Positions 1 through 64,000 of a stretch of 64,000 bases of DNA are shown here, in pieces. Under the pieces are notes generated by a model that was given only the letters and a program-made list of their open reading frames with translations, searched no databases and was not told the DNA's origin. The translations under genes were made by a program, and so were the position numbers. Source of the DNA: Ruminococcaceae bacterium OttesenSCG-928-I18 (GTDB lineage: Bacteria; Bacillota; Clostridia; Oscillospirales; Ruminococcaceae); the NCBI GenBank assembly GCA_030266325.1, contig JAJDHT010000003.1, positions 1 through 64,000 of the forward strand. The letters are read 5' to 3'. Each line of letters begins with the position of its first letter. Within the stretch, counting starts at the first letter, position 1.

Positions 1-963
1 GAGGGGATGGGTTTTGATTTTTTCGATGAGTTTTTTTCGGCCGAGCAGGATGCCCGCCTGCGGGGCCCCAAACAGTTTGTCCCCGCTGAAACACAGAATG
101 TCGACCCCGGTTTTCAGGCATTCGTGTACGCTGGGCTCGCCCTGGATACCCAAGGGTGTGAGGGGGAGGAAAGAACCGCTGCCAAGGTCGTAGAAAACCG
201 GGAGATGGCGTTTGCGGCCAAGCTTGACAAGTTCATCCAGGGCCACCTCTTCGGTGAACCCCATGATTTTGAAGTTGCTGGTGTGCACTTTGAGCAGAGC
301 CGCTGTCTCCTCGGGGCGGATCGCCGCCTCATAATCGGAGGCGCGCGTGCGGTTTGTGGTGCCCACCTCGATGAGGCTTGCGCCGCTCATGGCCATGATG
401 TCGGGCACGCGGAAAGCGCCCCCGATCTCGACAAGTTCCCCGCGGGAGACGATGACCTACCCGCCCTTTGTGAGGGAGGACAGCAAAAGCAGCAAGGCGG
501 CCGCATTGTTGTTGACGACGATGGCATCCTCGGCCCCCGTAAGCTCACACAACAGGCCCGAAACATGGCTATAGCGGCTGCCGCGTTCGCCTTTCGGCAA
601 GTTATATTCAAGGTTTGTGTAGCCTGCGGCCACATTCCGGATGGCCTCTACGGCGCTTTCCGCCAGCGGGGCCCGCCCGAGGTTGGTGTGCAGAACGACG
701 CCGGTGGCATTGATCAGCCTTTTCAGGTTTGGCCTTGCGTCCAGTTCCACCGAACGTGTGACCCGGCGCAAAAGGGCTTCTTTGTCCGGCACAGAAGTCT
801 GTAAACCCTCGAGGATACTCTGCCGCAGTTCCTCCAGAACCTGTCTTGTGGCACGGGCCACGGCGGAGTGGCTGGCTCTTTGCGCGGCCTCGATAAGCGC
901 CGGGCTGGCCAGCAATTCGTCCACCTTTGGGATGTTTCTCAGGAGATCACGATTCACGGCCAT
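1..963 (-). CDS. selA: L-seryl-tRNA(Sec) selenium transferase (SelA), 3' end cut by window edge, interrupted by one in-frame TAG at 457-459
   Basis: Protein [24 protein letters not shown]...[19 protein letters not shown], then TAG, then the same frame continues [69 protein letters not shown]...[30 protein letters not shown] to the window edge. ATG at 963 preceded by GAGGAG. Confidence 0.9.
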
Positions 964-1120
964 TTCCACACACTCCTCAAGTTTCTTCTCATCTTAATTA
1001 TTCCCTTATATATTGTACCGAAAGCGCCTAAATAATCAAGTGCGGGATCAAGTGTATAGATTTTTTAAATGTTGCACAATATTTGCATAGATTTTTTGGA
1101 TTGCAAATGTGATAAAATGG

Positions 1121-1149
1121 TTTACAAGCGGGTAGCCTTGTGATAGAAT
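1121..1149 (+). promoter_or_regulatory. Candidate sigma-A promoter of the glycine reductase operon
   Basis: TTTACA, 17 bp spacer, TAGAAT, located just upstream of the glycine riboswitch. Confidence 0.6.
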
Positions 1150-1241
1150 TAACACAAATAAAACAGAATGCGGACATAGCGCATTTTTCACTATAATCAA
1201 TATCTTAGTTACCTTGGGAATGAAGATACCTCTGGGAATGA

Positions 1242-1360
1242 CTGTTGTGGGAGAGTCTTACGAGACGCCGAAGGGGCAAGCAAACGGTTCGCCAAACCGT
1301 CCTGCGAAACTCTCAGGCCAACATACCACAATAAGACCCACCCTGGAAACAGATGACAGG
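1242..1360 (+). promoter_or_regulatory. Glycine riboswitch (single aptamer) upstream of grdX
   Basis: Conserved gcvT-type motif GGGAGAG...ACGCCGAAGGGGCAA...AACTCTCAGGCC; closing stem TTGTGG/CCACAA (1245-1250/1326-1331); followed by a small CCCTG/CAGGG hairpin. Confidence 0.9.
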
Positions 1361-1407
1361 GGCATGGCAAAGCTCTTTTTGCCGTGTCTTTTATTGCGCT
1401 TTTTTTG
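1361..1407 (+). terminator. Intrinsic terminator / riboswitch expression platform
   Basis: GGCATGGCAAA ... TTTGCCGTGTC stem (11 bp with G-U pairs) followed by T-rich tract. Confidence 0.75.
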
Positions 1408-1447
1408 AGATGAGAATTTCGGATAAAAACGGGAGAATAGGCGATTC

Positions 1448-1831
1448 ATGGCGAACTGTTACATCCTGAGCAACAACCCGCTTGCGAGCCAAAAATATGG
1501 GAGCTTGGTGAAAGTACAAAAGACGGATGTGATGGGAATTTACACGGCGGCACGGGATGCCATCCATCTCGGGGCAGTGCTGATCAACCACCCCCTTTCG
1601 GGTAGCGTAAAACCGAACGAAAGCCCCTACAGAAGTTTGGTTTTGTCCACACGGCAGGCGGAGGTGGACGAAAAGAGCTTGCAGCTGATCGAAGGGGCCA
1701 TTGCGGTTTTAAAAAAGCTGGGGATAAAAGAGCGTGAGTACCCCGAAACGGTTCTTGATGATTTTCAGGTGATTGACCTCGACTTGCTGGATTCGGCCAT
1801 GGGCGCGCTGCCCGCCGAGTATCACACCTAG
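1448..1831 (+). CDS. grdX: GrdX family protein
   Basis: MANCYILSNNPLASQKYGS...VLINHPLSGSVKPNESPYRSLVL; first gene after riboswitch, before trxB/trxA/grd genes. Confidence 0.88.
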   Translation: MANCYILSNNPLASQKYGSLVKVQKTDVMGIYTAARDAIHLGAVLINHPLSGSVKPNESPYRSLVLSTRQAEVDEKSLQLIEGAIAVLKKLGIKEREYPETVLDDFQVIDLDLLDSAMGALPAEYHT

Positions 1832-1908
1832 AGAAAGCGGTTTATCAGGGGAGAGATTTACCCCTGATGGCATAAAAGCAAATTCATCCAAGAAAGGGAG
1901 AGGCAAGT

Positions 1909-3138
1909 ATGTCGGAAGTGTATGATATTTTAGTTGTAGGCGGAGGTCCTGGTGGCCTGGCGGCAGGAATCTATGGCAGCCGTGCGCGCTTGAAGACCTC
2001 CATCGTGGAAAAGGGCCGCCCCGGCGGTCAGGCGGCCAGCACCATGGAGATGGAAAACTATCCCGGGACCTTCAGAGAATCCACGGGCCCTGGCATCATG
2101 AAAAACTTTACCGAGCATGCAGAGCACTTCGGAACAGAGATTTTTAAGGGTACGGTATCTGACGTAGACTTTACCGGCCCGATTAAAAAAGTGACGACCA
2201 AAGACGGAGAGACCTATGAGGCAAAATCCGTCATCCTTTCTCCCGGCGCCGAACCCCGGTCCCTGAACATCAAGGGCGAGGGCAAGTTGCGCGGCAAGGG
2301 CGTTTCCTATTGTGCCACCTGCGATGCCGACTTTTTTGAGGACCTGGATGTCATCGTCATCGGCAACGGCGACGCCGCCATCGAAGAGGCCATGTACCTG
2401 ACCCGCTTCGCCGAGAGCGTCACCGTTATCGTTATCCACGACGAAGGCACGCTGGACTGCAACAAGGCCAGCAGCGAGAAAGCGTTCAAAAACGCAAAAC
2501 TCAAATGGATTTGGAACTCGACGCTGGAAGAGATTGTGGGCGACGAGCTGGTGGAAAAAGTGGTTTTGAAAAACATCAAAACCGGCGAGCTGACCGAAAT
2601 GGAAACGAATGGCGTTTTCTTCTTCGTGGGTACGGTGCCGAAGACCGATTTCCTCAAGGGCAAAATCGAGCTCAATGAGCAGGGGTATATCATCACCAAC
2701 GACCTCATGGAGACGAATGTGCCCGGCGTGTACGGCGTGGGCGACGCGCGCGTGAAATACCTGCGCCAGGTGGTTACTGCCGCGGCCGACGGCGCCATCG
2801 CCGCCGTGGCGGCCGAAAAGTACCTCGACGAGATGGAGAGTTTCCGCGAGAACGTACTGGACAAGAAAGAACCCGTACTGCTGGCCTTCTGGGCGCCTCA
2901 GGTGGAAGCTTGCTTCGACGTGCTGGCCAACCTGGAAAAGAAGGTGGAGGAAAAGGGCGGCAAATTGTCGCTGGCAAAACTGGACACCTACCGCAACAAA
3001 AAGACCTCGGGCAGCTACAACGTGACAAAGGTGCCCACCGTGATCTTGTTTAAAGATGGCGAGCCCGTGGATCGCCTGGAGGGCGCGGAAGCCATCACCC
3101 CCGATGCGGTGGAGGCAATGGTGAAAAAGGTTCTGTAA
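1909..3138 (+). CDS. trxB: Thioredoxin reductase (CATC redox motif) with C-terminal thioredoxin-fold domain
   Basis: GGGPGGLAAGIYGSRA, CATCDADFF, GNGDAAIEEA, GVYGVGDA, then VLLAFWAPQVEACFDVL...KVPTVILFKDGEPV Trx-like domain. Confidence 0.92.
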   Translation: MSEVYDILVVGGGPGGLAAGIYGSRARLKTSIVEKGRPGGQAASTMEMENYPGTFRESTGPGIMKNFTEHAEHFGTEIFKGTVSDVDFTGPIKKVTTKDGETYEAKSVILSPGAEPRSLNIKGEGKLRGKGVSYCATCDADFFEDLDVIVIGNGDAAIEEAMYLTRFAESVTVIVIHDEGTLDCNKASSEKAFKNAKLKWIWNSTLEEIVGDELVEKVVLKNIKTGELTEMETNGVFFFVGTVPKTDFLKGKIELNEQGYIITNDLMETNVPGVYGVGDARVKYLRQVVTAAADGAIAAVAAEKYLDEMESFRENVLDKKEPVLLAFWAPQVEACFDVLANLEKKVEEKGGKLSLAKLDTYRNKKTSGSYNVTKVPTVILFKDGEPVDRLEGAEAITPDAVEAMVKKVL

Positions 3139-3213
3139 ACCGCGCATCACTCAAGATAAGCAGGGGGGATTTCCCCTCGCTTAGATACAACGCTAGGAAA
3201 GGAGAAAAATGCA

Positions 3214-3540
3214 ATGGTTGAACTGAACAAAGAGAACTTCGACGCGGAGGTTCTGCAGGCCGATGGGCTTGTGTTTGTTGATTTTTGGAGCCCCAAGTGT
3301 GAGCCCTGCATGGCCCTGCTGCCCGAAGTGGAAGCGTTTGCAGAGAAAAACGAAGGCAAGGCCAAATTCTGCAAACTGGACACCGCAGGCAACAAACGCC
3401 TTGCCATCGCCCAAAAGGTGATGGGCATTCCCACCTTTGTATTCTACAAAGATGGCGAAAAGATAGAGGTGTTCGACAAAGAGGCCATCAACGAAGGCGG
3501 CATTGCTGCGGTTGAGGCAAAACTGAATGAGCTTGCCTAA
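3214..3540 (+). CDS. trxA: Thioredoxin with CEPC active site, glycine-reductase associated
   Basis: VFVDFWSPKCEPCMALLPEVEAFAEKNEGKAKFCKLDTAGN...VMGIPTFVFYKDGEK. Confidence 0.92.
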   Translation: MVELNKENFDAEVLQADGLVFVDFWSPKCEPCMALLPEVEAFAEKNEGKAKFCKLDTAGNKRLAIAQKVMGIPTFVFYKDGEKIEVFDKEAINEGGIAAVEAKLNELA

Positions 3541-3765
3541 AGACGGCAGTACATCCGTACGGCAAGCCCCAGTTTACTAAGGTTGGAAGGGTGGTCTTGA
3601 AAAGGCCGGCCTAGGTGGCAGCCACACCCGCCGGATTTACGGGTTCGCCCCGATCGAAGCGGCTTTGCGCCGTGGAGAGAAAGGCGAAAAGAGCACCGGT
3701 GGATAATCTGCCGCGTAAGCAGGCCCTACAGCCTCCCAATAATACATATGAACTGGAGGGATACT

Positions 3766-5052
3766 ATGCGTTTGGAAATTGGCAACATCTTTATTAAAGA
3801 CGTGCAATTCGGCGATAAAACCGAAGTGAAAAGCGGCACGTTATTTGTCAATAAAGATGAACTGGCCAAGATCGCCGGCGATGATGAACGAATCAAGTCC
3901 GTTGAAGTTTTCCTGGCCCGTCCGGGAGAATCGGTTCGCATCATTCCGGTGAAGGATGTCGTGGAGCCCCGCGTAAAAGTGAGCGGTGACGGCGGCATTT
4001 TCCCGGGCTTTATGACCGGGGTGGACCAGGTGGGAAGCGGACGCACACACGTGCTGAAAGGCGCGGCGGTCGTCACCACCGGCAAGATCGTTGGTTTCCA
4101 GGAAGGCATCATCGACATGAAGGGCGCGGGTGCGGAATACACCCCCTTCTCGAAAACCAACAACGTGGTTGTCAAGGTGGAGCCGCTCGATGATCTCAAG
4201 CAGCACGAGCACGAAGTGGTGGTCCGCCTGGCGGGCTTCCGCGCGGCAAACTATCTCGGCGAAGCGGGCAAAGACGTCAAAGTGGATGAGGAAAAAGTCT
4301 ATGAGACCAAACCCATCCTCGAGCAGGTGAAGGAATACCCGAATCTGCCCAAAGTCGTCTATGCCTACATGCTGCAGACCCAGGGCCTACTGCACAACAC
4401 CTATTACTATGGGGTGGACGTAAAACAGATCGTACCGACTTTCATGTACCCGACGGAGGCCTTTGACGGGGCCATCACGAGCGGCAACTGTGTGTCCGCC
4501 TGTGACAAAAACCCCACCTACGTGCATGAAAACAGCCCGGTGATCACCGACCTGTTTGAGCAGCATGGCAAGACCATCAACTTCCTCGGCTGTGTGGTGA
4601 CCAACGAGAACGTCACGCTGATGGACAAAGAGCGTTCTTCGAACATGACCGCCAAACTCGTCGAGTTCCTCGGCGCCGACGCGGCTATCATTTCCGAAGA
4701 GGGCTTCGGCAACCCCGATGCGGACCTCGTTATGAACTGTAACAAGATCGAGGGCAAGGGCGTGAAGACCTGTCTGATCACCGACGAATATGCCGGTCAG
4801 GACGGCGCTTCCCAGTCCCTGGCGGACTCGACCCCCAAGGGCGACGCCTGCGTCACCGCCGGCAACGCCAATGTAGTGGTCACCCTGCCTGTGATGGACA
4901 CCGTGATCGGCTACCCCGAAGTGGCCAATGTCATCGCGGGCGGCTGGGACGGCAGCTTGAATGCCGACGGCAGCATCACCGCGGAGATCCAGGTCATCAC
5001 GGGTGCTACGAACGAGCTCGGCTTCAATTACCTCACGGCAAAGACCGTCTAA
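3766..5052 (+). CDS. grdE: Glycine reductase complex component B, alpha/beta proprotein (GrdE)
   Basis: MRLEIGNIFIKDVQFG start with RBS GGAGGG; AITSGNCVSACDKNPTYVHEN autocleavage motif with the Asn-Cys junction at 4486-4491 (Cys242). Confidence 0.95.
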   Translation: MRLEIGNIFIKDVQFGDKTEVKSGTLFVNKDELAKIAGDDERIKSVEVFLARPGESVRIIPVKDVVEPRVKVSGDGGIFPGFMTGVDQVGSGRTHVLKGAAVVTTGKIVGFQEGIIDMKGAGAEYTPFSKTNNVVVKVEPLDDLKQHEHEVVVRLAGFRAANYLGEAGKDVKVDEEKVYETKPILEQVKEYPNLPKVVYAYMLQTQGLLHNTYYYGVDVKQIVPTFMYPTEAFDGAITSGNCVSACDKNPTYVHENSPVITDLFEQHGKTINFLGCVVTNENVTLMDKERSSNMTAKLVEFLGADAAIISEEGFGNPDADLVMNCNKIEGKGVKTCLITDEYAGQDGASQSLADSTPKGDACVTAGNANVVVTLPVMDTVIGYPEVANVIAGGWDGSLNADGSITAEIQVITGATNELGFNYLTAKTV

Positions 5053-5110
5053 AACTTAGAAACAGTTTAGGACGGCGTACTAAAAATAATAAAAAAGGAG
5101 ACATAGCGTT

Positions 5111-5560
5111 ATGGGCATTCTTAACGGCAAAAAAGTCGCTATTCTGGGCGACCGCGACGGAATCCCTGGTCTGGCGATCGAAGAGTGCGTGAAGCCTGCC
5201 GGCGCAGAAGTGGTATTCAGCACAACCGAATGCTTCGTCTGAACCAGCGCAGGCGCCATGGACCTCGAGAATCAGGCTAGGATCAAAGATCTGGCAGAAA
5301 AATACGGCAACGAAGACTTTATCGTTCTTTTGGGTGGAGGCGAAGCGGAAGCTTCCGGCCTCGCCGCCGAAACCGTATCTGCCGGCGATCCTACCTTCGC
5401 AGGTCCTTTGGCTGGGGTCCCGTTGGGACTCAAAGCGTACCACATCCTTGAGCTCAAGGACGAGATTGATCCCGCAATCTACGAAGAGCAGATCTCCATG
5501 ATGGAGATGGTGCTGGACGTGGACGCCATCAAAAAAGAGGTTGCGGAATATCGCGGCTAA
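5111..5560 (+). CDS. grdA: Glycine reductase selenoprotein A (GrdA), Sec at TGA 5240-5242 (residue 44)
   Basis: [55 protein letters not shown]...KKEVAEYRG; the ORF track splits it at the UGA but the frame is open on both sides. Confidence 0.95.
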
Positions 5561-5600
5561 TCCAGCCGATACCAGAGTATATAGAAAAGGGGGAAATAAG

Positions 5601-6899
5601 ATGAGCAAAACGAGAATCGTGCATTATATCAACCAATTCTATGCCGGTATCGGTGGCGAAGACAAAGCTGATGTGCCGCCCGAGAAACGCGACGGCATCG
5701 TTGGCCCTGGCATGGCTCTTTCAAAAGCCTTGGAAGACGTGGCGGAGATTGTAGGCACCGTGATCTGCGGTGACAGCTACTTTTCCGAGAACGAGGAGAG
5801 CGCATCTAAGGTGATCCTCGACATGATCAAGAGCTACGATCCCGAATTGGTTGTCGTCGGCCCTGCCTTTAACGCCGGACGTTACGGCGTGGCGGCCGGT
5901 GGCGTCGCCAAACTCGTAACCGAGAACCTGGAGCTGCCCGTAGTGGGCGGCATGTACATCGAGAACCCCGGTCTCGAGATGTACAAAAAGTACGGCTATT
6001 TCGTGGAGACGGGCAACTCTGCCGCCACCATGAAGAAAGCCATCCCCGACATGGTGGCTGTGATCAAACAGGTCATCGCAGGGGAAGAGGTTACCGGTTA
6101 TGTGCCGAAGGGCATCCGTGTCAATTTCTTCGCTGAAGAGCGCGGCTCCAAGCGCGCGGTGGATATGCTGCTGAAGAAGATCAAGGGAGAGGAATTCCAG
6201 ACGGAATATCCGATGCCTGTCTTCGACCGCGTCGATCCTCAGCCGGCGATCAAGGATATGAAGAAAGCCAAGATCGCGCTGGTCTCTTCCGGCGGCCCGG
6301 TGCCGAAAGGCAACCCAGACCATATCGAGTCTTCCAGTGCTTCCAAATTTGGAAAGTACAGCCTCAAGGATATCGATAATTTCGATTCCTCGAACGGCGA
6401 GACGGCCCACGGCGGTTACGACCCCGTGTACGCCAACGAAGACCTCGACCGTGTACTCCCGGTGGACGTCATCAAAGAGATGCTGAAAGCCGGCGAGATT
6501 GGCTCGCTGCATGATTATTGGTATGCGACGGTTGGCAACGGTACTTCGGTTGCCAATGCAAAGAAATTCGGAAAGGCAATTGCCGAGGAACTCAAAGCCG
6601 ACGGTGTCGACGGCGTGATCCTCACCTCCACTTGAGGCACCTGTACACGTTGCGGTGCAACGATGGTGAAAGCAATTGAAGAAGAAGGATTCCCTGTAGT
6701 TCATATGTGTACTGTCGTGCCGATCTCCCTCACGGTGGGCGCGAACCGTATCGTCCCAACAGTGGCGATTCCTTATCCGCTGGGCAACCCCGCTCTTGAC
6801 CCGGCCGACGAGAAAGAGCTGCGCCGGAAACTGGTCGAAAAGGCTTTGAAAGCCCTGCAGACTGAAGTGACCGAACAGACCGTGTTTAAAGATGAGTAA
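5601..6899 (+). CDS. grdB: Glycine reductase component B selenoprotein gamma subunit (GrdB), Sec at TGA 6633-6635
   Basis: MSKTRIVHYINQFYAGIGGEDKADVPPE...DGVILTST-U-GTCTRCGATMVKAIEEEGFP...QTVFKDE; ORFs 5541-6635 and 6663-6899 are one frame. Confidence 0.95.
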
Positions 6900-6971
6900 T
6901 GTCTAACCTCAGGGAGAGCCGGAGAGGACCACTCTCCGGCTCTCTTTGAGGATATTTTCGGAGGTGAATCA

Positions 6972-8516
6972 ATGAGCTTTCCTGTAATGAAAGGTGCCAG
7001 CTACGCCCTGGTTCAGTGCAACGATATGGTAATCCATCAGGGCAGCACCCAGACCAGCGAAATGCGCCTCAATCCCGATTCAGAGCACCTGAAAGAGCTG
7101 CCAAAGCACCTGCGCAGCTTCGAGGATTGTGTCGCTTACCCACCCAACCAGTCCTACATCGGCAACCTGCCCCCGCGCGAGATGAAAGAGATATCGCGCC
7201 CGTGGTATGAAAACCCCGTGAGTGGGGCAACACGAGAGGGAAAATACGGCGAGATCATGCCCCAGGACGAGTTTCTTGGCTGCATGAAGGCCGTGGATAT
7301 GTTTGACCTGGTGGTCTTGGAAGAGAGCTTCCAGAGCGCCGTAAAAGAGAAGCTGACGGCCCACCCGGTCATTGGCAAATACTGGGTGACGCTCGGCACC
7401 CTCGATAAAAACCCCGGCACCACCGAGCAGATCAAGGAGCTGGTGGACGGCCACAAAGCCGAACCCATGTACCTTGACGACAAGCTCGTGGGCTGCGTGA
7501 AGAAAGCGCACGACTTTGACGCGGCGCTCTCTGAGCACGTGATGTTTGAAAACCTCGCGGGCAAGGCCTCGGCCGCGTTTGCGCTGGCGCTTCTGTTCGC
7601 CAAAACGGACCTCACGCCCGAGGGTGTGCAGTACATCATCGAGTGCAGCGAAGAGGCCTGCGGAGATATGAACCAGCGCGGCGGCGGCAACTTCGCCAAG
7701 GCGATTGGGGAAATCTGCGGCTGCAAGAACGCCACCGGCAGCGACACGCGCAGCTTCTGTGCGGGCCCGGCCCACGCGCTTGTGGAGGCCTCCGCCCTCG
7801 TGGGCGCCGGCGTCTATGAAGAGGTGGTGGTGCTGGCTGGCGGCGCCACGGCAAAGCTTGGCCTCAACGCCAAAGACCATGTGAAAAAGGGCCTGCCCGT
7901 CATCGAGGACTGCCTCGGTGCCTTCGCGGTCAACATCGGAGAAAACGACGGCAAGAGCCCTGTCATCCGCACCGACATCGTCGGCCGGCACACCATCGGC
8001 TCCGGCGCTTCGCCCCAGGCCGTCATGCAGGCCATCGTGGCAGATCCCCTGGACCGCGCCGGCATGACCCTCAAGGACGTGGACACCTATTCGGTGGAGA
8101 TGCAGAACCCCGAGATCACCGAGCCCGCAGGCGCCGGCGACGTACCTTCGGCCAACTACAAGATGATCGCGGCTCTCGGCGTCATGAAAAAGGTGTTCGA
8201 GAAGAGCGAACTCAACAACGTGGTGGAGAGCATCGGCATGCCCGGTTTTGCCCCCACGCAGGGCCATATCCCGTCGGGCGTGCCCTTCCTGGGGTACTGC
8301 AAGGATATGATGCTCGAAGGAAAAGTCAACCGTGCGATGATCGTGGGCAAGGGCAGTCTGTTCCTTGGCCGTCTCACGAACCTTTTCGATGGTGTTTCGT
8401 TTATTGTGGAGAAAAACAACGGGGAAGCGGACAGCGGCGCCGGCGGCACGGACAAAGAGACCATCCGCCAGATGGTGGCCGAAGCGATGAAAGACTTCGC
8501 TGCTTCCTTGAAATAA
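6972..8516 (+). CDS. grdC: Glycine/sarcosine/betaine reductase component C subunit beta (GrdC)
   Basis: MSFPVMKGASYALVQCNDMVIHQGSTQTSE...; beta-ketoacyl-synthase-like fold; position between grdB and grdD. Confidence 0.93.
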   Translation: MSFPVMKGASYALVQCNDMVIHQGSTQTSEMRLNPDSEHLKELPKHLRSFEDCVAYPPNQSYIGNLPPREMKEISRPWYENPVSGATREGKYGEIMPQDEFLGCMKAVDMFDLVVLEESFQSAVKEKLTAHPVIGKYWVTLGTLDKNPGTTEQIKELVDGHKAEPMYLDDKLVGCVKKAHDFDAALSEHVMFENLAGKASAAFALALLFAKTDLTPEGVQYIIECSEEACGDMNQRGGGNFAKAIGEICGCKNATGSDTRSFCAGPAHALVEASALVGAGVYEEVVVLAGGATAKLGLNAKDHVKKGLPVIEDCLGAFAVNIGENDGKSPVIRTDIVGRHTIGSGASPQAVMQAIVADPLDRAGMTLKDVDTYSVEMQNPEITEPAGAGDVPSANYKMIAALGVMKKVFEKSELNNVVESIGMPGFAPTQGHIPSGVPFLGYCKDMMLEGKVNRAMIVGKGSLFLGRLTNLFDGVSFIVEKNNGEADSGAGGTDKETIRQMVAEAMKDFAASLK

Positions 8517-8559
8517 CAAGATCCATAATAGAGAGACCTCGGAAAGGAGGCTAGACCCT

Positions 8560-9723
8560 ATGGAAGACAAATTGAAAGGCACCATAGCCGAAGTGTTTAA
8601 CGAGATTGCAGAAGGCCTTTCGACCGGCAGTTTTGGTAAACGCGTGCGCGTTGGCTTGACACTGATGGGCAGCGAACACGGCGAAGAGGAGATGCTGCGC
8701 GGTGCCGAACAGGCTCAAAGTTCCGACTCATCCATCGAGGTCGTTGTCATCGGCTCCGCCCACGACACCGAGCTGGAACTGATTGAAGTGGCCACGCCCG
8801 AAGAAGGGCACGAAAAGATGGACGCGATGCTGGAAAGCGGGACGTTGGACGCCGCCGTGACCATGCATTACAGCTTCCCCATCGGCGTGTCCACCGTGGG
8901 ACGTGTCATCACCCCGGGTAAGGGCCGCAGCATGTATGTGGCCAACACCACGGGTACCTCGGACACCGACCGCGTGAGCGCCATGCTGAAGAATGCCATC
9001 GCGGGCATCGCCGTTGCCAAGGCCTGCGGCAACAAAAACCCCACGGTGGGTATCCTCAATATCGAAGGGGCCCGCCAGCTGGAGCGCAGCCTGCTGAAAC
9101 TCAAAGAGAACGGCTACGGCATCAACTTCACCCAGAGCGCCCGCGCCGACGGCGGCGTGACCATGCGCGGCAACGACCTGTTGCAGGGCGTGCCCGACAT
9201 CATGGTCATGGACAGCCTGACCGGCAACGTCGTCATCAAGGTGATGAGTTCCTTCATGACCGGCGGCAGCTATGAGGGTATTGGCGACGCCTACGGCCCC
9301 GGTGTGGGCGAAGGGTACGACCGCATCATCAACATCATCTCCCGCGCTTCGGGCGGCCCGGTGGTGGCAGGCGCATTGCGCTATGCCGGCGCCTGTGCCC
9401 GCGGCAAAGTGCTGGACAAGGTGAACGAAGAGTTCAAGGCCGCCAAGAAGGCGGGCCTGAACGATATCCTTGACGGTTTTGCCAAAGCGGCCGAAGCTGG
9501 AAAAGGTGGCGGGGAAGAGGACGTAAAGCCGCCGCCTGAGAAGGTGACGACCGAAGAGCTGACCGGTGTGGAAATCCTGGTCTTGGAAGATGCAGTCAAA
9601 GTACTGTGGAAAAAGGGCATCTATGCCACGAGCGGCATGGGCTGCACCGGCCCTGTGATCATGGTGGCCGGCGAGGACGCCGAAGCCGCAGAGGCGGCGC
9701 TCAAAGAAGCAGATTTCCTCTAG
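8560..9723 (+). CDS. grdD: Glycine/sarcosine/betaine reductase component C subunit alpha (GrdD)
   Basis: GLTLMGSEHGEEEMLRGAEQAQ...MHYSFPIGVSTVGRVITPGKGRSMYVANTTGTSDTDRVSAMLKNAI...; RBS GGAAAGGAGG; TAG stop followed by a second in-frame TAG. Confidence 0.93.
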   Translation: MEDKLKGTIAEVFNEIAEGLSTGSFGKRVRVGLTLMGSEHGEEEMLRGAEQAQSSDSSIEVVVIGSAHDTELELIEVATPEEGHEKMDAMLESGTLDAAVTMHYSFPIGVSTVGRVITPGKGRSMYVANTTGTSDTDRVSAMLKNAIAGIAVAKACGNKNPTVGILNIEGARQLERSLLKLKENGYGINFTQSARADGGVTMRGNDLLQGVPDIMVMDSLTGNVVIKVMSSFMTGGSYEGIGDAYGPGVGEGYDRIINIISRASGGPVVAGALRYAGACARGKVLDKVNEEFKAAKKAGLNDILDGFAKAAEAGKGGGEEDVKPPPEKVTTEELTGVEILVLEDAVKVLWKKGIYATSGMGCTGPVIMVAGEDAEAAEAALKEADFL

Positions 9724-9753
9724 AAGTAGCAGACCTTTCATTACACAAAGCGA

Positions 9754-9791
9754 AAACCTTCCATTGGCTAGCGCCAGTGGAAGGTTTTTTC
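9754..9791 (+). terminator. Intrinsic terminator after grdD
   Basis: AAACCTTCCATTGGC ... GCCAGTGGAAGGTTTTTT. Confidence 0.85.
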
Positions 9792-9919
9792 TGTGCACAT
9801 CATTCATGATTTCTATAGAAAATAACAATACATCGAAATAAACGATTTCCCTTTTTGCTTTTTGTGCGGTACAATTAATAAGGCACCGGGCCAAAAAAGA
9901 ACAGAAGGAGAAAGAGAAA

Positions 9920-10279
9920 ATGGCAGAACAGATGGGAAGCACCACAGAGCGTGTGGAGAGACTGAACGAGAGTTTAAAAGGGTATTGGGACGCTTCGCCC
10001 GAAGTGATTGGTGCGTTCAAGCAGCTGAGAAAAGCCGCTTGCAACGAAGAGGGCGCGCTGGATTTCAAGACGAAAGAGTGTATCGCTATAGCGGTCTCCA
10101 TTGCGCGCAAGTGTGAGCCTTGCATCCTGTCGCATCTGGAGGTGGGCATAAAGGCGGGCGTCACGCGCGAGGAGCTGGTCGAGGCGGGAAACATTGCCGT
10201 GCTCTTGTGCGGAGGCCCAGGATATGCCTATGCCACCTTCGCGCTGGAGGCCTATGACGACCTGGTGGCGGGCAAGTAA
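9920..10279 (+). CDS. Carboxymuconolactone decarboxylase / AhpD-like protein
   Basis: CIAIAVSIARKCEPCILSHLEVGIKAGVTREELVEAGNIAVLLCGGPGYAYA; CxxC...H AhpD core motif. Confidence 0.85.
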   Translation: MAEQMGSTTERVERLNESLKGYWDASPEVIGAFKQLRKAACNEEGALDFKTKECIAIAVSIARKCEPCILSHLEVGIKAGVTREELVEAGNIAVLLCGGPGYAYATFALEAYDDLVAGK

Positions 10280-10312
10280 AGAGAGAAAAACATAAAGGCG
10301 CCTTTCAGTGCG

Positions 10313-11473
10313 TTACGACCTCTTGGACAAAATGCCGGCCACCGCCGAGAGGCAGGCGTCGATCTCTTCTTCGGTGTTGAAATGGCTGGGAGAAAAACGC
10401 ACGGTACCCTGGGGAAAGGTGCCCAGGGTCTTGTGTGCATTGGGCGCGCAGTGTAACCCGCAACGGGTGAGAATATTGTATTCGTCGGCCAGGCGGAAGG
10501 ATATTTCGGCGTTGTCCAGCAGAGGAAAATCGACCGAGACGATCGGCGCACGGTTTTGCCAGTCGGAATGGCCGATTATGTTCGCCTGGGGCAGGGCACC
10601 CAGCCCCTCGCCAAGGCGCTGTGCCAGGGAGAGCTCGCGGCGCCGCAGGGCATCCATCCCCTTTTCTTCAAGGTAGGTCAGGGAGGCGTTCAATCCGTAG
10701 ATCCCGGGCAGGTTCATGGTGCCCGGCTCATACCGGTCCGGCAGGAAGGCGGGTACACTTTCGGAATCGGAGATGCTGCCTGTGCCTCCCGAAAGCAGGG
10801 GCTGCACCTCTTCCGCCATTTCGTCCCGGATGACAAACCCGCCGATTCCCTGGGGCCCCAGCAAGCTTTTGTGGCCGGTGAAAGCGAGGGCGTCGATGTG
10901 CATTTCCTGCATATGCAGGGGGAAGACCCCGGCGGTTTGTGCCGCGTCCAGCACAAAAAACAGGCCATGCCGTTGGCAGATTTTCCCAAGCTCTGTGATG
11001 GGCAGTAAGGTACCGCAGACATTTGACGCATGCAGGACAAAAAGGGCCTTCGTCGCCGGTTCTATGTTGTTTGTCACCTGATCCAATAAAAGTCGGCCTT
11101 CGTTGTCACAGGGCAGGCGGGTAAAGCGGACACCCTGGCTTTCCATCTGCACCAAAGGGCGCATCAGGCCGTTGTGTTCCATGCTGCTCACCAGGACATG
11201 GTCGCCCGGCCGCAGGAGGCCTTTGATCAAGAGGTTCAGTGAGGTGGTGACGTTGGGCGTGAAGATCACATTTTTGCTTTTGGGAAACCCGAACAATTTC
11301 GCCAGCTTCTCTCTGGTTTCAATCACGACGCCGGCGGCTGAGTACGCGCCTTCATAGCTTCCCCGGTTGACGTTGCAGCCGATGTCCTCGATGAAAAAAC
11401 GCATGGCATCCACCACGCCGGGCGCTTTGGGAAAAGAGGTGCTCGCATTGTCCAGATAGATTTGCTCTCTCAT
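10313..11473 (-). CDS. Aminotransferase class V-fold enzyme, cysteine desulfurase-like
   Basis: IYLDNASTSFPKAPGVVDAM...NVTTSLNLLIKGLL...FVLDAAQTAGVFPL...LAFTGHKSLLGPQGIGGFVIR (PLP Lys context). Confidence 0.85.
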   Translation of the reverse strand: MREQIYLDNASTSFPKAPGVVDAMRFFIEDIGCNVNRGSYEGAYSAAGVVIETREKLAKLFGFPKSKNVIFTPNVTTSLNLLIKGLLRPGDHVLVSSMEHNGLMRPLVQMESQGVRFTRLPCDNEGRLLLDQVTNNIEPATKALFVLHASNVCGTLLPITELGKICQRHGLFFVLDAAQTAGVFPLHMQEMHIDALAFTGHKSLLGPQGIGGFVIRDEMAEEVQPLLSGGTGSISDSESVPAFLPDRYEPGTMNLPGIYGLNASLTYLEEKGMDALRRRELSLAQRLGEGLGALPQANIIGHSDWQNRAPIVSVDFPLLDNAEISFRLADEYNILTRCGLHCAPNAHKTLGTFPQGTVRFSPSHFNTEEEIDACLSAVAGILSKRS

Positions 11474-11717
11474 AGTGTCCTCGGTTTTCAGTGATTTTTG
11501 TTTAGTTGAAGTCGCTATGTATCTTATTGTACACGGGACCTCTTGTTCATGCTACCGCTATAGATAAAAACGATAAAAGTACATGCTCCATTGAGAATAT
11601 CTATTTCCCTTTTGGCCGTGGTTTCGCTATCATGGTAAAGGTGGTTTGGCACAATTAGGATTGGCTACGCTTGGTGCTAAGCGGCCTTTTATGGGTATTG
11701 TATTGGGAGGAAAAAAG

Positions 11718-12821
11718 ATGTCGACAAGAAATCAGAGAATTTTACTGCTCGTGACGGGGCTGGTTATCGGGGCGATTGCGGTGGCCCTGGTTTGGTTCGG
11801 AAACCCCAAGAACATGGGGTTTTGCATCGCCTGTTTCATAAGGGATATTGCCGGGGGCATCGGTCTGCACCGTGCCGAGCCCGTGCAGTACATCCGGCCT
11901 GAAATCATCGGTATGGTTTTGGGTACCTTCCTGGTTGCGGCCGGGGCCAAAGAGTTCAAGGTGCGCGGAGGTTCCTCTCCGGTTTTGCGCTTTGTGCTTG
12001 GGTTTGTCATGATGGTGGGGGCCTTGATGTTCCTTGGATGCCCGCTGAGAATGATTCTCAGGCTGGCCGGGGGCGACATGAATGCCCTGTTCGGGCTGGC
12101 CGGATTTGTGGGCGGTATTCTGGTGGGAATTTTCTTCCTGAACCGGGGTTTTACCCTGAAGCGTACCTATACCATGCCCGTTCTGGAAGGGTTTGCCCTG
12201 CCCGCGGGCGTGGTGGCGCTTTTGCTCTTCCTGGTTGCGGGGGCCAGTTTCCTGTTTTTCAGCGTTGAGGGCCCCGGTTCAATGCATGCGCCGGTTGCCA
12301 TTGCCCTGGTTGCAGGGCTTGTGGTGGGTGCGTTGGCACAGCGTTCTCGTCTTTGCATGGCGGGGGGCATACGTGACGTTTTGCTGTTTAAAGACCCCAC
12401 CCTGCTTTTGGGTTTCCTGGGAATCTTTGCGGCCGCACTCGTCGGTAACCTGGCACTGGGATATTTCAATCTCGGCTTTGCAGACCAGCCGGTAGCACAC
12501 ACCGATGGCGTGTGGAATTTCCTCGGCATGGTGGTTGTGGGCTTCGCCGCTGTATTGCTGGGCGGCTGCCCGCTGCGCCAGTTGGTTTTGGCGGGGGAGG
12601 GCAACTCCGATTCTGTGCTCACGGTACTGGGTATGCTGGTGGGCGCGGCCTGCTGCCACAACTTTAAGCTCGCCTCTTCGGCCGAGGGCCCCACGCCGAA
12701 CGGAAAAATTGCGGTTATCATCGGTCTGGTGATCCTGGTGCTGGTAGCCGTTTTGAACTCAGAACTTCTGAAGAAAAAAGTGGGCGCCTCTTCCGGGAAA
12801 GGGGCGGCGCAGGCCGAATGA
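11718..12821 (+). CDS. yedE: YedE/YeeE family membrane protein, putative selenium transporter
   Basis: GNPKNMGFCIACFIRDIAGGIGLHRAEPVQYIRPEIIG...LGCPLRMILRLAGGDMNALFGLAGF...GGCPLRQLVLAGEGNSDS; RBS GGGAGGAAAAAAG. Confidence 0.85.
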   Translation: MSTRNQRILLLVTGLVIGAIAVALVWFGNPKNMGFCIACFIRDIAGGIGLHRAEPVQYIRPEIIGMVLGTFLVAAGAKEFKVRGGSSPVLRFVLGFVMMVGALMFLGCPLRMILRLAGGDMNALFGLAGFVGGILVGIFFLNRGFTLKRTYTMPVLEGFALPAGVVALLLFLVAGASFLFFSVEGPGSMHAPVAIALVAGLVVGALAQRSRLCMAGGIRDVLLFKDPTLLLGFLGIFAAALVGNLALGYFNLGFADQPVAHTDGVWNFLGMVVVGFAAVLLGGCPLRQLVLAGEGNSDSVLTVLGMLVGAACCHNFKLASSAEGPTPNGKIAVIIGLVILVLVAVLNSELLKKKVGASSGKGAAQAE

Positions 12822-12911
12822 AGCACATTGCCTGCAGCGAGTTACGGGGTAGTAGACCCCCTACTGGCGGGATAGAAAAACGATAAAAAGCAGTGAGAAA
12901 GGACGAGTGAG

Positions 12912-13127
12912 ATGGCGGAAGTGATTGATGCGCGTGGGCGTTCCTGCCCCGAGCCGGTGTTGCTGACAAAAAAAGCCGTGGCGACAAAGCAGGACAGTTA
13001 CGAGGTGCTTGTGGACAGCCGCACGGCGATGCAAAATGTGACGCGGTTTGCCACGAGTGTGGGATATAAGGTGGATGTCACGCAGCAGGACGACGATTAT
13101 CGGCTTGTGCTGCGTGCAGAAGGGTAA
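12912..13127 (+). CDS. yedF: TusA/YedF family sulfurtransferase-like protein
   Basis: IDARGRSCPEPVLLTKKAV (CPxP motif), 71 aa. Confidence 0.85.
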   Translation: MAEVIDARGRSCPEPVLLTKKAVATKQDSYEVLVDSRTAMQNVTRFATSVGYKVDVTQQDDDYRLVLRAEG

Positions 13128-13132
13128 ACCAG

Positions 13133-13378
13133 ATGACGGATACGTATGTCGCCACCTTCTTTTCCCATTATGACGCCGTCCGGTTTTCCAAAAATGCGCA
13201 GGACATGGGCATCCGGGTCAAACTGATGCCGGTGCCCCGAAAAGTGAGCTCTTCCTGTGGAACGGGAGCGGTATTCGAGACGGATCAAACGGATTACGCA
13301 AGTTTCGCACAGGAGGGCGTGGATAAAATTTATCTTTTTCGCGAAGAAACCTATACTCTGGTTTTTGAAACTGAGTGA
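13133..13378 (+). CDS. DUF3343 domain protein (putative Se/S carrier-like)
   Basis: YVATFFSHYDAVRFSKNAQDMGIRVKLMPVPRKVSSSCGTGAVFE; adjacent to yedE/yedF. Confidence 0.8.
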   Translation: MTDTYVATFFSHYDAVRFSKNAQDMGIRVKLMPVPRKVSSSCGTGAVFETDQTDYASFAQEGVDKIYLFREETYTLVFETE

Positions 13379-13401
13379 TTGCGCGGCAGGGAACAGAAGA
13401 A

Positions 13402-13462
13402 CAAACGGTAAGAAGGCAGCTCAAAAGAGAAGGCAGCTCAAAAGCTGCCTTCTTACCGTTTG
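13402..13462. terminator. Long inverted repeat, likely bidirectional terminator
   Basis: CAAACGGTAAGAAGGCAGCT (13402-13421) / AGCTGCCTTCTTACCGTTTG (13443-13462), between convergent genes; AAGGCAGCTCAAAAG unit duplicated in tandem inside. Confidence 0.7.
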
Positions 13463-13520
13463 CTGGGAAAACCCGGGTATGCGTAACCCGGTACCTCTTG
13501 TCATGTGCCGTCCCCAAAAA

Positions 13521-14459
13521 CTATTTCACCAGTTCCACCCAGAATTCGAACAGCAGGTCGGTTTTTCCATCCAAAACCGGCCAGATAGTGTAGTCAGACC
13601 AGGGTTTTTCATTGGCATTGTACCAATCGATCAGTTGGGCGAAACTCTCTTCGGTGAACGTGTGGTAGTGGATGTCGGGCCCATGGCCGTCGAGGAAGGC
13701 TTCGTATTTTTGCCGGCTGTTGTGCCAATTGTGCGCCGTTTCGTAGAGTTCGTCAGAAAAGATGGCGTATTCGCTGAAGTCCATCAGGTCGAACACATAG
13801 CGCTCATAGTTGTACTGGCGGTAATCCTCCACCAAATGCCGGAGGCTGGTGGTGGCACGGGGCTTGTCCAGGGTGTACTCCTTGTGAGGCACAACGAGGA
13901 AAAATCGGCCCCCGGGCTTCAACTTCCGGTATGCGAGGGAGAGCACTCCTATGGGGTCGTAGGTGTGCTCGATGGAGTGGGCGCTCGCCAGAAAATCATA
14001 CGCTTCGTCGGGCAGGCCCTGCATGTGGTTTAAATCGGTTTGGTAATGAACGGGAACAAATTCCCCCTCGTAGCCGGTGGTGCAGCCTTCTCCGACTTTA
14101 AAAGGGTCGGCATACGTTAAGTGGCAACCCAAGGGGAAGGGCATGGGCTGCGCGGCAGCGCCGAATTCCACCCCTTTTCCCCGGTAATGCTGGAGCAGGT
14201 AAGCCCTTGCCTCACTGAAATTGTTTGTGTCCTCAAGCCGGCCCGGCGGGTAACACAGCGGGTAGGAAAGAGGCAGAGAGGCGGTTTCTTCGGCATTCAC
14301 GGTCTCTACGAGGGACGCGTCGAAAAGCCCGTTTGAGTAAAACTCAATCGAGGCAATCCAGTGTTTTTCCCCATTGCGCACGAAATAGTTCTGCCCGTTG
14401 TAGGGTGGCTCGTTGCAACACAAAAGACGATCCGAAGAGGGGTGAAATAAAGCGTCCAA
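13521..14459 (-). CDS. Class I SAM-dependent methyltransferase-like protein
   Basis: GKGVEFGAAAQPMPF...DFLASAHSIEHTYDPIGVLSLAYRKLKPGGRFFLVVPHKEYT, methyltransferase motifs. Confidence 0.7.
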   Translation of the reverse strand: MDALFHPSSDRLLCCNEPPYNGQNYFVRNGEKHWIASIEFYSNGLFDASLVETVNAEETASLPLSYPLCYPPGRLEDTNNFSEARAYLLQHYRGKGVEFGAAAQPMPFPLGCHLTYADPFKVGEGCTTGYEGEFVPVHYQTDLNHMQGLPDEAYDFLASAHSIEHTYDPIGVLSLAYRKLKPGGRFFLVVPHKEYTLDKPRATTSLRHLVEDYRQYNYERYVFDLMDFSEYAIFSDELYETAHNWHNSRQKYEAFLDGHGPDIHYHTFTEESFAQLIDWYNANEKPWSDYTIWPVLDGKTDLLFEFWVELVK

Positions 14460-14471
14460 AGAAAAGCCTCC

Positions 14472-15758
14472 TTAGGGCCATAAACCCCTGGTTTTTTGGG
14501 CTTCGACAACACGTTTGATGGCGATGAGGTAGGCCCCGGTGCGCATGGGAACCCCTTTTTCTTTCGAGATATCCCACACCTCCTCAAAAGAGCGGTTCAT
14601 GATGGGCTCCATACGGGCATTGACCTCTTCCTCGGTCCAATACATCGATTGGATATTCTGCACCCACTCGAAGTAGGAGACGACGACACCGCCGGCGTTG
14701 GCGAGGATGTCGGGCACGATGGTCACGCCCTTTTTCTCGAGGATGGCGTCACTCTCGACGGTGGTGGGGCCATTGGCAGCTTCCACAATGATTTTTGCCT
14801 TGACATTGTCCACGGTTTTGTCGTTGATCTGATTTTCGAGCGCGGCGGGAATCAGCACGGTACAGTCTACGCCCAACAGCTCCTCATTGCCGATGTGCTT
14901 TACCCCTTCCTGTTCGTACCCTTCCAGCAGCTTTCCGCCGGAGGTAAACTCCAAGATGCGTGGGATGTCCAGTCCTTCGGCGCAGTACAAACCGCCGGAA
15001 ACATCGCTCGCTGCGACGATTTTGGCGCCCTTTTCATGCAGCAATTTGGAGGTGATGCTGCCCACATTGCCAAACCCCTGCACGGCCACGCTGACACCGT
15101 TTACGGGCATGTCCATCTTTTTGAGGATGTTGAGCGTGGAGAGCATGACGCCGCGCCCTGTGGCCTCGTTACGGCCGGGCGCCCCGCCCACGGAAAGGGG
15201 TTTGCCGGTGACCACACCCGGGACACAATGGCCGCGAAGCATGCTGTAGGTATCCATAATCCAGCCCATGACTTCGGCATTCGTACCCACATCCGGTGCG
15301 GGAATGTCTGAATCCGGCCCGATCACCGGGGCAATCATGGAAGTGAAGCGGCGGGTCAGCCGGCGAAGCTCCCCTTTCGAGAGCTTGAAAGGATCTACCA
15401 CCACGCCGCCTTTGGCACCGCCGTAAGGGATGTTGACGACGGCACATTTGAAGGTCATCCAGGCGGCGAGCGCTTTCACCTCGTCTTTGTTGACGTTCGG
15501 ATGATAACGCAGGCCGCCCTTGGCCGGGCCTCGCAGGGTGGAGTGCTGTACACGGTATCCATCGAACACCCGGACGCTGCCGTCATCCATTTCCACAGGC
15601 ACCGAGACCTGCAGCTCCCTCTCAGGGTATTTGATCATCTCATAGTCCTGGGGGGGATACCCCAAAAGGGATGCCGCGTTATCCACTACTTTCAGAACAT
15701 TCTCGAACGGATTGTACTCTGCCAATTTTATCAGCCTCATTTCTATAAAGTGACACAA
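14472..15758 (-). CDS. gdhA: Glu/Leu/Phe/Val dehydrogenase (glutamate dehydrogenase)
   Basis: HSTLRGPAKGGLRYHPNVNKDEVKALAAWMTFKCAVVNIPYGGAKGGVVVDP...GFGNVGS; start codon uncertain. Confidence 0.9.
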   Translation of the reverse strand: MCHFIEMRLIKLAEYNPFENVLKVVDNAASLLGYPPQDYEMIKYPERELQVSVPVEMDDGSVRVFDGYRVQHSTLRGPAKGGLRYHPNVNKDEVKALAAWMTFKCAVVNIPYGGAKGGVVVDPFKLSKGELRRLTRRFTSMIAPVIGPDSDIPAPDVGTNAEVMGWIMDTYSMLRGHCVPGVVTGKPLSVGGAPGRNEATGRGVMLSTLNILKKMDMPVNGVSVAVQGFGNVGSITSKLLHEKGAKIVAASDVSGGLYCAEGLDIPRILEFTSGGKLLEGYEQEGVKHIGNEELLGVDCTVLIPAALENQINDKTVDNVKAKIIVEAANGPTTVESDAILEKKGVTIVPDILANAGGVVVSYFEWVQNIQSMYWTEEEVNARMEPIMNRSFEEVWDISKEKGVPMRTGAYLIAIKRVVEAQKTRGLWP

Positions 15759-15827
15759 TGGGTTTTTTGTTTTTTTGCATACAATAACCTGTCAGCATAG
15801 GATGATGCTGACAGGCAGGTGTGTGTG

Positions 15828-16739
15828 CTATTTTCCGAACGTGTCCGTGATGATCGAGACAATCTCGCTGCCGATGCGCTGCTGGGCCTCCTTGGTGGAT
15901 GCGCCGATATGCGGGGTGAGTGAGATTTTCGGATGGGTGTAGAGTTTTTCGTTCTTCGAAGGTTCTTCGGCGTACACGTCGATGGCTGCTGCCGCCACCT
16001 TGCCCGAATCAAGCGCCTCGATCAGCGCGTCTTCGGCAACCAGGCCGCCACGTGCGGTATTTACGACGTAGACACCGTCTTTCATCTTGGCAAATTCGGC
16101 CTTGTCGACAATGGGCTTGTCACTCTTGGGCACATGCAGGGAGATGAAATCCGATTTGCTGAGAACCTCGTCCGAAGAGACGCAACGCAGGGGCTCATTT
16201 TCAGGCAGGGGCCCAAGGGGATCGGTGTAGATGACATCCATGCCGAGCGCCAGGGCTTTTTTACCCACACTGCGGCCGATGCGCCCGCAGCCGATCAGGC
16301 CAAGGGTCTTGCCAGCCAGCTCAATGCCGCCTGCATACTGTTTTTTCTCCCACTTGCCTTCGCGCATGGTCACGTTGGCGATGTAGATGAAGCGGGCAAG
16401 GCTGAACATATGCCCGATGGCCAGCTCCGCCACGGCGTCGGAGGAGGCGTTGGGTGTGTTGGTCACATCAATGCCCTTGCTTTTTGCGTACTCCACGTCG
16501 ATGTTGTCAACGCCCACACCGCCGCGGATGATCAGTTTGAGCCGGCCGCCTTCGACGGCGGCGTCGATGATGGGCTGCCGCACTTTGGTGGCGCTGCGCA
16601 CGACGAGTACGTCAAATTCCTTCACCTGTTTGGCGAGCTCATCGGGCTCGTAAAATTGCTGGACCACTTCATAGCCAGACTCCGTCAGTTTGGCAACGGC
16701 CGATTTATCCATGCCGTCGCTGGCAAGAACTCTTGTCAT
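15828..16739 (-). CDS. serA: D-3-phosphoglycerate dehydrogenase (short form, no ACT domain seen)
   Basis: VLVVRSATKVRQPIIDAA...GVGVDNIDVEYAKSKGI...GLIGCGRIGRSVGKKA...TPHIGASTKEAQQRI. Confidence 0.9.
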   Translation of the reverse strand: MTRVLASDGMDKSAVAKLTESGYEVVQQFYEPDELAKQVKEFDVLVVRSATKVRQPIIDAAVEGGRLKLIIRGGVGVDNIDVEYAKSKGIDVTNTPNASSDAVAELAIGHMFSLARFIYIANVTMREGKWEKKQYAGGIELAGKTLGLIGCGRIGRSVGKKALALGMDVIYTDPLGPLPENEPLRCVSSDEVLSKSDFISLHVPKSDKPIVDKAEFAKMKDGVYVVNTARGGLVAEDALIEALDSGKVAAAAIDVYAEEPSKNEKLYTHPKISLTPHIGASTKEAQQRIGSEIVSIITDTFGK

Positions 16740-16824
16740 GAAAAACCCTCTTTTCCTTGTTTAATCTACTTGTGACCGCCCTGGGAAAGGCTCCCCACGG
16801 CGAAACCGGAGAAAACAGGCCCGT

Positions 16825-17913
16825 TTAGCCGTTTTCTTTTGCAAACTTCTCCATGAAATCGACGAGATGCTGGACACCCTCTTTGGGCATTGCGTTGTAG
16901 ATGGAAGCGCGCAGGCCGCCCACCGAACGGTGGCCCTTGAGGTTCGACATGTTGTTTTGCGCGCTCTCTTTGACGAACTTTGCGTCCAAATCTTCGTTTG
17001 GTGTTTTGAAGGTGACGTTCATCATCGAGCGGTAGTCCTTCTCCACAGCGGTCGAGTAGAAGCTGGAGGAATCGAGGTAGTCGTACAGAATACCCGCTTT
17101 CTCTTGGTTGAACTTTTTACGCTGCTCGAGGCCGCCCGTTTTCTCGATCCACTCCAGCACCAGCATGGCCATATAGATGGAATAGGTGGGCGGGGTGTTG
17201 TACATCGAGTCTTTTTCGGCCATGGTCTTGTAGTTCAGCATGGTGGGAGTGCCGGGCAGTGGGTCGTGCAGCAGGTCTTTTTTGATGATGACCACGGTGA
17301 GGCCGGCCGGGGCGATGTTCTTCTGGGCGCCGGCGTAAATGAGGCCGTATTTCGAGACGTCGACGGGCTCGGACAAAATGCAGGAGGACATGTCCGAAAC
17401 GATGGGCACGCTGCCGGTGTCGGGCAGATAGTTCCAGCGGCTGCCTACGATCGTGTTGTTCTGGCACATGTGGAAATAGTCGGCCTTTGCGTCCAGCGTC
17501 AAATCGTTCTGCTGGGGGATGCGTACAAAGTTGACATCTTTCGTGGAGCCGGCGACGTTGATGGTTTTTCCCTCAAATTTCTGCGCCTCTTTGTAGGCGT
17601 TGGTAGAGAAGGTGCCCGTCAGGGTGTAGTCGGCAATGCCGTTTCCAGCCAGCAGGTTCATGGGCACCATGGCGAACTGCATGGTGGCGCCGCCCTGCAA
17701 AAACAGCACCTTGTAGTCGTCGGGGATGTTCATCACCTTGTGGAACATCTCTTCGGTGTGCACGATGATCTCGTCGTACACTTTCGAGCGGTGGCTCATC
17801 TCCATGACGGACATGCCGCTGCCCTTGTAATCCATCAGTTCGTCACGGGCCTGCTCCAGCACCGGCACGGGCAGGATGGAAGGCCCCGCGGAAAAATTGT
17901 AAAGTCTTGGCAT
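16825..17913 (-). CDS. serC: Phosphoserine aminotransferase
   Basis: YNFSAGPSILPVPVLEQARDELMDYKGSGMSVMEMSHRSK...YAGAQKNIAPAGLTVVI...LKGHRSVGGLRASIYNAMP. Confidence 0.95.
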   Translation of the reverse strand: MPRLYNFSAGPSILPVPVLEQARDELMDYKGSGMSVMEMSHRSKVYDEIIVHTEEMFHKVMNIPDDYKVLFLQGGATMQFAMVPMNLLAGNGIADYTLTGTFSTNAYKEAQKFEGKTINVAGSTKDVNFVRIPQQNDLTLDAKADYFHMCQNNTIVGSRWNYLPDTGSVPIVSDMSSCILSEPVDVSKYGLIYAGAQKNIAPAGLTVVIIKKDLLHDPLPGTPTMLNYKTMAEKDSMYNTPPTYSIYMAMLVLEWIEKTGGLEQRKKFNQEKAGILYDYLDSSSFYSTAVEKDYRSMMNVTFKTPNEDLDAKFVKESAQNNMSNLKGHRSVGGLRASIYNAMPKEGVQHLVDFMEKFAKENG

Positions 17914-17971
17914 TGTGTTCTCCTCCTAAATCTGCTTTCCTCTGAACTTACTATATGAATGATATCTGCAA

Positions 17972-19231
17972 CTAAGCTTTTTGCGCGCCGTACAACGGGA
18001 ACTGGCCGCACAGGCTCGAAACGGCTCCGCGCAGTTCTTCGGCGCTGCCTTCGAAATCTGCGGCGGCCTTTTTGATGAAGCCGGCAATCTGCTTCATCTC
18101 GTTTTCCTTCATGCCGCGGGTGGTGACGGCCGGGGTGCCGATGCGCACGCCGCTGGTGACGAAGGGACTTTGCGGTTCATTGGGGATGGTGTTCTTGTTC
18201 ACGGTGATATACACTTCATCCAGCCGTGCCTGCATCTCTTTGCCGGTCAAGTCAAAGCTGCGCAGGTCAACGAGCATCAGATGGTTGTCCGTGCCGCCGG
18301 AGACGAGGCTGAAGCCTTCGTCCATAAGCGCTTTTGCCAGGGTGGCGGAGTTGTTGATGACCTGCTGCTGATAGGTTTTGAATTCGGGCTTCAGTGCCTC
18401 GCCGAAGCAGACGGCTTTGGCGGCGATGACATGCTCCAGCGGGCCGCCCTGGATGCCGGGGAAGACGGCTTTGTTGAATTGTTTGCCGTACTCGGCATCT
18501 TTGCAGAGGATCATACCGCCGCGGGGCCCGCGCAGAGTCTTGTGGGTGGTCGTGGTCACGACGTCGGCATAATCCAGCGGGTTCTGGTGCAGCCCTACGG
18601 CCACAAGCCCGGCGATATGAGCCATGTCCACAAAGAGGATGGCGCCCACCTCTTTGGCGATGTCCGCAAAGACGTCGAATTTGATGGCGCGGGGATAGGC
18701 CGAGGCGCCGGCGACAATCATCTTCGGCTTGTGTTCCTTGGCCAGTGCGCGCAGGCTGTCATAGTTGATCTGCTGGGTTTCGTCGTCGACGCTGTAGGGG
18801 ATAAAGTTGTAGTATTTGCCAGAGATATTGACCGGGCTGCCGTGCGTGAGATGGCCGCCATTGTTGAGGTCCATACCGAGCACGGTGTCGCCGGGCTGCA
18901 ACAGGGCAAAGTAGACGGCGGTGTTGGCCTGGGCGCCCGAATGGGGCTGCACGTTGGCGTAGCCTGCGCCAAACAGCTTGCAGGCGCGTTCGATGGCCAA
19001 ATTTTCGATGACGTCTACACATTCGCACCCGCCGTAGTAGCGTTTGCCGGGGTATCCCTCGGCATACTTGTTGGTTGCCACGTTGGCCACCGCCGCCAAA
19101 ACGGCTGCGGAAACGATATTTTCCGACGCGATGAGTTCAAGGTTCCTCTGCTGCCTGTCATACTCACACTGGATGGCTTTTCCCAGTTCGGGGTCGGCGT
19201 CTGCCACAAATCGCATAATCTCTTCTACCAT
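17972..19231 (-). CDS. glyA: Serine hydroxymethyltransferase
   Basis: [19 protein letters not shown]...[20 protein letters not shown]...[17 protein letters not shown]. Confidence 0.97.
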
Positions 19232-19268
19232 AAAAGTCTGTGCCTCCTGTTTGTTTGTCTTTTCCCAC

Positions 19269-19649
19269 TTATGCTTGTTCTTCCACCAGCGCCGTATACG
19301 CGGCAGAATCCAAAAACTCTTCCTTTTCGGTGATGCCGTTCACTTCCACAAGCCATGCGCCATAGGGGTCGTCGTTGATTTTTTCGGGCGCGTCCAGCAG
19401 TTCTTCGTTAATGGAGACGACGGTGCCGCTGACAGGGGAGACGACGTCGGAAACGGCCTTGACACTCTCCACATCCCCCAAATTGTCGCCCACCGAAAGG
19501 CTGTCCCCCTCTTCGGGCAGGTTGATGAAAACAAGGCTCCCGAGGGAATCCTGGGCGTAGTCGGTCAACCCGATGCGGGCGGTGTCGTCCGCGGTGAATT
19601 GAACCCATTCATGCGATTTCGTGTACTTGAGCTCAGACGGTGCATTCAT
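19269..19649 (-). CDS. gcvH: Glycine cleavage system H protein
   Basis: [41 protein letters not shown]...[24 protein letters not shown] (lipoyl-Lys ESVKA). Confidence 0.96.
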
Positions 19650-19714
19650 GGCTTTTCTCTCCTTTGTTTGTCAATGTGTGTTCTCAAAAGCATAGCTACA
19701 GCATTTGCCGGGCA

Positions 19715-20812
19715 TTAGGAATGTTTGTAGAAGGGAAGAGGCACGATTTCCGCGCTTACCTTCTTGCCGCGGATCTCCACTTCGAGTTCGGTTCCCACTT
19801 CCGTGTGGTTTTTGTCTACGAGCGCCATGGCATAGGCCCCCCCGAGGTAAGGGCAGTGTGTGCCGGAGGTGGTGTGCCCAATTTTGCTGCCGTCCAGGTA
19901 GACCTCATTGTGCTCTCTGGCAATGCCGCGCCCCGTCATCTTGAGGCCGATGCGGGCGATCTTGGGCTCGCCGCGCTCCACCAGTGCCTTCTTGCCAATG
20001 AAATCTTCCTTTGTCATCTTGACGGCAAAGTCGAGCCCGGTTTCAAGCGGGGTGATCTCCTCATCCATCTCGTGCCCATAGAGGGGCATGGCGGCCTCAA
20101 GACGCAGTGTGTCCCGCGCGCCCAGCCCACAGGGCATCAGGCCCTCGGGTTTTCCCGCCGCCAGCAATGCGTCCCACAATGTGCCCGCGTCTTCGGGTTT
20201 GCAGTACAGTTCGTAGCCGTGCTCGCCGGTGTAGCCGGTTTGGGAGAGCAGGCAAGGCACGCCGGCCACCTGCACATCCTTTGTGAAAGAATAGTACTTT
20301 TCGGGGATGTCCGTTTCACTGCATACCTTTGCCAGTATCTCACGCGACAGCGGCCCCTGCAGGGCAATCTGTGCATAGTCGTCGGATTGATCGGTCAGTT
20401 TCGCGTCCCCAAACAGATGCTCTTTCATCCAAGCCACATCTTTTTCCCGGTTGGCGGCATTGACCACAACGAGATAGTGGTTTTCGTCGAAGCGGTAGAT
20501 CAGCAGGTCGTCCACCGTGCCGCCCTGCTCGTTGCACATGGGGCTATAGCGCACCCGCCCGTCTGCCAGCTTCATGAAAGCATTGGTGTACAAATTCATG
20601 AGGTTGGCCAGTGCATCGGGCCCTTCGATCAACACCTCGCCCATGTGCGAGACGTCAAACAAACCCGCTTTCTGCCGTACGGCCATGTGTTCTTCAATGA
20701 CACCTACATACTGAACCGGCAGCTGGTAACCCGCAAAAGGTACCATCTTGCCGCCGGCTGCCAGGTGTTTTTCATATAAAGGTGTTTTCTTGTCGGCTCC
20801 ACTCTGATCCAT
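19715..20812 (-). CDS. gcvT: Aminomethyltransferase (glycine cleavage T protein)
   Basis: KTPLYEKHLAAGGKMVPFAGYQLPVQY...FDVSHMGEVLIEGPDAL...RDTLRLEAAMPLYGHEM; ATG at 20812 has a better RBS spacing (AGAGGGGG) than the ORF start at 20836. Confidence 0.95.
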   Translation of the reverse strand: MDQSGADKKTPLYEKHLAAGGKMVPFAGYQLPVQYVGVIEEHMAVRQKAGLFDVSHMGEVLIEGPDALANLMNLYTNAFMKLADGRVRYSPMCNEQGGTVDDLLIYRFDENHYLVVVNAANREKDVAWMKEHLFGDAKLTDQSDDYAQIALQGPLSREILAKVCSETDIPEKYYSFTKDVQVAGVPCLLSQTGYTGEHGYELYCKPEDAGTLWDALLAAGKPEGLMPCGLGARDTLRLEAAMPLYGHEMDEEITPLETGLDFAVKMTKEDFIGKKALVERGEPKIARIGLKMTGRGIAREHNEVYLDGSKIGHTTSGTHCPYLGGAYAMALVDKNHTEVGTELEVEIRGKKVSAEIVPLPFYKHS

Positions 20813-20904
20813 CTTGTCATAACCCCCTCTTGTCATTTCATAAAGTAAATGCGGATATTGGCATTAATCTTTTTTTGTACAGAAGTGTGGTGAAATGGGT
20901 CTGA

Positions 20905-20938
20905 CAAAAAAAGAGACGCACCGAAAAAAGCGCGTCTC
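20905..20938 (-). terminator. Intrinsic terminator, riboswitch expression platform upstream of gcvT
   Basis: On minus strand GAGACGCG CTTTTTTCGGT GCGTCTC TTTTTTT. Confidence 0.75.
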
Positions 20939-20940
20939 CG

Positions 20941-21123
20941 TATGGTGACCTGAAAGTTTCTTCCCAAAGGGTGTGGGAATTGCTTCTTCGGTGCCAACAA
21001 GCGGGTTGGCTCTCCAGAGTTTTCGTCCAAATCCGGTCCTTTTGCCTGAGAGTTTTCTACGCATTCTCCTTCGGCGCACCTATGGAGTCAATCCATCGGT
21101 TCTCTCCCGGATTCTTCGCCCGA
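20941..21123 (-). promoter_or_regulatory. Tandem (two-aptamer) glycine riboswitch upstream of gcvT
   Basis: Minus strand: GGGAGAGAACC...GCGCCGAAGGAG...AACTCTCAGGCAAAAGGACCGG then CTGGAGAG...GCACCGAAGAAGCAA...AACTTTCAGGTCACCATACGGAGACG. Confidence 0.92.
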
Positions 21124-21385
21124 AAATTATTCTATTTAGACAAATACTATCATTCAATTTTCACATCCGTCAATTGGCAATATGCACAAAGAAAGCTCGA
21201 TTTATGTATCTGTTTTGCACATTGCAAAAAGAGAGGGCAAAAGGCCCGTTTTTCACACAAGAAAGAATGAAATTAAAGGTGTTTTGACAACTATAAAAAT
21301 GCCCGTTGTATGCGCCGAATATTTTCTTTGTGTTTTCTTTTTGAAACAGTTATAATGAAGTGAAACTTTACTGAGGAGATACAAA

Positions 21386-21925
21386 ATGAAAACGCACACC
21401 CAAAAACTTGTGACGACGGGGGCGCTGCTGGCCGTTGGGCTGGTGCTCCCCATGTTTTTCCACATGTTCGGGGCGGGAGGGGTCATGTTGCCGCTGCATA
21501 TCCCAGTTTTGCTCTGTGGCCTTGTCTGCGGGGCGCCCTACGGTGCGGCCTGTGGCTTGATCCTTCCCTTTTTGTCTTCGGTGCTCACGGGTATGCCCCC
21601 TCTTTTTCCAACCGCCATTGCGATGTCGCTGGAACTGTGCACCTACGGTATCGTGACGGGAGTATTGTACAGAACGTATGCCAACAATATTTATCTTTCC
21701 CTGGTGGTGGGTATGCTGGCGGGACGCGTTGTTTCAGGCGTTGCCCATGCGGTACTACTGGGCTTTTCAGGCGGGGAGTACAGCCTGCAGATCTTTTTGA
21801 CAGCGGCCTTCATCACGGGTTTGCCGGGCATCATCATTCAGCTTCTGTTCATCCCCGTGCTTGTCATGCTGCTCACGAAGGCAAGGCTTCTGGATAAACC
21901 CAAAAGAAGAGTGCGGGAAGGGTGA
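21386..21925 (+). CDS. ECF transporter S component
   Basis: VTTGALLAVGLVLPMFFHMFGAGGVMLPLHIPVLLCGLVCGAPYGAACGLILPFLSSVLTGMPP, multi-TM S-component motifs. Confidence 0.8.
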   Translation: MKTHTQKLVTTGALLAVGLVLPMFFHMFGAGGVMLPLHIPVLLCGLVCGAPYGAACGLILPFLSSVLTGMPPLFPTAIAMSLELCTYGIVTGVLYRTYANNIYLSLVVGMLAGRVVSGVAHAVLLGFSGGEYSLQIFLTAAFITGLPGIIIQLLFIPVLVMLLTKARLLDKPKRRVREG

Positions 21926-21929
21926 GGAG

Positions 21930-22415
21930 ATGCGGGGCATAGAGGACGCGGCGGCCCTTTCCCAGAAGGGACAAGGCGCTGTGGAGGAGGCCAGGGCAGA
22001 GATACGGAAAGGGGAATATACTTGCATTCTCATAAAGGGCGATCAGGTTGTCTACCGTGGCGAGGGCCGTGGTGTGGCGCCAATACGCAGGTTGTATGAA
22101 GATACGAATGGAAAAAAGATGCTGCAGGGCAGCATTCTGGTAGATAAGATCATAGGCAAAGCGGCGGCCGTGCTGCTTGTCTTGGGGCAGGTGGCCCGGG
22201 CCCACGCGCAAACCATCAGCGGGGAGGCGGTGCGTTACCTTGAAAAACAGGGGATCCCGTTCACCTTCGAGAAACAAGTGGATTACATACAGAACCGGGA
22301 CGGCGATGGGCTCTGCCCCATAGAACAGTCGGTGCTGGGAATCGATGACCCGGCACAGGCGTATCAGGCCATCACGGAGACCATTGACCAACTGATGAAA
22401 AAGCAAACCCCGTAA
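21930..22415 (+). CDS. DUF1893 domain protein
   Basis: [26 protein letters not shown]...[21 protein letters not shown] at 21930 just after the preceding gene. Confidence 0.7.
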
Positions 22416-22428
22416 AGGAGTGTTGAGT

Positions 22429-23421
22429 ATGCCTATGAGTTTGAGTGGCCGGTCTTTCCTCACCTTACTGGATTATACCCCCGAGGAAATGCGCTATCTG
22501 CTGGATCTGTCTACAGAGTTTAAAAGACTCAAGCGCAACGGGGTGCTGCACAGGCATCTGACCGGAAAAAACATCGTGTTGTTGTTTGAAAAAACCTCCA
22601 CACGCACCCGTTGTTCCTTCGAAGTAGCCGGGGCGGATCTGGGGCTTTCGGTGACCTATCTGGACGCGGCGAGTTCCCAGATGGGGAAAAAGGAGAGCAT
22701 TGCAGACACGGCGAGGGTGTTGGGTGGCCTATATGACGGGATCGAGTACCGGGGCTTCCGCCAGGAAACCGTTGAGCTGCTTGCCGAACAATCGGGGGTG
22801 CCCGTCTGGAATGGTCTGACGGACGAATTCCACCCCACGCAGGCCCTGGCCGACCTGATGACGATAGAAGAACAATTTGGCCGCCTCAAGGGCATGCACG
22901 TCACCTATATGGGAGACGCGCGCAACAATGTGGCAAACTCCCTGATGATCGGCTGCGCCAAGATGGGTGTGCATTTCACCGCCTGCGCGCCCAAAGACCT
23001 TTTGCCCGCGGCGGGGCTGGTGAAACGCTGCGAGGAGATGGCCGCACAGCAGGGCGGCAGTGTGCGCCTGACGGAGGATGTCGACGAAGGCGGCAAAAAC
23101 GCCGACGCACTGTATACCGATGTCTGGGTCTCTATGGGGGAACCCGAGCAGGTGTGGGAAACGAGGATCAAGCTCCTGAAACCCTACCAGGTGAACCGTG
23201 CGGTCATAGATAATGCCAATGACGATGTTATTTTCCTGCACTGCCTGCCCTCTTTCCACGACCGGAATACCTCGATAGGGGAGGATATCTACGCAAAATT
23301 CGGCCTCGAAGAGATGGAAGTGACAGACGAGGTATTTGGCTCGCGCCATTCGAAAGTTTTCGAGCAGGCGGAAAACCGGATGCACACCATCAAAGCACTG
23401 ATGTATGCCACGCTTTCCTGA
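22429..23421 (+). CDS. argF: Ornithine carbamoyltransferase
   Basis: [22 protein letters not shown]...[15 protein letters not shown]...HCLPSFHDR. Confidence 0.96.
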
Positions 23422-23449
23422 TTTTTCTTGGGGTAAACCCGATAAAGCA

Positions 23450-23493
23450 CCTCTGTCTGTTTGCAGTTTTCTGTAAACAGACGGGGGTTTTTT
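23450..23493 (+). terminator. Intrinsic terminator after argF
   Basis: CCTCTGTCTGTTT ... AAACAGACGGGGGTTTTTT. Confidence 0.75.
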
Positions 23494-23595
23494 GATAAAA
23501 GCGAGAGATCTCAAAAACATAAGCGTGCATTTTGCTTGACAAATGTTCAAAAAAGTTGTTATATACAACTAGAAGGTAGGATAGGGGTGTATGTC

Positions 23596-24534
23596 ATGGA
23601 AACCACATTTTATGTGTTCATCGCAAGGGGAGTGTCCAGTTTTCGTGTGATGTTGCCCGAGGGGGCATGGCAGCATTGGCAGGGGCAGTTTCACGGGCAG
23701 TACCCGCCCTCACAGCAGATGCGTTTTGCTTTGATTGAGGAAACGGGCTGGCAATATCCCGCGGTGGGTAATGTGGCAGACTACCGTACCCCTTCGCAGC
23801 TTGAGCCGTTTTTCGCGGCGATCGAACAGTATCTGACGGGTGTGGCGGGTTTGACTGCCGAAGCGGCTGGGGCGGCGCTTGCCGCGACACGGCGGCAAAT
23901 GCTGGTGCAAATCGGTGCGGCCGACAACACGCTGGCTTTCGGGGTACCCGTTGGCCTGTCCGTATACAGTACGGGACCATCGACAGTGTACCAGCAGAAC
24001 CCGCCTTTCGTTTCGCCGCCCAAACAAGGCAGGAACCCTCTGCCGCCGGCCCAGGTTATGGCGTCGGTCAAGGTGAAACCGACCGCATTTCTCTACTTTA
24101 TCCCCAGTTTTTTTCTGTTGGGTGGCCTGGCCCTGATCATTGTCTCTGGAATTTTCCTGCAGGGGAACCCCTCCCAAAGGTTTTTTCTGCTGACATTACT
24201 TGTCTGTGGCATATCCTGTTCCGTGTCGGGGGTGATTTTCTACCTGTCCATTGCGGTGAGGCGCCACAAGTATAAGAAGACCATCGATTACAATCATTTT
24301 GACCCTGTCTATGTCTCCACGCGGTCCAAAATGACGGCTGTGGTGCTGTGTGCAGTGGGTTTTAGCGGGTTTGCGGGGCTCCACAGGATCTACACAGGTA
24401 AAGTGGTTTCGGGTATTTTATGCTTTTTGACGGCGGGAGGCTGTTATGTTTGGACGGCTATCGACCTGTTTGCCCTTTTGGACAACCAGTTTTTAGACAG
24501 ACAAAACCGCTTGCCACTGCCGAAAAACAGATGA
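23596..24534 (+). CDS. TM2 domain-containing membrane protein with N-terminal uncharacterised region
   Basis: C-terminal KMTAVVLCAVGFSGFAGLHRIYTGKVVSGILCFLTAGGCYVWTAIDLFALL matches the TM2 pattern; N-terminal ~150 aa unrecognised. Confidence 0.65.
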   Translation: METTFYVFIARGVSSFRVMLPEGAWQHWQGQFHGQYPPSQQMRFALIEETGWQYPAVGNVADYRTPSQLEPFFAAIEQYLTGVAGLTAEAAGAALAATRRQMLVQIGAADNTLAFGVPVGLSVYSTGPSTVYQQNPPFVSPPKQGRNPLPPAQVMASVKVKPTAFLYFIPSFFLLGGLALIIVSGIFLQGNPSQRFFLLTLLVCGISCSVSGVIFYLSIAVRRHKYKKTIDYNHFDPVYVSTRSKMTAVVLCAVGFSGFAGLHRIYTGKVVSGILCFLTAGGCYVWTAIDLFALLDNQFLDRQNRLPLPKNR

Positions 24535-24665
24535 CTTAGGACGAGAACCAGTCATGAAGAACCAGAATCGACAGGAACCTTCATGCCAGTCCATGCGGCC
24601 CCCTGCGAGTCATCGAGGGGCGCCAGGGGCATTACCCATCGCGTTGTTTACCGAGTAAATTTCAC

Positions 24666-24698
24666 GTGCCCTCCCCCGCCTTCGGCGGGGGAGGGCAC
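24666..24698. terminator. Strong GC hairpin between convergent genes
   Basis: GTGCCCTCCCCCGCC TTC GGCGGGGGAGGGCAC, 15-bp perfect stem with 3-nt loop; no strong T tract. Confidence 0.5.
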
Positions 24699-24713
24699 AA
24701 ACTTTCTGTATTT

Positions 24714-24770
24714 ATCATTCCCCACTTGTGGGGAATGATATCCTACTCCTTGGATCGGACTTATCGCTCC
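24714..24770 (+). repeat. Copy 1 of a diverged dispersed intergenic repeat
   Basis: ATCATTCCCCAC TT GTGGGGAATGAT palindrome; 24716-24770 aligns over 55 nt with complement(42819..42873). Confidence 0.55.
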
Positions 24771-24829
24771 ATTAAAACGCGCTATAAACGCACTTGTTGT
24801 CCTCCCGGGCCGTCATAGCGGAGTGTGTA

Positions 24830-27800
24830 TCAGCTTTTCTGTCCGGTTTTGATGGTGCCGATGTCGACCATGGTGCAGTCTTCCAAAGTGGTGCCGCGCA
24901 GCAGGCAGTTGGCAAGTGCATTGGCGGTGTCGAGGCTTGTCAGTGTGGCGATGTTGCGCTCAATGGCGCGGCGGCGCAGCTGGGTGGAGAGACGGGCAGG
25001 TTTGCGGCCAATGCGGCTGGTGCTGACGACGAAATCCACTTCTCCCGTGTCGAACAGCGCCTTTGTGCTCTCAGGGGCGTCGTCACTGAGCTCCACCACC
25101 CGGGAGATGATGCCGTGTTCGCGCAGTTTGGCGGCCGTTTGTGGGGTGGCGGAGATGGAGTAGCCGAGTTTTACAAATTTCCCGGCCAAAGGCACGGCCT
25201 CTTCCTTGTCCTCATCGCGCACGGCGAACAGCACGGTACTGCCCACCTTGTGCAGTTCATACCCTGCGGCGAGCAGGCCTTTGAACAGGGCGTTTTCCAG
25301 ATGGTAGTCGATGCCCATAACCTCACCCGTGCTCTTCATCTCAGGGCCAAGATGGGTGTCGGCATCTTGCAGCTTGGGGAAGCTGAAAACGGGCACTTTT
25401 ACGGCCACCATGCCATTTTCGGCACCGAGGCCGGTACCCCAGCCCATGTCCTTCAGTTTTTCCCCCAGCAGGGCCCGGGTGGCAAGGTCGACGGCAGGGA
25501 TGCCCGTCACCTTGCTGATAAAAGGTACGGTGCGCGAGGCGCGCGGGTTCACTTCGATGACGTAAACTTTTTCTTTGTGCAGGACATACTGGATATTCAT
25601 CAGCCCCACGACGCCCAGTTCTCTCACAAACCGGCCGGTGTACTCAACGACGGTATCCAGGACGGTTTGGGGCAGGTTTTGAGGCGGCCACAGGCTGATG
25701 GAATCCCCCGAATGGATGCCCGCGCGCTCGATGTGTTCCATAATGCCGGGGATCAGGAAGTCTTCTCCGTCGCAGATGGCGTCTACCTCCACCTCGGTCC
25801 CCGTAAGGTACTGGTCGATGAGGATAGGGGAGCTCGGGCGTTCGCCACCGGTGATGATATCCATATATTCCCGCACATCGCTTTCGCTGTTTGCGATGAT
25901 CATGTTTTGCCCGCCCAACACATAGCTGGGGCGTAACAGCACGGGGTATCCCAGTGCCCCGGCGGCACGGACGGCCTCTTCCTTGGTGTATACGGTCTCC
26001 CCTTTGGGCCGCGGGATGTGCAGCCGCTCCGTCAAAGCGTCGAACCGTTCGCGGTCCTCCGCCTCATCCACTGCGTCTGCGCTTGTGCCAAAGATGGGAA
26101 CCCCGGTTTTCTGCATATGTTTTGCCAGCCGGATGGCCGTTTGACCGCCAAACTGCACAACTACACCGTCGGGCTGTTCTGTGGCAAGCACGGCGTTGAC
26201 GTCGTCGGGAGTCAGGGGTTCGAAATAAAGCCGGTCACTCATATCGAAATCGGTGGAGACGGTTTCGGGGTTGTTGTTGATGAGGATGGCCTCATGTCCC
26301 ATGGAGCGCAGTTGTTGCACACAGCGTACACTGCAGTAATCAAACTCTACCCCCTGCCCAATGCGGATGGGGCCGGAGCCGAAGACAACCAGCTTCTTGC
26401 CCTTTTTTGGGTGGCTTTGGATAAATTCGGAGGCCTCGTTCTCCCTGTCACAACTCGAGTAGAAGTAAGGGGTTTCCGCCTCATACTCGGCCGCGCAGGT
26501 GTCTACCATTTTAAAACCGACAGGTAAAGGGTTTTCGGGAGAAGCACCACAATAACGCTCGATCAGCCCGTCCGTGAAACCTGCGCGGCGGGCGGTCTCG
26601 TATCGCTCTTCATCCAAGGGCCCCTGCGCCAGGGCTTTCTCTACCTCTGCAATATGCAGCATTTTGTGGGTAAAAAAGGGGTCCACACCGGTCAGCTGAA
26701 AAATCTGTTCGGGGGAGACCCCCTTTTTCAGCGCCGCGTAGATCAGGAAAAACCGCTCATCGGTCGCCTCAGAGAGCATCTCAAGCAGTTTGTCCTGCGG
26801 GGTATCGGAAAGGCCCGGAAGGTTGAGGTCGTCCATGCCCTGCTCGAGGCACCTCACGGCTTTCATCAGGGCCTCCTCCAGGCTTTGGCCGATGGCCATC
26901 ACCTCGCCGGTTGCCTTCATCTGGGTGCCCAGTTCCCGGTTGGCATAGACAAATTTGTCGAAGGGCCAGCGGGGGAACTTGAGCACAATATAGTCGATGG
27001 AAGGTTCAAAACAGGCCTTTGTTTTGCCGGTGACGGCATTCGGTATTTCGTCCAGGGTGTAGCCAATGGAAATCAGGCTGGCCACCTTGGCAATGGGGTA
27101 GCCCGTCGCCTTGGAGGCCAGCGCCGAGGAGCGGGACACCCGGGGGTTCACCTCTATGACACCGTACTCAAAACTGTCTGGGCGCAGCGCATACTGGATG
27201 TTGCACCCGCCTTCGATGCCAAGGGCCTGCGCGATGCGCATGGCCGAAGAACGCAGCATTTGGAATTCCTTGTCGGCCAGGGTGAGGGCGGGGGCCACAA
27301 CGACCGAGTCTCCGGTATGAACACCCACGGGGTCCAGGTTTTCCATGCTGCAAACCGTGATGATGTTACCCGCAGAGTCTCGCATGAGCTCGAACTCGAT
27401 CTCTTTCCATCCGCTGACGCTTTTCTCGACAAGCACCTGGCGGATGGGTGACAGGGAGAGGCCTTTCTCTGCGATGGAGCGGAGTTCAACCTCATTTTTT
27501 GCCATGCCTCCGCCGGTGCCTCCCAGCGTGTAGGCGGGGCGCACGATGACGGGGTATCCAATTTCTTGGGCGATCACAAGCGCCGCATCCAGCGTGTTTG
27601 CGATGTCGCTTGGGATGGCCGGTTCACCCACACTCTCCAGCATGTCTTTAAAAAGCTGCCGGTCTTCGGCTTTATCAATCGTGTCCAGCCTGGCGCCCAG
27701 AAGCCGGACATTTTGTGCTTCTAAAAACCCACTTTTCGCGAGCTGCATCGCAAGGGTCAGGCCGGTCTGCCCGCCCATGGTGGAGAGCAGCGAGTCCGGT

Positions 27801-28046
27801 TTCGTCTCTTTTATAATCCTTTTGAGAACAGGCAGGGTCAACGGTTCGATGTACACTTCGGTTGCCATCTGTTTGTCGGTCATGATGGTAGCGGGGTTTG
27901 AATTGACCAAGATCACCTCGAGCCCGGCTGCCATCAAAGCCCGGCACACCTGGCTGCCGGCATAGTCGAACTCGGCCGCCTGGCCAATGACGATGGGCCC
28001 GGAACCGATCACAAGAACCCGTTTGATTTCCTTACGAAGCGGCATA
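24830..28046 (-). CDS. carB: Carbamoyl-phosphate synthase large subunit
   Basis: MPLRKEIKRVLVIGSGPIVIGQAAEFDYAGSQVCRAL...; duplicated ATP-grasp halves (VFGSGPIRIGQGVEFDYCSV). Confidence 0.97.
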
Positions 28047-28084
28047 TAGTTTCCTCCGAATGGCATAGGTAAAGGGGTCTTTTT

Positions 28085-29170
28085 TCATCTGTTTTCCATC
28101 ATCTGGATGAAATCATCGAACAAAAAGAGGGTGTCTTCAGGACCGGCGCACGCCTCTGCATGGAACTGGACAGAAAAAGCGCTGAGGGCAGGGTAACGGA
28201 TTCCCTCGACGCTGCCGTCGTTTGCGTTGAGGTGGCTGACCTGGCCGGCCCGTATGCTTTCGGCCAAGACCGAATGGCTGTGGCCCTGGCTTGTGATATA
28301 GGTGCGGCCGCGCTGCAGGTCTGTCACAGGCTGGTTTTCCCCGTGGTGGCCGAAGGGGAGTTTTTCGCTTTTTGCGCCCAGGGCAAGGGCGAGCAGCTGG
28401 TGGCCAAGGTCGATGCCAAATAGAGGAAGCCCAAACGTGGTGAGCTTTTGTATGTTGCCAAACAACGCGGACAGTTCCTCCGCGTCGCCAGGTCCGTTGG
28501 AGAGCAGAAGCCCGTCCGGGGACAACACCGCCGCTTTGTCGGCGGGATAATCGAAGGGTACGGCCACCACTTCACAGCCTCGCAGGCAGAGCTGCCGGAT
28601 CACGGAATTTTTCACGCCAAAATCATAGAGCACAACCTTGTGTTTCCGTACTCCCTCGGCGGGAAAGCCCGTGGGCTCCTTGCGGCTGACATGGCGCACG
28701 GCGTTCCGCAGTGGCCGCTCTTTTTGCAGCCCGGCACAAAATTGCCGGAGATCTTCGGGAAGCGTGTGCACCAGAGCACCGACGAGTGTACCCTTTTGGC
28801 GCAGGTGTCTTGTGAGGCTACGCGTGTCGATGCCGGCAAGGCCGGGCACCCCGTGATCCCGCAGAAAGAGGTCGAGGTTCACTTCGCTTCGAAAGTTGCT
28901 GGGATGGGCACACCACTCCCGCGTCACATAACCGGCAGGCCATACACGGGACGACTCGGAATCGAGGGAATTGAGACCATAATTGCCGGCGGAGGGGAAG
29001 GTTTGGCACAAGATGGTGCCGATGTTACCCGGGTCGGTCAAGCTCTCCTGATAGCCACTCATCGAAGTGGTGAAAACCACCTCGCCGATGGTGTCGGTCT
29101 CTGCCCCGAAAGCATGTCCGGGATAGACGGTTTCGTCTGCAAGAATCAGATAGGCTTTGTTATTCGGCAT
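28085..29170 (-). CDS. carA: Carbamoyl-phosphate synthase small subunit, glutaminase domain with Cys-to-Asp at the nucleophile
   Basis: MPNNKAYLILADETVYPGHAFGAETDTIGEVVFTTSMSGYQE...; LFGIDLGHQLLALALGAK in place of GICLGHQ; VQFHAEA retained. Confidence 0.95.
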   Translation of the reverse strand: MPNNKAYLILADETVYPGHAFGAETDTIGEVVFTTSMSGYQESLTDPGNIGTILCQTFPSAGNYGLNSLDSESSRVWPAGYVTREWCAHPSNFRSEVNLDLFLRDHGVPGLAGIDTRSLTRHLRQKGTLVGALVHTLPEDLRQFCAGLQKERPLRNAVRHVSRKEPTGFPAEGVRKHKVVLYDFGVKNSVIRQLCLRGCEVVAVPFDYPADKAAVLSPDGLLLSNGPGDAEELSALFGNIQKLTTFGLPLFGIDLGHQLLALALGAKSEKLPFGHHGENQPVTDLQRGRTYITSQGHSHSVLAESIRAGQVSHLNANDGSVEGIRYPALSAFSVQFHAEACAGPEDTLFLFDDFIQMMENR

Positions 29171-29198
29171 GGAAGTCTCCTGTAATGAACATAGGGTG

Positions 29199-30380
29199 TC
29201 AGCTGAGTTTTTCGAGGACAGTTTGTAAGATGGAGAGCCCCTCTTTGAGCTCTTCCTTGCTGATGATGAGCGGCGGCAGCAGCCGAAGGCGACTTTTTGC
29301 AAGCAGGCAGAGCAGACCGCGGTTTTGGGCTTCCTCGCGCACGGACGCCGCCGTGATGGGAGGGGCAAAGCTGAGCCCCCACATGAGGCCTGCGCCGCTC
29401 ACCTGTGTCACAGAGGGCAGGGCGGCAAGCTGCTTATGAAACCACTGGCCCTTCTCCGCAACATCCTCCAAAAAGGCTTCATCCAGGCGGTCCATAACCA
29501 CGTTGGCGCCGGCGCAGCAGATGGGGTTCATGCCGAAGGTGGTGCCGTGTTCCCCTTTACCAAGGCTGTCGCTGCAGGTGTCGCGGAACAGCACGGCCCC
29601 GATGGGCAGGCCGCTGCCAAGCCCCTTTGCCAGGGTGACGATGTCAGGGTGCAGCCCATAGAGGCTGCTTGCGAGGAAATGCCCCGTGCGCCCAACGCCT
29701 GTTTGAATTTCGTCTGCGATGATCAGGATGTCTCTGGGGCGGCAGACCGACTCGATCATCTCCATATATTCTTTGTCGAAAGGAAGCACCCCCCCTTCCC
29801 CCTGAATCGGCTCGATCATCAGCGCACACACGTCCGGCCCCAATGCGGTGGCCAAAGCCGTGGCGTCCCCCGCGGGGATGTGCCGAAAACCAGGCACCAT
29901 CGGGTCAAAGTCCTTTTGCAGTTCGGTTTGGCCGGTGGCGCTCAGGGCAGCCATCGTACGCCCATGGAAGGAATTGGTGATGCTGAGGATGGTGCTGCGG
30001 TCCTTCCCGTATTTTTTTCTGGAGTATTTCCTGGCGGCCTTGATCGCTCCCTCGTTTGCCTCGGCACCGCTGTTGGCAAAAAAGACCTTGTCCATACCCG
30101 TGCGCTCGCACAGTTTTTTTGCCAGGAGGGCGCCCGGCTGTGTATAGAAGAGGTTGGAGGTGTGCTGCAAAAGCCCAGCCTGTTTACACACGGCCGCCGC
30201 CCATTCATCGTCACACCAGCCAAGGCTGTTCACCCCGATACCCGCGGTGAAATCGAGATAGGTTTTGCCCTCGGCATCCTTGACACGGCAGCCTTTGCCC
30301 TCGGTGAGGCACAGGCCGAACCGCCCATAGGTGGGCATAATATATTGTTCATCCAGATGTTTGGTTTCCGCAAAAGTCAT
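29199..30380 (-). CDS. argD: Acetylornithine aminotransferase
   Basis: YIMPTYGRFGLCLTEGKGCRVKDAEGKTYLDFTAGIGVNSLGW...; ADEIQTGVGRTG; operon context. Confidence 0.93.
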   Translation of the reverse strand: MTFAETKHLDEQYIMPTYGRFGLCLTEGKGCRVKDAEGKTYLDFTAGIGVNSLGWCDDEWAAAVCKQAGLLQHTSNLFYTQPGALLAKKLCERTGMDKVFFANSGAEANEGAIKAARKYSRKKYGKDRSTILSITNSFHGRTMAALSATGQTELQKDFDPMVPGFRHIPAGDATALATALGPDVCALMIEPIQGEGGVLPFDKEYMEMIESVCRPRDILIIADEIQTGVGRTGHFLASSLYGLHPDIVTLAKGLGSGLPIGAVLFRDTCSDSLGKGEHGTTFGMNPICCAGANVVMDRLDEAFLEDVAEKGQWFHKQLAALPSVTQVSGAGLMWGLSFAPPITAASVREEAQNRGLLCLLAKSRLRLLPPLIISKEELKEGLSILQTVLEKLS

Positions 30381-30392
30381 TATGGACTCCTC

Positions 30393-31271
30393 CTATTTCA
30401 GGTCCTTGGCAGCATAGAACAATGTACCGCTGCCGCGTACAGAGAATATTTCCAAAAGAATCGAGTGTGGGATGCGACCGTCGATGATGACAGCTTCGCC
30501 CACCCCTTTCGTCAGCGCCTCCACACAACCCATAATTTTGGGGATCATACCCCCCTCGATCACACCCATTTCGATGAGATCGGGCACTTCCCCCACCTCC
30601 ACGTTTGTGATGAGCGAAGAAGGGTCGTTTTTGTTCATTAAGAGCCCCGCCACGTCGGTCATGTTGACCAGCTTTGTGGCCCCGAGCGCGATGGCGATTT
30701 TGCAGGCGGCCGTGTCGGCATTGACATTGTAGGGGGTGCCGTCTTCCCCCACGCCGATGGTGGCAATGACAGGGATAAAGCCGGAATCGAGCGCAAAGCG
30801 GAGCAGAGTGGTGCGCACCTTGACGATTTCACCCACATAACCAAGGTCTTTTTGGGGGTCCTGGCTCTCCAGCTTGCGGCAGGACAGGATGGCCCCGTCG
30901 ATGCCGCAGAGGCCGATGCCGCGGCCCTTCAAAAGGGCGACAAGGTCTTTGTTTACCTTCCCGGCGAGCACCTGCTGCACCACGGCCATCGTCTCTTCGT
31001 CCGTGACGCGAAGCCCCTCGATAAAGCGGCTCTCTTTCCCGATGCGGTCCAGGCCCTCTGATATTTCAGGGCCGCCCCCGTGGACGAGCACCACCCTCAC
31101 ACCGATCAAACTCAGCAGCGTCAGGTCGCTCATGACGGCGTCCTTGAGCTCGGCACTTGTCATGGCGCTTCCGCCATATTTCACGACGATGGTCTTGCCC
31201 TTATATTTTTGTATGTAGGGCATGGCCTCCTGCATTACCTCGGCCATGACGCCGATTCTGGGTTCTTCCAT
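30393..31271 (-). CDS. argB: Acetylglutamate kinase
   Basis: TIVVKYGGSAM...VVLVHGGGPEI...VNADTAACKIAIALGA...GGMIPK. Confidence 0.96.
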   Translation of the reverse strand: MEEPRIGVMAEVMQEAMPYIQKYKGKTIVVKYGGSAMTSAELKDAVMSDLTLLSLIGVRVVLVHGGGPEISEGLDRIGKESRFIEGLRVTDEETMAVVQQVLAGKVNKDLVALLKGRGIGLCGIDGAILSCRKLESQDPQKDLGYVGEIVKVRTTLLRFALDSGFIPVIATIGVGEDGTPYNVNADTAACKIAIALGATKLVNMTDVAGLLMNKNDPSSLITNVEVGEVPDLIEMGVIEGGMIPKIMGCVEALTKGVGEAVIIDGRIPHSILLEIFSVRGSGTLFYAAKDLK

Positions 31272-31305
31272 AGCGCGGTTCTCTCCTTATCGTGGCAGGG
31301 GGTGT

Positions 31306-32526
31306 TTAGGTCCGGTAGTCCCCGTTGATTTTCACATAGTCATAGGTCAGGTCGCATCCCCAGGCGGTGCCGCTCTCCGTTCCGGATTGCAGGTCGATGA
31401 GCAGCTGCAACTCGTCTTCGGCAAGGATACGAGAGGCCTCTTCCTCGCTGAAAGGGCGGTGGGTGGCGTTTTCGCAGACAAGCACCTCCCCCGCGCTGCT
31501 TTTCAGAATCAGCGAGACTTTGTCCACGGGGAAATCCCCCTCGGTGTAGCCGATGGCGCAGAGAACCCGCCCCCAATTGGCATCTTCGCCAAACATGGCG
31601 GTCTTGCAAAGGTCGCTTGAGACGACCGTCTTTGCAACGCGCCTGGCGATCTCACCGCTGGGGGCACCGTTCACATGACACTCCAGCAGCTTCGTAGCTC
31701 CTTCGCCGTCTGCGGCGAGGGCACGGCACATCTTTACACAGATTGTGTGCAGCACCTCACGGAAGGTTTGATACTCACCGCTTGTCTCTTCGATGGGCTG
31801 GTTGCCCGCAAGGCCGCTGGCAAGAATGCTGACCATGTCATTCGTGGAGGTATCCCCGTCGATATAAAGCTGGTTAAAACTGTGGAGGATCTCCGCCTGC
31901 AGGGCCTGTTCCAGCAGGTCGCTGCCGATGGCCACGTCGGTGGTGAGGAAGACAAGCATGGTGGCCATGTTCGGGTTGATCATGCCACTGCCCTTGCCAA
32001 TGGCGCCGATGTGGCAGGTTTTCCCCCCGAGGGAAAATTCGTAGGCAAACTCCTTGTGTTTTGTGTCGGTCGTCAGGATGGCGTCTGCCGCGTCGGTGCT
32101 GCCCTCCCGGCGGAGAGCGGCGGCCAGCTTCGGCAGCCCCTTTTCGAACGGGGCGGTGGAAAGGGGCTGGCCGATGACCCCTGTGGAGGCGATGATAAAG
32201 TCTTCGGGCCGCAGGCCGGTTGCCTCGGCGGCCAGGTTACAGCAGGTTTGCGCGATGGCGGGGCCGTCGGGGTTACAGGTGTTCGCGTTGCCGCTGTTGC
32301 AGAGGATGGCCTTGGCTTTGCCGTCGGCCAGATGTTTCTGCGTGAGGTGGATCGGCGCGCCTTTCACCTTGTTTTGTGTATAGACAGCGGCGGCGTGGCA
32401 CGCTACGGAGCTCACAATGAGGGCGATGTCCGGTTTACTAGTGTTGTTCCGAATGCCGCAGTGCGCACCCGAGGCCATAAACCCTTCGGCGGCGCAGATA
32501 CCGCCGGGTATTTTTTTATATTTCAT
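31306..32526 (-). CDS. argJ: Bifunctional ornithine acetyltransferase / N-acetylglutamate synthase
   Basis: AAVYTQNKVKGAPIHLT...MINPNMATMLVFLTTDVAI...IDGDTSTNDMVSILASG. Confidence 0.96.
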   Translation of the reverse strand: MKYKKIPGGICAAEGFMASGAHCGIRNNTSKPDIALIVSSVACHAAAVYTQNKVKGAPIHLTQKHLADGKAKAILCNSGNANTCNPDGPAIAQTCCNLAAEATGLRPEDFIIASTGVIGQPLSTAPFEKGLPKLAAALRREGSTDAADAILTTDTKHKEFAYEFSLGGKTCHIGAIGKGSGMINPNMATMLVFLTTDVAIGSDLLEQALQAEILHSFNQLYIDGDTSTNDMVSILASGLAGNQPIEETSGEYQTFREVLHTICVKMCRALAADGEGATKLLECHVNGAPSGEIARRVAKTVVSSDLCKTAMFGEDANWGRVLCAIGYTEGDFPVDKVSLILKSSAGEVLVCENATHRPFSEEEASRILAEDELQLLIDLQSGTESGTAWGCDLTYDYVKINGDYRT

Positions 32527-32548
32527 CAGAAAAGAGATCCTTTCATTT

Positions 32549-32562
32549 TGTATATTTATACA
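32549..32562. promoter_or_regulatory. Candidate ArgR box near argJ start
   Basis: TGTATA TT TATACA palindrome. Confidence 0.35.
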
Positions 32563-32581
32563 GAGACTATCCGGTCGATGT

Positions 32582-33535
32582 TTAGAGCACAAGCCCCGAG
32601 GTCTCGGGCAGGCCCAGCATGAGGTTCATGCACTGAATTGCCGCCCCGCTGGCCCCCTTGCCCAGATTGTCAAAACGGGCGGCAAGCAGGATTTGCTCTG
32701 GATTACCCAGCGTGAATATTTCCAGCGTGTCCCGCCCGGCCATCCCTTTGGCGCTGAGCGTGCCGTCTTCGGGTAATTCACCGGCTTCGTGTACGGTAAA
32801 CAGGGGCTCGTCGGCATAGTATTGGGCATAAAGGGCGGCGAGGTCCTCGCCGCTTCGGTGCCTCGCGGAGAAACTGTGCATCGGAAGGGAGAGGTAAACC
32901 AGCATCCCGCAATAATAATCATCAACGACGGGGCAAAAAAGTGGGGGAGAAGGCAGCTTTGCAACGGCCTGCATTTCGGGGAGGTGCTTGTGCTGCAACC
33001 CGAGGGCATAGAGGCGGGGCGCGTTGTAGCTTTCGGGTTTGTCCGGCCCCTCGTAGGCGGCAATCATTTTCTTCCCGCCGCCCGAATAGCCCGTAAGGGA
33101 GTGGCACACAAGCGGTACATTTTTGGGCAGAACCCCCTGCTCCACCAAGGGCACGGTAAGCGCCAGAAAACCGGTTGCGTGGCAGCCGGGCACACAGACG
33201 CGCGAGGCAGCATGAACTTCTTTTCTTCGCGCAGACAGTTCGGGAAAGCCATACACCCAGTCCGGGTGGGTTCTGTAGGCGGTGCTTGTGTCGCATATGC
33301 GGGTGTGGGGGCTTGCCAGCTCCACGATTTCCCTGGAGGCGTGGTCGGGCAGGCAAAGGATGGACAGGTCGGCTTCCTCCATGGCGTGCAGGCGGGAGGG
33401 CAGGTCTTTTCTCTGCGCTTCGCCCAGCGTGAGGATGCTCAGATCCTGCCGGTCGGCCAGGCGCTCACGGATGCGCAGCCCCGTGGTGCCTTCGGCACCA
33501 TCGATAAACACCTTTTTTTCCGCCACATGGCTCAC
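32582..33535 (-). CDS. argC: N-acetyl-gamma-glutamyl-phosphate reductase (short type)
   Basis: VFIDGAEGTTGLRIRERLADR...VPGCHATGFLALTVPLV...SLTGYSGGGKKMI; GTG start ambiguous (33535 or a downstream GTG). Confidence 0.93.
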   Translation of the reverse strand: MSHVAEKKVFIDGAEGTTGLRIRERLADRQDLSILTLGEAQRKDLPSRLHAMEEADLSILCLPDHASREIVELASPHTRICDTSTAYRTHPDWVYGFPELSARRKEVHAASRVCVPGCHATGFLALTVPLVEQGVLPKNVPLVCHSLTGYSGGGKKMIAAYEGPDKPESYNAPRLYALGLQHKHLPEMQAVAKLPSPPLFCPVVDDYYCGMLVYLSLPMHSFSARHRSGEDLAALYAQYYADEPLFTVHEAGELPEDGTLSAKGMAGRDTLEIFTLGNPEQILLAARFDNLGKGASGAAIQCMNLMLGLPETSGLVL

Positions 33536-33548
33536 CTCCTGTTGGAAT

Positions 33549-33566
33549 TATACAAGTATTTGTATA
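33549..33566. promoter_or_regulatory. Candidate ArgR box upstream of argC
   Basis: 18-bp palindrome TATACAA GTAT TTGTATA upstream of the arg operon. Confidence 0.45.
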
Positions 33567-33636
33567 TTATACAGAATTGGTTGCATAAAAGCAAGCGATT
33601 ATTGAATATTTATTAATTGTGAAAAAAACATAATGA

Positions 33637-33672
33637 AAGCGCCAGCCGGGCAAACCTGCCCGCCGGCGCTTC
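33637..33672 (-). terminator. Intrinsic terminator downstream of the DUF2179/DUF5698 gene
   Basis: Minus strand AAGCGCCGGCGGGCAGGTTTGCCCGGCTGGCGCTTTC then T-rich. Confidence 0.65.
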
Positions 33673-33679
33673 CAAAACC

Positions 33680-34189
33680 TTATTTCATGAATCCGTTTCG
33701 CAGGTGGCGGACATCGTTCACCGTGATTAAGGCGGTGGGACACAGGTTTTTGATCAGGCTGATGGCCTCCTGCTGACATTTGCGTTTGAGGAAAATCATC
33801 AGCACATTGACAGGCCCGTCTTTACCCTCGCCGTGCATGGTCGTGACGCCAAAACCCTGCTCGCGCATCTCGTGGCTGACTTCTTCCGTTTTGCTTTCAC
33901 CGACGACAACCTGGATGCAAGCCATGCCGATGGCCAGTTTGTTTTCGAGAATGACGCCGCAATAGTTGCCGAGGGCATAGGCCAGGCAATATACCACCAC
34001 CTTGATGGGGTCCTCTGTGATGGTTTGCAGCACGTTGCTGACGACCAGAATCCACAGCAGTACCTCGAAAAAGGCGATGAAAGCGCCTTTGGCCTTCTCG
34101 CCTCGCACGATGAGAACATTTCGGACCGTGGCGAGAGATACCTCTACCAGCTTTGCGGTAAAGATAAGAAAATAACCCAAAATTGCCAT
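33680..34189 (-). CDS. DUF2179/DUF5698 (UPF0316) membrane protein
   Basis: FTAKLVEVSLATVRNVLIVRGEKAKGAFIAFFEVLLWILVVSNVL; C-terminal EMREQGFGVTTMHGEGKDGPVNVLMIFLKRK. Confidence 0.8.
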   Translation of the reverse strand: MAILGYFLIFTAKLVEVSLATVRNVLIVRGEKAKGAFIAFFEVLLWILVVSNVLQTITEDPIKVVVYCLAYALGNYCGVILENKLAIGMACIQVVVGESKTEEVSHEMREQGFGVTTMHGEGKDGPVNVLMIFLKRKCQQEAISLIKNLCPTALITVNDVRHLRNGFMK

Positions 34190-34345
34190 AATATCGCCTC
34201 TCCTAAAGCCTGGATGGCTGGGGCGAACCCCCGGCCAAAATGTGAATGCTTAAGTTCAGTATAGAACCGAAGCAGGCAAATGACAACGGTGCAAATGAGA
34301 GGTTTTTAACACATTTTCCTCTTCTTTTCTGTCTATAATGAAAAG

Positions 34346-34372
34346 AAAAGACGCCTCTGCAAGAGGCGCCCT
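34346..34372 (-). terminator. Intrinsic terminator downstream of the NCS2 permease
   Basis: Minus strand GGCGCCTCTTGCAGAGGCGTCTTTTCTTTT. Confidence 0.7.
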
Positions 34373-34385
34373 TTGGCAAGCATTT

Positions 34386-35777
<1,392 letters not shown>

Positions 35778-35992
35778 TGTGATTCCCCCTTTCCAAAATG
35801 TACTACCTGTATTATATGAACATGCCCTGATGCAAACCCCCATCAGAACATGCGAAAGCGCGGTGTTTCGCTTTAGATATTTTCGCCGAAAACACGACAG
35901 GATCTTTTCGAAAAACACAAAATATGGTATAATATAAGGTGAGACAAGGAAAAAGATACAAATGTATCCTGACTGGAAAAGAGGTGAGTGTT

Positions 35993-37087
35993 TTGAAACT
36001 AATCTTGGCGGAAGAGCTGGAAAGCGGCATGACTTTGGCCCAGGACCTGTTTCTTTCGGAAGACGACGCCTCGCCTTTTATTAGCCGCGGAATCATACTG
36101 AATGACTATGTGATAGAGAAAATCAAAAAAAGAGGGTTTCGAAACGCCTACGTAGAGAACGCCTCCGGCGAAAAGGAAGAGAGAGCAAGCACTCCTCAAT
36201 CACTGCCGGTTTTAGACCCCGAACTGCGGGATGAAGCGCTGGACACCCTGGAGGACATGTTCACGACGTTCAGCAGTGAAGATGTGCATGAGGCAGCGGT
36301 ACAGGTGGTGAAACGTCTGGACAAAGTGGTGGACCAGATGGTGGATTCCATCCTGAGCGAACGCAACGCCCTTGTCAACATCAATGATCTGAAAAGCTAC
36401 GACGACTACACCTATCACCATTCGCTGAGCGTCGCCGTGTTGGCGCTTTCTATGGGACATCGCCTGGGATATAACCACAAAAGGCTGAACGAGCTTGGCA
36501 TGTGTGCGATGATGCACGATATTGGAAAAACGGCCATTCCCGTTGAAATCATCCGCAAAACCACGCGCCTTGACAGCAACGAACTCAATTTGATTAAAAC
36601 GCACTCGACGGCGGGGTACAGCTACCTGACGAAAGCCAATATTGGAAACGAGGACATTTGGCAGGGAGTCCTGGGCCACCACGAGAAGATGGACGGCACG
36701 GGGTATCCCTATGGCTTAAAGGGCAAAGATATCTCCGAATGGAGCCGGATCATCTCTGTTGCCGATGTCTATGACGCGCTGACCTCGAACCGTCCTTACC
36801 GCAAACCCATGGAACCTGCAGAAGCGATCGAGTATATCATGGGGGGTTCGGGTTCATCTTTTGATTTTGACATGGTACAGGCATTGGTGAAAAAAATCGA
36901 CCTCTATCCGGTGGGAAGCAGGGTAGAGCTCTCAAATGGAAAATTTGCGGAAGTGGTGGACAATGAAAACCAGATGAGACCGATCATCCGCATAGAGGAT
37001 ACGGGGGAGGTGCTGGATCTGTTCCGAGACCGCAGCTGCCTGTCCATTGTGATCAAGAGAATTGTGGATGAGACCGTTCTCTCTTAA
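35993..37087 (+). CDS. HD-GYP domain protein (putative c-di-GMP phosphodiesterase)
   Basis: HHSLSVAVLALSMG...MMHDIGKTAIP...GHHEKMDGTGYPYGLKG; TTG start preceded by GAGGTGAG. Confidence 0.92.
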   Translation: MKLILAEELESGMTLAQDLFLSEDDASPFISRGIILNDYVIEKIKKRGFRNAYVENASGEKEERASTPQSLPVLDPELRDEALDTLEDMFTTFSSEDVHEAAVQVVKRLDKVVDQMVDSILSERNALVNINDLKSYDDYTYHHSLSVAVLALSMGHRLGYNHKRLNELGMCAMMHDIGKTAIPVEIIRKTTRLDSNELNLIKTHSTAGYSYLTKANIGNEDIWQGVLGHHEKMDGTGYPYGLKGKDISEWSRIISVADVYDALTSNRPYRKPMEPAEAIEYIMGGSGSSFDFDMVQALVKKIDLYPVGSRVELSNGKFAEVVDNENQMRPIIRIEDTGEVLDLFRDRSCLSIVIKRIVDETVLS

Positions 37088-37214
37088 CACAAAACAGTAT
37101 ACCATATTTAGTGGGTCTCGTCTAGAAATATCCGGAAAAAACAAACGAATGTAAAGGTATTTTTGGTTGCATCTGCAGAATGCAAAGAACTGGTTATCTA
37201 TAAAATCAAAACGC

Positions 37215-37253
37215 GCCGCACAACGGTTTGGCTCCGTTATGCGGCATTTTTTT
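37215..37253 (+). terminator. Intrinsic terminator after the HD-GYP gene
   Basis: GCCGCACAACGG ... CCGTTATGCGGC ATTTTTTT. Confidence 0.8.
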
Positions 37254-37264
37254 CTGTGATATGG

Positions 37265-38890
37265 CTACAGGTTGCCAAAGACAAGGTCGCCCTCTTTATT
37301 CATATAAACCGTGGTATTGTACCGGGTCTCTGTACAACTGATGTTAAGGGTTCCAATATTGATCCTCGTGGGTGGATAGAGTGTCTTTGCGGAAACGGTG
37401 GAATTGCCCGAAGCGTTCATTTTGTCTTCGATCTCTTTTATGGCGGCGGTCAGTTGCTCCCGCTTCTTTTCGGTGATGGGAAGAGTGAGTTTTGTACGCT
37501 GCAGCAACTGGATCCTCTCCTGAGGGATCTCGCGTTCCTGCGCAATCATCTTTTCTATATACACAGTATTCTTCTGCATTTCATCGATGTGCTTCGTCAC
37601 GTCCGTCAGCTGGTCCACATATTTTTTTCGCTCCTTTAAAAGACTTGGGGTAATACCCACAGTGATGTTGGTGGGCGTGTTGGATTCATTGCCGATGACT
37701 TTTGCCTTGACGGAGCCGAGCGCGGTTACCTTGCCGCCGCAGATGATCCCGTGCTTTTCGGTGACGAGAATATCACCTTCGCATTCGACGGTGCTGTTGA
37801 TGATAGAACCCGAGGTGATGTTTTCTCCCGCACGCACAATGCTATTTTCGATAAACCCGGCCTCGATGGATTTTCCGGCAGTGACCTCGGCCTTGCCGGT
37901 GCCGTTGATCCCTTTTTCAATCGTAATATTGCCCTTGGCCTCCAAAACGACATTGCCTACCCGGCCGTGCAGAAAAATATTACCTCCCGAGTGAATTTCA
38001 AAACCGTCCGCCATATCGCCGTTGACCTGTACGTCGCCAGAAAAGGCGATGTTGCCGACATCATAATCGATGTCCTGCACACGATACACGGTGTCCACGG
38101 TGAAATGTCCGTTTCGGAAAACCAGGTTGCCGCCAACGGTGGTCTCCACCTTTTTTCCGTCAGGGGACAACCGGGTGCCCTCCCCAATGGGTGGGACGGC
38201 CCTCTGCCCCGAGCGGGGTTTCAGTGTTTTGCCTTGCACGCTGGTGCCTGGCATGCCCTCGCTGGGAGGATAGACCTCACAGATAACGGTTCCTGCCGGG
38301 AGGTCCGTGATGAGCCCCAGCTCCTTGTAGTCAACGGTTCCGTCTTCGTTTTCCAGCACGGTTGCTTCCATGGTGCGCGGGTATAACTCTTTACAAACCC
38401 CATCCTGCCCATCGCGTGGGGGAATGCCGCGCGCAATGACGATACTCTTGTCATAGGTGGGTTTCAGTAACTCTTCCAGTCCCTCTTCTTTGATGCCAAA
38501 CGAGATACCTGCCTTGGCAATTGCTTCACTCAGCATCTCTTTGCTCAGAGGTTGACCTTCCCCACTGGGGGCTTCTACAAGAATTTCAGCAGACAGTTGG
38601 GTCACATCAATCTGGACAAGAACTCTTGCGTCCCGGTTCTCCGTCTTTTCGCTGGAGGGCGCAACATTTTGCATATTTTCGCTGTCATTTGCGGACAGAT
38701 GGTCGGTTCCGGTGGCAAATGGATTGTCAGGTTTTGCGGCAGAGGAAGGTTCTGCCGGTGGGCTGACCGCGTCTTCTGCGGTGTCATCGGCAGCGTCGGT
38801 TTTCTCATAAATGCCCTTTTGCTTCAAAGGTTTTGAAAATATGCTTTCCTGTAGGTTGGAAAACAGGCCTCCCTTTTTTTCTTCACTCAT
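37265..38890 (-). CDS. FapA / DUF342 family protein
   Basis: IARGIPPRDGQDGVCKELYP...NIAFSGDVQVNGDMADGFEIHSGGNIFLHGRVGNVVLEAKGNITIEKGINGTGKAEVTAGKSIEAGFIENS. Confidence 0.85.
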   Translation of the reverse strand: MSEEKKGGLFSNLQESIFSKPLKQKGIYEKTDAADDTAEDAVSPPAEPSSAAKPDNPFATGTDHLSANDSENMQNVAPSSEKTENRDARVLVQIDVTQLSAEILVEAPSGEGQPLSKEMLSEAIAKAGISFGIKEEGLEELLKPTYDKSIVIARGIPPRDGQDGVCKELYPRTMEATVLENEDGTVDYKELGLITDLPAGTVICEVYPPSEGMPGTSVQGKTLKPRSGQRAVPPIGEGTRLSPDGKKVETTVGGNLVFRNGHFTVDTVYRVQDIDYDVGNIAFSGDVQVNGDMADGFEIHSGGNIFLHGRVGNVVLEAKGNITIEKGINGTGKAEVTAGKSIEAGFIENSIVRAGENITSGSIINSTVECEGDILVTEKHGIICGGKVTALGSVKAKVIGNESNTPTNITVGITPSLLKERKKYVDQLTDVTKHIDEMQKNTVYIEKMIAQEREIPQERIQLLQRTKLTLPITEKKREQLTAAIKEIEDKMNASGNSTVSAKTLYPPTRINIGTLNISCTETRYNTTVYMNKEGDLVFGNL

Positions 38891-38997
38891 GTACGTCCCC
38901 TTTGGTTGCGAAAAATCTCCCGATTCAAAAAAGGCCTTATTACTGCAAACAAACAAAAGAAATGAGAAACTGCAATAATCTGGAGAAATAAGAAGGA

Positions 38998-39026
38998 AAG
39001 AGCACCCGTTCCCGCCGGATGCTCCC
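38998..39026 (-). terminator. Intrinsic terminator downstream of cheD
   Basis: Minus strand GAGCATCCGGCGGGAACGGGTGCTC followed by TTTCCTTCTTATTT. Confidence 0.6.
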
Positions 39027-39044
39027 TTTCGGCAGGCCCCTTAC

Positions 39045-39530
39045 CTAACCGGTCCAAACGCCGCGCTTTGGGCTGCGGATGGTCATCATGAAATCGTCTG
39101 CATTAAAATAGAGCGTGCGGCCATAGTTTTCCCCCGTATCCGCTGTGATGATGGGAATGCGCAGACGCTGCAGCGTTGCCTTCACGGCTTCTACGTTTCT
39201 CGCGCCGATGTTGGCGATAGAGGCATTGCTCATAGAGGCAAACATCTGCGCGCCCCCGGCAATTTTTGCTTTCATGCGCGAGGGGTTTGCCCCAAGCGCC
39301 TCCATTTTCTTTACAAGCATGGGGATGGCGGTATCTGCAAATTTCATAGGGGTATTGTTTCCCGGTATCTGTGCAGAATTGGGCAGAAGAATATGGGAAA
39401 GCCCGGCCGCTTTTACGTTGGGGTCAAACAGACAGATGCCTACACAGGACCCAAGCGCAAAAGTGACAAGCGTATCCGGAGAACGCACCACATTTAAATC
39501 GGCTATACCTACGGAAACGGTGTTACTCAT
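39045..39530 (-). CDS. cheD: Chemoreceptor glutamine deamidase CheD
   Basis: TLVTFALGSCVGICLFDPNVKAAGLSHILLPNS...KIAGGAQMF. Confidence 0.94.
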   Translation of the reverse strand: MSNTVSVGIADLNVVRSPDTLVTFALGSCVGICLFDPNVKAAGLSHILLPNSAQIPGNNTPMKFADTAIPMLVKKMEALGANPSRMKAKIAGGAQMFASMSNASIANIGARNVEAVKATLQRLRIPIITADTGENYGRTLYFNADDFMMTIRSPKRGVWTG

Positions 39531-40150
39531 ACGCCTAACCCCAGTTTATCAATCAACCTGTCAAGAGAATCCACATCGGGTATAAGTAAAATATTACTGG
39601 CTTCGTCGGCTCCGGTACCTTCGAACTCATCTTCGATAAAAATAACCTTATCGCTGATGTTGGCAAAATGGATAGCGGGTACACTTAAGATCGAGCCGAT
39701 CATATCGATACAAATGTCAGGCGGAGAAATTTCGATGGTCATGCCCGAGATTTGGCTGATGGCGTTCACATAAGAAGCGGCCATGATGTTTCCAATTTCC
39801 TGCATAGCGGACAAACCCATGTCGTCCACCTCGGTGAAGCTGGCAAAACTTTGGCCAAGCAGAGAGTTGAGTACCATGTGGGAAAACTCTTCCTTCATCA
39901 GGAACATCATCATGCCGTTGACGTCCTGTGAAAGAGTGAGCATCATACCAACCATCAGGGACTCGGGTCCGCCCAGTTCCTGGGTTACGGTGTCATAATC
40001 GAGAAAACGGATTTTAGGTACCTGAATGTTGATGGGTTTCTGCAGCATGGCCGCAAGCGACGTTGCCGCATTACCCGTGCCGATGTTGGCAATTTCCCGC
40101 AGCATATCAACCTGCATGTTATTGAGGTCGTCATATGTTTGGATAGGCAT
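39527..40150 (-). CDS. cheC: CheY-P phosphatase CheC
   Basis: LREIANIGTGNAATSLAAML...LSAMQEIGNIMAASYVNAIS. Confidence 0.94.
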   Translation of the reverse strand: MPIQTYDDLNNMQVDMLREIANIGTGNAATSLAAMLQKPINIQVPKIRFLDYDTVTQELGGPESLMVGMMLTLSQDVNGMMMFLMKEEFSHMVLNSLLGQSFASFTEVDDMGLSAMQEIGNIMAASYVNAISQISGMTIEISPPDICIDMIGSILSVPAIHFANISDKVIFIEDEFEGTGADEASNILLIPDVDSLDRLIDKLGLGV

Positions 40151-40275
40151 ACTATCAATCTCCCAACCTTTTTCTATCCCCCGTCGAGCATACGATCCCT
40201 TGCCACCACTTTTTTATGGTCCTCCAAAAGTGCGGCCAGGCATCAAACTCCGGCCAAGCCGGAAGTTTAACTGTA

Positions 40276-41019
40276 TTAGCGCAAGTTGTTTAATTCCTCA
40301 TTGATTTGGTCGTTGGTTTGCACAACCCGGCTGTTCATCTGGAAAGCGCGCTGTGCCTGGATCACCTCGACCATCTCCCGAGACAGATCGACCGAAGAAA
40401 ACTCCAGATAGAACTGGCGAACCTCGTAGGTGCGCGCATTTGCGCCTCCCTGGCCCAGCAAAATAGGATCGCCGGAGTTTTCGCTGACGGTGTAGCGGGC
40501 ATTGTTTTGCGACTCCAGGCCGTACTGGTTTTCGAACCCCCAGACACCCAGGCGCTCGGCCAAGCCCTCCGTGTTGAGCGAACCGTTTTCAAAGGGGAGA
40601 ACGATGTGCTGGCCGTTGCGGTCTAAAACATAGTGGCCGTCGTTGGTCACCAGCGCCGCCCCATTCCCCTCCACAGACAGGTTGAAGGCTCCGTTGCGGG
40701 TGTATTCACGCTGTCCACCCCCCACATCGATGCCGAAAAAACCTTCGCCGTTCAATGCGAAATCCAGTTCATAGCCAGTCTCGTTCAGGGCAGACTGACC
40801 CATGATGTTGTCCACATATTCCTGCTTGACGCCATGCCCTACCAAATGGTTTCCATCCACATTCGTGTTGATACGGCTACGAAGCAGATCGTCAAAAGAG
40901 GCACGACGCGTTTTATAACCGGTCGTGTTCACATTGGCAATATTGTGGGCAACGACATCCAGCTTGCTTTGGAACGCTTTCATGCCCGTGGCGCCTGTCC
41001 AAAATCCGATATTACTCAT
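40276..41019 (-). CDS. Flagellar hook-basal body protein (FlgG/FlgF-like)
   Basis: KLDVVAHNIANVNTTGYKTRRASFDDLL...FALNGEGFFGI...EMVEVIQAQRAFQMNSRVVQTNDQINEELNNLR. Confidence 0.88.
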   Translation of the reverse strand: MSNIGFWTGATGMKAFQSKLDVVAHNIANVNTTGYKTRRASFDDLLRSRINTNVDGNHLVGHGVKQEYVDNIMGQSALNETGYELDFALNGEGFFGIDVGGGQREYTRNGAFNLSVEGNGAALVTNDGHYVLDRNGQHIVLPFENGSLNTEGLAERLGVWGFENQYGLESQNNARYTVSENSGDPILLGQGGANARTYEVRQFYLEFSSVDLSREMVEVIQAQRAFQMNSRVVQTNDQINEELNNLR

Positions 41020-41156
41020 CTTGCTTTCCTTCCGCGCATAAAGTACGTATTTTCAGTATAACATAAATGGAAATAGATTTGCACCCTAAAAAAGTGGGTT
41101 ATGCGTAAGTTGGCGAGTCAATTTTTTGCTGCAAAAAAGCCCTTGTGTGATTGCCC

Positions 41157-41903
41157 TTAGAGCGCGGCAATATTGACGGCCTTAGCATAGGTGGCGTCGA
41201 TAAACTGCAGCGCCTGAGAGGCGGAGGAGAAGTTCCGCTGTGCCATCATCATGGCGGTCATTTCATCTGTCATATTTACATTGCTGTTTTCGTAGGCACC
41301 TTGCACAAGCTGCGGGTCCTCGGCCGGAGCTCCCGGCCCTCCAGCCACCGAAAACAGGCCGTTTGCATTCTGTTCGACGTCGGCGTCATCTGCGGGAACG
41401 GTGATGGCAAGGGTGCCCAGCGCCGCCCCGGTCAGGCTGTTTGTGATCTGCCCGTTCGCGTCGACCGCGATATCGCTTGTGTTGATTTGAAGTGGCCCTC
41501 CCTGGCCGAGCACGCGCCCCCGGCCACGCAGAACCAGATACCCTTCATCGTCGAGGTCAAACTGGCCGTCCCGCGTGAGATAGGTCTGGCCGTCCTCTCC
41601 CTGGATATTGAAAAAACCATAACCGGTGAGGGCCATATCGAAGGGCCTTGTGGTTTCCGTCAGGCCGCCGGCGGTGAAGATATCCGGCACCTCACTGACA
41701 ATCCGTGCAGGGTCTCCGGTGCCAACCCCGTTTGTGTTGTAACGCTCAAGCCGGGTGAGGAAGTTTTGCTCAAAAGTACTGGAAAGCAAACGGCTTGTCT
41801 TAAAACCGGGTGTCTGCAGGTTTCCAATATTGTGAGAGATCACATTCAAACTGCGCTGCTGCATGAACATGCCGGAAGCGGCGGTATAAAAACCCTGTAG
41901 CAT
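41157..41903 (-). CDS. Flagellar hook-basal body protein (FlgG/FlhO-like)
   Basis: LQGFYTAASGMFMQQRSLNVISHNIGNLQTPGFKTSRLL...MALTGYGFFNI...MTAMMMAQRNFSSASQALQFIDATYAKAVNIAAL. Confidence 0.87.
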   Translation of the reverse strand: MLQGFYTAASGMFMQQRSLNVISHNIGNLQTPGFKTSRLLSSTFEQNFLTRLERYNTNGVGTGDPARIVSEVPDIFTAGGLTETTRPFDMALTGYGFFNIQGEDGQTYLTRDGQFDLDDEGYLVLRGRGRVLGQGGPLQINTSDIAVDANGQITNSLTGAALGTLAITVPADDADVEQNANGLFSVAGGPGAPAEDPQLVQGAYENSNVNMTDEMTAMMMAQRNFSSASQALQFIDATYAKAVNIAAL

Positions 41904-41947
41904 GTTTGTTTTCTCCTTTCACCTACGGGACTGTTTATAAGCAGAAC

Positions 41948-42733
41948 TCAGAGGCTCAGATAACTGGAGAGCCTTTGTTTCATCTTCAATATGGCCTTCG
42001 AATGCGTCTGGCTGACACGGGATTCGGAAACGCCCATCACTTTGGCAATTTCGTGCAGTTTCAGGTGTTCGTAATAGTAAAGCGATACAACAAGACGCTC
42101 CTTCTCCGTCAGGGCCTCGATCGACTCTTTGAGCTGTTCTCGCATTTCCTGCTGCATCAAACCCTTTTCGGGCAAGCTTTCCTCATCGGGGCTCACAAGC
42201 CCCGGCGGTTCGGAGGAACCCGGCAAAGCGTTCTGCAGCAGGTCTTCAAAACTCATGACGGCGCCGGCATTCATCTCGGAAAAATGTTTGTTGACCGCAT
42301 CCTCGCTGAGGCCCATGTAGTCCGCCAGCTCCTTGGTGGAGGGTTCACGCATCAGTTCTGTGGAGAGGGCGTTGTACGCTTCGCTGACCTCCCTCGCGGT
42401 GCGGCGCACACGCCGGGGAACCCAGTCCTGTTTCCTCACGAAATCGATATTTGCATTCCGGATACGCATATAGGCATAGTTTTCAAATTTCATGCCCTTA
42501 TCCGGGGTGTATTTGTCGAGGCAATCCATCAAAGTGAGGACCCCTTCGTTGACGACGTCCTCTACCTGCGCGTACCCGGAGGTGATGCCACGCATCTGCA
42601 CGGCCACGCTTTTGGCGATGTAACTGTAATGCATAACCAGCTGGTTCCGCAACTCAAAGTCGCCCGTTTTTTGGTATTCGGCCAATACGTCAGCGGGGTT
42701 TTCCAGTTTGAATTTTACGTCGGGCTCAGCCAC
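41948..42733 (-). CDS. fliA: Flagellar sigma factor FliA/WhiG type
   Basis: HYSYIAKSVAVQMRGITSGYAQVEDVVNEGVLTLMDCLDKYTPDKGMKFENYAYMRIRNANIDFVRKQDWVPRRVRRTAREV. Confidence 0.94.
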   Translation of the reverse strand: MAEPDVKFKLENPADVLAEYQKTGDFELRNQLVMHYSYIAKSVAVQMRGITSGYAQVEDVVNEGVLTLMDCLDKYTPDKGMKFENYAYMRIRNANIDFVRKQDWVPRRVRRTAREVSEAYNALSTELMREPSTKELADYMGLSEDAVNKHFSEMNAGAVMSFEDLLQNALPGSSEPPGLVSPDEESLPEKGLMQQEMREQLKESIEALTEKERLVVSLYYYEHLKLHEIAKVMGVSESRVSQTHSKAILKMKQRLSSYLSL

Positions 42734-42764
42734 TGGCAGCCCCCTTTTCTAGTTGATCTCACCG

Positions 42765-42893
42765 ATTGGTGGAATGAAGCGTGTTCCCCGCAGTTGGGTC
42801 ACGGGGGATCGGCGCCACGGACCGACAAGTCCGCCCCAATGAGCGGGGTATTAGACCCCACAAGTGGGGAATGAAACCCTGTGTTCCACCAAT
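42765..42893 (-). repeat. Intergenic structured element bounded by inverted repeats; contains copy 2 of the dispersed repeat
   Basis: ATTGGTGGAA (42765-42774) / TTCCACCAAT (42884-42893); internal CATTCCCCACTTGTGGGG... on minus strand. Confidence 0.55.
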
Positions 42894-42934
42894 TATACGC
42901 TGAAAAAGTGATAAAGGTATGAGGAAAGACCGAA

Positions 42935-45025
42935 TTAAACGGCCACATTGGCCTGGCCGATGGCGATATTGCCAAGGGCCTGTATCTGAATATCCGTGTC
43001 GATCTCGTTGAAGCTGAGAACGACGACACGAGGATAAAATTGATCGATGAGTTTTTTGAAATAGATGCGCACGATGGGGCTGGTGAGCACGATGAGGTTC
43101 TGGACAAGGTCACGGACCCGTTCAAACTGCTCGTTCGAGGCCGTGACGATGGACTGGATCACGTCGGGCTCCAGCGCGAGGTAGCTGCCGCCGTCCATTT
43201 TCTTGACGGCATTCATGATCAGGTTTTCCACCTCGGCGTCCAGGGTGATCACCTTGAGCTGGCCCGCGTCGGCAAAGCGGTGCGAAATCGTGCGCCGCAG
43301 CGCCTGGCGCACATACTCTGTCAGCATGTCCGTGTCTTTGACGGCGGAGGCATAGTCACCCAGTGTTTCCAGAATGCTCTCAAGATCCCGAACGGGGATG
43401 CCTTCCCGCAGAAGATTCGAGAGGACTTTTTGCAGATCGCCAATGGCGAGCATGCCGGGAATGGTGTCTTCGACAATGGTGGGGTTGGTTTTCTTGAGGT
43501 TTTCGAGCATGTTGCCCACCTCTTGCCGCGTGAGAAGCTCGTGGGCATGCTGACGGATGATCTCGGCAAGGTGGGTGATGATCACGCTGGTGGGGTCGAC
43601 AAGGGTATATCCGGCCAGTTCCGCTTTGGGTTTTTTGTCCTCACTGATCCATTTGGCGGGAATGCCGAAAGCCGGCTCAATCGCGTCGATGCCGTCTACG
43701 GGTTCGGCGCTGTCCCCGGGGGCAAGCGCAAGATAGTGGTCGATCAGAACGTCGCCCATGGCCACCTGCTCGCCCTTAAAGCGAATGGTATACTGGTTCG
43801 GGTTGAGCTGGCCGGAGTCTTTGAGGCGGACCGAGGGGACAACCATACCCATCTCCTGGGCAAACTGCTTTCGGAACATGACCACACGATCCACAAAACT
43901 GCCGCCGCTGGCTTCATCTACCAGTGGGAGCAGCGAATAACCGAACTCCATTTCGATCTGTTCCACATTGAGAAGAGAATAGACATTGTCGATGTTACGA
44001 TAGTAAGAGGCCTCACTTGTCACCTCTTCCATGGGCATCTCCTCTTCGGGAAGCTGCCCGTCGGCCAGCACGGGGGCCGCCTGCCTCGAACGCCTCAGCA
44101 GAAGGAAACCAAAGGCGATGAGCAAAGCACTGGTGATGACAACTTGAACGGGCGGGAAGTTGACAAAGATGAGCAGCAGCATGATAAAGCCGGTGATGAT
44201 CAGGGCGATGGGCTGGCCGATAAACTGCTGGGCAATCGCTTTGTTCAGGCTGTCGTCGTTGCCGCTGCGGGTAACCACCATGCCGGTAGCCACCGAGATG
44301 AGCAGGGAGGGGATCTGGCTCATCAGGCCATTGCCGATGGTGGCGGTGGCGAAGATATCCATGATGGCGTTAAAATCGCCCAAGCCGTTGACAAAACCCA
44401 TGGCGATGCCGCCCACGAAGTTGATGAGTACGATGACGATAGAGATGATCGAGTCGCCCTTAACAAACTTCGTTGCGCCGTCCATCGAACCGAAGAAGTC
44501 CGCCTCGCTCTGTACTTTTTGGCGGCGCGCCCGCGCTTCTTCTTCGTCAATCAGGCCCGAGTTCAGGTCGGCGTCGATGGCCATCTGCTTGCCGGGCATG
44601 GCGTCCAGGGTGAAGCGGGCGCTTACCTCAGCCACGCGCTCGGAGCCCTTGGTGATGACCATGAACTGAGCCAGCACCAAAATGAGGAAGATGACAATAC
44701 CGACGATATAGTTGTTTTGGATGATAAAGCTGCCAAACGCACGGATGACCTGCCCGGCGTCACCGTTGTAGAACAGGATGCGCTTGGTGGCCGCGACGTT
44801 CAGCGAAAGGCGGAACACCGTGGTGACAAGGAGGATGGAGGGGAAGATGGAAAACTCCAGCGGCTCCTTGATGTACATGGTGATGAGCAGGATGATAAAA
44901 CTGATGGCAAGGTTCAGGATAAAAAAGAGGTCGAGCACACCCGCGGGCAGGGGAATAATGAGAAGGAGAACCACCGCAACGACAATAATCGCTACGGCAT
45001 TCGTCATAGGATTGAATCTCTTCAC
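42935..45025 (-). CDS. flhA: Flagellar biosynthesis protein FlhA
   Basis: FSIFPSILLVTTVFRLSLNVAATKRILFYNGDAGQVIRAFG...RVAEVSARFTLDAMPGKQMAIDADLNSGLIDEEEARARR. Confidence 0.97.
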   Translation of the reverse strand: MKRFNPMTNAVAIIVVAVVLLLIIPLPAGVLDLFFILNLAISFIILLITMYIKEPLEFSIFPSILLVTTVFRLSLNVAATKRILFYNGDAGQVIRAFGSFIIQNNYIVGIVIFLILVLAQFMVITKGSERVAEVSARFTLDAMPGKQMAIDADLNSGLIDEEEARARRQKVQSEADFFGSMDGATKFVKGDSIISIVIVLINFVGGIAMGFVNGLGDFNAIMDIFATATIGNGLMSQIPSLLISVATGMVVTRSGNDDSLNKAIAQQFIGQPIALIITGFIMLLLIFVNFPPVQVVITSALLIAFGFLLLRRSRQAAPVLADGQLPEEEMPMEEVTSEASYYRNIDNVYSLLNVEQIEMEFGYSLLPLVDEASGGSFVDRVVMFRKQFAQEMGMVVPSVRLKDSGQLNPNQYTIRFKGEQVAMGDVLIDHYLALAPGDSAEPVDGIDAIEPAFGIPAKWISEDKKPKAELAGYTLVDPTSVIITHLAEIIRQHAHELLTRQEVGNMLENLKKTNPTIVEDTIPGMLAIGDLQKVLSNLLREGIPVRDLESILETLGDYASAVKDTDMLTEYVRQALRRTISHRFADAGQLKVITLDAEVENLIMNAVKKMDGGSYLALEPDVIQSIVTASNEQFERVRDLVQNLIVLTSPIVRIYFKKLIDQFYPRVVVLSFNEIDTDIQIQALGNIAIGQANVAV

Positions 45026-45086
45026 GCTCTCCTACTCCTCAATGGTTTGCTGTGGATGGTCGAACGGAATGTTCCTGAAAACATAT

Positions 45087-46238
45087 TTATGATGGCGGAA
45101 CATCCGTATGGTTTTTACCCTCCCCGCCGCCGGGCGGTTCCACGGGTTCCTCCGGCCGGTAAGAGGAGGGGTCGATGTTGAGCTTTTTATCTTTCACACT
45201 GTAGACAAAGGCCAGCACCTCGGCCACGGCCCCGTAAAACTCCGCGGGGATTTCGGTATCAAGAGGGGCATTGTCGTACAGGCTGCGCGCCAGCGGTTTG
45301 TTTTCCACCAGCATGATGTTGCTCTCTTCGGCGAGTTTGATGATGCGCAGGGCCATGAGGTCGGCCCCCTTGGCGAGCACAATGGGGGCGTTGTCGATGC
45401 CGGCGGCGTATTTGATGGCCACCGCATAGTGGGTGGGGTTTCGGATGACAACGTCCGCTTCGGGCACGCTCTGCATCATACGCGCCTGGCTCATTTCACG
45501 CTGTTTCTGCTTGATTTTGCCCTTGATCTGCGGGTCACCTTCGGTCTGTTTGTACTCTTCCTTCACCTCTTGCTTAGACATTCTCATGTCTTTTTCATAC
45601 TGCCACCGCTGGAACAGGAAATCGCCTGCGGCCAGAAAAGCAAAGATGATCGCCACGGTGGTTACAACGTCCATGAGGAAATCGGCGCCATAGTAGAGGA
45701 CATTGATAAAGTCCATCTCCATAAGGCGGGGAAGCTCCCCAACCCGCTCGAGGTACTTGGAGTAGATGACATACCCGAGGATCGTGATTTTGAGGATGGA
45801 TTTCAGCAGCTCGACGACACCACGCATGCTGAAAATCTTTTTGAGCCCCTGCTTTGGGGACATCCGGCTGAATTTTGGCTTCAAAGCATCGGTGGAGAAG
45901 TTCATGCGGGTTTGTGCCAGGGTGACGGCAATGACGGCCAAACCGGCCACAATCAGGCAGGGAACAGCGGCCACGGCATAGACCCCTGCGCACTGGATGA
46001 AAATTTTGCGCACATCGCCCAGTGCCAGAACCTGCACGACGCTTGCCTGGTTCCAAAAGCGATCCACACTGCCCATAAGCGCCGTCAGGATGATGTTGCC
46101 TACAAACTGTAAGGTGTAAAACACAGCGAGGAGGCTTGCCAGTGTCACGATTTCCTGGCTTTTAAAAACATTACCCTTTTTGCGTTCGTCGTTTTTTCTC
46201 TTCGGTGTCGCTTGCTCGGTTTTCTCATCGCCCGGCAA
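45087..46238 (-). CDS. flhB: Flagellar biosynthesis protein FlhB
   Basis: KTEQATPKRKNDERKKGNVFKSQEI...VVIRNPTHYAVAIKY (NPTH autocleavage motif). Confidence 0.96.
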   Translation of the reverse strand: MPGDEKTEQATPKRKNDERKKGNVFKSQEIVTLASLLAVFYTLQFVGNIILTALMGSVDRFWNQASVVQVLALGDVRKIFIQCAGVYAVAAVPCLIVAGLAVIAVTLAQTRMNFSTDALKPKFSRMSPKQGLKKIFSMRGVVELLKSILKITILGYVIYSKYLERVGELPRLMEMDFINVLYYGADFLMDVVTTVAIIFAFLAAGDFLFQRWQYEKDMRMSKQEVKEEYKQTEGDPQIKGKIKQKQREMSQARMMQSVPEADVVIRNPTHYAVAIKYAAGIDNAPIVLAKGADLMALRIIKLAEESNIMLVENKPLARSLYDNAPLDTEIPAEFYGAVAEVLAFVYSVKDKKLNIDPSSYRPEEPVEPPGGGEGKNHTDVPPS

Positions 46239-46280
46239 GATGTTCCCCCCTTTTGGGCAGTGGGTGAGTAATCAGACAGA

Positions 46281-47072
46281 TCAGGTTGTGTCCATACCGC
46301 CGGACATCACTTCGGTGGTGCCAAGTAAGTTGTCCATCATCACGGTGAGGTAATTGTCGATAAACTGGCCGATGTAGGGGGCCAATAAAAATAACAGCAG
46401 AACACCAAGCAAAATGCGCAACTGGAAGTTGATAACAAATACGGTGATCTGCGGGATAAACTTCATCAGAATGCCCATTGAGGCCTGCAGGATAAACTCG
46501 GCCACCATCAGAGGGGCAACAAGGCGGATCGCCAGCATAAACACAGAGACGAAAAGCTCCATGATGAACGCCGAGATGCTGAGGGAGAGCGTGGAGGCCC
46601 CCAGAGGGATGTAGGAAAAGGAATCGGCGTACATGCGAATCAGAGCCAGGTGGGTGCCCGAGGCAAAGAGGTACATCACGAAGAACATCGTGACAAGCTG
46701 GCCTGAAAAAGAAACTTGGATCTGTGTGGCGGGGTCGAAACTTTTGGCCATGGCCAGGCCGATATCGGTGTCCATGATATCGCCCGCATAAAAAAGAAGG
46801 TAATAGAAAATGATAAAGACGTAGCCGTAAATGGCACCCACGAACAACTCCCGCAGCAACGAGAACGCATATTCCAAATCCCCCATGGCAAGGACAGCAT
46901 CCATTGGTTGCATGGGGGCAATCAGCAGGGTGAGACCAATCACAAGCCCCATACGGGCCATTTGAGGTATGTTGTTGCGGGCAAAGAGCGGGTTGAGCAA
47001 GATCATGCCGGCAATACGGGCGAAAACGAGCAAATAGACCAGCAAGCCCGAAAAATTGATCTCAATGCTCAT
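46281..47072 (-). CDS. fliR: Flagellar biosynthesis protein FliR
   Basis: FARIAGMILLNPLFARNNIPQMARMGLVIGLTLLIAP...; position between fliQ and flhB. Confidence 0.94.
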   Translation of the reverse strand: MSIEINFSGLLVYLLVFARIAGMILLNPLFARNNIPQMARMGLVIGLTLLIAPMQPMDAVLAMGDLEYAFSLLRELFVGAIYGYVFIIFYYLLFYAGDIMDTDIGLAMAKSFDPATQIQVSFSGQLVTMFFVMYLFASGTHLALIRMYADSFSYIPLGASTLSLSISAFIMELFVSVFMLAIRLVAPLMVAEFILQASMGILMKFIPQITVFVINFQLRILLGVLLLFLLAPYIGQFIDNYLTVMMDNLLGTTEVMSGGMDTT

Positions 47073-47099
47073 GCAACGCTCCGTTCCATGTCCGCGGCA

Positions 47100-47366
47100 T
47101 CAGAAAGCCGTCATCAGGTCAAACACTTCAAAGGTGAAATTGCTGATCGTCGAGTAGATCCAAGAGCCCATAATCAGCAGCATCAAAGCGATGACAAGCA
47201 ACTTCGGAACAAAGGTAAGGGTTTGTTCATGAATTTGGGTGGCGGCCTGGAATACGGCGATGATCAGGCCGATGATGATGCTGCCTATGAGAATGGGGCC
47301 GGCAATTTGAATACATACAATGAGCATTTGCCGCATGACATCGAGAACTTGACCGCTGCTTAACAA
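47100..47366 (-). CDS. fliQ: Flagellar biosynthesis protein FliQ (probable TTG start)
   Basis: VMRQMLIVCIQIAGPILIGSIIIGLIIAVFQAATQIHEQTLTFVPKLLVIALML. Confidence 0.93.
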   Translation of the reverse strand: MLSSGQVLDVMRQMLIVCIQIAGPILIGSIIIGLIIAVFQAATQIHEQTLTFVPKLLVIALMLLIMGSWIYSTISNFTFEVFDLMTAF

Positions 47367-47391
47367 AAAACTGAACCCCTTTCCGCTGTGA

Positions 47392-48204
47392 TCATGTGCC
47401 GAACGAATTGACAAGTGTTCCCATCATCAAACTCCATCCGTCCACCATGACAAACAAAAGCAACTTGAAGGGCAGGGAGATCATGGCGGGGGGCAGCATA
47501 ACCATACCCATGCTCATCAAAATGCTGCCAACAACCAGGTCGATAATCAAGAAAGGCAAAAAAATCAAAAAGCCCATCATGAACGCCCGGGAGAGCTCAC
47601 TTGTTAAAAAAGCCGGTGTGATGACCGTGAGTGGAAGCTCCGCAAGCTCTACGGGGTCACTCGGGTCTTCAATTTCCGGGGGTTCTATGTCGCCAAGATC
47701 CAGGAACATGTCAAGTGATTCCTGTGTGGTTTGCGTCAACATGAACTTTTTAATGGGTTCGGCCGCGGCCTGCAGCGCTTCGGTGCTCGTCAGTTCCCCC
47801 TCTTTATAGGGCTGATACGCCACCTCATTCATCTCGTCGATGGTGGGCTGCATGATGAACAATGTGAGGAAAACCGCCAGCCCAATCAGGATCATGTTGG
47901 GCGGCGACTGGGCCGTGCCCATGGCATTGCGCAGAAAACTCAGTACGATGACGATGCGTGTGAAGCTTGTCATCATCAGTACCACAGAGGGCAACAGCGC
48001 CAAAAAGGCGAAGATGACAATGACTTCGAGGGCGCCAAGGTTTCCCTCGGTATCGCTGGCGTCCACGTCAATGGTGACGCCGGCGGCCTGTGCCGTTATG
48101 CCCAAAAAACTGACAAGCACGAGGCAGAGAAGCCCAGAGAGAAGGAAGACGCGCAATAACTTCTTGACCTGTTGCTTCTGCCCACCTGGGAGGGATTTGT
48201 TCAT
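47392..48204 (-). CDS. fliP: Flagellar biosynthesis protein FliP
   Basis: LPSVVLMMTSFTRIVIVLSFLRNAMGTAQSPPNMILIGLAVFLTLFIM...PAMISLPFKLLLFVMVDGW. Confidence 0.97.
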   Translation of the reverse strand: MNKSLPGGQKQQVKKLLRVFLLSGLLCLVLVSFLGITAQAAGVTIDVDASDTEGNLGALEVIVIFAFLALLPSVVLMMTSFTRIVIVLSFLRNAMGTAQSPPNMILIGLAVFLTLFIMQPTIDEMNEVAYQPYKEGELTSTEALQAAAEPIKKFMLTQTTQESLDMFLDLGDIEPPEIEDPSDPVELAELPLTVITPAFLTSELSRAFMMGFLIFLPFLIIDLVVGSILMSMGMVMLPPAMISLPFKLLLFVMVDGWSLMMGTLVNSFGT

Positions 48205-48581
48205 AAAGTTCCTCCCGGTCCGTCATCGCTCGGTTTTTTCAGTTTGGATACCGCTTGTTTCAACGCGTCGGAAAAAGGGAGGGCTTCGCCTTGCTCGGGC
48301 AATTTCATCTCTTCGTCGGGGTCGTCAAACTCATGAACTGCTTGAATGGCATGTTCACTCATGGCCACAAGGAACACCTTGTTTTGCACCCGTACGAGCA
48401 ATAGGCTGCTGTTTTTCCCAAAGCTCACCCGGTCTAAGATATTGATCAGCCGGCCGCCGCCACCCGGCATACCGGGCACGCGCTTGTTGAGCCAACGCAG
48501 GGTGAACCAGGCAAGAAACAGCACCACAGCAAGGGCTACAATCGCACCAAGAATCCTTAAGATGATCTCTCCAAAACCCAA
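48201..48581 (-). CDS. fliO: Flagellar biosynthetic protein FliO
   Basis: Single TM then INILDRVSFGKNSSLLLVRVQNKVFLVAMSEHAIQAV; adjacent to fliP. Confidence 0.85.
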   Translation of the reverse strand: MGFGEIILRILGAIVALAVVLFLAWFTLRWLNKRVPGMPGGGGRLINILDRVSFGKNSSLLLVRVQNKVFLVAMSEHAIQAVHEFDDPDEEMKLPEQGEALPFSDALKQAVSKLKKPSDDGPGGTL

Positions 48582-48662
48582 AAGGCATTAGCCCCCCTGC
48601 TTGTGGATATGCATAACAAACCGGTGGTGCGCCTGTGCAGACGACCACGGGTACATACTCTA

Positions 48663-49028
48663 TTAACCGAGGATTTTTTCGACAGTTTGCAAGATGCGGT
48701 CCGGCTTAAAGGGTTTCACGATGAAGTCCAGTGCACCATAGCGAATCGCGTCCACCACCATCGACTCCTGCCCCATGGCCGAGCACATGACGATTTTTGC
48801 ATTGGGGTCGGCAGACTTAATGGCCTGCAAGGCTTCCAAACCGTCCATATTAGGCATGGTGATGTCCATTATGACGAGGTCTGGTTTCTCTGCAAGATAG
48901 GTATCGAGCGCAATTTTGCCGTCGGCGGCCTCGAGCAGGTTGCTGAATCCCTGGCCGGTCAGACTGTTTTTGATCATCATACGCATGAACGCGGCGTCGT
49001 CTACAATCAAAATCTTTTTGTTTTCCAT
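48663..49028 (-). CDS. cheY: CheY-like response regulator
   Basis: KKILIVDDAAFMRMMIKNSLTGQGF...PDLVIMDITMPNMDGLEALQAI...GALDFIVKPFKPDRI. Confidence 0.95.
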   Translation of the reverse strand: MENKKILIVDDAAFMRMMIKNSLTGQGFSNLLEAADGKIALDTYLAEKPDLVIMDITMPNMDGLEALQAIKSADPNAKIVMCSAMGQESMVVDAIRYGALDFIVKPFKPDRILQTVEKILG

Positions 49029-49093
49029 AACTATGATATCCCTTTCCATTTCAAATTGGTGACCATGCTAGGTGATTTTTAACTTTGTGATAT

Positions 49094-50398
49094 TTATCCT
49101 CCCTGTTTTGGCTGTTCACTCAGGGAGTTGATCAGTTCCTTGGTACCGATGATTTCGGTGATACGTACCCCGAAATTGTCATCGATGACTACGACGTCCC
49201 CATGGGCAATGAGCTGTCCGTTGACAACAATGTCGATCGGGGCACCGGCCTGCTTATCCAGTTCTACCACAGTTCCGGAAGTGAAGTTCATGATATCACG
49301 GATTTTTTTCTTCGTTGTGCCAATCTCTATCGAGACATTCAGGGGCACATTCATAATGAGATCAAGGTTATTACCCATAACAGGAGTACCATCGGCATAA
49401 GCGCCTTGGGGGAAATCCGGGAATTCGACACTGCGCACGTCCACCTGTGGTGGAGCCGGCGCGGCATAAGCTTGCGGGTAGGCGTACGCCTGTGGGGGGT
49501 ATGCGGCAGCGGGTGGCGGCGCAGCCGGGTAGGCATAGGGCTGTGCGGCCGCGGCCGGGTCTTGCGCCGCCGGTGCGGCGGGCTGTGCCGGCGGGGGAGG
49601 TGGCGGTGCCGCAGCCGTGGCGGGCGGCGCTTGGGCTGCCGCAGGCTCGGACGGCGGGGGAGGCGGCGGTGCCGCAGCGGCCGCCAGGTCAGAGGGGGCC
49701 GCGGGGGCAGGTTCGGCCGGTGCCGCCGCCGGTTCAGACGGGGTGGCGGCTTCTACCTCGGGTTGCTGCACATCGCCATCTTGTCCTATAAAAGGAGTGA
49801 TGATCTCCTTGACAAGGTCCACCGTCATGACACTGATGAACTCCGAATCCAGCATGTCCTTAATGGTGAGCCGGAAGGTAATCGCAACGACATCAGCGTC
49901 AGGGGCAAGGTCAATGGCCTCCGCAAAGGTGCTGTCCTCCATGACACTGGCTGTCGGGGTCGATATGTCGATTCTCTTGTTCAGAAAATCCGCCAGCGCT
50001 GTAGATGAGGAACCCATCATCTGGTTCATCACTTCACAGGCGGCTGAAATAGACAGTTCGTCAAAGACAAAATCGTCGCTGGGCGGGTCGGGAATACCCA
50101 TCAGGGTGTTTAGGATCATCTGCATATCATGCTGGCGGAACACCATGACATTCGAACCGTCCAAGCCAACGGTATAAACAATTTTAACGAGCAGAGCAGG
50201 CTCGAATTGTTCATAGGTGACATCAGACAATTTCTGGGTATTCACAGTGGGGGTGGTAATTTCAACCTGCTTGTCAAGCATCTGGGAAACCGCCGTGGCG
50301 GCAGACCCCATGCTGATATTCATTACTTCCCCGATGGCATCCATTTCGAGCGGCGAGAGGATCATCTCCTCCGCACCATCTGCCGGATTTGTCCCCAT
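49094..50398 (-). CDS. fliY: Flagellar motor switch phosphatase FliY (CheC-like domains, Pro/Ala linker, FliN domain)
   Basis: N-terminal EVMNISMGSAATAVSQML..., ~110-aa Pro/Ala-rich segment, C-terminal MNVPLNVSIEIGTTKKKIRDIMNFTSGTVVELDKQAGAPIDIVVNGQLIAHGDVVVIDDNFGVRITEI. Confidence 0.93.
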   Translation of the reverse strand: MGTNPADGAEEMILSPLEMDAIGEVMNISMGSAATAVSQMLDKQVEITTPTVNTQKLSDVTYEQFEPALLVKIVYTVGLDGSNVMVFRQHDMQMILNTLMGIPDPPSDDFVFDELSISAACEVMNQMMGSSSTALADFLNKRIDISTPTASVMEDSTFAEAIDLAPDADVVAITFRLTIKDMLDSEFISVMTVDLVKEIITPFIGQDGDVQQPEVEAATPSEPAAAPAEPAPAAPSDLAAAAAPPPPPPSEPAAAQAPPATAAAPPPPPPAQPAAPAAQDPAAAAQPYAYPAAPPPAAAYPPQAYAYPQAYAAPAPPQVDVRSVEFPDFPQGAYADGTPVMGNNLDLIMNVPLNVSIEIGTTKKKIRDIMNFTSGTVVELDKQAGAPIDIVVNGQLIAHGDVVVIDDNFGVRITEIIGTKELINSLSEQPKQGG

Positions 50399-50467
50399 GG
50401 TATCCTCCTAATGGCAAAAGTGACGGTCGTAACCACGCTATAACATTACTAGTATAACATATTTTCC

Positions 50468-51682
50468 TTAACTAACGGAATCTCCTACAGGAACTTCTCC
50501 CGCAACCACCCCTGTCATCTCGGGGGAGCCGGTGGGAGGTGAGGGATCCGTCTCCATAAAGGGCTCTGCGTTTACGGCAGCAGGCTCGTTCATGTCCGAA
50601 GATTCATCTTCGGGCACGGCCTTCACTACGGAAGGCAGGTTCATGTCCATTTCCTGTGCTTGAAAAGCAGTGGTATTGTCCTTGGTATCCCCCTGGACGA
50701 TCTCCAGTATCTTGATCGCTTTCCAGTTGCGGCTAGAGCCTAGCTGTGCAGTGAACCAAGGGGTGTTATCCACGGCCACCTTGACGATTCCATCCAAAGG
50801 CTTTGTAAGTGGGATGATGTCGTTGGGGCGAAGGCGCAGTGCTTCGCGAATCTCCATCGTAGTCTCATCAAAGATGGCCGTTAAAGTGAGATCTGTATCC
50901 GAGAGCGAGTCCTTGATCATCGCGCGCCGCATAGATTCAAGACGCTCGTTTGTAATCTTGTGGGAAATCCTCGCGTATTTCGAGGTGAACTCGCTGAGGT
51001 AGTTTTCCAGCCCCATGGCGGGGATACATACAGAAAGGGTGCCTTCCGTATCCCTCAATTTCACATTGAGAACACAGATGACGACGATATCCTCGGGGGC
51101 GTAGACCTGAATCAGGCGGGGATTGGTTTCCAGACTGGACAACTCGCCCTCTACATCCAGGTGGTCCTTCCAAGACTCGATGACAAAATCCGTCACGCGC
51201 AGGTAGATGTCATCCATGATGGCCAATTCTATGTCCGTAAAATCCCGGTTGAGCACGGCGCCGGAGCCCGGCCCTCCCAACAGGCGGTCTATCAGGAAAT
51301 AGGAGAGGTTGTTTGACATGTCCAACATCAATGTGGAGTCGGGAAGGTTAATGTTATTGGGTTTCAGGTCGATTAAACCGATAAGGGCGGTGTCGGGCAG
51401 CGCGTTGTTGTATTCATAATAACGCTGCTCTTCTACCTGGATTACTTCGGCCTCGCAGAAGACGCGCAGGATACCCGAAAGGTAGGAAGAGAGCAAACGG
51501 CCAATATTCTCATGCAGGCTGTCAATGGTGCGAAGCTGCTCTTTGGTGAATTTTTTCGGCGAATAGAAATCATAATCCTTGACCCGGTCGGCCTCAGACT
51601 CCTCCGCTTTTTCCACCGTTTCTCCGGAGCTGATGCTGTTGAGCAAAGCGTCAATCTGGCTTTGGTTCAGTACTTCGGCCAC
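50468..51682 (-). CDS. fliM: Flagellar motor switch protein FliM
   Basis: LNQSQIDALLNSI...KKFTKEQLRTIDSLHENIGRLLSSYLSGILR...LLGGPGSGAVLNRDFTDIE. Confidence 0.95.
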   Translation of the reverse strand: MAEVLNQSQIDALLNSISSGETVEKAEESEADRVKDYDFYSPKKFTKEQLRTIDSLHENIGRLLSSYLSGILRVFCEAEVIQVEEQRYYEYNNALPDTALIGLIDLKPNNINLPDSTLMLDMSNNLSYFLIDRLLGGPGSGAVLNRDFTDIELAIMDDIYLRVTDFVIESWKDHLDVEGELSSLETNPRLIQVYAPEDIVVICVLNVKLRDTEGTLSVCIPAMGLENYLSEFTSKYARISHKITNERLESMRRAMIKDSLSDTDLTLTAIFDETTMEIREALRLRPNDIIPLTKPLDGIVKVAVDNTPWFTAQLGSSRNWKAIKILEIVQGDTKDNTTAFQAQEMDMNLPSVVKAVPEDESSDMNEPAAVNAEPFMETDPSPPTGSPEMTGVVAGEVPVGDSVS

Positions 51683-51741
51683 TGTCTTCCACCCCCTTTA
51701 TGTCCCGTATTTTTTGGAAATGAGCTTTTTCCTACAGGTCG

Positions 51742-52668
51742 TCATGCGTCTGGTACAGTGCCGTTGTTGAGTATGTCGTTGACCTCTTCCTCCGTAAGCC
51801 CTGCCCCAGGCATGGTGGGATCGATGTTGTCAATCATGTTGTCGGGCAAATCTGCCGGGTTGCCCTCGAAGAAATCCGTCGGGTCGCTTGGGAAGTAGAC
51901 GCGCATGGCATCCATCAGCGTCATTTCCATAAGGTTGGCATCATTGCCAAGAACGATGATATCCACCCTGCGGTTGCTGGCGCGCCCTTCCGTGGTGCCG
52001 TTGTCTGCTATGGGATAGTTGCGGCCATAACCGATGGGCTGTACCTTGAAACGGTTGAACTGGCCATCGTTGGCGATGAAACTTGCCACCGAACCCGCAC
52101 GTTCGGCCGAAAGCAACCAGTCATTCACCGAACTACCGGCAATGGATGCCGTGTGCCCGTTGAACTTCACCTGTAATATTTCTCTTTCTACCGCGTTAAA
52201 GGCGCCGGAGAGGAAATTCAGAAAATCGGTTGTCTCAGGGCGCAAGGTCGCGGAGTCTCCGTCAAAAAGCAGGTTGTTGGAAAGGCGTATGAAAACCGCG
52301 CCGCTTTCGCTACGCTCCACACTGACTTCCCCCTGCATCTGGTTTTCTTCAATGTATTGTTCGATCGCCTGTTCCAGCTGCGAGAGGTCCTCGGGAAGGG
52401 TTTCATCCACCTGTGCCATTTCCCCGGTGGGAGGGGCGTCGTCATAGTCGGTTCCGGAGGGGACGGAGATGTCTTCCTCGATAAAGGAGAGGTTGGTGGG
52501 CTGAGTGCTAAAGCGGGCAGAGAGCGCCTCTACAAAAGCGTTGTATCGAACCTCTTCCACCGTAGACATGGCGAACAGCAAAACGAAGAAGCAGAGAAGC
52601 AGGGTAACAAGGTCACCATAGGTGTCCATGTAATTGTACTTCTTGCCTTCTCTTTTCTTCTTAGCCAG
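51742..52668 (-). CDS. motB: Flagellar motor protein MotB (OmpA-like C-terminus), possible CTG start
   Basis: MDTYGDLVTLLLCFFVLLFAMSTVEEV...; in-frame upstream LAKKKREGKKYNY from CTG at 52668 resembles the usual MotB basic N-terminus. Confidence 0.88.
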   Translation of the reverse strand: MAKKKREGKKYNYMDTYGDLVTLLLCFFVLLFAMSTVEEVRYNAFVEALSARFSTQPTNLSFIEEDISVPSGTDYDDAPPTGEMAQVDETLPEDLSQLEQAIEQYIEENQMQGEVSVERSESGAVFIRLSNNLLFDGDSATLRPETTDFLNFLSGAFNAVEREILQVKFNGHTASIAGSSVNDWLLSAERAGSVASFIANDGQFNRFKVQPIGYGRNYPIADNGTTEGRASNRRVDIIVLGNDANLMEMTLMDAMRVYFPSDPTDFFEGNPADLPDNMIDNIDPTMPGAGLTEEEVNDILNNGTVPDA

Positions 52669-52719
52669 TGTAGTTCACCATCCTTTCCTGCCAGATGGGC
52701 GATTTGAGAAAGGGTGGTG

Positions 52720-53679
52720 TTATTCGGCTTCGGAGTCGCCGCCCTTGCCCTTTTTGCCTTTTTTCTTCTTCTGCAGAATCAGCATATTCAGCTTTTCCTC
52801 GATGAACTTGGGGTTTTCACCCGCCTGGATGGCCTCTACCCCTTCGCAGATCAACTCTCGGCAGAGATATTCCTCATCGTGCCTAAGGGAAAGCTTGTTC
52901 GCTATAGGGCTGAACACAAGGTTTGCCAGCATCGAGCCGTACATCGTGGTCAACAGGGCCACCGCCATGGCGGGGCCGATGGAGGAAGGGTCATCCATGT
53001 CGCCGAGCATCTTGATGAGACCGATCAGCGTACCAATCATGCCGAAGCCGGGTGCGTAAGCGCCGCCATTTTCAAAAAAGCCCCGTCCTTGGCCGTGCCG
53101 CTCGTCCAGTTTTCCAAGTTCCGCCTGCAGCAGGTTGTGTACCTTTTCGGGTTCGACCGAGTCTACTACAAGCATTAAACTGGACTTCAAGAAAGGGTCC
53201 TGCGCCTCATTCAGTTTGTCCTCCAGGGAGAGCAAACCTTTGACACGGGCCTCTTTCGCGAAATCCACGATTTGTTCTATATAGTCTTGTGGGTCGTACT
53301 TGTTGGGCAAGAAAGCAATTTTAAGCAGCTTCGGCACCTTGCTTACGATGGAGAGAGGATAGGCGATCATCAAAGCGCCAAAGGTGCCGCCAATAACAAT
53401 GGCAATCGAGGGGACGTCGATGAAACTGTCTGTGATGATCCACGGACGAATGGGTCCCCCCTCTTGCTCAAACTTGGCAAGATCTTCTTCGTATTTCACT
53501 TCCGCGGCGGCAAATTCTTCGTCGGTCATCCGGTCGTTCATCTGTGGCTCTTTGGGTGGGGCATTAAAAACAATGCCGAATACAATCAGGCCCAGACCGG
53601 CAATCAAACCGATCACCGTCAGAATATCAAAAGAAGTTTTGCCGCCTTTTTTCTTTTTCTTTCCGCCATCTTCGTTCAA
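52720..53679 (-). CDS. motA: Flagellar motor protein MotA with extended TM1-TM2 loop
   Basis: GLIAGLGLIVFGIVF...FIDVPSIAIVIGGTFGALMIAYPLSIV...FFENGGAYAPGFGMIGTLIGLIKML. Confidence 0.93.
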   Translation of the reverse strand: MNEDGGKKKKKGGKTSFDILTVIGLIAGLGLIVFGIVFNAPPKEPQMNDRMTDEEFAAAEVKYEEDLAKFEQEGGPIRPWIITDSFIDVPSIAIVIGGTFGALMIAYPLSIVSKVPKLLKIAFLPNKYDPQDYIEQIVDFAKEARVKGLLSLEDKLNEAQDPFLKSSLMLVVDSVEPEKVHNLLQAELGKLDERHGQGRGFFENGGAYAPGFGMIGTLIGLIKMLGDMDDPSSIGPAMAVALLTTMYGSMLANLVFSPIANKLSLRHDEEYLCRELICEGVEAIQAGENPKFIEEKLNMLILQKKKKGKKGKGGDSEAE

Positions 53680-53882
53680 GTGTCATCCCTCCTTAACAAA
53701 CCGGTAAACAGATTTTGTTTATACCGGATGGTCGCATCCACCACTTCATCCACACTTTCTTTTACGATGTAAATGTTTCCTGTAGTGAGGCGGATGGTTG
53801 TATCGGGATTCTCCTGAACGGTTTCGATCAGGTCGCAATTGAGCACAAACTCGGTGTCATTTAGCCGGGTCAATGTGATCAT
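53676..53882 (-). CDS. flbD: FlbD family flagellar protein
   Basis: MITLTRLNDTEFVLNCDLIETVQENPDTTIRLTTGNIYIVKESVDEVV. Confidence 0.92.
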   Translation of the reverse strand: MITLTRLNDTEFVLNCDLIETVQENPDTTIRLTTGNIYIVKESVDEVVDATIRYKQNLFTGLLRRDDT

Positions 53883-53930
53883 ACAGGCAGTTCCTCCCTT
53901 AGAAATTCCGCACCAATGAGAACTGGGTTT

Positions 53931-53980
53931 CTGCCACGGGCAAGGCGGGCGAGCATGCTCGTCCGCCTTGCCCGTGGCAG
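53931..53980. repeat. 50-bp near-perfect palindrome between flgE and flbD
   Basis: CTGCCACGGGCAAGGCGGGCGAGCATGCTCGTCCGCCTTGCCCGTGGCAG; one mismatch pair, no loop. Confidence 0.9.
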
Positions 53981-54027
53981 TAAGCCTTGCTTACCGCCAT
54001 GGGATTTATAATGTTTTTGCGTTGTTT

Positions 54028-55719
54028 TTAACGTTTCAGGTTGATGAGTTCCTCCAGCATTGTATCCGACACGGTGATGATGCGGCTGTTGGCCTGGTAA
54101 CCGCGCTGGGTGGTGATCATGTCGGAAAACTCACGGGAAAGGTCGACGTTCGAGAGCTCAAGCGTGCCGCCTACCAGTTTGCCCGCGCCGCCTTCACCAG
54201 GCTGGCTGAGTACCGGGCGGCCGGAGTTCTGGCTCTCCATGTAGTTCGAGGTGCCACTCTGGGTCAAACCACTCTGGTTGGCGAAGGTGGCAAGGTCGAT
54301 CCGGCCGATGGTCACTTCGGTGCCCTGGCTGTCCAGGCCGATGATGATGCCGTTCGGTGCGATGGCGATGCCGGTCATGTCGGCCAGGCCCTGCGGGCCG
54401 CCCTCGGTGCCGCCCCTGAGGGCGAAAGCCGTGCCGGACAGGCCCATCTCGCGGCTGGCCTCGGAAGCGGAGACCCTCGGAGGCTGGCCCGCGCCGGTGC
54501 CAAGGCCCGTGTCGGCCGGGATGTTGTAGGGATAGGTACCACCGCTCAAAGTGTCCAGATTGGTTTTCAGAGTTTCGAAGTCGGGGCGCTGCATGATGAA
54601 GTAATCCCCGGAGTCATTGGTGGTGATGTTTTTCATCTGGAAGCTGCCAGTGCTGCCGGCATTGGCATCCACAACACCCTCATAGGTTTGGCCGGCGATG
54701 GTCATGGTGAAGGTGAATTTATCCGGCGGGCCGGCTGCGAATGCAACGCCGAGGTTTCCCATATCCGCCTCGGTGACGCCACCGGCCCAATGCTGACCAA
54801 AGGTGGAACCGACGGAACCGGTGGGACGGACGCCCCCGGCCACAGTGGCCGCGTTGCCTGAAGTAAATTTTGCACTTCCGTACTTGGTGCCGTAGTTCGT
54901 GCCGCAGATGTCGCTGGCCTTGAGGCCGCCGGCGAGCGGGTCGGTGCCCGAACCGGTGTAGCTGATGGTGAAAGTGCCACCCGGATGCTCGCGGTTGTTG
55001 TTGGCGCGCACGATCGCGTCGTTCATCGCGGCGTTGAAGGTGCCCCAGTCGGAATACACGGTATCGGGGTGCATTTTAATGATAATACCCGTGGTGGAGA
55101 CCGTGGCCTCCATCGTGTTGTCGGGCAAAGAGGAGTCGGTGGTAAAGTTGATGGAGACGTTGCTGTCTTTGGTGTTGTTCGAGGCCTGGATTGTGTACTC
55201 CTGGCCGTTGATGGTCTGGATTACCTCACCGGCTTTGGGGTTGACGGCCGGCAGGTTGATCTGGATGCGCTCGCTGCCGGGGGCGCGGCCGGTCGGGTCG
55301 CCGTTGATGCCCAGAACGTAGTTGCCCTGCATGTCCACAAGGTTTCCGGCGGCATCGAAGTTCAGCATGCCGGCGCGGGTGTAAAAGGTGTTGCCCGCGG
55401 CGTCCTGCACCTGGAAAAAGCCGTCGCCGTCAATCGCAAGGTCCATGGTTTGGTCGGTCATCGAGAAGGTCGAACGGCTCATCATGAGGTCTATACCGCC
55501 CACCTGGGAGCCGTAACCCACCTGGGTGGGGTTGGTGCCGCCCTGGGCGGCCGTCGGCGCGCTGGCCGATTTCAGGTTCTGGTAGTAGATGTCGCGGAAG
55601 GTGGTGCGGGCCGATTTAAAGCCGTAGGTGTTGACGTTGGCGATGTTGTTGCCGATTGTGTCCATACGGGTTTGGTGGGTGCGAAGGCCCGAAACGCCCG
55701 AATACATAGAACGTACCAT
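54028..55719 (-). CDS. flgE: Flagellar hook protein FlgE
   Basis: MVRSMYSGVSGLRTHQTRMDTIGNNIANVNTYGFKSARTTFRDIYYQ...LSNVDLSREFSDMITTQRGYQANSRIITVSDTMLEELINLKR. Confidence 0.95.
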   Translation of the reverse strand: MVRSMYSGVSGLRTHQTRMDTIGNNIANVNTYGFKSARTTFRDIYYQNLKSASAPTAAQGGTNPTQVGYGSQVGGIDLMMSRSTFSMTDQTMDLAIDGDGFFQVQDAAGNTFYTRAGMLNFDAAGNLVDMQGNYVLGINGDPTGRAPGSERIQINLPAVNPKAGEVIQTINGQEYTIQASNNTKDSNVSINFTTDSSLPDNTMEATVSTTGIIIKMHPDTVYSDWGTFNAAMNDAIVRANNNREHPGGTFTISYTGSGTDPLAGGLKASDICGTNYGTKYGSAKFTSGNAATVAGGVRPTGSVGSTFGQHWAGGVTEADMGNLGVAFAAGPPDKFTFTMTIAGQTYEGVVDANAGSTGSFQMKNITTNDSGDYFIMQRPDFETLKTNLDTLSGGTYPYNIPADTGLGTGAGQPPRVSASEASREMGLSGTAFALRGGTEGGPQGLADMTGIAIAPNGIIIGLDSQGTEVTIGRIDLATFANQSGLTQSGTSNYMESQNSGRPVLSQPGEGGAGKLVGGTLELSNVDLSREFSDMITTQRGYQANSRIITVSDTMLEELINLKR

Positions 55720-55895
55720 ATCAAATCTCCTTTTGTCATGTAGATATTTTCGTGAAACACCCGTTTTGAACTGCACATTGCACGCGCAATGCGGGGAAAA
55801 AGATGTTTCGTTGTGAGAGGTTTGATACCGTTTTTGGAAAGGGAACCCTTCAGTCAGTTGGGGTTCCGAAAGCTTCCTGCATTAGGGCCAGCTTT

Positions 55896-56291
55896 CTATA
55901 TGATAACGGTACCATCGATGTTGGTGAATACACTGCCTTTGTTTGCCTCGCCGTCTACGGTGATCACCTTTCCGTTTGCGGCGTTCACGATGTAAGCGTT
56001 TTCATCGATGAGGATGAGTGCTTCCCGCAGCCCTTTTTCCTGGGCCAGTTTCATACCCTCGTCAAGCCGTTCCAGGTTTTGGGAGGATACATCAATCTGT
56101 CGTTCGTGCACTCTGGAGACAGCGTGCTTGGAGAAAGCGATGTTGCTGCCCTCTTCCAATTGCCTTTGCAGCACGTTTAGGAAGGAATTGGCGCCCTCCT
56201 GGGGACTTTGTGTGGCCGGGGTGCCTGCCTGGGGCGCGACGGCCGGAGTGCCGGTGACAATCGGTCGGGTCAGCCGGTTGATCTGGTCCAT
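55896..56291 (-). CDS. Flagellar operon protein (TIGR02530-type)
   Basis: SNIAFSKHAVSRVHERQIDVSSQNLERLDEGMKLAQEKGLREALILIDENAYIVNAANGKVITV; between flgD and flgE. Confidence 0.85.
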   Translation of the reverse strand: MDQINRLTRPIVTGTPAVAPQAGTPATQSPQEGANSFLNVLQRQLEEGSNIAFSKHAVSRVHERQIDVSSQNLERLDEGMKLAQEKGLREALILIDENAYIVNAANGKVITVDGEANKGSVFTNIDGTVII

Positions 56292-56316
56292 GCTGAACCT
56301 CCTTAGTCAGGCTTGG

Positions 56317-57084
56317 CTATTCTTTTGTAACGACGGTGGCTTTCTGGTAGATGGCCTCGTCCCCGTTGCCGTTGCGTACAACCACGTTGACATAGTAGGT
56401 GGTACCGGGTGCCAGGTCCGTCAGTTCGTAGTTCGGCTCCATCAGGCCGGTGGCCGCGGCTTTGCCTTTTTTCACGCCGTTGAGGTCGCTGAAATCGAGG
56501 CTCGGGTCGGTGGTGTAGTACACATCGTAACGCAGGCCCTCTTTTTCGGCTTCGTCTGTGGTGGGCGCGTCCCAGCGGAATTTGAAGCTGTTGTTGGTTG
56601 TCTCCATGTTGATCAGAGCAATTTTGTTGGCTTCTTCCAGCACGTTCTTGGAAGCGGCGGAGTTCGTGTCGTTTACAGTCATGATCTGGCTGAGCTGGAA
56701 CTCTTTTCCGTTCACCGAGATGGTGAATTCGTCGCCCGAGAAATTGACTTTGGTGACGATGCCGGTCTCTTTGTTCACCGTACCACCGATGCCGTAGGAA
56801 GCGGCCGTCACTGTTTTTCCAACCAGACTTGAGACATAGTTCGTCTGAGAGTAGTGGGAAAGTTCCTGCATGGACTGCATCGTGGCAAACTGAGCGAGCT
56901 GGGTGACATACTGGGTGTCGTCCACAGGGTTCATAAAATCCTGGTTCGTCAGCTGCGCGATCATGAGCTGCAGAAAATCCTCTACCTTGACGCCGGCGTC
57001 TTTGTTGTTCTCATAAGGTGTGTTGACGGTGATGCCGCCCACCTGTGTTGAGCCGTCGCTGAGTTGGCGTACAGGATCACTCAT
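56317..57084 (-). CDS. flgD: Flagellar hook capping protein FlgD (fibronectin-like C-terminal region)
   Basis: VKVEDFLQLMIAQLTNQDFMNPVDDTQYVTQLAQFATMQSMQELS; later ATGLMEPNYELTDLAPGTTYYVNVVVRNGNGDE. Confidence 0.93.
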   Translation of the reverse strand: MSDPVRQLSDGSTQVGGITVNTPYENNKDAGVKVEDFLQLMIAQLTNQDFMNPVDDTQYVTQLAQFATMQSMQELSHYSQTNYVSSLVGKTVTAASYGIGGTVNKETGIVTKVNFSGDEFTISVNGKEFQLSQIMTVNDTNSAASKNVLEEANKIALINMETTNNSFKFRWDAPTTDEAEKEGLRYDVYYTTDPSLDFSDLNGVKKGKAAATGLMEPNYELTDLAPGTTYYVNVVVRNGNGDEAIYQKATVVTKE

Positions 57085-57189
57085 TTTGTCTCCTCCTTTC
57101 TTACCGTTTTTCTTGACGATTCATTGTACCCTCGTCATTTGAGGGAAATGTGATAAATTTGATCTTTTGTCGTGAAACTGTGCCTTGGA

Positions 57190-58554
57190 TCAGATGTAGG
57201 TGTCCAGCGCATTGGCCGTGAGTACCGGCTCGGGCTGTGGTTCTTCTTCGGCCTCTTCTCCCAGAGGTTCGTCGCCGTAGTAAGCGGCGCCGTGCATCTC
57301 CTGCCAGTTTTGGCGGTTTTGCCCAAAGAAGAAATTCTGCTGGCCGTTCAGAAGGGCCTCCTGGCGGCTGGTCATGATCTCCTGCACTTCGATCTTCATG
57401 GGGCGCAAACTGTCGCGCAGTTGGTCAATCTCGGCCGCGAGCATCTTTTGCGTGTCCGCACGGTGGGTCACCAGTGTCATGATCATGCCTTCGTCGGAGG
57501 GCGTCAACCTTACGGTCACTTCTCCAAGTCCCTCGGGCATCAGCTTGATACTGAACTCCTGTTGGCCGCTCTGCAGCCCGGTTTGGATCCCCTGTTGCAT
57601 TTGGGTTACGAAGGGAACCTGCACCTGTGTGGTTCCGCTGGGGCCCGCTGTACCGGTTGTGATGACCGTGCCGCGAACCGCCGTGTTGTTGTTGGCCTGC
57701 TGCTGCAAACTTTCGATGTCGGTAAGGGGTTTTTGCTCTCCGGCCGGCTTTTCGCCGCTCTCAAGTTGCTGCTTTGCGGTTTGTACGGCGTTTTGGAACA
57801 AGGTCTGCGGGTCTTGTGCTTTGAGCACGGGCTGACTCTGTACCTCCACCACCGGAAGTTCGGCTTGCATCGTCTGGCCGGCGGCCGCTTGCGGTGTCGT
57901 ATTGCCCTGCGTTTTGCCCGCCATCGCCTGCATGGTTTGCAGGTGCTGGGTAAACGCCTCCAGCTTTGCCTGTCCCTCAGGGGTGCCTTTCAGCATTTGC
58001 AGAATGTCTTCGGGCTGTGCCGTCATCAGCATTTGTAGAATGTTTTGGCTCTGGGGAAGGGTGAGGCTGAGTGTGCCGTCCGCGTTTTGAGTAGGCGTAA
58101 GTTGCTGCCCGGAAATCTGTGCCATCAGCACCAGAAGCTGCTGTCCCATGGCGGTCTGTCCATCTTCCGTCTGCATCTGTTGCAGCTGCTTTTGCAGTTG
58201 CTCAATCAGCAGCAGCATCTCTTCGGCCGTCTCGCCGCCCTCTTCATCCGATACTCCGGAAGTCGCCTCGTCCATCATCATTTTCATGATTTTGGAGACC
58301 AAATCATCCAGGGAGAAAAAGGTGGGGTCTGACTGGGTGAGCACACCGAGATTTTGATATCCCTGTGTATAGGCCTGCATTTCGCGCCAACCCATACCGC
58401 TTTCGCCACTTTGTCCGTTTGCCGAGGGGTTCATTCCATTGAGATTGTACAGTATTTCGGCAAAACTGATGCCCGATGAGGACTCCTGTGCCGAACCCTG
58501 CAGCCCCTGGGCCGTTTGTACGGCTGCGGTTGCGCTTTGGATTGCTGTGTCCAT
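57190..58554 (-). CDS. fliK: Flagellar hook-length control protein FliK
   Basis: Gln/Met-rich N-terminus; C-terminal FSIKLMPEGLGEVTVRLTPSDEGMIMTLVTHRADTQKMLAAEIDQLRDSL. Confidence 0.88.
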   Translation of the reverse strand: MDTAIQSATAAVQTAQGLQGSAQESSSGISFAEILYNLNGMNPSANGQSGESGMGWREMQAYTQGYQNLGVLTQSDPTFFSLDDLVSKIMKMMMDEATSGVSDEEGGETAEEMLLLIEQLQKQLQQMQTEDGQTAMGQQLLVLMAQISGQQLTPTQNADGTLSLTLPQSQNILQMLMTAQPEDILQMLKGTPEGQAKLEAFTQHLQTMQAMAGKTQGNTTPQAAAGQTMQAELPVVEVQSQPVLKAQDPQTLFQNAVQTAKQQLESGEKPAGEQKPLTDIESLQQQANNNTAVRGTVITTGTAGPSGTTQVQVPFVTQMQQGIQTGLQSGQQEFSIKLMPEGLGEVTVRLTPSDEGMIMTLVTHRADTQKMLAAEIDQLRDSLRPMKIEVQEIMTSRQEALLNGQQNFFFGQNRQNWQEMHGAAYYGDEPLGEEAEEEPQPEPVLTANALDTYI

Positions 58555-58631
58555 TTTTTGTCACCTCCTTTTTAATGGTTTCATGTGCTCTGAACCTTTA
58601 TACAAAATCCGTCGATGCGGAGTTGTATACC

Positions 58632-59138
58632 CTAGAGTGAGGCGGCTTGTTCCGCCTGCCGTTCGGCCAGTTCCTCCAGTGCCTCTTCGTTCTTGGTTTC
58701 CAGGTATTTGAAACTGACCAGTTCCAAAATTCGTTCCTTTTCTTCCCGGTTGGATTCGGCCACGTACTCTTCCCACTGTTTTTCTTTCAGCTTTTCCAGA
58801 CCCTTGACGTCTTTGTCCAGTTGGATGACAATGGCCAGCTGCTTTTCGATTTCGATCTCTTTGGCGGCGATCTGCTCTTTGAGCGCGATCACGAGTTTTT
58901 CGGAGTTTTCCCGAAAGTAGGCGATACGCTGCACCTCTTCCATGCGAACCCCATGGGCCGCCTTTTGCTGGAACTCCACTTCTTTTTCGTGCAGCTGCTG
59001 CTGCACCGCTTCGAGTTTCTGTTCCAGTTCCACGCGTTCACGCCGCAGCCGTCCCAGTTCGTTGCGTTCTCTCTCATACAGGCTGCTTTTGTAGTTGAGC
59101 ATCTTTTCAAGGGTAAATGCAAATCTTCTCATAGCCAC
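58632..59138 (-). CDS. fliJ: Flagellar export protein FliJ
   Basis: RRFAFTLEKMLNYKSSLYERERNELGRLRRERVELEQKLEAVQ coiled coil; next to fliI. Confidence 0.87.
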   Translation of the reverse strand: MAMRRFAFTLEKMLNYKSSLYERERNELGRLRRERVELEQKLEAVQQQLHEKEVEFQQKAAHGVRMEEVQRIAYFRENSEKLVIALKEQIAAKEIEIEKQLAIVIQLDKDVKGLEKLKEKQWEEYVAESNREEKERILELVSFKYLETKNEEALEELAERQAEQAASL

Positions 59139-59144
59139 CCCTGG

Positions 59145-60458
59145 TTATTTGGCTGTTTCCAGCATGAGCTGCTTGGTCTGTTCATAGGTGTATTTTTCTT
59201 CCACCTGCTGTTGCAGCAGGGTATTGATGCTGTGGATGTGTGCGATGGCGTCGTCGAGCTCAGGGTTGGTTCCGCTTTTGTATGCGCCGATGGCGATCAG
59301 GTCTTCGTTGGCCTGGTAGGTGGCCAGCAGGTTGCGCAGCCGGCCCGCGGCGGCCTTTTGTTCGGGTTCCACGATGTCGTTCATCACACGGCTGATGCTG
59401 GAGAGAACGTCAATGGCGGGGTAGTGGTTTTTATGGGCCACCTTGCGCGAGAGCATGATGTGCCCGTCTATGATGCTTCGCACGGTATCGGAAATCGGTT
59501 CGTTCATGTCGTCGCCTTCCACGAGAACCGTGTAAATACCGGTGATTGAACCCTTTTCAAAATTGCCGCTGCGCTCTAGCAGTTTCGGCAGGGTGGAATA
59601 GATCGAAGGGGTATATCCACGTGCCACGGGGGCCTCCCCAACGGCCAGCCCGATGTCGCGCTGGGCCATACAGTAGCGGGTCAGCGAGTCCATCATGAGC
59701 AGTACGTCTTTGCCCTGATCGCGGAAGTACTCCGCTACGGCCGTGGCGCTCATCGCGCATTTGTTGCGGATCATGGCCGGCTGGTCCGAGGTGGCCACAA
59801 CCACCACGCTGCGTGCGGCACCCTCTTCGCCGAGGTCGCGCTCGAGGAACTCCACCACCTCACGTCCACGTTCTCCCACAAGGGCGATGACGTTGACATC
59901 GGCCTTGACGTTGCGCGCCAGCATGCCCATCAGGGTCGATTTCCCCACGCCGGAACCGGCGAAAATGCCCATCCTCTGCCCTTTTCCAATGGTCAAAAAC
60001 CCGTCGATGGCCTTGACGCCCATCTCGATAGGGCTGTTGATGCGGGGGCGATCCATGGGGTTTGCGGCCTCGCCCACCACGCTGTAGGGGATACCCGTGT
60101 CGGGCAGGGGGCCTTTCCCGTCCATCGGACGGCCAAGAGCGTCGATGGTGCGTCCGATCATCTCGTCACAAATTTTGATTTCGAGCTTGCGCCCGGTGTT
60201 GATTACGGTGGAACCGTACCCAATGCCCTCGGTGTCCTCATAGGGCATCAGCAGTACCTTGCTCTCTTTAAACCCAACAACCTCCGCCAGGACTTCGCGC
60301 CCATCCGAGAGGCCGATGCGGCATACATCGCCAACACTGCTGGTGGGGCCGGTCGCCTCCACCGTCATCCCCACCAATTTGTCGATCTTCCCCATATGGG
60401 TGCACAGATCGTCAACATTGAGCATTTGCAGGAATGCGGCTTGGTTCGTAGCCTCCAC
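59145..60458 (-). CDS. fliI: Flagellar protein export ATPase FliI
   Basis: GKGQRMGIFAGSGVGKSTLMGMLARN...VLLMMDSLTRYCMAQRDIGLAVGEAPVARGYTPSIYSTLPKLLERSG. Confidence 0.97.
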   Translation of the reverse strand: MEATNQAAFLQMLNVDDLCTHMGKIDKLVGMTVEATGPTSSVGDVCRIGLSDGREVLAEVVGFKESKVLLMPYEDTEGIGYGSTVINTGRKLEIKICDEMIGRTIDALGRPMDGKGPLPDTGIPYSVVGEAANPMDRPRINSPIEMGVKAIDGFLTIGKGQRMGIFAGSGVGKSTLMGMLARNVKADVNVIALVGERGREVVEFLERDLGEEGAARSVVVVATSDQPAMIRNKCAMSATAVAEYFRDQGKDVLLMMDSLTRYCMAQRDIGLAVGEAPVARGYTPSIYSTLPKLLERSGNFEKGSITGIYTVLVEGDDMNEPISDTVRSIIDGHIMLSRKVAHKNHYPAIDVLSSISRVMNDIVEPEQKAAAGRLRNLLATYQANEDLIAIGAYKSGTNPELDDAIAHIHSINTLLQQQVEEKYTYEQTKQLMLETAK

Positions 60459-60576
60459 CTCCTTTTCTCAAAATAGTGCGTTCCCTTTTCGTTTTGGGAA
60501 CCCATTGCAGTGTAAAACAAAACTGTGAGACTTGTGTGTCAATCTGAGGAATTTTGATTAAGCCCAAAGACACTTT

Positions 60577-60582
60577 ATTATA
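60577..60582 (-). promoter_or_regulatory. Candidate -10 (TATAAT) of an internal promoter upstream of fliI
   Basis: TATAAT on minus strand in the 192-bp fliH-fliI gap, next to TTTGGGAACA direct repeats; -35 unclear. Confidence 0.35.
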
Positions 60583-60650
60583 CTATATTTCTATGCATTT
60601 GGGAACAATGAAAGGCTCAGTTTGGGAACACCATACTACATTTTGGAACA

Positions 60651-61463
60651 TTATTCGACAGATTTTTGAAAGTAGATTTTCAAGTTTTCCAGCTGCGTTT
60701 TGAGGGAAGCGTCTATAACACCAGACGCTGTTTCGATTAAAATAGTGCCGGAGTCCGCCGGTATGGCACTGATGTCCACCTGCTCGCTCCCATCATATAA
60801 GTCTTGCAGGGTACCGATCAGGCGGGTCATATCCTGCGCCACTTCCACACGGATCCATGACTCGTTTTTCATGCCGTCGATCATGTGGCCCACCATGTCT
60901 TTCAGTACGGCGTCGTCTTCGCTCACCTTTTTGGCCAGAACCTTGGAGGCAATTTCCAATGCCATCCACTGCAGTTGCTGCTCATATTCAGCTTCAAACC
61001 CGGCCAGTTCGCCCTCCATACGGGACAGAGAGGACTCCAGTTCGTCCGCTGTTCGCTGGACGGTAGCCACCACGGTGTCATAACCCTCTTGATGTCCCTG
61101 CGCGATAGCCTCCTGCTTCAGTTGATCGATTTCTGTCATCGCGTCTGCCATCAGGGCGTCGCGCTCCGCCTGCGCCTCTTCCGCAGCGCGTGCTTTGATC
61201 TGCTCCGCCTCCTGCAGGGCATTCTGTAAAAGCTCTCCGCGCATCGGGCCAAGAGCGTCCGCCTCAAGGTCGGATGCGTTTTCAGGCAAAGATTCCTCTT
61301 CGTTCAGGTCGAACACATCCATGATGACCACGCGGGTGTCGTCGCCATCGTTTTCTTCCACGAAGAGCTTTTGTTCCACTTTCACCCGAGAGGGGAAGAT
61401 ATCCTCTATCTTCACGACGTCTTCGGTCAGGTGGACGCCACGCGCGCTGACAATGTTAGGCAA
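60651..61463 (-). CDS. fliH: Flagellar assembly protein FliH
   Basis: IKARAAEEAQAERDALMADAMTEIDQLKQEAIAQGHQEGYDTVVATVQR...; position between fliG and fliI. Confidence 0.87.
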   Translation of the reverse strand: MPNIVSARGVHLTEDVVKIEDIFPSRVKVEQKLFVEENDGDDTRVVIMDVFDLNEEESLPENASDLEADALGPMRGELLQNALQEAEQIKARAAEEAQAERDALMADAMTEIDQLKQEAIAQGHQEGYDTVVATVQRTADELESSLSRMEGELAGFEAEYEQQLQWMALEIASKVLAKKVSEDDAVLKDMVGHMIDGMKNESWIRVEVAQDMTRLIGTLQDLYDGSEQVDISAIPADSGTILIETASGVIDASLKTQLENLKIYFQKSVE

Positions 61464-62469
61464 TCACCTCATCCTTTCCGCCCTTGGATATGACAAGTTC
61501 GCCTTCGTCTTCCAGACGGCGAATGGTATCTACAATGCGCTGCTGTGCCTCTTCCACGTCACGCATACGCACATTGTGCAGATACTCGATGTCGGTGGCG
61601 ATCGTTTCTTGTGACCGCTTTGACATGTTTTGGAAAATCACACGCGACACTTCCGGATTTGCAGCCTTGAGGGCCACGGCGAGGTCCTTGGTATCGATGT
61701 CGCGCAGGAAACGCTGAATGGAGATGTCGTCGAGGTAGACAATATCCTCGAAAACAAACATGAGCTTGCGGATGTTTTCGGCAAGTTCGGGATCCTTGAC
61801 ACCGAGTTCGTCGAAGATATGTTTTTCCGTACTGCGATCCACATTGTTCATGATCTCGGCCACGTACGGTACACCGCCAAGTTCCATCAAATCGACCGAA
61901 ACGATGGAGCCGAACTTCTTCTCCAATGTGGATTCCACGACGTTGATTACGTCGGGGCTTGCCCTGTCCAAATTGGCGATGCGCTCTACCACTTCGATGC
62001 TGGTCTCTTGCGGAAGCTCCGCCAGAATCTGACTGGCCTGTTCCGCTCTTGCGTAGCTTAGGATCAGGGCAATGGTCTGAGGGTGTTCGTTTTGCAAGAT
62101 GGAAAGCAGGTTTTTGTAGTCGGCTTTCCGTACGAAATCGAAGGCCTTGGTGCGCAAACTCTTGGTGACGCGTTCCATAAGGCTGGCGGCCTGCTGCGGG
62201 CCGAAGGCCTTCTCAAGGACATCGCGGGCATAATCCACACCGCCTTCGGCGATGACCTTTTGCGTGACACACAACCCGTAAAAATCGTCAATGATTTCAT
62301 TGAGTTCCTCGGGCGGCAGGGCCTCCATCTTTGCCACTTCCAAAGAGAGTTGTTCGATCTCCTCTTCGCGCAAATATTTATAGACCTCAGCCGCCTCTTC
62401 CGTGCCAAGCGTGACGATGACAGCTGCCGCTTTTGTTCTGTTGGAAATTTTACCGCTTCCCAAAGCCAT
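61456..62469 (-). CDS. fliG: Flagellar motor switch protein FliG
   Basis: KAAAVIVTLGTEEAAEVYKYL...NEHPQTIALILSYARAEQASQILAELP...FVFEDIVYLDDISIQRFLRDID. Confidence 0.97.
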   Translation of the reverse strand: MALGSGKISNRTKAAAVIVTLGTEEAAEVYKYLREEEIEQLSLEVAKMEALPPEELNEIIDDFYGLCVTQKVIAEGGVDYARDVLEKAFGPQQAASLMERVTKSLRTKAFDFVRKADYKNLLSILQNEHPQTIALILSYARAEQASQILAELPQETSIEVVERIANLDRASPDVINVVESTLEKKFGSIVSVDLMELGGVPYVAEIMNNVDRSTEKHIFDELGVKDPELAENIRKLMFVFEDIVYLDDISIQRFLRDIDTKDLAVALKAANPEVSRVIFQNMSKRSQETIATDIEYLHNVRMRDVEEAQQRIVDTIRRLEDEGELVISKGGKDEVIA

Positions 62470-64000
62470 TATGCTTCACCCTCCCTCAGCCAATTTCGAA
62501 GGAGGTTTGCAGTGATTTCAGGATTTGTCTTGGCGAATTCACGCACCTCATTGGTAATTGCATTTTCGTTTTGTTCGTTCATGGCAGCACTCTTCAACTG
62601 CTTCTTGCGCTCCTCGATCTCCTGTTGTACCCTCAGGGCTTCCTCTTCTTCAGCCGCCGCAGCCGCCTCCGCCTCCGCAAGCCTCTTCTTCTGTGCCCGC
62701 CTGCGCAGCACCAGGATCAAAATGATGGCGATAATCATGGCCACGAGCACAGCGGCCGCAATATACACAAAGAGAGCGGGAAGGCCGAAGATCAGGTTCG
62801 CTTCTTCCTCTTCTTCGGGCGCGGCATCCAGCATACCTTGTACGGTTACATTTTCAATGGGCACATTCGTCGCCGCGGCAATAAGCTCCCTCAAGGTCTG
62901 GCGGGTGTCGTTGTTCAAGGTGCCGCGGATCATGACGCCGACGGAGACTTCTTCCAGGGTGGCGCCGTCCTTCTCGATCTGCTGCTTCATGTAGCTGACC
63001 AAAAAATCACGGTTGTGATAATAGTCCACGGTGTCCATCTCACCGTCACCATCAAGGTCGGCGTAAACGGGAACGTCGGTGTTGTCGGTTTCCCCTACAA
63101 CGCCTTCGGCGAACTCCCCAGCACCCATGACGGCCTGCATATCCTCATGGTTCATCACACCCTGTTCTGTGCCTTCCAAAGGGGTGTACTCCATGATTTC
63201 TGTAATCATTGCATCCCAGTCCAGCTGGGCAGTGATGGAAATACGGTAATCATCGCTTTCGGGGTAGGGAAGAGAGAGGATATTGGCTGTTTTTTCATAC
63301 AGCCGTTTCTCCACATCCGCCTCAAACCCTTGCCTTTGCAGGAACTGTGTGGTGGCGGCATATTCTGCGTCATACCCTTCTCCGGCCGCAGCCAAGGTGA
63401 CCCCTGTGCTGTCAATCACAGCCACTTGATCGGCGTCAATGCCGGCGGCCGGCCCCACAAGAAACCGGATTCCCGAAACCTGACCGGCGGTGAGCACCTG
63501 GCCACCACGCATCTCCACTTTTACACTGGCCGTGTTGGGTGTGGAACCTGCGTTCCAAACACGGTTGGAACGATCCTCAATATTCAGGGTGACGTAGGCA
63601 TTTTGTACACCGTCATAGGTACGGATAATGTCTTGCAACCGATCCTGCATCTGGTTGATCTGGTATTGCTGTTTTTCAAAATCGGTCGTTGTGAGGCCGC
63701 CAGCTTGTTGGAAGATATCATACTCCAGAGTGGAAGAGGGGATTCCCACGGTGGCCAGCTGTGCCATGGCGGCGTTTTCCTGGTTGGCCGAGACCTCCAA
63801 TTCGCCATTGGTGTTGATTCGGCCGGATATACCCGCTTCCTCAAGCGCGGCCAAACCCTGTACACTTTCCTCCTGTGGCAGGCCGGGGTATAAAACGATG
63901 TAACGAGCAGAACGTACATTTAAAAACACAACAAGGCCCACTGCCAAAGCGAGGACCACTGCTGTGAGTATAATGAGAAGCCTTTTTCGCGCTGGCTCCA
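62469..64000 (-). CDS. fliF: Flagellar M-ring protein FliF, 5' end cut by window edge
   Basis: YIVLYPGLPQEESVQGLAALEEAGI...ARVTLNIEDRS-like region, C-terminal TM and ENAITNEVREFAKTNPEITANLLRNWLREGE; frame stays open to 64000 (EPARKRLLIILTAVVLALAVGL). Confidence 0.95.
   Translation of the reverse strand, partial: EPARKRLLIILTAVVLALAVGLVVFLNVRSARYIVLYPGLPQEESVQGLAALEEAGISGRINTNGELEVSANQENAAMAQLATVGIPSSTLEYDIFQQAGGLTTTDFEKQQYQINQMQDRLQDIIRTYDGVQNAYVTLNIEDRSNRVWNAGSTPNTASVKVEMRGGQVLTAGQVSGIRFLVGPAAGIDADQVAVIDSTGVTLAAAGEGYDAEYAATTQFLQRQGFEADVEKRLYEKTANILSLPYPESDDYRISITAQLDWDAMITEIMEYTPLEGTEQGVMNHEDMQAVMGAGEFAEGVVGETDNTDVPVYADLDGDGEMDTVDYYHNRDFLVSYMKQQIEKDGATLEEVSVGVMIRGTLNNDTRQTLRELIAAATNVPIENVTVQGMLDAAPEEEEEANLIFGLPALFVYIAAAVLVAMIIAIILILVLRRRAQKKRLAEAEAAAAAEEEEALRVQQEIEERKKQLKSAAMNEQNENAITNEVREFAKTNPEITANLLRNWLREGEA

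Follow-up and report, generated by a model that had tools for sequence, protein, structure and literature searches.

Gene content and organization of the carA locus

The window, i.e. the whole 64,000-nucleotide stretch of DNA that was analysed, contains an arginine gene run in the order argC-argJ-argB-argD-carA-carB, with argF nearby. The features discussed below are as follows, where percentage identities refer to the genes at the same place in a second genome of the genus (G003) and residues named after E. coli are those of its CarA protein.

22420 to 23421, plus strand: argF, ornithine carbamoyltransferase, which consumes carbamoyl phosphate (TIGR00658, 417.9 bits, cut-off 280.85)
24830 to 28066, minus strand: carB, intact synthetase large subunit of carbamoyl-phosphate synthetase (CPS), 1078 aa (TIGR01369, PDB match, motifs)
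28088 to 29170, minus strand: carA, Cys-less CPS small subunit, 361 aa (ORF, Pfam, NCBIfam, AlphaFold, Foldseek)
28154 to 28162, minus strand: His337-Ala338-Glu339, triad His and Glu retained, Pro between them lost (alignment)
28274 to 28276, minus strand: His299 in place of E. coli Phe314, glutamine-site position (alignment)
28283 to 28285, minus strand: Gly296 in place of E. coli Asn311, glutamine-site position (alignment)
28409 to 28411, minus strand: codon GAC, Asp254, at the catalytic nucleophile position (E. coli Cys269; alignment)
29027 to 29029, minus strand: Gly48 in place of E. coli Ser47, glutamine-site position (alignment)
29199 to 30380, minus strand: argD, upstream in the same gene run (ORF; 63% identity)
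30393 to 31271, minus strand: argB, upstream (ORF; 76% identity)
31306 to 32523, minus strand: argJ, upstream (NCBIfam TIGR00120 / NF003802, above cut-off)
32582 to 33535, minus strand: argC, upstream (ORF; 67% identity over the gene end available for G003)

The carA frame runs from an ATG at 29170 to a stop at 28085–28087 and has no internal stop. Its product belongs to the CarA family, with both domains above the curated cut-offs (PF00988 CPSase_sm_chain, 147.5 bits; PF00117, class I GATase, 127.3 bits), and it scores 379.8 bits against NCBIfam TIGR01368 (cut-off 307.35), the model for the glutamine-hydrolyzing CPS small subunit. Because this model accepts the window protein, the Cys loss described below is likely hidden from automatic annotation. 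The AlphaFold model of CarA has a mean pLDDT of 94.9; in a Foldseek search with this model the best matches are E. coli CarA (1cs0/1c30, TM-score 0.94 to 1cs0), followed by human CPS1.

The adjoining carB encodes intact synthetase domains: CarB scores 1378 bits against TIGR01369 (cut-off 1027), matches E. coli CarB in the PDB with E = 5.5e-289 and keeps the ATP-grasp catalytic motifs. These motifs are also kept in the compared CarB partners of other Cys-less CarA proteins (34 rows in all, one of which lacks the first motif only, as that sequence starts late). An MGS-like C-terminal domain is also present in the window CPS.

Two minor features of the locus are of note. Most CarB proteins of the same kind as the window's have (V/L/I)GGQNM as their second ATP-grasp motif (residues 711–722 of the window CarB, about 25901–25936), and most pyr-type ones have VLGGRAM; the QNM form occurs with Cys-bearing and Cys-less CarA partners alike. 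G003 (loci L049/L165) has an argF-like gene between argD and carA that is missing from the window cluster (24830–33535), and the window argF stands apart on the opposite strand at 22420–23421.

The glutamine site of the window CarA

In the alignment to E. coli CarA (PDB 1c30), Asp254, His337 and Glu339 of the window protein correspond to Cys269, His353 and Glu355, respectively. The plus strand reads gtc at 28409–28411, within LPLFGIDLGHQLLALALG, which is GAC (Asp) on the minus strand. The first-pass annotation had claimed that CarA lacks the nucleophile Cys and retains the triad His and Glu; both statements hold, and the carA frame carrying the Asp254 codon is intact. Relative to what characterizes EC 6.3.5.5, the window CarA thus lacks the catalytic Cys of the nucleophile elbow and keeps the triad His and Glu. 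The first-pass annotation had further argued that a change from Cys to GAC is unlikely to be a simple base-call error, and this is confirmed by the two base changes needed and by the other conserved columns that are also changed (9 of 75, see below). Sequencing or assembly error is an unlikely source of the codon given the two-base change, the additional glutamine-site changes in the same protein and the dozens of other assemblies that show the same loss.

Following what is established for E. coli CPS, we take the glutamine-site positions to be Ser47, Lys202, Gln273, Asn311 and Phe/Tyr314. In the window CarA, Ser47, Asn311 and Phe314 are changed, and the Lys (Lys187) and the Gln are kept. At position 314, every one of the 86 Cys-bearing CarA proteins compared has Tyr or Phe, and the window has His. 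Conservation of 95% or more among Cys-bearing CarA proteins is seen in 75 alignment columns, nine of which are changed in the window. The number of such departures per row has a median of 0 (maximum 7) for Cys-bearing proteins and of 14 (minimum 6) for Cys-less ones. Judged from aligned residues, the window CarA is milder than most Cys-less CarA proteins, with the triad His and Glu retained, yet it falls inside their range by departure count. The presence of His337, Glu339 and Lys187, unlike in most Cys-less CarA proteins, counts against reading it as glutaminase-dead. The FGHHGENQPV segment, which had been flagged as unusual, proved to be uninformative and was ruled out as evidence of a dead site: Gln at that place (NQPV) is common among Cys-bearing relatives, and the His of GHHG is the E. 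coli residue.

Cys-less CarA proteins among related bacteria

Replacement of the nucleophile Cys is not confined to the window. An initial survey of 60 related genomes found Gly, Ser, Arg or Asp in its place in a dozen CarA proteins besides that of the window. A DNA pattern for the nucleophile block matches 233 of the 394 genomes of the window's order; when the Cys position is limited to codons not starting with T, it matches 27 of the 394, from 17 genera. This number is a minimum, since the restricted pattern misses TCN codons for serine as well as divergent motifs. Among pattern-positive genomes, Cys-less CarA is present in at least 27 of 233 in the order, and in 15 of 89 in the rest of the class and 4 of 97 in the rest of the phylum, where non-Cys codons were counted by eye among the matches listed. 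Two genomes of one family (G510, C4:43204; G558, C42:37747) have Glu, another carboxylate, at the nucleophile position (GIELGHQ).

A non-redundant set of 124 CarA proteins includes 38 without the Cys (28 Gly, 6 Ser, 3 Asp and 1 Arg); the set is enriched for Cys-less loci, so that 38 of 124 is not a frequency. The other catalytic and glutamine-site residues differ strongly between the two groups: (i) the triad His353 is kept in only two of the 38 Cys-less proteins (the window and L014), versus all 85 Cys-bearing proteins with that column; (ii) Glu355 is kept in 16 of 38 versus 84 of 85; (iii) Ser47 in 11 of 38 versus 83 of 85; and (iv) Lys202 in 13 of 38 versus 85 of 86. The other two Asp-bearing proteins (L068 and L069) have lost the triad His. 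Loss of these four residues would be the pattern expected once selection for glutamine hydrolysis ends.

Cys-less carA genes occur both in argCJBDF-carAB clusters and in pyrR/pyrC-carAB(-pyrK-pyrD) clusters. Fifteen genomes with a Cys-less CarA are at least 95% complete, and 12 of them show no Cys-bearing CarA; G112, G205 and G223 contain one of each kind. One of the 12 (G152, 98% complete) has two CarA proteins, both Cys-less, with Ala (GIALGCQ) in L185 (C24:259-786) and Gly in L134 (C18), which lies in an arg operon. The other class I amidotransferases read in the 15 near-complete genomes (GuaA, PyrG, HisH and TrpG-like) keep their Cys, so the loss looks specific to CarA; a glutaminase loss across all amidotransferases is ruled out for those read.

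Phylogeny and selection

Parsimony on the CarA tree, which was built without the trait columns, gives 18 state changes between Cys-bearing and Cys-less CarA, at least five of them forced by strongly supported branches; on the CarB tree, which is free of the faster evolution of CarA, it gives 17, at least seven of them so forced. Both counts are tied to the sequences that were sampled, and individual placements are uncertain where branches are long. The window CarA sits on a long branch of the CarA tree with unsupported placement, and on the CarB tree the window pairs with G003 at an SH-aLRT of 90, which is below the starred level and not decisive. G003 has its carA gene in an orthologous arg cluster, where ArgB is 76% identical, and the Cys is present in its product; together with the CarB pairing, this makes a change to Asp within the window's own lineage probable. 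The search covered all five genomes available for the genus. Cys-bearing CarA proteins are present in G001, G002 and G003, and the only hit in G004 was weak and proved to be another protein. Fixation of the Asp across the clade, a question raised by the first-pass annotation, is ruled out for the genus by the Cys in G001, G002 and G003, the last of these in the orthologous cluster.

Values of dN/dS for related Cys-less CarA pairs are 0.09–0.27 over both domains, similar to the 0.02–0.26 of Cys-bearing pairs, with synonymous sites fairly saturated in some pairs. The former range indicates that the Cys-less proteins are maintained. The median ratio of CarA to CarB terminal branches is 3.3 in Cys-less versus 2.1 in Cys-bearing lineages (p = 6e-7, uncorrected for kinship). 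The window's own ratio is only 1.5, which counts against the glutaminase-dead reading given below. Maintenance combined with faster CarA evolution fits the loss of one function and the retention of another.

Interpretation of the Cys-less enzyme

The best explanation for these results, and one we consider probable, is that the window CPS is glutaminase-dead in CarA, with CarB using free ammonia, and that it represents one of many independent conversions of bacterial glutamine-dependent CPS to an ammonia-only enzyme in clostridia-like anaerobes. This agrees with the first-pass annotation, which had predicted a glutaminase-dead, ammonia-dependent CPS like CPS I; the prediction gains support from the glutamine-site changes and from the triad loss in dozens of relatives. 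CarA would then be a structural, glutaminase-dead partner in a heterodimeric CPS, while CarB would make carboxyphosphate, capture free ammonia and proceed through carbamate to carbamoyl phosphate as usual. We infer that glutaminase activity is absent and that the nitrogen would be free ammonia entering the complex from solution, instead of being cut from glutamine at the CarA site; a bypass similar to the alternative ammonia entry of CPS1 is a possible route. Carbamoyl phosphate would here serve arginine synthesis, given the argC-J-B-D-carA-carB cluster with argF nearby.

Three other explanations were weighed. Ammonia could still come from glutamine through another glutaminase or ammonia-producing enzyme docked on or near CarAB, with CarA as the docking scaffold. 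A CarA that is dead by sequence yet under purifying selection should have a structural role, which could include docking. However, no consistent extra gene was recognised beside Cys-less carA genes in arg, pyr or other contexts when compared with an arg/pyr reference set, and the class I amidotransferases found in the window's own genome, GuaA and HisH, both retain the Cys and each have partners of their own; we regard docking as unlikely. Highly improbable, in our view, is that the window CarA hydrolyses glutamine by an altered chemistry, e.g. with Asp254 acting as a general base for water together with His337 and Glu339. Class I amidotransferase catalysis proceeds via a Cys thioester, positions 47, 311 and 314 (E. 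coli numbering) of the glutamine site are also changed, and the other Asp proteins, L068 and L069, lack the triad His; these points outweigh the retention of His337, Glu339 and Lys187 in the window and the carboxylates that other CarA proteins have at the nucleophile position (L068 and L069, Asp; G510 and G558, Glu).

The carA gene could also be a decaying or redundant copy heading for loss, made dispensable by a second, live CarA or by uptake of arginine and pyrimidines. The search for a second carA suggested by the first-pass annotation found none in the window's own metagenome-assembled genome (MAG), but this MAG is only 70.7% complete, and such a gene or a pyr-type CPS could be missing: the genus mates G001 and G002 have a pyr-type Cys-bearing CarA, some relatives pair one live with one Cys-less CarA, and the window's branch is long. 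Nevertheless, the ORF is intact, the predicted fold is confident and CarB is intact; Cys-less pairs elsewhere are under purifying selection, and Cys-less CarA is the only type seen in 12 of 15 near-complete relatives. The intact ORF and CarB, the predicted fold and the purifying selection on Cys-less pairs also stand against a pseudogene as the main reading. Even a live paired copy would not render the window copy non-functional, and decay therefore seems to us decidedly unlikely.

Comparison with known carbamoyl-phosphate synthetases

The window CarA resembles E. coli CarA (CPS II; PDB 1a9x/1c30/1cs0; EC 6.3.5.5) in length, two-domain fold, adjoining intact carB and operon contexts, but differs in having Asp for Cys and changes at Ser47, Asn311 and Phe314, so that glutamine hydrolysis is not expected. 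Like human CPS1 (PDB 5dot/5dou; EC 6.3.4.16), it combines, at the sequence level, an inactivated glutaminase-like domain, presumably kept as structure, with an intact synthetase for which free ammonia is the expected nitrogen source. Unlike in vertebrate CPS I, its subunits are separate ORFs rather than a single fused polypeptide, and its origin is independent, within bacterial CarA. Convergence with vertebrate CPS I is the best explanation of the likeness. The engineered E. coli CarA C269S (PDB 1c30, 1c3o) is altered at the same position with the small subunit otherwise folded, whereas the window change is natural, involves two bases, leads to Asp and is accompanied by further glutamine-site changes. 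The Pyrococcus carbamate-kinase-like CPS shares ammonia as nitrogen donor, as expected for the window, but belongs to an unrelated family with an amino-acid kinase fold (PMC6022934).

In human CPS1, Ser replaces the Cys and external ammonia is used; its structure paper describes a block of the ancestral tunnel and proposes another point of entry for this ammonia (PMC4655335). According to the same structure paper, every CPS type except CPS1 uses glutamine (PMC4655335), and a recent review holds that the donor used physiologically by E. coli CPS is glutamine, which it applies ‘by extension’ to all bacterial CPSases (PMC6245113). We found no report of a natural Cys-less bacterial CarA in the open-access literature, although one may be mentioned elsewhere; the window gene is one instance of a transition that recurs among anaerobic bacteria and has apparently gone undescribed. 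Ammonia serves E. coli CPS only at very high and likely non-physiological concentrations (PMC6245113). This counts against an ammonia-fed enzyme in the window, since a synthetase without further changes might use ammonia poorly; either the cells would be ammonia-rich or the affinity of the enzyme would have been raised.

On balance, we lean towards a broader reading in which bacteria have repeatedly produced ammonia-only CPS enzymes by discarding the CarA glutaminase, in both arg and pyr operons. Whole species would then make all of their carbamoyl phosphate independently of glutamine, and their enzymes would probably have either gained an open path for ammonia or increased their affinity for it. 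If ammonia use is true, (i) metabolic models of many anaerobes wrongly charge glutamine for arginine and pyrimidine synthesis and (ii) the transition from CPS II to CPS I is open to study in many natural replicates.

Nitrogen metabolism in the window and its genome

The window encodes glycine/sarcosine-type reductase genes (GrdG/GrdF-like, and component C), GcvT and SHMT. The first-pass annotation had proposed that glycine reductase and glycine cleavage release ammonia; the reductase, GcvT and SHMT genes are indeed present, which supports the proposal in part. A search of the window's own genome, 70.7% complete, gave neither an Amt-family ammonium transporter nor an aspartate carbamoyltransferase; the missing transporter would count against ammonia use but is uninformative at this completeness. 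A second carbamoyltransferase on another contig (L174, G000:C147) is YgeW (777 bits, cut-off 500), and its gene adjoins one for a YgeY-family hydrolase. The reductase-complex, GcvT and SHMT genes of the window, together with ygeW/ygeY, suggest an ammonia-releasing metabolism.

The reductase component B genes (3748–6635) score best against the sarcosine-type models GrdG and GrdF, below their cut-offs, and the substrate of component B may be other than glycine. The frame of its beta subunit (GrdB/GrdF-like, 5601–6635) stops at residue 344, where the profiles run to about 430; this frame end is probably an in-frame selenocysteine TGA.
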